A stretch of DNA of 32,909 nt from Bacteroidales bacterium (lineage in GTDB: Bacteria; Bacteroidota; Bacteroidia; Bacteroidales; 4572-128). Shown piece after piece: positions 1-32,909 of this stretch. Each line of letters opens with the position of its first letter. The stretch's first letter is position 1. The notes beneath the pieces are model-generated. The model saw only the letters and a list, made by a program, of their open reading frames with translations, ran no database searches and was not told the origin of the DNA. The position numbers and the translations under genes were made by a program. Location of the stretch: positions 1 to 32,909 of the forward strand of contig JAOZVH010000007.1 of assembly GCA_029938235.1 (NCBI GenBank), read 5' to 3'.

Positions 1-124
1 ATTAAAACGTTAATAATCAATACTTTATAGTGCGATACAACGAAATCATCGTGGACGATGAATCATTTTATTTTTTTTTTTGATAAAAAAAATATTACAT
101 TTCACAAAAAGGTTCGAAGAACCA
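1..124 (+). mobile_element. Right part of a palindromic MITE-like element (cut by window edge)
   Basis: Positions 40-66 match, as reverse complement, the left inner arm of the element at 12672-12903 (27 bases from 12726 to 12752). Positions 43-66 equal its right inner arm directly. The upstream stretch, with the word aatcaatacttta, also matches the centre of that element in the same orientation. The outer end at 102-123 (tcacaaaaaggttcgaagaa followed by cc) resembles the outer terminal repeat of the other copy and is followed by aaaatttt, as there. The left half lies outside the window. No coding sequence is visible. Identification as a non-autonomous mobile element is inferred from structure only. 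Confidence 0.6.
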
Positions 125-345
125 AAATTTTTTTATAAATTCGTAAAATTTCGGCGTTTTTTGGAAAAAATTTTTTGAAAAAAAATTTTTTCAATCTTAC
201 AAACCCAAAAAATTGTCATTTTTTTGAAAAATTTTAGGTTTGTACAGGTTGAAAATTTTTTCAAAAAAGCGAAAAATTTTAATGATTTTTTATAATTAAA
301 AAAATTTGTTTTTTGGAAAAAAACAAAAATTTTAATTATTTTTTC
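125..345. repeat. Intergenic A/T-tract repeats and hairpin 3' of the CAP-domain gene
   Basis: This gap holds several units of the window-wide A/T repeat (aaatttcggcgttttttgg near 147; ttcaaaaaagcgaaaaattt near 260). It also holds an imperfect hairpin at about 294-337, where aattaaaaaaatttgttttt faces aaaaaacaaaaattttaatt. The hairpin lies just beyond the stop codon of the minus-strand gene ending at 375 and may act as its terminator. A short pair acaaacc (199-205) and ggtttgt (237-243) brackets another unit. No gene is seen here. Confidence 0.6.
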
Positions 346-374
346 AAAAATTGAAATTTATAAAATATTATTAT

Positions 375-2759
375 TTAAAATAAATTACAAGTACCACAAA
401 ATTCTTTTTTTACTTTTGGATTTTCAAAAATTCTTATTGAAAAAAGTCCTTTTTTTAACAAATTACAATACCTTTCTTTATTTAAAACTTTTGCTATGTG
501 CATGGCTTTTGTGAAGTTATCTGTATATTGTCTTTCTGTATCTTGACTACAAAGCGAAAGATATGTAAAAATAAAATTCTCTGAAATTTCTTCTTTTTCT
601 AAAAATGGCTCTAAAAGTTGTGCAGAAAAAACATAATCTTTTTTATCTATAAATTTATAAGCAAGAAATAATCTTTCTTTCCAAGTCATATTTTTCATCT
701 CTAAAATTAATTTTTTACTTTTTTCTGAACTTGACATTTTTAATTTTTTAGAAGAATTTTCATCGTTAAAAATTTTTAATTGAAATTCTAAATTCAAATT
801 ATTAATTAGTTCTTTATCTAAATCTGTTTCATATAAAATATCCATAGCATCTTGTAACTCTTTGATTTTAAGATTTTCTTTTGGCATTTCTCGAAAAAAT
901 ATTTCGCTATACAAATAATTATACGCAATAAATTTATTTTCAAAATATTTTTCATATAGTTTTTTTATTTTCTTATAGCTTTTATCATCAACTTTACCGT
1001 CATTTAATTTGACCTTACAAGCCCAATTATTAATGTGATAATTACTGTATTTTTTTTGTTTTGGAACTTTTTGTTTTGTAATTGCTTCTTCTGTAAAATT
1101 TTCAGCAAGAACTTCTTTAAGAATATATTTTTGTATCATCAAAGTAGCGGCTTTATATTTTTTAGATTTTTTAAATCTATCCATTACAAATTTTTGTTTA
1201 CTCTCATTAGAAATGAGATCAAAAGTTGTATTCATATCTATTTTTACATAACGATATTTTTTTAAACTATCTTGTAAAATAGCAAAAAGTTCTTCGGAAA
1301 AATTTTCTTTTATGTATTTTTGTGCTGCTTTCAATTTCATAGAAGCAAGTGGTTCAAACATGGTTTCATAAGCATCTTCTTTAAAACGTTCCCATTGCGA
1401 ATGTATTTCTACACTTGAAATTATACTATCTTTTTGATTTGACTGAAATGCCGAAACAATAGATTGTGCTCGCTCATTTTGAAATTTTTCGTTATTTTTA
1501 ATTTCTTCGTCAAAAGCATAATAAGAATTTATATTTAAATTATCTATTGTAAAATCTGGTTCATCTAACTCTTCTATATATGGTTTTAAATCAGAATAAA
1601 AAAAAGATTTTTTAGATTTTTTTAGAGGAATAACAAAAGAAAATTTTTTAGATTCTGTTTTTAATTCAAAGTCTTGTGCTTCTTTTCTTGGGATGGTATC
1701 CATTAAAATTTGAAATTTTTTTTTAAAATCTAATAAACCATCATCACTGTTAATAAAATTATTTTGAGAAATTTTACAAACTTTCCCATCAACAATAATT
1801 AACAAATTAAATTCATAATCACCTGTAATTTTTATAGGAAAATCAGCAATTCTTACGTCTAATTTTTTTCTTTTATTAACTGCTTGATTATTTGCAATAA
1901 TTTCCTCACCATAAATTGGTGTTAATAAATAACCCTTATTAACAAGATTGAAGTCAATAATATTTTCTGTATTTTGACAAGAATATTGCTCTTTCTGAAT
2001 AATATCTACAGCAATTGCATTTTCGTTGCGAATAATTTTTTTAAAAACTTTTAAATCATTATGCTTAAAAAATATTTCACTTCCTCTTATTTCTAAGTTT
2101 GAATTCCATTCTGATATTTCTGGAAATTTCTCCAATTTTCGACAAACTTTTTCGTCAAAATTGTCCAGTCCAATTCCATTTTCAGAGGCTGGAACAGCCA
2201 TTTTTTCTATTAAAACAGCACCATTATTTATTAAACTATAATTTGCAAAAACACAAGAAACATAAACTTTTTTTCCATCTTCATCCAAAGTTGCACCTAT
2301 TCCAATAAAATTCCAGTAAGAATATTCAATAACTTGTTTATATTTTTTTTTAGAAGTCAATTTTTCTGTAATTTCATTAGCAACATCTCTATATTTTAAT
2401 TTTGTTTTTCCTTTGTAAATAGCAGTGGAAAAAACAATTTCCTTTGAATTTATTGACCCACCGTTAAACATAGTTCGTTCTCCGGTAGTTTTATTTTTAA
2501 AACCTCCTTCTACACTAACTATTTGTTTATCTGCCATAAATTCTGAATGCTCCTGAGCAGATTTAATCAAAATATTATTAACAGAAAGTTTGCCCAAGTT
2601 TTGTTCTTGACGAAATTTGTTAATATTTTCAACTATAGAATTCCTTAGGATTTTTTCTTTAAAAATCGCTGGATTTATCTCTTGATTACTATTATTTTGT
2701 GCTTTAATAAAATTGAAATTCATCAAAAAAACAAAAATAAATATACAAAATCTTTTCAT
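375..2759 (-). CDS. Secreted CAP-domain (SCP/PR1-like) protein with long uncharacterised C-terminal region
   Basis: The preferred ATG is at 2759, giving 794 residues: it starts a typical signal peptide (MKRFCIFIFVFLMNFNFIKA, then Q). An upstream in-frame ATG at 2810 would add 17 polar and hydrophobic residues before it and is less likely. Residues about 38-172 look like a CAP/SCP domain: a helix with INKFRQEQNLGKL, then SAQEHSEFMA with the family His, an NGGSINSKEIV loop, and a C-terminal YWNFIGIGATLDEDGKKVYV strand. The following 600 residues are rich in Lys and Glu, mostly predicted soluble, and I recognise no family in them. CAP proteins are secreted, with roles that vary and are mostly unknown in bacteria. 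The gene stands alone, with A/T-rich gaps on both sides. Confidence 0.75.
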   Translation of the reverse strand: MKRFCIFIFVFLMNFNFIKAQNNSNQEINPAIFKEKILRNSIVENINKFRQEQNLGKLSVNNILIKSAQEHSEFMADKQIVSVEGGFKNKTTGERTMFNGGSINSKEIVFSTAIYKGKTKLKYRDVANEITEKLTSKKKYKQVIEYSYWNFIGIGATLDEDGKKVYVSCVFANYSLINNGAVLIEKMAVPASENGIGLDNFDEKVCRKLEKFPEISEWNSNLEIRGSEIFFKHNDLKVFKKIIRNENAIAVDIIQKEQYSCQNTENIIDFNLVNKGYLLTPIYGEEIIANNQAVNKRKKLDVRIADFPIKITGDYEFNLLIIVDGKVCKISQNNFINSDDGLLDFKKKFQILMDTIPRKEAQDFELKTESKKFSFVIPLKKSKKSFFYSDLKPYIEELDEPDFTIDNLNINSYYAFDEEIKNNEKFQNERAQSIVSAFQSNQKDSIISSVEIHSQWERFKEDAYETMFEPLASMKLKAAQKYIKENFSEELFAILQDSLKKYRYVKIDMNTTFDLISNESKQKFVMDRFKKSKKYKAATLMIQKYILKEVLAENFTEEAITKQKVPKQKKYSNYHINNWACKVKLNDGKVDDKSYKKIKKLYEKYFENKFIAYNYLYSEIFFREMPKENLKIKELQDAMDILYETDLDKELINNLNLEFQLKIFNDENSSKKLKMSSSEKSKKLILEMKNMTWKERLFLAYKFIDKKDYVFSAQLLEPFLEKEEISENFIFTYLSLCSQDTERQYTDNFTKAMHIAKVLNKERYCNLLKKGLFSIRIFENPKVKKEFCGTCNLF

Positions 2760-2960
2760 AAATATATTATTTTTTTTTAATTTAAAAATGAAAAATAAAA
2801 CATATTTCATTCCAAATATAAAATTAAAATTAAAATTAAATTTTTGAAAAATAAAAAAAAAAACAATTTATTTTAAATATATTTTTTTTAAAAAAAATAT
2901 AGGTTTTTTAAATTTAATTTTATACTTTGTAAAAAAGCAAATATATATAATATTTTTTAA

Positions 2961-3047
2961 ATGAAAATTAATAAGAAATTAAGAATTTACAAAAACATAT
3001 CCAAATTTGCAAACGAAAAAAATATATGTGAAAAATATAAGAGTTAA
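2961..3047 (+). CDS. Possible 28-residue small ORF (doubtful)
   Basis: A plus-strand ATG ORF starts MKINKKLRIYKN and ends NICEKYKS. It lies in the otherwise empty gap between two minus-strand genes. The word tatactttg, which resembles a Bacteroidota -7 element, lies about 30 bases upstream. The composition (Lys, Asn, Ile) is what A/T-rich random sequence would also give. No family is recognised and the ORF may well be chance. Confidence 0.15.
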   Translation: MKINKKLRIYKNISKFANEKNICEKYKS

Positions 3048-3087
3048 TAAAATATGAAACTAATGTATATTGTTGCAAAATTATGTT

Positions 3088-3158
3088 AAAAAACATTAAA
3101 ATTTTGGCGTTTTTTGAAAAAATTTTTTTCAAAAAATGCCAAAATTTTAATGTTTTTT
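3088..3158. terminator. Long near-perfect hairpin 3' of metG
   Basis: The arms 3088-3122 and 3124-3158 are 35 bases each and complementary at 34 positions. The exception is a G facing a T, which still pairs as G-U in a plus-strand transcript. The structure is one A/T repeat unit (cattaaaattttggcg) followed by its inverted copy. It sits 5 bases beyond the metG stop codon, so a terminator or mRNA 3'-end role is plausible. The rest of the 2811-3087 gap is A/T-rich with no further feature beyond the small ORF noted. Confidence 0.65.
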
Positions 3159-3163
3159 TAAAT

Positions 3164-5197
3164 TTATTTTATTTCACTTCCATTTTTTGTATTATTTGTA
3201 GGAGCAATAAAATTTAGAATATTATCAATGTTCTCAGCCATTAAAATCATTCCTTGTGATTCTATGCCTTTAATTTTTCTCGGTAACAAATTTACTAAAA
3301 TTGCAACTTGTTTACCAATAATTTTCTCAGCTTTATGAAATTCTGCTATTCCAGAAACAACGGTTCTTTTATCTATTCCTGTATCTATTTTTAATTTTAA
3401 CAATTTTTTTGTTCTTGGAATTTTTTCTGCTTCAATAATAGTTCCGACACGAATATCCATTTTTTGAAATTCTTCAAAAGAAACATTTTCTTTGAAAGGC
3501 TTAATTTTTTTTTCTTTCAGAAGATTATCTTTTTTGATTTTCATCAATTTTGCAACTTCTCTTTCTACAATTTTATCGTCTATTTTAGAAAATAAAAGTT
3601 TTGGTTTATTTATTTGGTGATTTGCTTTTAAAATATCTTTTTCACCTATTTTTTCCCAACTTATTTTTTCAATATTTAGAAAATTACGAATTTTTTTTGC
3701 TGTAAAAGGCAAAAACGGTTCTACTAAAATTGATAAATTTGTTGTAATTTGCAAAGAAATATTTAAAATAGTTTTTACTCTATTTTCATTTGTTTTTATC
3801 AATTTCCAGGGTTCTGTATCAGCAAGATATTTATTTCCCAAACGAGCCAGATTCATAACTTCTTTCAAAGCATTACGAAAATGAAATTTTTCTAAATATT
3901 TTTCTACGTTATTTTTAAAATCAGAAATTTTAGAAATAACTTCTTTATCAAAATCTCTAAGCTCTTGAATTTCAGGAACTTTTCCATTAAAATATTTTTT
4001 TGTCAGAACTAATGCACGATTTATAAAATTCCCCATTATTGCAACTAATTCATTATTATTCCTACGTTGAAATTCTTTCCAAGTAAAATTATTATCTTTT
4101 GTTTCCGGAGCATTTATGGTCAAAACATAACGCAAAACGTCTTCTTGTCCTTCGAAATCTTTCAAATATTCGTGCAACCAAACTGCCCAGTTTTGTGAAG
4201 TGGAAATTTTATTGTTTTCAAGATTTAAAAAAGCATTTGCCGGAACATTATCAGGCAAAATAAAACTTCCCTCTGCTTTTAACATAATTGGAAAAATTAT
4301 GCAATGAAAAACTATATTATCTTTTCCAATAAAATGAACCAATTTTGTATCATCTTTTTTCCAGTATTTCTCCCAATCTTTCGTAAATTCTTTGGTGGCA
4401 GAAATATATCCTATTGGAGCATCAAACCAAACATATAAAACTTTTCCATCAGTATTTTCAATTGGAATAGGAACTCCCCAATTCAAATCTCTACTGACAG
4501 CACGAGGCTGTAAACCTAAATCTATCCAGGATTTGCATTGCCCATAAACATTCGGCTTCCAATTTTTATTATCTTCTAATATCCATTTTTTCAAAAAATT
4601 TTCATATTTGTCAAGCGGTAAAAACCAATGTTTTGTTTCTTTTAAAATGGGAACATTACCACTGATCGCCGATTTCGGCTTAATTAAATCTGTAGCATTT
4701 AATGAAGTTCCGCAATTTTCACACTGGTCGCCATAGGCTTTTTCATAAGAACAATGTGGACAAGTTCCTGTAATATAACGGTCTGCAAGAAATTGATTTT
4801 CTTTTTCGTCGAAAAATTGTTCTTGATATTTTTCTATAAATTCTTTTTTATCATATAATTTTTTAAAAAAATCAGAAGAGGTTTTATGATGAATTTTTGA
4901 ACTTGTGCGAGAATAAATGTCAAAATTTATCCCGAATTTTTCAAAAGAATTTTTTATCAAATTATGATATTTATCGACAATATTTTGCGGCGAAACTTTT
5001 TCTTGTTTAGCTTTTAAAGTAATTGGAACTCCATGCTCGTCAGAACCACAAACAAAAATTACGTCTCTTTTTTTCAAACGCAAATAACGACTGTAAATGT
5101 CCGAAGGAATATAAACTCCCGCAAGGTGTCCGATGTGAATTCCACCATTTGCATAAGGCAAAGCCGCTGTTATTAAATAACGATTAAATTTTTTCAT
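3164..5197 (-). CDS. metG: Methionyl-tRNA synthetase with C-terminal tRNA-binding domain
   Basis: This class I aminoacyl-tRNA synthetase charges tRNA-Met, including the initiator, with methionine in the cytoplasm. The 677-residue product has the HIGH motif at 21-24 ([16 protein letters not shown]). The zinc-binding knuckle [18 protein letters not shown] falls near residue 145-165. The adenylate-stabilising signature is KISTS near residue 330, in the context [21 protein letters not shown] is replaced by KISTS, as is common in Bacteroidota. The anticodon-binding helical domain follows. Residues about 570-677 form a C-terminal OB-fold tRNA-binding domain ([18 protein letters not shown] and later SQGMILMAE), present in many bacterial MetG as a dimerisation and tRNA-binding appendix. 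Length is normal. It is transcribed alone, with a long hairpin after the stop. Confidence 0.97.
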
Positions 5198-5288
5198 AAT
5201 TTTTTTTATTAAAATTTTTACAAATTAAAAAAAAAAAATCAAAAAAATGCCCAAAATTTCAATGTTTTTTTATTTAAAATAAAATTGT
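5198..5288. repeat. Single A/T repeat unit between metG and the nuclease-like gene
   Basis: The 91-base gap contains one copy of the window-wide repeat in forward sense (caaaaaaatgcccaaaattt near 5240), followed by caatgttttttt. It could serve as the 3' end of the gene stopping at 5289 and the leader of metG. Nothing else is seen. Confidence 0.5.
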
Positions 5289-6068
5289 TTATTTACAATA
5301 TAGCTTTTTAACGGCATGTAAATAAATATAAATTTTTTTTAGTTCTATAAAATCTAAGCAATCGAAACCTTTCGAGACAAAATATTTATAATTTCCATTT
5401 TCTAATTTATCTAAAATAACAAAATTCCAATATCTACCAATTATATAACCACCTTTTATTGTATTTTTATTATTTAATTTAATGGCGGCAAGCATTGCAG
5501 AAAGAACTTGATATTTAGGATGCCCTGTAAATTTAACTTCTCTTTTGTACTCCTGTAAAAAAAAATAAGGTGTTTTAGGTTCATCTCTACCACTCGCTAG
5601 AAAAAAATCAGGTTCACCACTGAGAGTCCAATCATTCAATCTACAACTTATTTTATATTCATACCAATCTTTCACTAATTTATTTCTAAATTCTATTTTG
5701 TTTAGAATTTGTCCTATAAATTTTACTGTTAAAGTTTGTTCATTATAAGATGATAAATAAATAATGTTATCTTTTATTAATTTTTTTAAAAAGTCATTTT
5801 CTTCTTTTTTTATTTCATATTTATACGAAAACCATGCTTTAAATTTATTTTCGTCAACATCCTGTTCTATATTTACAATTTTAGATAATTTCTCTAAAGT
5901 TGACGAACGAAAATTTAAATTTTTTTCTTGCTCTTCTGCTAATTTAAACTCACTTGACAACCAAGATTCAAACACTGTTTTACTTATCAAATCACTATCT
6001 ATTCTACTCATTAATCTTTTTAATGAGGCTTCATTTAAAATTATAGGTTTTTTAATATTTTTTTTCAT
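5289..6068 (-). CDS. Predicted PD-(D/E)XK-superfamily nuclease-like protein (orphan)
   Basis: This is a 259-residue soluble protein. Its centre reads WTLSGEPDFFLASGRDE and then YFFLQEYKREVKF. An acidic residue after a short beta strand followed by QEYK on the next strand is the usual layout of the PD-(D/E)XK nuclease core (D about 154, E and K about 173-175). The segment HPKYQVLSAMLAAIKLN after it fits the alpha helix that often carries a Gln in this fold. The N-terminal 110 residues are helical and charged, with two similar short stretches (FESWLSSEFKLAEEQEKNL and FKAWFSYKYEIKKEENDFL) suggesting internal duplication. No methyltransferase, specificity subunit or defence partner is adjacent. 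The family name and any DNA-cleaving activity are inference from motif order only. Confidence 0.6.
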   Translation of the reverse strand: MKKNIKKPIILNEASLKRLMSRIDSDLISKTVFESWLSSEFKLAEEQEKNLNFRSSTLEKLSKIVNIEQDVDENKFKAWFSYKYEIKKEENDFLKKLIKDNIIYLSSYNEQTLTVKFIGQILNKIEFRNKLVKDWYEYKISCRLNDWTLSGEPDFFLASGRDEPKTPYFFLQEYKREVKFTGHPKYQVLSAMLAAIKLNNKNTIKGGYIIGRYWNFVILDKLENGNYKYFVSKGFDCLDFIELKKIYIYLHAVKKLYCK

Positions 6069-6086
6069 AATATTTTTTTATCTTAT

Positions 6087-6150
6087 AAAAATTTGAATAA
6101 AAAAATTTTTTTCAAAATTGCTTGTTTTTTTTAATTTTATTCAAATTTTT
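6087..6150. terminator. Hairpin between the DUF3352-MORN gene and the nuclease-like gene
   Basis: A perfect 16-base inverted repeat (aaaaatttgaataaaa at 6087-6102 and its complement at 6135-6150) brackets an A/T-rich loop that includes ttgcttgttttttt. It lies 10 bases past the stop of the minus-strand gene ending at 6161, so it probably ends that transcript. It also forms the leader region of the gene starting at 6068. Confidence 0.5.
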
Positions 6151-6160
6151 AAATGCTTTT

Positions 6161-8296
6161 TTAAAAAATTTTTTTTCCTTTTGATTCGCCATTTTCAGAA
6201 AAGAAATTCCAGTCTCCATTTTTAAATCCGTCTTTATAATTTCCTTTTTCTTTCAAAGTTCCATTTTTATAAAAAATTTGTGACTCACCATCTAACTTAT
6301 TATCTTTATAAAACAAAACAGATTTACGAGCTTTATTTTCAAAAAAGTCTTTATAAATTCCTTCAATTTTATCATCTTTGAAATTAACTTCTGCTTTTTT
6401 AGTATTATTTTTATTATCAAAATAAAAAATAGATTTTCCATATAATTTACCATCTTTATAAGATAAATCACTTTTGAAATTTCCATTTAAATAATATACT
6501 TTCCAAATTCCGTCTAATAATTTATTCTTTAATTTCCCTTCATACTGTAAAGTTGTATCGTGATTGAAAGTAATAATAGTTCCTTTTTCATTTAATAAAC
6601 TATCATTAATTTTAATTTTAAAATCTAAATTTTCATATTCATTAACAAAAGAATATTCCTTATTTCTATTATTTTTTATCATTAAAGGATTTTCATCATA
6701 TTTAACAACCATTTTTGTTTTTACAATTTCTTCGTCAGAAACAAATTGTAAGCCAATTCGAGAAAAGCTAAAAATTAATTTTTTATTTTTTTCTATACTA
6801 TCTTTTTTGTAATTCGGCGAATAAGTGATTAAGTCTTCGTATATTTCTGATGTTTTTATAAAAATATTTACATTAGATTTTACAAAAAAATTATCTTTAA
6901 AAGATAAAAAATCTTTATCATTTTCCATAGTATTTTTATTTAAAAAATCATCAATATTTCTTTTCAAAGCTTCTTCAGAATTGCTAAAAATGACAAAATT
7001 TTCTATAATTGTAAAATAAGGCTTTTCCAAATCTTTAAATAAATCGCCCAAAAACATAGAAAAAAAGTTTCTTATATTTAATAAATCTATAGTATAATTT
7101 TTGTACTCATATTTTGAGAAAGCAAATGGATTTTTATTATAAATTTTAGTAGAAACTTCCTCCAAATTTCTTTTTGCAATTTTTATATTTTTACTCGGAA
7201 TTACCACAAAAATATCATCATTATCACTATTATTTGGATTAACTTTTGAAATTGAAATTTCATTTTCAAACCAAGAAAAAAAATCTTTTTTCAGATCAAT
7301 GTCAAACAAAAGTTCTGTTTTTCTCATTTGTGATTTATCATTTTTATTTTTTCCGTAAAAATCCATAAAATTGTCAAAACAATAGCTAATATGTATTGCT
7401 GTTTCTTTCGGAAGCACTTTAAAAGATGTAGATTTTCCTTTTTTAATAAGATTTATATCTCTAAAAATAGAAGGCAAAGTATCTAAATTTGTGTATCCAG
7501 ACAAAGAAATTTGTTTGTTTTCTAGGTCCATATTATTTACAGAATAATTCAAAGATCTACTTAAAATTTCATTTATTTCGCTTTTTTCTGAGGAATAAAT
7601 TTTAAAAAATTTTTCTAATTGAGCAAAATTAAAATAAAAATTAAATAATTTTCTATCGCTAATTTCATTAGAAATTTTTAAAAAATTTTGGTTTATTTCC
7701 CACTCTTGAATATTTTGTGTTGCAATTGCATCTTCTATTAAAATTTGAGAAAAACTTCCAAGTAATAAATTTTCTACTAATGTTAAAAAAATTGTGCTTG
7801 AGCTTTTTTCATCAAAAAATTCTAAAATTTCTTTTCCTTTATAATTTCGTCTTTTTACTTTATATTCCAAAACTTCAAGTATTTCGGTCAAAAAACTCAT
7901 CTTAGATGCTTTTTGTAAATCAATAACAAAAATATAATCGTAATCTCGAGAAGATATTAAATGCGAAGAAATTAATAATTTCCTATCTTTTAAAATCTTA
8001 TCCATACCGAGATTGTCTTTTAAAATTATGTCAAAACTAGATAAACTTTCATCTATATCACCAAAAAAATTACTTTTTTTTAGGTTTTTCCATATGGTAT
8101 TATGTTTGATTTTCTTCCAAGCATTTTGCAAATTATTTGTTTCTAAAATAAAAATAGCATCACTTGGAACAACACTAATAGCTTTTCTTTGGGGGACAGA
8201 AGAATAATATAGATAAGTAAAAAAACTTGTAATTATCAAACTTATTCCAAATGAAATAAAGAAAAAATATTTTAAAAAAGATTTAAATTTTTTCAT
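6161..8296 (-). CDS. Membrane-anchored DUF3352-family protein with C-terminal MORN-type repeats
   Basis: The 711-residue product begins with a short basic segment and one membrane helix (about 9-30), so most of it faces the periplasm. Residues about 38-560 match the DUF3352 pattern: SVVPSDAIFILETNNLQNAW at the start, LLISSHL, a long alternation of strands and helices, and a second half with ISISKV and FVIFSNSEEALKRNIDDFL. Its function is not known. Residues about 585-711 are MORN_2-like repeats of about 22 residues, for example LDGIWKVYYLNGNFKSDLSY, then YGKSIFYF, IEGIYKDFFENKA, LDGESQIFYKNGTLKEKGNY and KNGDWNFFSENGES. These resemble the YwqK-type antitoxin repeat. The junction is in frame, with no stop between the domains. 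A Bacteroidota-like -7 box lies 28 bases upstream. Confidence 0.8.
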   Translation of the reverse strand: MKKFKSFLKYFFFISFGISLIITSFFTYLYYSSVPQRKAISVVPSDAIFILETNNLQNAWKKIKHNTIWKNLKKSNFFGDIDESLSSFDIILKDNLGMDKILKDRKLLISSHLISSRDYDYIFVIDLQKASKMSFLTEILEVLEYKVKRRNYKGKEILEFFDEKSSSTIFLTLVENLLLGSFSQILIEDAIATQNIQEWEINQNFLKISNEISDRKLFNFYFNFAQLEKFFKIYSSEKSEINEILSRSLNYSVNNMDLENKQISLSGYTNLDTLPSIFRDINLIKKGKSTSFKVLPKETAIHISYCFDNFMDFYGKNKNDKSQMRKTELLFDIDLKKDFFSWFENEISISKVNPNNSDNDDIFVVIPSKNIKIAKRNLEEVSTKIYNKNPFAFSKYEYKNYTIDLLNIRNFFSMFLGDLFKDLEKPYFTIIENFVIFSNSEEALKRNIDDFLNKNTMENDKDFLSFKDNFFVKSNVNIFIKTSEIYEDLITYSPNYKKDSIEKNKKLIFSFSRIGLQFVSDEEIVKTKMVVKYDENPLMIKNNRNKEYSFVNEYENLDFKIKINDSLLNEKGTIITFNHDTTLQYEGKLKNKLLDGIWKVYYLNGNFKSDLSYKDGKLYGKSIFYFDNKNNTKKAEVNFKDDKIEGIYKDFFENKARKSVLFYKDNKLDGESQIFYKNGTLKEKGNYKDGFKNGDWNFFSENGESKGKKIF

Positions 8297-8323
8297 AAAA
8301 AATTAATTTTTTTTGTTTTTTTG

Positions 8324-8331
8324 CAAATTTA
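8324..8331 (-). promoter_or_regulatory. Candidate Bacteroidota -7 element upstream of the DUF3352-MORN gene
   Basis: The minus strand reads TAAATTTG, an exact TAnnTTTG match. It would place transcription start roughly 20 bases before the ATG at 8296. No clear -33 TTTG is seen at the proper distance, so this is tentative in such A/T-rich sequence. Confidence 0.3.
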
Positions 8332-8384
8332 CAATTATGTTTTTATATAAAAAAATATTTAAAAAAATGTTAAATTAAAAAAAA

Positions 8385-8535
8385 TCAAAATTTTAATATT
8401 TTTAATTAAAAAAAAATTTTTTTTCAAAAAAACGATATTTTTTAATTAAAAAAAAATTTTTTCCAAAAAAACGACATTTTTTTAATGATTTTTAATTAAA
8501 AAAAAATTTTTTCCAAAAAAACGGCATTTTTTATT
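8385..8535 (+). repeat. A/T repeat array, forward sense, three units
   Basis: Three units start with aattaaaaaaaaatttttt at 8404, 8444 and 8494. Each continues ccaaaaaaacgncattttt, with core triplets cgat, cgac and cggc. The units are the reverse-sense version of the larger array that begins at 8561, so the two arrays face each other across a short gap (8536-8560). Confidence 0.75.
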
Positions 8536-8560
8536 AATTTAATAAATTCTATTTTTTTAT

Positions 8561-8955
8561 AAAATTTCGGCAGTTTTGTGAGAAATTTTTTTTAATAAAT
8601 TATTAAAATTTTAGCGTTTTTTAGAAAAAATTTTTTTTAATAAAATATTAAAATTTTAGCGTTTTTTGGAAGAATTTTTTTTTTAATAAATTATTAAAAT
8701 TTTGCCGTTTTTTGGAAAAAGTTTTTTTTTAATAAATTATTAAAATTTTGCCGTTTTTTGGAAAAAATTTTTTAATAAAATATTAAAATTTCGACGGTTT
8801 TTGAAGAAATTTTTTTTTAATAAATTATTAAAATTTTAGCGTTTTTTGGAAAAAAATTTTTTTTAATAAATTATTAAAATTTTGCCGTTTTTTGGAAAAA
8901 GTTTTTTTAATAAAATATTAAAATTTTGGCAGTTTTTATTAAAAAAATTTTTTTT
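8561..8955 (-). repeat. A/T repeat array, nine units of about 45 bp with a 135-bp higher order
   Basis: Units beginning aaaattt start at 8561, 8605, 8650, 8696, 8742, 8785, 8830, 8876 and 8920. Each has a variable core (ggcag, agcg, agcg, gccg, gccg, gacgg, agcg, gccg, ggcag), then ttttttggaaaaa, a T tract and a linker. The linker alternates between taataaattatt and taataaaatatt in the order A B A A B A A B. The B linker therefore recurs every third unit, and 8650, 8785 and 8920 are exactly 135 bases apart. The array lies between the minus-strand flippase gene (ends 9045) and the DUF3352 gene (starts 8296). The remaining 8956-9044 is another degenerate unit with tttggacgaatttt. Confidence 0.85.
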
Positions 8956-9044
8956 ATTTTGAAATTAAAAAACATTTAAATTTTGGACGAATTTTGATTT
9001 TTTTTTCAAATTTAAAATCATAAAAAATTGAATTTTTTCAAAAT

Positions 9045-10154
9045 TTATTTTTTAAATTTTTCTTTTATCCATTTTGGTAATAAAAAAGCTCCGATTAATA
9101 AATAAGGGTAATAAGTTAATAATCTCCAAACTAAAGCCATGACAACAATAAAACCAATTGGAATAAATTCTGCCATATATTCAGAAAAAACTGCTTCTAC
9201 AAATCCGCTTCCACCCGGTGTTGGCATAACTAACATCATTATCCACATTACCAATTGACGAGCAAAAATTAAAATGTGTTCAGAAAATTTTAAAATATCA
9301 AAATGTAAATTTTCGTTATTTATTCCAAAAATTAAAGCTAATAATAAAAAATTTACAACCCAATATCTTGCAGACCATGATAAAAATGTTGCAAAAAATG
9401 CTTTTATCCAGAAAGAAAATTTTTTTGATTTTAATTCATTCGAAGCAAAAATTAAATCAGAACTAATATTATTTACACTTTGTCGCCATTTTCTTAGAAA
9501 AGAAAATCTGAAAATTTGTAATAAAAACCATTTTAATGCTCTGGGATTAAAAAATAATCCATAAGAAATAATTAAAGTGAAAATGGTTTTTATTGAATAA
9601 CCAATAACAGCAAAATAAAAATATTTGTTTTCAAAACCATTTTCTAAAAATTTTTCGTCTCCTATGCTAAAAAGTTCGGTCTGACCAACAATAAATAATA
9701 AAATTGGAAACATTAATATAAAATATAATTCATCTAAAAAAGATGTTGCCATAACTATGGCAGAACTTTTACCCGCTTTTAAACCTTCTTTCGTTAAAAA
9801 TAAAATAGCAACACCAGTTCCACCCACTGCAGATGGAGTTACAGCAGAAGCAAATTCCCAAAGTAAAATAATTCTTGTACTTTGTCGCCAAGAAAATTCA
9901 TCACCAGATAAAATTTTTATCCTAAAAATATAACCAGCATCACGAATAAACATCATAATTAATGCGAGAAAAATAAAAAATAAAGAATAAAAATGTAATT
10001 TAAAACTTCCTATATTTTCCAAAAACTTTGGGTTTTCAGAAAATTCATTATAAAGCATATAAAATACAACAAGAAAACCTATAATAATAGGAAAAATAAT
10101 TTTACTCGTTTTTACGCTTTTTAAAATTTCATTATCTTGATTTTTGTTTTTCAT
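9045..10154 (-). CDS. Lysylphosphatidylglycerol synthetase/flippase-domain integral membrane protein (UPF0104/YbhN-like)
   Basis: This 369-residue polytopic inner-membrane protein has about eight hydrophobic segments. The first is near 19-35 and the last near 335-360, followed by a basic tail KWIKEKFKK. Two conserved loops identify the family: TPSAVGGTGVAILFL near 106-120 and MPTPGGSGFVEAVFSEY near 308-324. These resemble the Pro-Gly-Gly loops of the flippase domain of MprF and stand-alone relatives. No C-terminal aminoacyl-transferase domain is present, so lysyl transfer to lipid is not expected. The substrate is unknown; stand-alone members are thought to move or bind lipids. It is the last gene of the tsaD-mnmA operon, starting 7 bases after the mnmA stop. 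Confidence 0.85.
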   Translation of the reverse strand: MKNKNQDNEILKSVKTSKIIFPIIIGFLVVFYMLYNEFSENPKFLENIGSFKLHFYSLFFIFLALIMMFIRDAGYIFRIKILSGDEFSWRQSTRIILLWEFASAVTPSAVGGTGVAILFLTKEGLKAGKSSAIVMATSFLDELYFILMFPILLFIVGQTELFSIGDEKFLENGFENKYFYFAVIGYSIKTIFTLIISYGLFFNPRALKWFLLQIFRFSFLRKWRQSVNNISSDLIFASNELKSKKFSFWIKAFFATFLSWSARYWVVNFLLLALIFGINNENLHFDILKFSEHILIFARQLVMWIMMLVMPTPGGSGFVEAVFSEYMAEFIPIGFIVVMALVWRLLTYYPYLLIGAFLLPKWIKEKFKK

Positions 10155-10161
10155 AATTCTT

Positions 10162-11208
10162 TTATAAAATTATGCCTCCACCAATAACTTTATCTTCTTC
10201 GTAAAAAACTGCAGATTGACCTTTTGTAATTGCAAAATTATCCTCAAAAAAAACAACTTTTATTTTATCTCCAATTTTTTCTATTTCGCTCAAAATACCC
10301 TTATTCCTGTAGCGAATTTTTGTTGTAACTTCTATTTTTTCATTTAAATTTTTATATTTTAATATATTAAAATCTCCTACAAACATTGTTTTTTTCAATA
10401 ATTCTTCACGTTTTCCGAGAGTTATAACATTGGTTTTTGCATCAATTTTCAACACATACAAAGGATAACCAACAGCGATTTCAAGACCTTTTCTTTGCCC
10501 AATTGTATAAAAAGGAAAACCTTTATGTTCTCCAAGAATTTTACCATTTTTATCAATAAAATTTCCTTTTAAAATTTTTTTTTCAAAATTTTTGACATTT
10601 TTTTTCAAAAAAGTTCTGTAGTTTCCGTCCGGAATAAAACAAATATCTAAACTTTCTTTTTTATTTAAAATTCTTGTAAAACCCTCTTTTTCAGCAATTT
10701 TCAATATTTCTTTTTTTCTATATTTGCCCAACGGAAAAATTGCTTTACTCAAAACTTCCTGAGAAAGTCCCCATAAAAAATAAGATTGGTCTTTTTTTTC
10801 GTCCATTGCTTCGGCAATAAAAAATCTATCATTTTCCTTTTGAATTTGTGCATAATGACCTGTTGCAAAATATTTACAATTTAAATTTTTTGCTTCTTTT
10901 AAAAGAATATCCCATTTTATTTTTATGTTGCAAATAACACATGGATTTGGTGTTCTTGCATTCATATATTCATTTATAAAATTTCCGATAATTTCCTTTT
11001 CAAATTTGTCTATGACATCCAGGACATAATGATTAAAATTTAATTTCTTAGCGACTTCCTTTGCATCTTTTATAAAATCATCATTTTTGGAATTCCACAT
11101 TTTTAATGTTATTCCAACAACTTCAAAACCTTTTTTTTGCAATAAAAAAGCACTAAAAGAGCTGTCTATTCCGCCGCTCATGGCAAGTAAAACTTTTTCT
11201 TTTTTCAT
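10162..11208 (-). CDS. mnmA: tRNA-specific 2-thiouridylase MnmA
   Basis: MnmA adenylates and thiolates U34 of tRNA-Lys, -Glu and -Gln, giving the s2 group of mnm5s2U, with sulfur relayed from a cysteine desulfurase. The 348-residue product has the N-terminal PP-loop LLAMSGGIDSSFSAFLL at about 7-23. The two catalytic cysteines are C90 (RTPNPCVICN) and C190 (LDICFIPDGNYR). The signatures ATGHYA and DQSYFLWGL follow the first. The C-terminal beta-barrel contains FYTIGQRKGLEIAVGYPLYV and ends KGQSAVFYEEDKVIGGGIIL. Length is slightly short of the E. coli enzyme but complete. It sits 4 bases after tsaD and 7 before the flippase gene, so the three are probably co-transcribed. Pairing with tsaD links two anticodon-loop modifications. 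Confidence 0.97.
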   Translation of the reverse strand: MKKEKVLLAMSGGIDSSFSAFLLQKKGFEVVGITLKMWNSKNDDFIKDAKEVAKKLNFNHYVLDVIDKFEKEIIGNFINEYMNARTPNPCVICNIKIKWDILLKEAKNLNCKYFATGHYAQIQKENDRFFIAEAMDEKKDQSYFLWGLSQEVLSKAIFPLGKYRKKEILKIAEKEGFTRILNKKESLDICFIPDGNYRTFLKKNVKNFEKKILKGNFIDKNGKILGEHKGFPFYTIGQRKGLEIAVGYPLYVLKIDAKTNVITLGKREELLKKTMFVGDFNILKYKNLNEKIEVTTKIRYRNKGILSEIEKIGDKIKVVFFEDNFAITKGQSAVFYEEDKVIGGGIIL

Positions 11209-11212
11209 AATT

Positions 11213-12235
11213 TTAAATTTTTAACCTCGCATTAGGAACTACAGATTGAGACACAAAATCTCTTTTATCTAAAAATTTATAGTAGCCGGAAATTGCTATC
11301 ATGGCAGCATTATCAGTAGAATATTTTCGCAATGGAAGAAAAACATTCCAATTTTCATTTCGTCCTTTTTTTAATAATTCCTGTCTTAATTGAGAATTTG
11401 CCGAAACTCCACCAGCGATGGTTACTTCTGTAATTCCAGTTTTTTTAACTGCTTTTTTTAATTTATCCATTAAAATTTCAACAATAGTATTTTGCAAAGA
11501 AGCACATAAATCATTTTTATTTTCTTTTATAAAATTAGAATTTTCTTTGACTTTGTCGCGTAAAGAATATAAAAAAGAAGTTTTTAAACCACTAAAACTA
11601 AAATTTAAATCTTTCACCTTAGGCTTAGAAAATTTAAAAGATTTTGGGTCTCCTTTTTTAGATAATTTATCAATAACAGGACCAGAAGGATAATTTAAAC
11701 CCATCATTTTTCCACATTTATCAAAAGCTTCACCTGCGGCATCGTCTATAGTTTCTCCGAGAATTTTCATTTCAAAAAAACTATTTACTTTTACTATTTG
11801 AGTATGACCTCCGGAAACAAGCATCGATAAAAACGGAAATTTTGGAAACTGATATTTAAAATCTCGTTCTTTTAAAAAAACTGATAAAATATGAGCCTCC
11901 AAATGATTTACCTTTATAAGTGGAACATTTAAAGATAATGATAAACCCTTAGCAAAAGAAGTTCCGACAAGAAGAGAACCCATTAAACCAGGTCCCATAG
12001 TAAATGCTATGGCATTAATATCTTCTTTTTTTACATTTGCTAATTTTATCGCTCTTTCCACAACAGGAATAATATTTTTTTGATGCTCTCTGGAAGCAAG
12101 TTCTGGCACAACTCCGCCATAAATTTCATGCACTTCTTGAACACCAATTACATCAGATAGTAAAATACCGTTTTTTATAATAGCAGCAGAAGTATCATCA
12201 CAGGAACTTTCTATTCCAAGAATTATATTATTCAT
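11213..12235 (-). CDS. tsaD: tRNA N6-adenosine threonylcarbamoyltransferase TsaD
   Basis: TsaD, with TsaB and TsaE, transfers the threonylcarbamoyl group from TC-AMP to A37 of tRNAs that read ANN codons (t6A). The 340-residue product starts NIILGIESSCDDTSAAII. It carries the metal-binding pair H111 and H115 in VNHLEAHILS. Family motifs are GGVVPELASREHQKNI (about 40-55), MGPGLMGSLLVG (80-91), MLVSGGHTQIV, DDAAGEAFDKCGKMMGL with YPSGPVID, and FSFSGLKT. The C-terminal ATPase-fold residues are TIAGGVSANSQLR and YSTDNAAMIA, whose Asp binds metal. Start and length agree with the family. It is the first gene of the operon with mnmA and the flippase gene. The 780-base region upstream, shared with divergent guaA, is filled by repeats. 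Confidence 0.97.
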   Translation of the reverse strand: MNNIILGIESSCDDTSAAIIKNGILLSDVIGVQEVHEIYGGVVPELASREHQKNIIPVVERAIKLANVKKEDINAIAFTMGPGLMGSLLVGTSFAKGLSLSLNVPLIKVNHLEAHILSVFLKERDFKYQFPKFPFLSMLVSGGHTQIVKVNSFFEMKILGETIDDAAGEAFDKCGKMMGLNYPSGPVIDKLSKKGDPKSFKFSKPKVKDLNFSFSGLKTSFLYSLRDKVKENSNFIKENKNDLCASLQNTIVEILMDKLKKAVKKTGITEVTIAGGVSANSQLRQELLKKGRNENWNVFLPLRKYSTDNAAMIAISGYYKFLDKRDFVSQSVVPNARLKI

Positions 12236-12343
12236 AATAAAATTTTTTCAAAAAAAATAAAAAAAATTTAATTATTTTATTATTTTTTTTAAAAATTTAA
12301 AAAATTTATTATTCTATTATCATTATTTATTAATTATTTTAAT

Positions 12344-12451
12344 TTAAAATTTTTTCTTTTGTCTCTTTTGAAATAAAATCATAACAACAACCGAAATTGC
12401 TTCTTCTTTTTCATCTTTTGTTGAATATGCTGTTTGTGCAATTATAGTTAA
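12344..12451 (-). pseudogene. Possible 3' gene remnant (35 codons, no start)
   Basis: Between two stop codons the minus strand reads LTIIAQTAYSTKDEKEEAIS followed by VVVMILFQKRQKKKF and a stop. The composition is unlike the surrounding A/T noise: Ala, Glu, Gln, Val and Thr occur, an acidic helix leads into a hydrophobic one, and the tail is basic. This suggests the C-terminal end of a small membrane-associated protein. There is no usable start codon; immediately upstream (from 12453) the tandem array begins, as if the array had replaced the 5' part. I do not recognise the family. It could be a chance reading frame. Confidence 0.3.
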
Positions 12452-12452
12452 T

Positions 12453-12671
12453 TATGGACGTTTTTTTTTTTATAATTTAAAATCATTAAAATTTTGGTGT
12501 TTTTGGAAAAAATTTTTTTTTTAATAATTTAAAATCATTAAAATTTTGGCGTTTTTGGAAAAAATTTTTTTTTTAATAATTTAAAATCATTAAAATTTTG
12601 GCGTTTTTGGAAAAAATTTTTTTTTAATAATTAAAAATCATTAAAATTTTGACGTTTTTTGAAAAAATTTT
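12453..12671 (-). repeat. A/T repeat array with 52-bp period
   Basis: Four nearly identical units begin with aatcattaaaattttg at 12481, 12533, 12585 and 12636 (periods 52, 52, 51). They carry cores gtg, gcg, gcg and acg, then tttttggaaaaaatttttt and ttaataatttaa. The array lies in the divergent region between tsaD and guaA, so it is not merely a 3'-end element. Its last unit is interrupted by the terminal-repeat element at 12672, and a further unit resumes at 12904. Confidence 0.85.
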
Positions 12672-12903
12672 GGCTATAGAACCTTTTTGTGAAATATAAA
12701 TTTTTTTTATTAAAAATAAGGTATTATGATTCATCGTCCACGATGATTTCGTAACTTCCATGATTCTGTTTTTTTAAAACATTAAAAATCAATACTTTAA
12801 ATGTTTTCATTTAATATACACAAAATCATCGTGGACGATGAATCATAATCTTTTCACATTTTTTATGTGCGAAAAATTTCCTATCACAAAATGTTCGATA
12901 ACC
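12672..12903. mobile_element. 232-bp MITE-like element with nested terminal inverted repeats, inserted in the repeat array
   Basis: The outer terminal arms read ggctatagaacctttttgtg (from 12672) and, as complement of the right end, ggttatcgaacattttgtga (to 12903). A second, perfect 27-base inverted pair lies inside (12723-12749 and 12823-12849). Each inner arm is itself a palindrome (tcatcgt gg acgatga). The element is bounded on both sides by aaaatttt (12664-12671 and 12904-12911), a possible 8-bp target duplication, and A/T repeat units continue beyond each side. It has no ORF of note. A partial second copy lies at 1-124. The class and parent transposase are unknown, so mobility is inferred. 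Confidence 0.65.
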
Positions 12904-12985
12904 AAAATTTTTTTTAATAATTTAAAAATATTAAAATTTTGGCGTTTTTTGAAAAAATTTTTTTTTATTTCAAAATAAAAGCATA
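12904..12985 (-). repeat. Continuation of the A/T repeat array upstream of guaA
   Basis: After the inserted element the pattern resumes: aaaattttttttaataattt, then aaatattaaaattttggcgt and ttttttgaaaaaattttttt. This matches the array units before 12672 and leads to within 30 bases of the guaA start. Confidence 0.7.
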
Positions 12986-13002
12986 AAAAATTGATTTTTT
13001 TT

Positions 13003-13010
13003 TAATTTTG
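13003..13010 (+). promoter_or_regulatory. Weak candidate -7 element before guaA
   Basis: TAATTTTG matches TAnnTTTG but ends only 4 bases before the ATG, so it would give a nearly leaderless mRNA. No -33 element is visible. The same word also occurs before the gene at 14868, at a more normal spacing. Confidence 0.2.
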
Positions 13011-13014
13011 TAAA

Positions 13015-14544
13015 ATGAAAAAAATTTTAATATTAGATTTTGGTTCTCAATATACACAATTAATTGCTCGAAAAATACGAGAATTGAATGTTTATTGTGA
13101 AATTCATCCATATAATAATTTTTCTTTTAAAAATTTTGATGAAATAAAAGGAGTGATACTTTCCGGAAGTCCTTTTTCTGTTAGAGATAATAAATTGAAA
13201 AATTTTGATCTAGCTAAAATAATGTATAAAAAACCTATTTTGGGAATTTGTTATGGTGCTCAATATATTGCTCACAATTTTGGCGGAGAGGTTTTAAATT
13301 CAAAAACAAGAGAGTATGGAAGAGCAAATTTGAAATTTATAAATTCTCAAAATATTCTTTTTAAAGGAGTTTCAAAAAATTCGCAAGTTTGGATGTCCCA
13401 CGGAGACACAATAACAAAAATTCCAAATAATTATGAAATTATTGCAAGTACAGAAGACGTAAAAATAGCATCTTTTCAAATAAAAAATGAAAAAATTTAT
13501 GGCATACAATTCCATCCGGAAGTTTATCATACTACAGATGGGAAAAAACTTTTAAAAAATTTTGTAATTGATATTTGTAAAATTTCTGATAACTGGACAC
13601 CAAAATCATTCGTTGACGAAAGTGTGAAAAATTTGAAGGAAGAAATTAAAAATGAAAAAGTTATACTTGGACTTTCTGGTGGTGTAGATTCAACCGTCGC
13701 AGGAATTTTATTAAAAAAAGCAATAGGAAAAAATTTGACGTGTTTGTTTATTGATAATGGAATGTTGCGAAAAAATGAGTTCCAAGAAGTTTTAAATTCT
13801 TATGAAAATATGGGTTTAAATGTAATTGGAATTAAGGCAGAAGAAGATTTTTTATATCCATTAAAAAATGTTACAGACCCAGAAAAAAAAAGGAAAATTA
13901 TAGGAAAAACTTTTATTGAAATATTTGATAAAGAAGCAAATAAATTAAAAGATATAAAATTTTTAGCACAAGGAACTATTTATCCAGATATTATAGAATC
14001 TATTTCTGTAAAAGGTCCATCAGCAACAATAAAATCTCATCATAATGTTGGAGGTTTACCCGATTTTATGAAATTAAAAATAGTCGAGCCATTAAAATTG
14101 TTGTTTAAAGACGAAGTGCGAAAAATTGGTAAAATTCTAAAAATAAAAGATGAATTACTGCAGAGACATCCTTTTCCTGGTCCTGGTTTAGCAATTAGAA
14201 TTCTCGGCGATATCACAAAAGAAAAAATAAAAATTCTTCAGGAAGCAGATGATATTTTTATAAATGGCTTAAAAGAAAATAATCTTTATGATAAAGTCTG
14301 GCAAGCGGCAACTATTTTATTACCAGTCCAGTCTGTTGGAGTTATGGGTGATGAAAGAACTTATGAAAAAGCAATTGTTTTACGTGCAGTTTCATCTACT
14401 GATGGAATGACAGCAGATTTTTCTCATCTACCTTATAAATTTCTTGCTAAAATTTCAAATAAAATTATTAATAAAGTAAGAGGCATAAATAGAGTTGTTT
14501 ATGATATAAGTTCAAAACCTCCGGCAACAATAGAATGGGAATAA
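13015..14544 (+). CDS. guaA: GMP synthase (glutamine-hydrolysing)
   Basis: GuaA converts XMP to GMP using ATP and ammonia released from glutamine. The 509-residue product has both domains. The class I glutamine amidotransferase (about 1-190) has C79 in [15 protein letters not shown] and H167 and E169 in [10 protein letters not shown]. The ATP-pyrophosphatase domain (about 205-395) has the P-loop [20 protein letters not shown], then [11 protein letters not shown] and [13 protein letters not shown]. The C-terminal dimerisation domain ([15 protein letters not shown] and the terminal [11 protein letters not shown]) is intact. It reads away from tsaD, and its upstream region holds the repeat array and the MITE-like element. 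A strong hairpin follows the stop. Confidence 0.98.
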
Positions 14545-14552
14545 TTTTTTGA

Positions 14553-14606
14553 AAAAATTTGCTTGTTTTTCAAAAAAAATTTTTTTTGAAAAACAAGCAA
14601 ATTTTT
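14553..14606. terminator. Perfect 27-bp-stem hairpin terminator after guaA
   Basis: The 54 bases are a perfect palindrome: aaaaatttgcttgtttttc and eight A, then eight T and the complement. It starts 9 bases past the guaA stop codon and ends in a T-rich tail. Unlike most gaps, its core is ttgcttg rather than the cgnc core of the common repeat; a similar ttgcttgttttt occurs at 6119. A rho-independent terminator is the simplest reading. Confidence 0.75.
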
Positions 14607-14617
14607 ATGATTTTAAC

Positions 14618-14700
14618 TTATTAAAAAAAAATTTTTCAAAAAATGCCAAAATTTTAATGATTTATTAAAAAAATTTTTTCAAAAAAAATATAATTTAAAT
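14618..14700 (+). repeat. A/T repeat units downstream of guaA
   Basis: One full unit (aaatttttcaaaaaatgcca and aaattttaatgattt) and a partial second unit lacking its core follow the guaA hairpin. The rest of the gap to 14740 is A/T-rich, with nothing recognised. Confidence 0.6.
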
Positions 14701-14740
14701 CTTCATAATATATTTTTATTTACAATTTAGCTTTTATTTT

Positions 14741-14800
14741 CCCATTTATACCATATAAATCCTATTTATAACAAATTTGTCCCATTTATATTAAAACATA
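14741..14800 (+). promoter_or_regulatory. Three direct repeats at exact 20-bp spacing upstream of the DUF2141 gene
   Basis: The words cccatttata, cctatttata and cccatttata begin at 14741, 14761 and 14781. The 20-base spacing puts them on one face of the helix, as operator or iteron-like binding sites often are. They end about 68 bases before the ATG at 14868. No protein is known to bind this word. Low complexity makes coincidence possible, although the CC pairs are rare in this background. Confidence 0.35.
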
Positions 14801-14840
14801 ACCGTTAATCATATAAATTTTAAATTTAATTTTTAATTTT

Positions 14841-14848
14841 TAATTTTG
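14841..14848 (+). promoter_or_regulatory. Candidate -7 element for the DUF2141 gene
   Basis: TAATTTTG fits the Bacteroidota TAnnTTTG consensus and would start transcription about 13 bases before the ATG at 14868. A matching -33 TTTG is not evident. Confidence 0.35.
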
Positions 14849-14867
14849 TCAAATTAATAACTAAAAA

Positions 14868-15293
14868 ATGAAAAATTTAATTTCTATCATTATATTTTTG
14901 TTGTATATTATACCAATTTTTGCACAAACTGGAACAATTTTTGTAAATATTTTAGGTGTTGAAAATAACAAAGGTATTGTAAGAATAGGACTTTATAATG
15001 AAAAAGCGAACTTTCCAATTTATGAAAAACATTTTAAAGGAGTATCTATAAATGCAAATACTACAGGAGTGCGTTATACTTTTACAAATATTCCAATGGG
15101 AACTTATGCAATTGCAGTTTGGCAGGATAAAGACGATAACAAAGTTATAAATAAAAATTTCTTTGGTGCGCCGAATGAGAATTACGGTTTTTCAAAAAAT
15201 ATTTACGGTTCTTTTGGTCCTCCTGATTTTGACGAAGTTTCTTTTAAAGTAAATTCTAAGAGGGAAATTACATTTACAATTAATTTAGAGTAA
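14868..15293 (+). CDS. DUF2141 secreted protein
   Basis: The 141-residue product has a signal peptide (MKNLISIIIFLLYIIPIFAQ). A single DUF2141 domain of about 115 residues follows. Its typical features are an early strand IFVNILGVENNKGIVRIGLY, a calcium-loop-like WQDKDDNKVINKNFFG, and the family hallmark PNENYGFSKN with FGPPDFDEVSF. DUF2141 proteins are exported and of unknown function, and common in Bacteroidota. The gene is followed after 38 bases by an outer-membrane barrel gene in the same direction and may be co-transcribed with it. Upstream are a -7-like box and three 20-bp-spaced repeats. Confidence 0.92.
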   Translation: MKNLISIIIFLLYIIPIFAQTGTIFVNILGVENNKGIVRIGLYNEKANFPIYEKHFKGVSINANTTGVRYTFTNIPMGTYAIAVWQDKDDNKVINKNFFGAPNENYGFSKNIYGSFGPPDFDEVSFKVNSKREITFTINLE

Positions 15294-15331
15294 ATATTAA
15301 TAATTATATTATTTTAATAAAAAATAAATAA

Positions 15332-15955
15332 ATGAAAATAATAACAATAGTTTTAATTATCTTAATATCTATCTCAGGATATTCACAGGAAATAAATACT
15401 TTATTCAATTCGGATAATAAAGAAATAACATTCGGAGGATACGGCGGACCTATTATAAGAGCATCTCATGTTAATGGAGTTTTTGGAATAGCAATAGGAG
15501 GTAAGGGTGGATTTACAATAAATAGAAGTTTTACTTTTGGAGGAATAGGCATAGGTTATGTATCGGATTATTCTTTTAAAGGTGATAATTTTGCCGGAGA
15601 GGACAATGTTGATTTACATATAGGAATGGGTGCAGGAGGAATATTTTTTGAATATGTAATAGGAATGCAAAAAGCAGTTCATATTGCTATTCCTGTAAAC
15701 TTAATGGCAGGAGGAATTTCTATTTCAGAAAAAAAAAATGTAGACTATGATAAAAAATCCGATGAAAATGTAGAAGATTCAGGTGTGTTTTTTTTAGAAC
15801 CCGGCATTAATATAGAATTCAATATAAGTAAATTTTTCATGCCGACGCTTAACATAGCTTATCGTTTTGCTATGGGGAGTTCATTAGAAAATTTGTCAGA
15901 TAAAGATCTAAGTGGATTTCATGTCGGACTTGAATTTAAGTTCGGAAAATTTTAA
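15332..15955 (+). CDS. Predicted outer-membrane beta-barrel protein
   Basis: The 207-residue product starts with a signal peptide (MKIITIVLIILISISGYSQ). The remainder alternates Gly-rich amphipathic strands: EITFGGYGGPIIRASHVNGV, GIAIGGKGGFTINRSFTFGG and MGAGGIFFEYVIGM. It ends in FHVGLEFKFGKF, where the terminal Phe fits insertion by the BAM machinery. Size and strand count suggest a barrel of 8 to 10 strands. No specific family or ligand is recognised. It lies 38 bases behind the DUF2141 gene, so both may form one envelope-related unit. The 3' gap to rsmA holds a dispersed repeat and a shared hairpin terminator. Confidence 0.75.
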   Translation: MKIITIVLIILISISGYSQEINTLFNSDNKEITFGGYGGPIIRASHVNGVFGIAIGGKGGFTINRSFTFGGIGIGYVSDYSFKGDNFAGEDNVDLHIGMGAGGIFFEYVIGMQKAVHIAIPVNLMAGGISISEKKNVDYDKKSDENVEDSGVFFLEPGINIEFNISKFFMPTLNIAYRFAMGSSLENLSDKDLSGFHVGLEFKFGKF

Positions 15956-16056
15956 ATGAAAAATATTATAAAATATTTTCTTCAAGAAAATTCTGTTTAA
16001 AGCTTATATTAACGATTTAATGCAACAATAAAATGTGTTCTTTGTAATTTTGTACT

Positions 16057-16090
16057 GCACAATAATTGTGCGATGAAAATACAGAAGCAC
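16057..16090 (+). repeat. Dispersed element copy (core aataattgtgcgatgaaaat)
   Basis: From 16061 the sequence matches 20 of 22 bases of the complement of the copy near 25672. It overlaps a 15-base perfect palindrome gcacaataattgtgc (16057-16071). It lies between two convergent genes. See also 20397-20433, 20878-20906 and 25672-25708. Confidence 0.6.
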
Positions 16091-16127
16091 AAATTTTTAC
16101 GGTTTTTTATAATTAAAAAAATTTTTT

Positions 16128-16184
16128 CAAAAAAACGGCAATTTTTTAATGATTTTTTAATTATAAAAAATTGCCGTTTTTTTG
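16128..16184. terminator. Bidirectional hairpin between the barrel gene and rsmA
   Basis: A perfect 20-base inverted pair, caaaaaaacggcaatttttt (16128-16147) and its complement (16165-16184), is made from one forward and one reverse unit of the A/T repeat family. It lies between convergent genes ending at 15955 and 16193, which fits a shared terminator. Confidence 0.7.
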
Positions 16185-16192
16185 AAAAAAAA

Positions 16193-16957
16193 TTATTGAA
16201 TAAATTTCGTTAGAAAAACAAAATCTTTAACGCTTAAATGTTCTGGTCTTTTTACAAAAATTTCATTAGAAATATCTTTATCTTTTAAAAATATTTTTAA
16301 AGAATTTCTCAGCATTTTTCTTCTTTGATTAAAAGCAGTTTTTACAACTTTAAAAAATAATTTCTCATCACATTCCAAACTTTCAACATTATTTCTCGTA
16401 ATTCTGACAACAGCAGATTTTACTTTTGGCGGCGGAATAAAAACATTTTCATCAACAGTAAATAAATATTCTACATCATAAAAAGCTGTTAAAAAAACAC
16501 TTAAAATTCCATAAATTTTTTTTCCGGGTTTAGCGGAAATTCTTTCGGCAACTTCCTTTTGAAACATTCCCACAAGTTCTGTAACTTGATTTTTATTTTC
16601 AAGAACTTTAAATAAAATCTGTGACGAAATATTATATGGGAAATTTCCAATTATTGCAAATTTCTCAGAAAAAATTTTTTTTAAATCAATTCTCAAAAAA
16701 TTTCCTGATAAAATTCTATTATTTATTTGTGGAAAAGCTCTATAAAGATATGAAACTGCTTCTTCGTCTAATTCTATTACTGTTGTTTCATAATTCATAT
16801 TTTTTATTAAAAACGCTGTTAAAACTCCTGTTCCTGCTCCAATTTCCAAAACCTTAGAAATATTTTCTGCTTTTAAACTTTCAACTATTTTTTTAGCAAT
16901 TTCTTTATCATTTAAAAAATGTTGCCCTAATCTTTTTTTTGCTCTTATAAATTTCAT
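16193..16957 (-). CDS. rsmA: 16S rRNA (adenine1518/1519-N6)-dimethyltransferase RsmA
   Basis: RsmA (KsgA) dimethylates two adjacent adenosines in helix 45 of 16S rRNA late in small-subunit assembly, using SAM. The 254-residue protein begins AKKRLGQHFLNDKEIAKKIV. It has the SAM motif VLEIGAGTGVLT at 36-47, the acidic loop IELDEEA at 61-67, and the catalytic motif NFPYNISSQIL from 105. The C-terminal helical domain contains FNQRRKMLRNSLK and RPEHLSVKDFVFL. It is complete and of normal length. It starts one base after the stop of the preceding membrane protein gene, so it is the last gene of the five-gene run from 19788. Confidence 0.97.
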   Translation of the reverse strand: MKFIRAKKRLGQHFLNDKEIAKKIVESLKAENISKVLEIGAGTGVLTAFLIKNMNYETTVIELDEEAVSYLYRAFPQINNRILSGNFLRIDLKKIFSEKFAIIGNFPYNISSQILFKVLENKNQVTELVGMFQKEVAERISAKPGKKIYGILSVFLTAFYDVEYLFTVDENVFIPPPKVKSAVVRITRNNVESLECDEKLFFKVVKTAFNQRRKMLRNSLKIFLKDKDISNEIFVKRPEHLSVKDFVFLTKFIQ

Positions 16958-16958
16958 T

Positions 16959-17456
16959 TTATTTTTTATTATTCCTAATAATTTGATTTATAGATCTTTC
17001 TATTTTATCAATTTCTTTCGAAGATAAAATAGAAATATTTACTGCAGGATATTCAAAAATCCCATTTTCTGTTTTTTGAAAAAAAATGATTTCTTTTGAA
17101 AAAAATTTTTTTTTAATTTTATAATTAAAAAGTTTAAATTTATGAATTTCGTAAATTTTTTTTTTAGATTTAAAAAAATTTTTCAATTTTAAAAAACGAA
17201 GTATCATATTATTATCAAAAAAACTCCTTATTCTAAAAAAACGAAGAATAATTTTATTTTTATCATCGCTATAAAAAAAATAATTATAGTCTTTTAAGAA
17301 TAAAAAAATATATAAAAGTAAAAAAATAGCCGAAACAAAATACATCATTTCATTTTCTAAAAGCCAAACAAGAAACAAAAAAACAAATGATACACTTATT
17401 GAAAAATCTAAGGCAAATTTAATTTTCCTTGATTTTAAAGATTTATTTATTTTCAT
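16959..17456 (-). CDS. Two-helix membrane protein, PH-like, paralogue of the next gene
   Basis: The 165-residue product has a basic N-terminus, then two membrane helices (about 15-32 and 37-53), then a basic, strand-rich cytoplasmic part. It is clearly homologous to the 151-residue protein at 17458-17913. Shared segments include YIFLFLKDYNYFFYSDD, IIFFQKTENGIFEYPAVNIS and ILSSKEIDKIERSINQIIRN. The 14-residue length difference is explained by an internal duplication (IILRFFRIRSFF then MILRFLKLKNFF). The two-helix plus beta-domain layout resembles YcxB-like or bacterial-PH membrane proteins, but I cannot name the family. It is packed one base from both neighbours. Confidence 0.6.
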   Translation of the reverse strand: MKINKSLKSRKIKFALDFSISVSFVFLFLVWLLENEMMYFVSAIFLLLYIFLFLKDYNYFFYSDDKNKIILRFFRIRSFFDNNMILRFLKLKNFFKSKKKIYEIHKFKLFNYKIKKKFFSKEIIFFQKTENGIFEYPAVNISILSSKEIDKIERSINQIIRNNKK

Positions 17457-17457
17457 T

Positions 17458-17913
17458 TTATTTTTTTTTATTATTAATAATTTGATTTATAGATTTTTCC
17501 ATTTTATTAATTTCTTCTGAAGATAAAATAGAAATATTTACTGCAGGATATTCAAAAATTTCATTTTCTGTTTTTTGAAAAAAAATTATTTCCTTTTTAA
17601 GGGATTTTTTTTCAATTTTATAATTATTTATTTTAACTTTATGTATTTCGTAAGATTTTCTTTTTATTTTAAAAACATTCCTCAAACCAAAAAAACGAAT
17701 AACAATTTTTTTTTTATCATCATCACTATAAAAAAAATAATTATAATCTCTTAAAAATAAAAAAATATATAAAATGAAAAAAACAATGCTCATATAAATT
17801 AAAAACCAATAAGAAATAAATAAAGAAAATCCAAAAGAAGAAAGCGATAATATTATTGAATAATTTAAAGCAAATTGAATTTTTTTAGCTTTTAAAGCTT
17901 TTTCTATTTTCAT
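17458..17913 (-). CDS. Two-helix membrane protein, PH-like, tandem paralogue
   Basis: The 151-residue product shares its whole length with the downstream 165-residue protein, so the pair is a tandem duplication. Two membrane helices (about 17-34 and 37-53) are followed by FLRDYNYFFYSDDDKKKIVI and a C-terminal domain ending SSEEINKMEKSINQIINN. The conserved order of hydrophobic hairpin, F-Y-S-D-D turn, basic strand and IIFFQKTEN strand suggests a cytoplasmic PH-like beta domain. No function can be assigned. It starts 6 bases after the threonine synthase-like gene. Confidence 0.6.
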   Translation of the reverse strand: MKIEKALKAKKIQFALNYSIILSLSSFGFSLFISYWFLIYMSIVFFILYIFLFLRDYNYFFYSDDDKKKIVIRFFGLRNVFKIKRKSYEIHKVKINNYKIEKKSLKKEIIFFQKTENEIFEYPAVNISILSSEEINKMEKSINQIINNKKK

Positions 17914-17919
17914 AATTTT

Positions 17920-19236
17920 TTATAAATTATTCCAAAGGATCTTTTTAAAATCTTCTCTGTTAAAAGGCTTACATTCGTTTATTTTACTAATATTTTTTGT
18001 TGTGTAAATCATTTCTTTCATAAATTTAGAAGCACGTTTCACACCTTCACCTATATTAATAATTATTTTATCGTTTTCAAAAATTAAATTTTCTTTCAGA
18101 GATTTAAAAAAACCTCCCACAGCAATTGCTGCTGCTGGTCCAATTGTAATTCCTGTTTCATAAGCAACTAATCTTCCAATATCAATAATTTTTTCTTCTT
18201 CAAAAGAAATAATATCTCCATTACTTTTTTTTACAAGTTTGCTCATTTCCGGATAAGTAGCAGGATTTCCTGTTGCAAGAGTTGGAATTTCCGTTTTTGG
18301 ATCTTTTAAAATTGGATAATCTTTTTCAAAATCTTTCGGAAAATTATTATTTTTTGCTTTCTGATATGCTTGTGCCATAGGATCACATTTGTCCGGCTGT
18401 ACAAGTATAAAACGAGGTAATTCTTTGAACAAATCAGTTTTTTCCAAATCTGTATGTGCTTTTTCTATTGCAAAAGGTCCCGTTCCTCCACTCAAAGCCT
18501 GTATATAAACATTAGGAACTTCTCCAAGAATTCTCAGCCATTCGAAAACCATAGTTTTTTTAGCTTCTATTCTCATAGGGTCGAAATTTCCACCGGACAA
18601 TAAAATATCATATTTTTTAGAAAATTCATTTGCGATTTCCTTTGCTTTTTGATAATCTCCTTTTACTTTGAAAATTCTTTGTCCGTAAATGGACATCTCT
18701 GCTTCATTATTTTTCAAAGCATCTTCCGGAAGAAAAGCATTTAAAGAAATATTTGCTTCAGCTAAATAAGACGAAAATGCTGTTCCAATATTTCCTGTAC
18801 TTGCAACAGAATAATTTTTTATTTTATTTTCCTTCAAAACACTGGCAACAACAGAAGCCGCAACATCTTTAAATGTTTCAGTTGCTGGATTTTTATCATT
18901 GCGATAAGCGTAAACTTTTATTTTAATATTAAATTTTTCTTTCGCATAATTTTCTAAAAAATTCCATCTCTCTAATGGAATAATTCCTTCTCCTTTGCTG
19001 ACAATATTTTTTTTATCAAGCAAAGGTAAAAAATCGAAATAATGAAAAACATTTTTTGGATTTTCTTCTTTTGAAATTAATTTTTTAATATTTTCTATAT
19101 TTTCATAATAAAAAACATTTACCTGTTTACTACCACATTTACAAACTTGTTTATTTGTAAACCATACAGAAAAATCATGAATTTTTGCAGAACACTTTTT
19201 ACATTTTAAGTAAAATTTAGAATTTTTTTCTTTCAT
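17920..19236 (-). CDS. thrC: Threonine synthase-like PLP-dependent enzyme with N-terminal zinc ribbon
   Basis: This fold-type II PLP enzyme most likely converts O-phosphohomoserine to threonine. The frame is also open from a TTG at 19254, but the ATG at 19236 (438 residues) is preferred because the zinc ribbon follows directly: cysteines at 12, 15, 32 and 34 (LKCKKC and VCKCGS). The PLP lysine is K123 in NPATETFKDVAAS. The phosphate and cofactor loop is STGNIGTAFSSYL (146-158), with later motifs LSGGNFDPMRIEAKKTMVFE, ALSGGTGPFA and ATGNPATYPEMSKL. No homoserine kinase or dehydrogenase gene is near. The substrate is inferred from the family, and related enzymes of this fold share the motifs. 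It sits second in the five-gene run. Confidence 0.75.
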   Translation of the reverse strand: MKEKNSKFYLKCKKCSAKIHDFSVWFTNKQVCKCGSKQVNVFYYENIENIKKLISKEENPKNVFHYFDFLPLLDKKNIVSKGEGIIPLERWNFLENYAKEKFNIKIKVYAYRNDKNPATETFKDVAASVVASVLKENKIKNYSVASTGNIGTAFSSYLAEANISLNAFLPEDALKNNEAEMSIYGQRIFKVKGDYQKAKEIANEFSKKYDILLSGGNFDPMRIEAKKTMVFEWLRILGEVPNVYIQALSGGTGPFAIEKAHTDLEKTDLFKELPRFILVQPDKCDPMAQAYQKAKNNNFPKDFEKDYPILKDPKTEIPTLATGNPATYPEMSKLVKKSNGDIISFEEEKIIDIGRLVAYETGITIGPAAAIAVGGFFKSLKENLIFENDKIIINIGEGVKRASKFMKEMIYTTKNISKINECKPFNREDFKKILWNNL

Positions 19237-19278
19237 AAAAAATTTTTTTTTCAAAAATATTATTTTTTTTGAAAAAAA

Positions 19279-19788
19279 TTAATATTTATTAGATGATAAA
19301 GTATCTACTCTTATTTCAAGAGAGTCAGAATTATTATTTTTATTTCTCTCTTCTACTAACGAAAAATAATCTGCTGTTGTTTTTATTTTATAATAACCTG
19401 CTTCATTAAAACTTGTATCTATATTTATTTCAAAAAATTTACTCGGAGCAATACTTGGAATGGCAATACTATCAATGCTATGTCTTTCTAATTTTTGCCA
19501 CCTATTAAAAGTATCTTTTTTGAAAATATTTATTTGTGCATGACAAGGAATAGTATAAACGGTAATAATATCGTGAGAAACGCTATCTATATTTTGAAAT
19601 AAATTTTTTATTGTAAAATTCGTATTAATATTTACAACATTTGTATTACTAATAACTTTCACGTTTACAGTATCAAATTCCATAAAAGTGTGAATATCTG
19701 CGTCTGCATTATATAATTCCTTAGCTTCGTCACAGGAATATATAAAAATAATTACTAAAATTATTATAAATAAAAATTTTTTTAACAT
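19279..19788 (-). CDS. Lipoprotein with a CARDB-like domain
   Basis: The 169-residue product has a lipoprotein signal (MLKKFLFIIILVIIFIYSCD, lipid-modified Cys19). The body is one beta-sandwich-like domain. It starts with VVNINTNFTIKNLFQNIDSV and ends YYKIKTTADYFSLVEERNKN followed by NNSDSL, which matches the end of CARDB and related Ig-like domains (AD-x-x-x-V-x-E-x-N-x-x-NN). Such domains are usually extracellular adhesion or scaffold modules. The gene lies 24 to 42 bases upstream of the threonine synthase-like gene, depending on its start, and begins the five-gene minus-strand run. No partner explains its role. Confidence 0.65.
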   Translation of the reverse strand: MLKKFLFIIILVIIFIYSCDEAKELYNADADIHTFMEFDTVNVKVISNTNVVNINTNFTIKNLFQNIDSVSHDIITVYTIPCHAQINIFKKDTFNRWQKLERHSIDSIAIPSIAPSKFFEINIDTSFNEAGYYKIKTTADYFSLVEERNKNNNSDSLEIRVDTLSSNKY

Positions 19789-19904
19789 TTTTTTAATTTT
19801 TTTAAATTATTAAATTCAAAACGAATTTAAGATTTAAAATCGTATTAAAAAAAATAAAAATTTTAATTAGTTTTTTTTATAAAAAATTTTTTTGAAATAA
19901 AATT

Positions 19905-20340
19905 TAAAAAATTTTACGTTTTTGGAAAAAAAATTAATTCAAAATAAAAATTTTTTTTCAAAAAAACGTCCAAAATTTTAATATTTTTTATTTTGAGATT
20001 AAAAAAATTTTTTCAAAAAATGCCCAAAATTTCAATGTTTTTTAATCTCAAAATTAAAAAATTTTTTCAAAAAATCGCCCAAAATTTTAATATTTTTTAA
20101 TTTCAAAATAAAAAAAATTTTTTTCAAAAAACGTCAAAATTTTAATATTTTTTAATTTCAAAATAAAAATTTTTTTTAAAAAATCGTAAAAATTTTAATA
20201 TTTTTAATTTCAAAATAAAAAAAATTTTTTTTAAAAAACGTCCAAAATTTCAATATTTTTAAAAAACAACATTTGGTAGAAACAATGTTAAAAAACTTTT
20301 TTTCAAAAATCGTCCAAAATTTTAATATTTATTAAAAAAT
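19905..20340 (+). repeat. A/T repeat array with 55-bp period
   Basis: About seven units have their cores at 19967, 20021, 20076, 20131, 20184, 20239 and 20311. The first six are 53 to 55 bases apart. The last step is 72 because of an inserted stretch, aacatttggtagaaacaatg (with tt), which itself has ends aacatt and aatgtt. Core variants are cgtcc, tgccc, cgccc, cgtca, cgtaa, cgtcc and cgtcc. Linkers are atttcaaaataaaa or attttgagattaaaa. It fills most of the gap between the lipoprotein start (19788) and the DUF486 stop (20477). The stretch 19789-19904 is A/T-rich with no other feature. Confidence 0.85.
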
Positions 20341-20396
20341 TTGTTTTTTAATTTTAAAAAATATTAAAAATCTTGAACTTTGGCAATGTTTTAATA

Positions 20397-20433
20397 CATT
20401 ATAAATTTATTATGGATAATTGTCCGGTGAAAA
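20397..20433 (-). repeat. Dispersed 37-bp element copy 3' of the DUF486 gene
   Basis: Its complement matches 34 of 37 bases at 25672-25708. It also pairs with 20878-20906 (24 of 29 bases, inverted), so the DUF486 gene is bracketed by inverted copies. The stretch gataattgtccggtgaaaat and the following gagcgcagg are distinctly richer in G and C than the surrounding array. Confidence 0.65.
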
Positions 20434-20476
20434 TAACGCAAGATGAGCGCAGGAATTTTTTTTATAAAATAATTTT

Positions 20477-20842
20477 TTATTTTTTTATCACAAACATATT
20501 ATCCCAAAACATAAATGCAACTGCAAAAACAATACATACAAATGCTGCTAAATGGTTCCATTTATATTCAAAAGTTTCTTTGAATATAAAACTTGCCATA
20601 ATCATAAAGATAGTCAGATGTATAACTTCTTGAATTATTTTTAAATTTACCAAAGGAATATCATGTGAAAAAACTCTTCTGTGTGCATATACGTGAAGCC
20701 AATATTCAAAAAAAGCTATGCCCCAACTTGCGAATAATGCAACCCAAAAATTTAGTTTGTCAAATTTTAAATGCCCATACCATGCCAATATCATAATCAT
20801 ATTTGATGGTATAAGTAATAATAAAGGTAAATATGCTTTCAT
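20477..20842 (-). CDS. DUF486 (DMT-like) small membrane protein
   Basis: The 121-residue protein has four membrane helices (about 4-22, 31-50, 72-90, 98-117). The pattern LLLIPSNMIMILAWYGHLKF, then FASWGIAFFEYWLHVYAHR, then LVNLKIIQEVIHL and a last helix starting WNHLAAFVCIVFAVAFMFWD is that of DUF486, a half-size relative of drug/metabolite transporters. Typical members have a loop like QVPANRIG where this one has HVYAHRRVFSHDIPL. Members probably act as dimers, with unknown substrates. The gene is bracketed by inverted copies of a dispersed element (20405-20433 and 20878-20906), which may mark a small transferred cassette or simply two regulatory sites. Confidence 0.85.
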   Translation of the reverse strand: MKAYLPLLLLIPSNMIMILAWYGHLKFDKLNFWVALFASWGIAFFEYWLHVYAHRRVFSHDIPLVNLKIIQEVIHLTIFMIMASFIFKETFEYKWNHLAAFVCIVFAVAFMFWDNMFVIKK

Positions 20843-20870
20843 AATTATTAATTTAGTAAATTATACGATT

Positions 20871-20906
20871 GTGTGATCTTTCACAACACAATTATTCATA
20901 ATAAAT
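20871..20906 (+). repeat. Dispersed element copy upstream of the DUF486 gene
   Basis: Bases 20878-20906 pair with 20405-20433 at 24 of 29 positions in inverted orientation. The copy lies about 30 bases upstream of the DUF486 start, so it could instead contain the promoter region. On the minus strand it reads tttattatgaataattgtgt followed by tgtgaaa. Confidence 0.55.
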
Positions 20907-20924
20907 AATCAAAAATTTCTATAT

Positions 20925-21155
20925 AATTAAAAAAAAATTTTTTTCAAAAAAAACGGAATTTTTTTAACATCTTTTACAATTAAAAAAAAATTTTTCAAAA
21001 AATGACAATTATTTTATTTTTTTAAAAAAATAAAAATTATTAAAAATGAAATAATTTGAATATTTGAAATTAATAAATTTTTCAAAAAAATGGCAAAATT
21101 TTAATCTTTTTTAATTTCAAAAAAATTTTCCAAAAAAAACGCTAATTTTTTTATG
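20925..21155 (+). repeat. A/T repeat units between LruC-domain and DUF486 genes
   Basis: Four degenerate forward-sense units have cores cgga, tgac, tggc and cgct, embedded in ttttcaaaaaa and aaaattttaat contexts. Spacing is irregular, unlike the tandem arrays elsewhere in the window. No gene is seen between 20907 and 21168. Confidence 0.6.
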
Positions 21156-21168
21156 AATTTTTATTAAA

Positions 21169-21200
21169 AAAAAATTACAATTAAGAAATTGTAATTTTTT
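21169..21200 (-). terminator. Intrinsic terminator after the LruC-domain gene
   Basis: A perfect 14-base stem (aaaaaattacaatt at 21169-21182 and its complement at 21187-21200) has a 4-base loop. On the minus strand it ends in a run of T. It lies 19 bases beyond the stop codon at 21220. Confidence 0.7.
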
Positions 21201-21219
21201 TATAAGAAATTATATTTTT

Positions 21220-23286
21220 TTAATGAGAATAAATATATTCATTATTTCTGTATCCATCTTGGTCTTCATACCAATTATCAAACATCAATCCATCACTTTC
21301 AACCCAAGCACCAAACTTTAAATAAGCTAATAAAATTTCGTCTTTTTCTGTTGGATAATCAAAACTAACAGGAATATTTATAGCCCAAGGCAAATTAGTG
21401 CTTTTTGATTTATAATAAATTCCTTCTAATGCATCACTAGCATCATCATAAGTACCAAAATGTTCTAAATTAGCAAGGTCTGTTGGTTCGAAATTTGGCA
21501 AATGAATTTCAAATTCTCTATCACCATCTTTAATCAAAAATGGATTATATGGCGGTAAAAATGTTTCTATACTTACTGGAGTTGTAAATTTAATATTTAA
21601 AAATATAGTATCATTTGGCTCTACATAAGTTACTCCTTCTGTAGTGTTTACACCTGTACCGTTTCCTGCTCCGGGGTGTTTTAAAATATCATAAGAATCA
21701 TCATAAGCAATAATAACAGCTTTCGATTGTCCGCTTTCCGTTCCGTTTGCTGATAAATTAATATAATTATCATTTAATCTATAACCATCAACAGATTCTA
21801 TTGTAGATGGATTTACAGGTAATTCGAAACCAAAACCATTATGAAATCCCGCTCCAACAGCACGAATAACAAGCTTCGCTTCTATCTCCACTAAATCATT
21901 GTCAGCATTTGTAATTTGATTAAAATTATAATCTAATACTAAATCATTAAAATCATAATCTCCCTTAGAAGGCCATAAATCCTCATAAGCAAGTGTAGAA
22001 AACATATCTTCCGAAGGCATATAATTATCAAAAGCTTTATCAGGATCATTTGGATAATCATCATCTTCATCGGACACACCGTCTCCATCTTGGTCTTCTA
22101 TTTCTGAATCTACATCAGATATACCTGTGGTGTCAACGGCTGATTCCGGAGATACAGTAGCATAAAAAACAGCATCATTAAAATCATGATCACACCTACC
22201 CAAATTTCTTTTAATATCCTCTATTCCGAGTATAAAAATACTTCTTATATCATCATAAAGTAAAACTGTATGTTGTTTTAAATCATCAGAACTTTCTGGG
22301 TTTAAGAAAGAATTAGAAAAAACCTTATATTTACTTGTGCTAACATAAGCACCACTTTGTTTCCAACCATTTGCAACTAAGAACCAAGAAACAACTGTAT
22401 TTTCTTGAAAATGTCCAAGATAAACTTTATCTCCGGTATGTAATCCTCCACCACTGCCAGCAAAAGATGAATTTGGAAAAATTAAAGTTAAATTTGTTAT
22501 GTCATCAACAATATCTGCAATTTCTTCTTCAGTACTTCCTATCGGATATGTATAATATCCAAGAGCGTTTTTCCAACCTGCACCCTCATGAACAAAAGTA
22601 ACCCAAACATCTGCACTGTCTATAAGAACTATATTTGTTTCTCTATCTCCGGCAAGATATTCAGGATGTGTTTCAGGTAATGGGTCTCTTTCTGGTAAAG
22701 ATGTGTTTATATCTAACATTAAAGATTCTTCAACTACATCTGGAGTGTCTAAATAATCAGGTACACCATTAGAATCCCAACTTCCCATAACATTAAAATC
22801 TTCAACAGTATTATTACTTCTCACGCTTTTTTTAGAAGAAACTTCTATTCTTTCAAAAGTGTAATTAGCACTATTACCGTTTATAGTTGTGCTGCCAACT
22901 TGAATTATTCCCGGATATTCAGGTACGAAAAATAATTCTTTCAAAGAGCTTGCTAAACTCAAAGTAGTTTTAAATTTCCCCTGAGTATTTGTCATACCAG
23001 AAGCAATAACTTTAGCTCCGGAACTTTCTTCTGATCCATAATTTCTTTCTGGGTCAGAAGAATATACTTTCACTAGAACATTTGACAGATGAATTCCACT
23101 ATTATTATTTACAGTAACATCAACATTTACTTCTTTAATAGTTGAGAAATCAAATCCATCAGGAACATTTAAGTTTTCTATTTTTTCACTTTCATCTAAA
23201 TTTGCTGGTTGATTTGTTGTTTCTTTTACACAAGAAAAAAACAAAAGTAAACTGAAAGCAATTATTAATAATTTCAAATTTTCCAT
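21220..23286 (-). CDS. LruC-domain lipoprotein with DUF4114-like segment
   Basis: The 688-residue product has a lipoprotein signal with Cys19 (LLLFFSCVKE), giving a cell-surface or periplasmic lipoprotein. An N-terminal carboxypeptidase-regulatory-like strand domain (VNVDVTVNNNSGIHLSNVLV, about 50-150) is followed by DSNGVPDYLDTP. A middle domain contains LHTGDKVYLGHFQENTVVSW and ends HDFNDAVFYATV (DUF4114-like). An acidic calcium-binding-type stretch, DQDGDGVSDEDDDYPNDPDK, follows. The C-terminal LruC domain has FEDLWPSKGDYDFNDLVLDY-like text (here YEDLWPSKGDYDFNDLVLDY) and RAVGAGFHNGFGFELPV. Such proteins are widespread in Bacteroidota and of unknown role. Its composition is less A/T-extreme than its neighbours'. 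It is a single gene with its own terminator. Confidence 0.9.
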   Translation of the reverse strand: MENLKLLIIAFSLLLFFSCVKETTNQPANLDESEKIENLNVPDGFDFSTIKEVNVDVTVNNNSGIHLSNVLVKVYSSDPERNYGSEESSGAKVIASGMTNTQGKFKTTLSLASSLKELFFVPEYPGIIQVGSTTINGNSANYTFERIEVSSKKSVRSNNTVEDFNVMGSWDSNGVPDYLDTPDVVEESLMLDINTSLPERDPLPETHPEYLAGDRETNIVLIDSADVWVTFVHEGAGWKNALGYYTYPIGSTEEEIADIVDDITNLTLIFPNSSFAGSGGGLHTGDKVYLGHFQENTVVSWFLVANGWKQSGAYVSTSKYKVFSNSFLNPESSDDLKQHTVLLYDDIRSIFILGIEDIKRNLGRCDHDFNDAVFYATVSPESAVDTTGISDVDSEIEDQDGDGVSDEDDDYPNDPDKAFDNYMPSEDMFSTLAYEDLWPSKGDYDFNDLVLDYNFNQITNADNDLVEIEAKLVIRAVGAGFHNGFGFELPVNPSTIESVDGYRLNDNYINLSANGTESGQSKAVIIAYDDSYDILKHPGAGNGTGVNTTEGVTYVEPNDTIFLNIKFTTPVSIETFLPPYNPFLIKDGDREFEIHLPNFEPTDLANLEHFGTYDDASDALEGIYYKSKSTNLPWAINIPVSFDYPTEKDEILLAYLKFGAWVESDGLMFDNWYEDQDGYRNNEYIYSH

Positions 23287-23416
23287 TTTTTATTTATTTT
23301 TTTAATAAAAATTATTCATAATTTATATGAATTATATTATAAATTTGAAATTTTTGTTTATTTTTTTTGACGAATAAAAAAAAATAATTAATGAATTAAC
23401 ATTTTTATTAGATTTT

Positions 23417-25021
23417 TTATCTAGAATTCATAGAAATTAAAAATTCTTCATTAGATTTTGTCTTTCTCATTCTATCTATAAGAAAACTCATTGCTTCCAA
23501 AGAAGTCATATCTGTTAAATAATTTCTAAGTATCCAGACTTTGTTGAGGATATTTTTATTTATTAATAAATCTTCTCGTCTTGTGCTTGAAGCGGTAATA
23601 TCTATTGCTGGATAAATTCTTTTATTAGATAATTTCCTATCTAATTGCAATTCCATATTTCCTGTTCCTTTAAATTCTTCGAAAATAACTTCGTCCATTT
23701 TAGAACCTGTATCTATTAATGCTGTTGCTAGTATAGTTAAAGAACCTCCAAATTCTATTTTTCTTGCAGCACCAAAAAAACGTTTTGGCTTATGTAAAGC
23801 ATTTGCATCTACTCCACCAGATAAAACTTTTCCAGAAGTTGGAGCAACAGTATTATAAGCACGAGCTAGACGAGTTATAGAATCTAATAATATAACTACA
23901 TCATGTCCACATTCAACCATACGTTTTGCTTTTTCAAGCACAATATTTGCAATTTTTACGTGTTTATCAGCAGGTTCGTCAAATGTTGAGGCAATTACTT
24001 CACCGTTTACACTTCTTTCCATGTCAGTAACTTCCTCTGGACGCTCATCTATTAATAAAACTATTAAATAAGCTTCCGGATTATTATCCGATATAGCATT
24101 TGCAATTTCTTTTAATAGAACCGTTTTACCTGTTTTCGGCTGAGCAACAATCAAACCTCTTTGACCTTTTCCAATTGGAGTAAATAAATCTACACATCTT
24201 ACAGAAAGAGGCTGTTTTTTTTCATCGTTTGTCAGAGCAAATTTTTCATTTGGAAATAAAGGTTTTAAATAATCAAATGGAACTCTATCTCTGATAAAAT
24301 CTGGTCGTCTGCCGTTAATTTCTTTCACTTTAATAAGAGGAAAATATTTTTCACCATCTTTTGGTGGACGAATTGTTCCTTCTACTGTATCACCTGTTTT
24401 TAAACCAAATAATTTAATTTGTGATTGAGAAACATAAATGTCATCAGGAGAATTCAAATAATTATAGTCCGAAGAACGTAAAAAACCATAACCCTCGTTC
24501 ATAATTTCAAGAACACCTGAATTTGAAATTATACCTTCAAATTCATAACTTCTATTATTTTCGTAATTGTATGGCTTTTTTTCCTGAAACTTTTTTTCAT
24601 GAAATTTTTTTTCTGGAATTTTATCATCATAAGAAACTTTTTTTGGTTTTCTTTCGTAAACTTCCTTAAATTTTTCAGGCTGATGTACAATTTTTTCTTT
24701 CTTTGGTATATGAGAATTCATATTATCTTTTTGTTGTTCAGCATTATACATTTTTTCAACTTTACTAACTCTATCATAAACTGGAGGATAAGGAGAAACA
24801 AAAGTTTTTTCTACCTTCGTTTCAATTTTTTTTTTCTCAGTAGGATTAGATAATTCTTTTTTAGTTTTATCTGTTTCCACAGAAATATTAGAAGATTTTT
24901 TTAAAATTTCTTCTATTAGTTCTTTTTTCTTAAAAGATTCTACTTTTCTTATTTTAAAAGAACGCGCCATTTCTCTTAATTCTTTAACACGTTTTTTATT
25001 TAATTCTTGACTTTCTAGCAT
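23417..25021 (-). CDS. rho: Transcription termination factor Rho
   Basis: Rho is a hexameric RNA-dependent ATPase that releases transcripts. The 534-residue product has a SAP-like Rho N-terminal domain (about 1-45, [21 protein letters not shown]). A charged, Lys-rich and Pro-rich insertion follows (about 46-155), as in Bacteroidota Rho. The cold-shock RNA-binding domain has [20 protein letters not shown] and [20 protein letters not shown]. The ATPase core has Walker [15 protein letters not shown] near 290, [14 protein letters not shown], Walker [17 protein letters not shown] and the Q/R loop [20 protein letters not shown]. It ends [20 protein letters not shown]. It is complete and alone. The upstream gap has a strong 29-bp inverted repeat. 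Confidence 0.97.
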
Positions 25022-25114
25022 TTTATAATTATAAAAATTTTTTAAATTTGATTTTTTATAAAAAAAACAAATGGATTTTTAATTTTTAATAAAAAATATA
25101 TTTTATTGATATAT

Positions 25115-25207
25115 TTTCTAAAATTTAATTTAATTTTTTGCAATTATAAACATTTTTTTTTATAAAAAAAATAATTTTTTGCAAAAAATTAAATTAAATT
25201 TTAGAAA
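25115..25207. repeat. Perfect 29-bp inverted repeat upstream of rho
   Basis: Bases 25115-25143 (tttctaaaatttaatttaat and on to ttgcaa) and 25179-25207 are exact complements with a 35-base spacer. Right after it, 25208-25227 is a 20-base perfect palindrome (taaatctaaatttagattta). The inverted repeat lacks the cgnc core, so it is not the common A/T repeat. It lies 94 to 186 bases before the rho ATG and could be a leader structure or the arms of a small inserted element. Confidence 0.6.
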
Positions 25208-25253
25208 TAAATCTAAATTTAGATTTATATCCATTTTAAATTACCAGAGGTAT

Positions 25254-25409
25254 ATGTTCAATGAGAAAAAATTAGTTGAAATTATTTTAAAAAAATATTC
25301 TATATGTAAAAAAAATTGTAGTTTTTCAAGAGATAAGTTGAAACAATTTGAAATATTTCAAATATTTTCACATAAAAAACATAAAGCATATACGCCGAAA
25401 TTTTTATGA
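25254..25409 (+). CDS. Doubtful 51-residue ORF between rho and feoB
   Basis: From the ATG at 25254 the frame reads MFNEKKLVEIILKKYSICKK and ends HKAYTPKFL. Residues are Lys-rich and Phe-rich, as expected from A/T-rich sequence, although Cys and charged residues are spread evenly. No family is recognised, there is no promoter-like word at a good distance, and it lies opposite to both neighbours. Treat it as a candidate only. Confidence 0.2.
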   Translation: MFNEKKLVEIILKKYSICKKNCSFSRDKLKQFEIFQIFSHKKHKAYTPKFL

Positions 25410-25489
25410 ATTAAAAAAAAATTCAAAAATTATCCATAATTTTGAAAAATGAATAATTTGAATGTGAATTTAAAAATAAAAATTATGTT

Positions 25490-25740
25490 TCCATAATCTA
25501 ATTAAATCTCATTGAAATTTGTATATCAAAATCCAATTTCATCATATTATCCTTTAAAACCATACCTTTTATTTATGGATTTTATACTGTTGTTCAAAAC
25601 TATTACAGCAAGAACGTTTTTTTTTATATAATAACATCAGAGGATTTCCTCTGTCCTGCACCTGTGTGGTGTTTTCACCGCACAATTATTCATCATAAAT
25701 TTATAATGGCTTGAAAATACCGTCCAAGCAAAGCAGCAAG
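25490..25740. other. GC-richer non-coding island between rho and feoB
   Basis: This stretch contains far more G and C than any other gap. It holds the hairpins agagga-tt-tcctct (25638-25651) and ggtg-tttt-cacc within gtgtggtgttttcaccgcac, then the dispersed 37-bp element at 25672-25708, and ccgtccaagcaaagcagcaa. On the minus strand short frames are open (for example MKLDFDIQISMRFN from about 25545), but stops break them. A decayed gene, a structured RNA or a former mobile element are all possible; none is proven. Confidence 0.4.
25672..25708 (+). repeat. Dispersed 37-bp element copy near feoB
   Basis: It starts ttttcaccgcacaattattc and ends ataaatttataatg. The complement of 20397-20433 matches at 34 of 37 bases, and 16061-16082 matches its inner part. 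It is the clearest member of this family in the window. Confidence 0.65.
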
Positions 25741-25880
25741 ATTTTTTTAATTTTAAAATTCGTTCAAAATTTTAATATTTTTTGATTTTAAAGAAAAATT
25801 TTTTTCAAAATTCGTCCAAAATTTAATGAATTTTAAGATTTTTACGAATTTTGAAAAAAAAATTTAAAATTTCAAAAAAT
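25741..25880 (+). repeat. Degenerate A/T repeat units 3' of feoB
   Basis: Two forward-sense units with cores cgttc and cgtcc are embedded in aaaattttaatattttttga. A loosely paired inverted unit follows (acgaattttgaaaaaaaatt) near the feoB stop at 25886, which may help end the feoB transcript. Confidence 0.5.
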
Positions 25881-25885
25881 AATTT

Positions 25886-28366
25886 TTAAAATAAAGAAGC
25901 AATTTGAAAAAAAGTAAATGACGTTATCCAAGCCAAAGAAGTTGTATAAAATATCATAAAAAATGCCCATTTCCAGCTGTTAGTTTCTTTTTTTACAGCA
26001 GCAATAACTGCAACACAAGGAAAATATATTAAAATAAATAATAAAAAAGAAAATGCAATTATTGGATTAAAAACTTTTTTACCTTTATTTTCACCTTTTT
26101 GATAAACTTCTTTTTGCAATTTATTTATTAAAGATTTTGTATTTTCTTCATCACTTTTTTCTTGATATAAAACTCCAAGCGTACTAATAACAATTTCTTT
26201 TCCTGCAACACCAACTAATAAACTTACACTTGCTTTCCAATCTAAACCTAAAGGTTTCATAACAGGTTCTATAAATTTCCCAATTTTTCCTATATAAGAT
26301 TTTTCTTGTTTTTCTGATGCTTTTTCCAATTTTAATTTTGTAATTTTTATAGAGTCTATTTTTGTAATTTTTGAATTATTTTTTTCATGAAAACTTTCAA
26401 TTTTTTTAATTTCTATATCATAATTTTTTGAATATTCTACATTTTTTGGATAATAATTTAAAAACCAAATAATTATAGAAGCCACAAGAATTACCCCACC
26501 CATTTTTTTCAAATATTCTTGTCCTTTTCCCCACATATTAGAAATTGTATTTTTCAAAGTTGGAATTCTATAAGGAGGTAATTCCATAACAAAAGGTGCT
26601 TCGTCTTTTTGAAAAAATATTTTTTTCAAAAAAATTGCCGAAATTACAGAAAAAAATATCCCAATCAAATAAATACCAAACAACATTATGGTTTGATTTT
26701 TTGGAAAAAATGCAGAAATAAATAAAATATAAACCGGAAGTCTGGCACTGCAAGAAATAAATGGATTAATTAAAATTGTTAAAAATCTATCATTTTTATT
26801 TTCTAATATTCTTGTGCCCATAATTGCCGGAACGTTGCATCCAAAACCCATAATTAATGGAATAAAAGATTTTCCATGCAAACCGATTTTGTGCATTAAT
26901 TTATCCATAATAAAAGCAGCACGAGACATATAACCTGTGTCTTCCATTAAAGAAATGAAGAAAAATAAAATTAAAATATTCGGTAAAAAAACTATTACTC
27001 CTCCAACTCCGCCAATAATTCCATCAATAATTAAATCTTTTAAAACTCCGTTTTCCATATAAGTTCCGAACAAACCAGCAACAAAATCAACTAAATTTTG
27101 TATGCTGTTCATGGCATATGAACCAAGTTCGAAAGTTGAATAAAACATTAACCACAAAAAGAAAATAAATATCGGAATACCAAATAATTTATGAGTCACA
27201 AAAGCATCAATAATTTTTGTTTTTTTATATTTTTTTTTCTGCCCTTCCACAAGATTTTCGCCCAAAGCTCCGGAAATAAAACCAAATTTTGCATCAGTAA
27301 TCAAAGTTTCTGTGTCTTCAGAAAATTCTTTTTCTAAATGATGAATCTCTTTATTTGTAATATTTTTTATGCTTTTATAATTTTTTAAATCTTGTAAAAT
27401 ATCTTTTACTTCTTCATCTTTTTCCAGAGATTTTATCGCAAGAAATCTCGAAGAAATTTTATCTGTTAAAAAATAATTATTTTTAATTTTTATTTTTTTC
27501 TGTATTTTTTTTATAGATTTTTCTAAAAAACGTCCGTAATTAATATGTATATGTCTGACATCTAAATCTTTATCTTCATAAACTTCTATGGCTTTATCAA
27601 AAAGATTTTCAATTCCTTTTCCTTTTGACGCAACAGTTGGAATTATTGGAATTCCTATCATTTTTCCAAGTTCCTTGTAATTTAATTTATCACCTTTTTT
27701 TTTTAACTCGTCAAACATATTTAAAGCAATAATTACTTTTACGTCCATATCAATTAATTGGGTGGTCAAATATAAATTTCTCTCAAAATTGGAAGCACTA
27801 ACAATATTTATTATAATATCCGGCACTTCATCAAAAATGTATTTTCTAACATATAATTCCTCCGGAGAATAAGCGGTCAAAGAATATGTACCTGGTAAAT
27901 CTGTAATATTAAAAATATAGTCGTTTTTTTTAAATTTAGATTTTTTTGACTGGACAGTTACACCACTATAATTTCCAACATGTTCTTTGGATTTAGAAGC
28001 GAAATTAAAAATAGTAGTTTTTCCACAATTTGGATTTCCAACAAGAGCAACATTTATAATTTTACTTTTCTTTTTTGCAGAAACTTTTAAAATATTATCT
28101 GTAATTGTTCCTTCGAAATTATTTTGTAATTTCTCAGCTTCTTTTTTTGTTATGACTTCTATCAAATTTGCTTCGCTTCTTCTAAGGGAAATTTCATAAG
28201 ACATAATTTCATAAACAGCTGGATCTTTTAAAGGTGCATCTTTTATAAAAGAAATTTCTTTTCCTTTTATAAAACCCATTTCAATTATTCTTTTTCTAAA
28301 AGCACCACGACCACGAACTTTTGTAATTATTGCTTTTTCATTTGTTTTTAAATCTGATAATCTCAT
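25886..28366 (-). CDS. feoB: Ferrous iron transporter, FeoA-FeoB fusion
   Basis: FeoB imports Fe2+ across the inner membrane. The 826-residue product begins with a FeoA domain (about 1-75: MRLSDLKTNEKAIITKVRGR and EISLRRSEANLIEV) fused to FeoB. The GTPase has G1 GNPNCGKTT at 110-118, NYSGVTVQSKK (switch I), DLPGTYSL (G3) and LNMFD (G4). The membrane part has Gate motifs GFGCNVPAIMGTRIL and SCSARLPVYILFI, with later helices ending in VAGKEIVISTLGVLY and PCVAVIAAVKKET. A Lys-rich and Glu-rich loop (about 640-700) lies between the first Gate half and the last helices. A/T-repeat array 28392-28660 separates it from the upstream OmpA-family gene. FeoA-FeoB fusion is common in Bacteroidota. Confidence 0.96.
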   Translation of the reverse strand: MRLSDLKTNEKAIITKVRGRGAFRKRIIEMGFIKGKEISFIKDAPLKDPAVYEIMSYEISLRRSEANLIEVITKKEAEKLQNNFEGTITDNILKVSAKKKSKIINVALVGNPNCGKTTIFNFASKSKEHVGNYSGVTVQSKKSKFKKNDYIFNITDLPGTYSLTAYSPEELYVRKYIFDEVPDIIINIVSASNFERNLYLTTQLIDMDVKVIIALNMFDELKKKGDKLNYKELGKMIGIPIIPTVASKGKGIENLFDKAIEVYEDKDLDVRHIHINYGRFLEKSIKKIQKKIKIKNNYFLTDKISSRFLAIKSLEKDEEVKDILQDLKNYKSIKNITNKEIHHLEKEFSEDTETLITDAKFGFISGALGENLVEGQKKKYKKTKIIDAFVTHKLFGIPIFIFFLWLMFYSTFELGSYAMNSIQNLVDFVAGLFGTYMENGVLKDLIIDGIIGGVGGVIVFLPNILILFFFISLMEDTGYMSRAAFIMDKLMHKIGLHGKSFIPLIMGFGCNVPAIMGTRILENKNDRFLTILINPFISCSARLPVYILFISAFFPKNQTIMLFGIYLIGIFFSVISAIFLKKIFFQKDEAPFVMELPPYRIPTLKNTISNMWGKGQEYLKKMGGVILVASIIIWFLNYYPKNVEYSKNYDIEIKKIESFHEKNNSKITKIDSIKITKLKLEKASEKQEKSYIGKIGKFIEPVMKPLGLDWKASVSLLVGVAGKEIVISTLGVLYQEKSDEENTKSLINKLQKEVYQKGENKGKKVFNPIIAFSFLLFILIYFPCVAVIAAVKKETNSWKWAFFMIFYTTSLAWITSFTFFQIASLF

Positions 28367-28391
28367 ATTTATATTTTTATTAATAATAAAA

Positions 28392-28660
28392 ATTGCAAAA
28401 AAAACGTCATTTTTGGAAAAATTTTTTTATTAAAAAATTGCAAAAAAAACGTCATTTTTGGAAAAAATTTTTTTTAATGAAAAATTGCAAAAAAAACGTC
28501 ATTTTTGGAAAAAATTTTTTTTAATGAAAAATTGCAAAAAAAACGTCATTTTTGGAAAAAATTTTTTATTAAAAAATTGCAAAAAAAACGTCATTTTTGG
28601 AAAAATTTTTTTATTAAAAAATTGCAAAAAAAACGTCATTTTTGGAAAAAATTTTTTTAT
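28392..28660 (-). repeat. A/T repeat array, six units of about 46 bp
   Basis: Units begin attgcaaaaaaaacgtcatt at 28392, 28437, 28484, 28531, 28576 and 28621 (periods 45, 47, 47, 45, 45) and continue tttggaaaaa and a T tract. Five cores and six gcaaaaaaaacgtc blocks are identical, so the array is young or homogenised. The stop codon of the OmpA-family gene (28657-28659) lies inside the last unit. It forms the region between that gene and feoB. Plus-strand frames read as KNCKKNVIFGKNF repeats and are not genes. Confidence 0.9.
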
Positions 28661-30723
28661 AAAATTTTATATTCCACTCTTCTATTTAATTGACGACCTT
28701 CTTTAGTATTATTATCGGCAATTGCTTGCTTATAAGCATAACCTTTAAACTCTAAACGACCTTTTGAAATTCCATTTTTTATTAAATAATTAACAACTGA
28801 TTTTGCTCGGTCATTTGATAATTTTTCGTTATAAGAAAGTGAACCAACATTATCAGTATGTCCAGAAATTTCTATTCTAATTTTTGGATGATCATTTAAA
28901 ACTTTTAAAAGACGATTTAATTCAGTTTTCGAAGCATCGCGAAGCGAAGATTTCGCAGTGTCAAAAAATACATTTCTAAGAATAATTTTCACCCCTTTTT
29001 CTAACTTTTTTAAACCAATATTTTTTACAATTTCTTGATAATTAGAAGTTTCTGGAATATCAAAATTTTCTGAATGGAATAAATAATTTTCTGATTTTAT
29101 TGCAATTCCATAATTTTTTCCCGAAGGCAAAGAAATTAAATATTTTCCAGTTTTGCTGTTAGATATGAAATTTGCAATTACTTCATTTTTATCATTATCA
29201 ACTATTTCTATAGTTGCTCCGATAGGAATTTCTGTTTTTTCGTCAAAAACTATCCCTTTTAAAATTGTTAATCTTGCAGTTTGAATTTCTATTTTCTGCT
29301 CTATTATTGTTTCCGGAAGCGATTTTTCTAAACACGCAAGTAAATTATCTTCGCTGCTTTGCAAAAGTGGTTTTTCTGGTCCGAGAAAAGTTATAATATA
29401 AATATCCTGTCCACCAAAACCATCTTTTTTCTCCGAAGAATAATATGCTTTTTTTCCATTTGCCGCCATAACCATAAAAATATCATCGCCAGTTGTATTA
29501 ATGGGATAACCAAGATTTTCAGGTTTAGACCATTTTCCATCTTTACCTTTTACAGATTTAAAAATATCAAAACCTCCCATAGATGTATGTCCAGTTGAGC
29601 TAAAATAAATTGTTCTTCCATCTGGATGCAGAAAAACACTTCTCTCATCATATTTTGTATTTATCACATTACCAATGTTTTGAATGTTTTTCCATTTACC
29701 TTTTTCGTTTATCGTACTTTTAAAAATATCATGTTTGCCAAAATTATTTTCTTCATTATTACTAACAAAAAATAAATTTTTTCCGTCCGGAGAAAAAGAA
29801 ATATATTCTTCATGAGCCTTAGAATTTATGCCTTTTAAAGCTTTAGGTTTACTCCATTTTTCACCTTCCATTCGACAAAAATAAAGATCACCTCCTCTTT
29901 TCAAACCGTCAAAAATAAATAAACCCTGTCCGTCATTTTGAATTCCAACTGTTGCATTATTTTCATCATTATTTAATGGTTTTCCAGCATTTACAGATTT
30001 TTGCCAAACACCATTCAAATTATGAGAAATATAAATATCTTCATAAAAACGTCCGTCAGAAGCAATTTGACCACCCTTAGTGTCCGCTCGTCTGGAAGTG
30101 AAAAATAAAATACTTTCATCAGCAGAAATAAATGGACAATAATCATCAAACTTAGAATTTACATTTTCACCAATATTGTCAATAAAAACACGAACTGGAT
30201 TTTTTAAAAATTTTTTACCATTAGAACATTCAAAAATTTTTTTTTCTAAAATTTCCACATTTTTTTTCAAATTTTTTTCACTTAGAGAATTTTTATAAGA
30301 TTTGTATTTTTCTATTGCTCTATCAAACTCATAATTAAAATGATACGCCTGAGCCATCAAAAATAAAATATCCTCAGCAACTTCTGTATTTTTTTCATAA
30401 GACTTTTCCAAAAATTTTATACTTTTTATTTTTTCATTAGATTGCAAATAACAAGCACCTATTTTATAAGATAATTCTGCAGTATGAGAATTATAATTAT
30501 TTGCTTTCAAATAATGTTTCAAAGCTAAAACATAAGCCGCTTTATTTCCCAAAGAAAAATAATATTCTCCATCTTCTATATCTTGCCATGCTTTTTTAAA
30601 AGCTTTTTTATCTGACTTATCCTTAATTTCTTTTTTGAAAAATTTTTTTTTAATGATAATATGTTCTTGCGAAAGAATTACATTAGGAAATAATAAGAAT
30701 AAAATAAATATTTTTAATTTCAT
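28657..30723 (-). CDS. OmpA-family envelope protein with TPR, PD40 and Ig-like/CarboxypepD_reg domains
   Basis: The 688-residue product has a signal peptide (MKLKIFILFLLFPNVILSQ). TPR-like helices (about 35-165) contain KAAYVLALKHYLKANNYNSH. About 190-440 is a PD40/WD40-like propeller with repeats such as YCPFISADESILFFTSRRAD, YISFSPDGKNLFFVSNNEEN, SVFLHPDGRTIYFSSTGHTS and MVMAANGKKAYYSSEK. A carboxypeptidase-regulatory-like domain (about 480-565) follows. The C-terminal OmpA domain (about 575-688) holds the peptidoglycan-binding GHTDNVGS, LSNDRAKSVVNYL and RQLNRRVEYKIL. Such proteins anchor outer-membrane or secretion complexes to peptidoglycan; some relatives belong to gliding/type IX secretion systems, but no such genes are nearby. 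A -7-like box lies upstream. Confidence 0.9.
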   Translation of the reverse strand: MKLKIFILFLLFPNVILSQEHIIIKKKFFKKEIKDKSDKKAFKKAWQDIEDGEYYFSLGNKAAYVLALKHYLKANNYNSHTAELSYKIGACYLQSNEKIKSIKFLEKSYEKNTEVAEDILFLMAQAYHFNYEFDRAIEKYKSYKNSLSEKNLKKNVEILEKKIFECSNGKKFLKNPVRVFIDNIGENVNSKFDDYCPFISADESILFFTSRRADTKGGQIASDGRFYEDIYISHNLNGVWQKSVNAGKPLNNDENNATVGIQNDGQGLFIFDGLKRGGDLYFCRMEGEKWSKPKALKGINSKAHEEYISFSPDGKNLFFVSNNEENNFGKHDIFKSTINEKGKWKNIQNIGNVINTKYDERSVFLHPDGRTIYFSSTGHTSMGGFDIFKSVKGKDGKWSKPENLGYPINTTGDDIFMVMAANGKKAYYSSEKKDGFGGQDIYIITFLGPEKPLLQSSEDNLLACLEKSLPETIIEQKIEIQTARLTILKGIVFDEKTEIPIGATIEIVDNDKNEVIANFISNSKTGKYLISLPSGKNYGIAIKSENYLFHSENFDIPETSNYQEIVKNIGLKKLEKGVKIILRNVFFDTAKSSLRDASKTELNRLLKVLNDHPKIRIEISGHTDNVGSLSYNEKLSNDRAKSVVNYLIKNGISKGRLEFKGYAYKQAIADNNTKEGRQLNRRVEYKIL

Positions 30724-30739
30724 ATTAAATTTTTATTTA

Positions 30740-30747
30740 CAAACATA
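30740..30747 (-). promoter_or_regulatory. Candidate -7 element of the OmpA-family gene
   Basis: The minus strand reads TATGTTTG, an exact TAnnTTTG match, placed 17 bases before the ATG at 30723. The -33 part is not clear. Confidence 0.35.
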
Positions 30748-30749
30748 AA

Positions 30750-30845
30750 AAATTTTTTTCAAAAAAAAACGATAATTTTTCAAAAAAATTTTTTTCAAAA
30801 AAATGACGTTTTTTGAAAAAAAATTTTTTAATTTTTAAAAAATAA
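30750..30845. repeat. A/T repeat units in the divergent OmpA-kinase gap
   Basis: Forward units (aatttttttcaaaaaaaaac) and an inverted unit (ttcaaaaaaatgacgttttt followed by tgaaaaaaaattttt) fill the gap between divergent starts 30723 and 30855. The repeats must therefore overlap or flank the promoters of both genes, showing that the family is not only a 3'-end element. Confidence 0.6.
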
Positions 30846-30854
30846 AAAAACAAA

Positions 30855-32648
30855 ATGAAAATTTCCCTTCTGTTAAAATCTTTGAAATTTAAAATGATAG
30901 CATATTTTTTAATTATTCCAATAATGGTATTTTTTCTTTATATTGCGAATACTTTTTGGATAGCTTCACAACAATTGGAAAAAGAAGCAAAATATTCTAT
31001 GGAAGGAAAAGAAATTTATTCAAGGAATTCTATTTTTTTATATAAAAAGAGATTTCAGGAAAAATCCATTGCTTATGTCAGAGATGCAAAATTATTTTAT
31101 CTGTTAAAATTTTTTATGAAATATCCACTGATAGAAGTTTTAAAAGAAGATAAAAAGAAAAATAATTTAAAAGATTTCATTATTTATAAAAATGATAAGG
31201 ATAGTTTTTTTATTTCTGCTGATAATGACACAACTCAAAATTACAAATTAGAATATATTAAAATTTTAAAAAATAAAGATGAATATACTTATTTACAAAA
31301 ACTTAATGGTAAAATCGTTATCGTAAGTATTGTACGAATAGAAGATAAAAATAATAAATATCTTTCTCACGCAATTATTACTAAGGAATTAGACATAACA
31401 GATTTTTTTGTAAATTCTGTACTTTTATCAAAAAATAAAATTCAGTCTGTTTCCCAAAAAGCAAGCGATTTGGAAAATTTTATTAAAGAAAAAAAGAATA
31501 CAATCAATTTTACAGAAAATTTACAAGCGATAGATCATTTTTATATAAATTCAATTTTTATAAAAGATAAAGATGATAAATTAATTGGGAAATTAGTTTT
31601 CGGTGAAAATTTTTATAAGCGTTATATTTATAATTTAAAACAAATTTTATATTTAATTCCTGTTTTTATTTTTTTACTCGGAGCATTAATATTTGTAGGT
31701 TATTATCTTGGAAGTGATATTGCAAATCCTATTATAGAAATGTCAAAAATTTCGCAAAATATTTCTCTGGGTAAAATAAAAATTTTTCCCTACAAAAAAA
31801 CCAAAAAAATAAGAAATGATGAAATTGGAATTTTATATAAGAATTTCAAAATTATGGTTGAGAGTTTTTTTAAAACTCAGAGAGATTTAAGAAAACTTCA
31901 TAATAATTTGGAAAATGAAATTAAAAAAGCAATAAAAGAAATTAGAGAAAAGGACCACATGTTGATTAAACAGTCAAAACAAGCGGCTATGGGCGAAATG
32001 ATAGGAAATATTGCTCACCAATGGCGACAACCTTTAAATGCAATAGGAATTATTATTCAAAATATAGAAGACGCTTATGAATTTGAAGAATTAGATGAAA
32101 AATATCTCGAGAAACAAGTGAAAAAAACTATGGAACTTATAGAATATATGTCTCAAACAATAGATGATTTTAGGAATTTTTTTAAAACAGACAAAGAAGA
32201 AAAAGAATTTTCTCTGGAAAAAATTATAAAAAATACTGTGCATCTTCTTGAAAGTAGTTTTGAAAGTTTACAAATAGAAATAATATTGGATATAAAAAAA
32301 GATGTAATTATAAAAGGTTTTCCAAATGAATATTCACAAGTTTTATTGAATATTTTAAGTAATGCAAAAGATGCAATCGCACCAGATAAAAACAAAAATA
32401 AATATGTAAAAATTAAATTACAAAAAGATAAAACAGGAAAATCAATATTAAAAATTTTTAATACTGGAAGACCAATCAGAAAAAATATTCTTGATAAAAT
32501 ATTTGACCCATATTTTACAACTAAACACGAAAGCGTTGGTACAGGGATAGGACTTTATATGTCAAAAACTATAATTGATAAAAATATGAAAGGAAATTTA
32601 TATGCAAATAATGTAAAAAATGGTGTAGAATTTACCATAGAAATTTAA
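30855..32648 (+). CDS. Orphan sensor histidine kinase with HAMP domain (HQWRQP type)
   Basis: The 597-residue membrane kinase has a first membrane helix at about 13-35, a periplasmic sensor region of about 220 residues and a second helix near 262-285. A HAMP domain (SDIANPIIEMSKISQNISLG) and a coiled coil (about 335-375) follow. The dimerisation box is GEMIGNIAHQWRQPLNAIGI with phospho-acceptor His388. The ATPase domain has N-box QVLLNILSNAKDAI, the G1 box (KIFNTGRPIR in place of DNGxGI), F box FDPYFTTK and G2 box GTGIGLYMSKTII. Autophosphorylation is expected. No response regulator lies in the window. HQWRQP-type kinases are especially common in Campylobacterota and other Proteobacteria-like groups, so acquisition by transfer is possible. 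The G1-box Asp is replaced by Asn-Thr-Gly text, which should be checked. Confidence 0.9.
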   Translation: MKISLLLKSLKFKMIAYFLIIPIMVFFLYIANTFWIASQQLEKEAKYSMEGKEIYSRNSIFLYKKRFQEKSIAYVRDAKLFYLLKFFMKYPLIEVLKEDKKKNNLKDFIIYKNDKDSFFISADNDTTQNYKLEYIKILKNKDEYTYLQKLNGKIVIVSIVRIEDKNNKYLSHAIITKELDITDFFVNSVLLSKNKIQSVSQKASDLENFIKEKKNTINFTENLQAIDHFYINSIFIKDKDDKLIGKLVFGENFYKRYIYNLKQILYLIPVFIFLLGALIFVGYYLGSDIANPIIEMSKISQNISLGKIKIFPYKKTKKIRNDEIGILYKNFKIMVESFFKTQRDLRKLHNNLENEIKKAIKEIREKDHMLIKQSKQAAMGEMIGNIAHQWRQPLNAIGIIIQNIEDAYEFEELDEKYLEKQVKKTMELIEYMSQTIDDFRNFFKTDKEEKEFSLEKIIKNTVHLLESSFESLQIEIILDIKKDVIIKGFPNEYSQVLLNILSNAKDAIAPDKNKNKYVKIKLQKDKTGKSILKIFNTGRPIRKNILDKIFDPYFTTKHESVGTGIGLYMSKTIIDKNMKGNLYANNVKNGVEFTIEI

Positions 32649-32657
32649 ACTTTAATT

Positions 32658-32909
32658 GAAAATTAAAAAAAAATGTCATTTTGGGAGAAATTTTTTTGAA
32701 ATAAATTTGAAAAAAAATGCCATTTTTTGAGAAAAATTTTTTTTTTGAAATAAAAATTAAAAAAATTGCCGTTTTTGGAGAAAAATTTTTTTTGAAATAA
32801 AAATTAAAAAAATTGCCGTTTTTGGAGAAAAATTTATTATTTGAAATAAAAATTAAAAAAATTGCCGTTTTTGGAGAAAAATTTTTTTTTGAAATAAAAA
32901 TTAAAAAAA
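32658..32909 (-). repeat. A/T repeat array running off the window end
   Basis: Five units have cores tgtc, tgcc, tgccg, tgccg and tgccg. Each continues ttttggagaaaaatttttt and then gaaataaaaattaaaaaaat. The last three units are nearly identical and start at 32765, 32812 and 32861 (periods 47 and 49). The array follows the kinase stop (32648) and is still repeating at the last base. Confidence 0.85.

Follow-up and report, generated by a model that had tools for sequence, protein, structure and literature searches.

An HQWRQP-class membrane sensor histidine kinase with an Asn-type G1 box and candidate unlinked hybrid partners in a Bacteroidales bacterium

Histidine kinases of the AtoS, ZraS and FixL group have a DxGxG sequence in the G1 box. 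VanS belongs to a kinase class other than the HQWRQP class that is considered here. Among solved kinases, ThkA (TM1359) of Thermotoga maritima has been determined both in an ADP-Mg complex and together with TrrA, its regulator (PDB codes: 3a0r, 3a0t). A paper on VanS describes both deviations of the G1 box, at the Asp and at the second Gly, as rare, though with precedent (PMC10017428). According to the same paper, the Asn of ThkA retains the hydrogen bond to adenine, the second Gly apparently makes no contact with the nucleotide, and the ATP affinity of VanS is low millimolar. Another kinase with the Asp-to-Asn change (BA2291-like) is reported, as cited there, to prefer GTP.

The window analysed here, a contig of 32,909 nucleotides, ends shortly after a gene that a sequence-only reading had described as an orphan HQWRQP-type kinase with an unusual G1 box in a Bacteroidota-like host. 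That reading raised cross-phylum transfer and an altered ATP-binding box as possibilities, and proposed a phylogeny of the kinase core, a search for an unlinked cognate regulator and structural modelling of the ATP site. The host is indeed a member of the Bacteroidota, and GEMIGNIAHQWRQPLNAIGI (HQWRQPLN) around the phosphoacceptor His388 (32016-32018) and the G1 text KIFNTGRPIR, within LKIFNTGRPIRK, are present as it gave them. Alignments show the flanks AAMGEMIGNIA and TIDDFRNFFK of the HQWRQP class on either side of the motif. The HATPase_c domain, with its N, F and G2 boxes, is matched at E 5.8e-14 (52.9 bits; cut-off 26.4), and HisKA at E 1.2e-5 with 25.7 bits, slightly below its cut-off of 26.9. 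In the structure model His388 lies in the DHp helix. These are the features of a membrane sensor histidine kinase, with NTGRPI in place of the usual, though not universal, DxGxG (Table 1). The model also has an N-terminal helix at residues 2-49. The sensor region has no Pfam match and no homologue beyond its own genus among the fetched loci, and its pLDDT, mostly below 50, is too poor for fold assignment. The linker behind the second membrane helix has no Pfam match to HAMP.

Table 1. Features of the kinase locus, intergenic arrays of the window and candidate partner receivers
Feature	Position	Strand	Basis or remark
Sensor histidine kinase gene, 597 aa	30855-32648	+	ORF and domain matches; dN/dS 0.10 against congener
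First predicted membrane helix, about residues 12-36	30888-30962	+	Hydrophobic stretch in sequence; boundaries approximate
Extracytoplasmic sensor region, about 225 aa	30963-31637	+	Between two predicted membrane helices
Second predicted membrane helix, about residues 262-285	31638-31709	+	Sequence; model helix 251-284
Putative HAMP-like linker and coiled coil	31710-31943	+	Model helix 290-304, long helix 321-409
Dimerisation/phosphoacceptor (DHp) domain with HQWRQP	31944-32190	+	HisKA match
N-box NILSNA, residue 499	32349-32366	+	Intact, standard
G1 box NTGRPI, residues 536-541	32460-32477	+	Asn536 replaces Asp, Pro540 replaces Gly
F-box FDPYF, residue 550	32502-32516	+	Intact, standard
G2 box GTGIGL, residue 562	32538-32555	+	Intact, standard
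AT-rich tandem array, unit about 49 bp, contig end	32659-32909	.	
Intergenic AT-rich tandem arrays	8560-8956, 12461-12671, 19934-20262, 28388-28664, 32659-32909		
Candidate receiver, N-terminal in 655-aa hybrid	G000:C300		REC-PAS-HisKA-HATPase-REC
Candidate receiver, N-terminal in 1243-aa hybrid	G000:C198		REC-PAS-PAS-GAF-HisKA-HATPase-REC

We suggest that the gene probably encodes a functional transmembrane sensor kinase of the HQWRQP class, with a ThkA-type G1 box, that relays to an unlinked hybrid receiver. Because dN/dS is 0.10 against the ortholog of the sister species (G001, 'Bacteroidetes bacterium 4572_128', contig NBLL01000138.1), the gene is under selection. The FNTGRP letters are identical in the two copies. 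The copy in G001 has a 53-bp frame-breaking deletion after HQWRQPLNA. Since dN/dS is 0.10 on either side of it, and similar short breaks occur in a neighbour gene of the kinase and in the C300-type hybrid of G001, we rejected a pseudogene reading of this copy; the deletion is probably an assembly error, and a recent real deletion is less favoured. Short frame-breaking deletions of 53, 30 and 25 bp were noted in the G001 MAG (L023 in G001:C100; L298 in G001:C127), with one further in a hybrid kinase, all in otherwise conserved genes, and they too are probably errors of assembly.

The G1 change in the window kinase is double, from Asp to Asn and from the second Gly to Pro. When the box was parsed in 127 HQWRQP kinases from all fetched loci, 116 had the D-x-G-x-G form, 11 had N-x-G-x-nonG, and none had a mixture. 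This complete coupling of the two positions is a small pattern within the present sample. When the G1 columns were left out and 123 cores were placed on a tree, at least six changes between the forms are required; a tree of 96 rows requires four. The named Asn forms among the 11 belong to Bacteroidales and Cloacimonadota, and several directly precede receiver genes (L096, L108). In the window genome, none of the other histidine kinases with parsable boxes has the Asn form. Modelling of its CA domain, with pLDDT above 90 over most of the length, gave a structure that fits the ADP- and Mg-bound CA domain of ThkA (3a0t) at a TM-score of 0.89 and 1.6 Å. ThkA is the nearest solved structure by sequence, and its VWNSGPPI aligns with the G1 box of the window kinase.

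Because the variant recurs among HQWRQP kinases and is also seen in solved ones, DxGxG is not a defining requirement. Nucleotide binding by the window kinase is expected, given the recurrence of the Asn form, the fit to ThkA and the findings on VanS. We also weighed a degenerate or pseudo-kinase, in which the changed G1 box would mean loss of ATP binding. The departure from DxGxG and the frame break in the congener would agree with this, but the N-, F- and G2-boxes are intact, dN/dS stays at 0.10 on both sides of the break, and similar short deletions affect other G001 genes, as assembly error would give. Moreover, the same G1 form is found in 10 other kinases, several of them adjoining receivers, and ThkA binds ADP with an Asn-type box. 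We therefore regard a pseudo-kinase as highly improbable, and the earlier reading gave the G1 text too much weight: the 'altered' G1 of the HQWRQP class is a recurring conserved form, also seen in ThkA and VanS, and not decay, which is relevant to kinase annotation based on DxGxG. A bolder proposal is that N-x-G-x-nonG is a discrete alternative nucleotide site, that it evolved repeatedly within the HQWRQP class through joint change of the two positions, and that it alters nucleotide use. We think this quite unlikely. If true, it could mean the use of GTP, or an ATP affinity low enough to read the ATP level. A kinase outside the HQWRQP class (L005 in G015) has an Asn-type G1, NSGPAI, and this suggests that the coupled change may extend beyond the class. 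In another locus (L108, 1731-7472), two tandem HQWRQP kinases, one with an Asp-type and one with an Asn-type G1, are followed by two receiver genes, and they represent a natural pair for comparing the effect of the G1 difference.

In relatives, a receiver gene usually lies directly after the HQWRQP kinase. Within the window there is no regulator gene upstream of the kinase, where a divergent PD40/OmpA gene is found, and the earlier statement that no regulator is adjacent holds for this side. Downstream, the contig ends at 32909, 261 nt past the kinase stop, within a tandem array. AT-rich tandem arrays, whose repeat units measure about 45-55 bp, occupy intergenic regions of the window, most of them with a core like CGTTTTTGGAAAAAATTTTTTT. 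The search for an unlinked cognate regulator, based on a profile census of the genome in which 33 receivers were analysed, gave two candidates. A profile of HQWRQP-adjacent receivers gave these 150 and 147 bits, whereas no other receiver exceeded 93 bits; for all 42 HQWRQP-adjacent receivers, the best match in the window genome is one of the same two. Both belong to hybrid kinases (C300 and C198) on contigs other than that of the window.

The partner-subclass receiver is present in 13/13 kinase-bearing genomes of the order versus 44/380 without a detected kinase (Fisher 3e-12, with kinship ignored). Co-occurrence is perfect in 41 relatives and weaker in the 393 genomes, where those 44 have the receiver alone. 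Since the C300 and C198 receivers match the adjacent-receiver subclass and this subclass co-occurs with the kinase, unlinked partners are likely in the genus of the window. With two HQWRQP kinases in the genome, the window copy and a paralogue on C282, and two receivers, either kinase may serve either receiver. The paralogue (L021, 2103-4271) has a normal G1 box, DNAGGI, and an N-terminal repeat region that looks TPR-like by eye; it is flanked by genes that their sequences suggest to be adenylate-kinase-like and porin-like. Thus an apparently orphan kinase can be given a testable pairing with two unlinked hybrid receivers.

The contig end leaves room for an active kinase of this class with its cognate regulator directly downstream, as the window stops in a repeat 261 nt after the stop codon, and in the order the other 11 genomes with the kinase each have a receiver no more than 2.6 kb away from it on one contig (402 bp or less in nine). 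A third receiver could be missing from the assembly, which is about 92% complete. However, both receivers of the right subclass in this genome are on other contigs, and in G001 no kinase accompanies the C300-type hybrid, whose upstream neighbour is a divergent gene that looks formiminotransferase-like from its sequence. We consider a downstream regulator unlikely.

The class is very common in Campylobacterota, as had been stated from the sequence: its core profile is matched in 60/61 genomes, mostly strongly, and many have 5-20 or more matches. It is rare in the order of the window, with a kinase in 13/393 sampled genomes in a search that scored at most seven candidates per genome. A phylum-wide search with the HQWRQP DNA pattern matched 15/396 genomes, and the only true kinase was that of the window genome; the other matches were rejected as wrong frames or short unrelated ORFs. 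The core phylogeny placed no donor. In trees of 96, 92 and 87 rows the window kinase has no well supported neighbour. Acquisition from Campylobacterota would concern origin only and is compatible with the function that we favour. In its favour are the abundance of the class there and its patchy presence here; AU tests of a forced clade of the window kinase and Campylobacterota do not reject this grouping, nor do they favour it (p 0.19, 0.74 and 0.48). Against it, core identity to the window kinase is 56-58% in Armatimonadota, Cloacimonadota, Bacteroidales and Nitrospira, the best values (57-58%) being in the first three, versus about 51% in Campylobacterota. The gene is ordinary in composition (GC 22.5%; window genes 21-32%), and both species of the genus share it with the same neighbours, so any acquisition was not recent. 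A plasmid search found distant kinases only, the best at 44% on Arcobacter-type plasmids. Transfer from Campylobacterota is, in our judgement, very unlikely, and the cross-phylum transfer raised earlier gained no ground for this donor.

Returning to a functional kinase with unlinked partners, we infer its activity, nucleotide, partner and direction of signalling as follows, whereas its domains and motifs, the selection on it, the recurrent Asn G1 and the co-occurring receiver subclass are observed. The periplasmic sensor would control the autophosphorylation of His388 by the CA domain, which may hold the nucleotide via Asn536 instead of Asp. The phosphoryl group would then pass to one of the receivers in the subclass that partners HQWRQP kinases, the most likely target being the N-terminal receiver of the C300 or C198 hybrid kinase, and that hybrid would feed a phosphorelay. 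We count against this reading the choice between two kinases and two receivers in the genome, a regulator that may lie beyond the contig end, the 44 receiver-bearing genomes without a detected kinase, the deletion in G001 and the weak ATP binding of VanS.

Compared with known systems, the window kinase looks like an ordinary membrane sensor kinase, and its G1 variant is a known one. What is unusual is that G1 behaves as a two-state box and that the likely hybrid partners are unlinked, though neither goes beyond known biology. The closest relatives in form are Asn-type HQWRQP kinases of Bacteroidales and Cloacimonadota (L096, L108, L097, L099, G530, G559), which share the HQWRQPLN box and N-x-G-x-nonG, with core identity up to about 57%. 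They differ in their sensor regions, and several lie beside receiver genes whereas the window kinase, as far as assembled, does not. The HisKA and HATPase_c core of the AtoS, ZraS and FixL group (NCBIfam; PDB code: 9jfj) aligns with the window kinase, though the latter is far under the equivalog cut-offs (AtoS, 108/646 bits). VanS types A and C, which work in resistance signalling, likewise have Asn for Asp and lack the second Gly; the millimolar ATP affinity is a measurement on VanS. ThkA has the same CA fold and an Asn-type G1, NSGPPI compared with NTGRPI, though it lacks HQWRQP, has AHEIRNP as its H-box and shares only about 32% identity in the CA domain.
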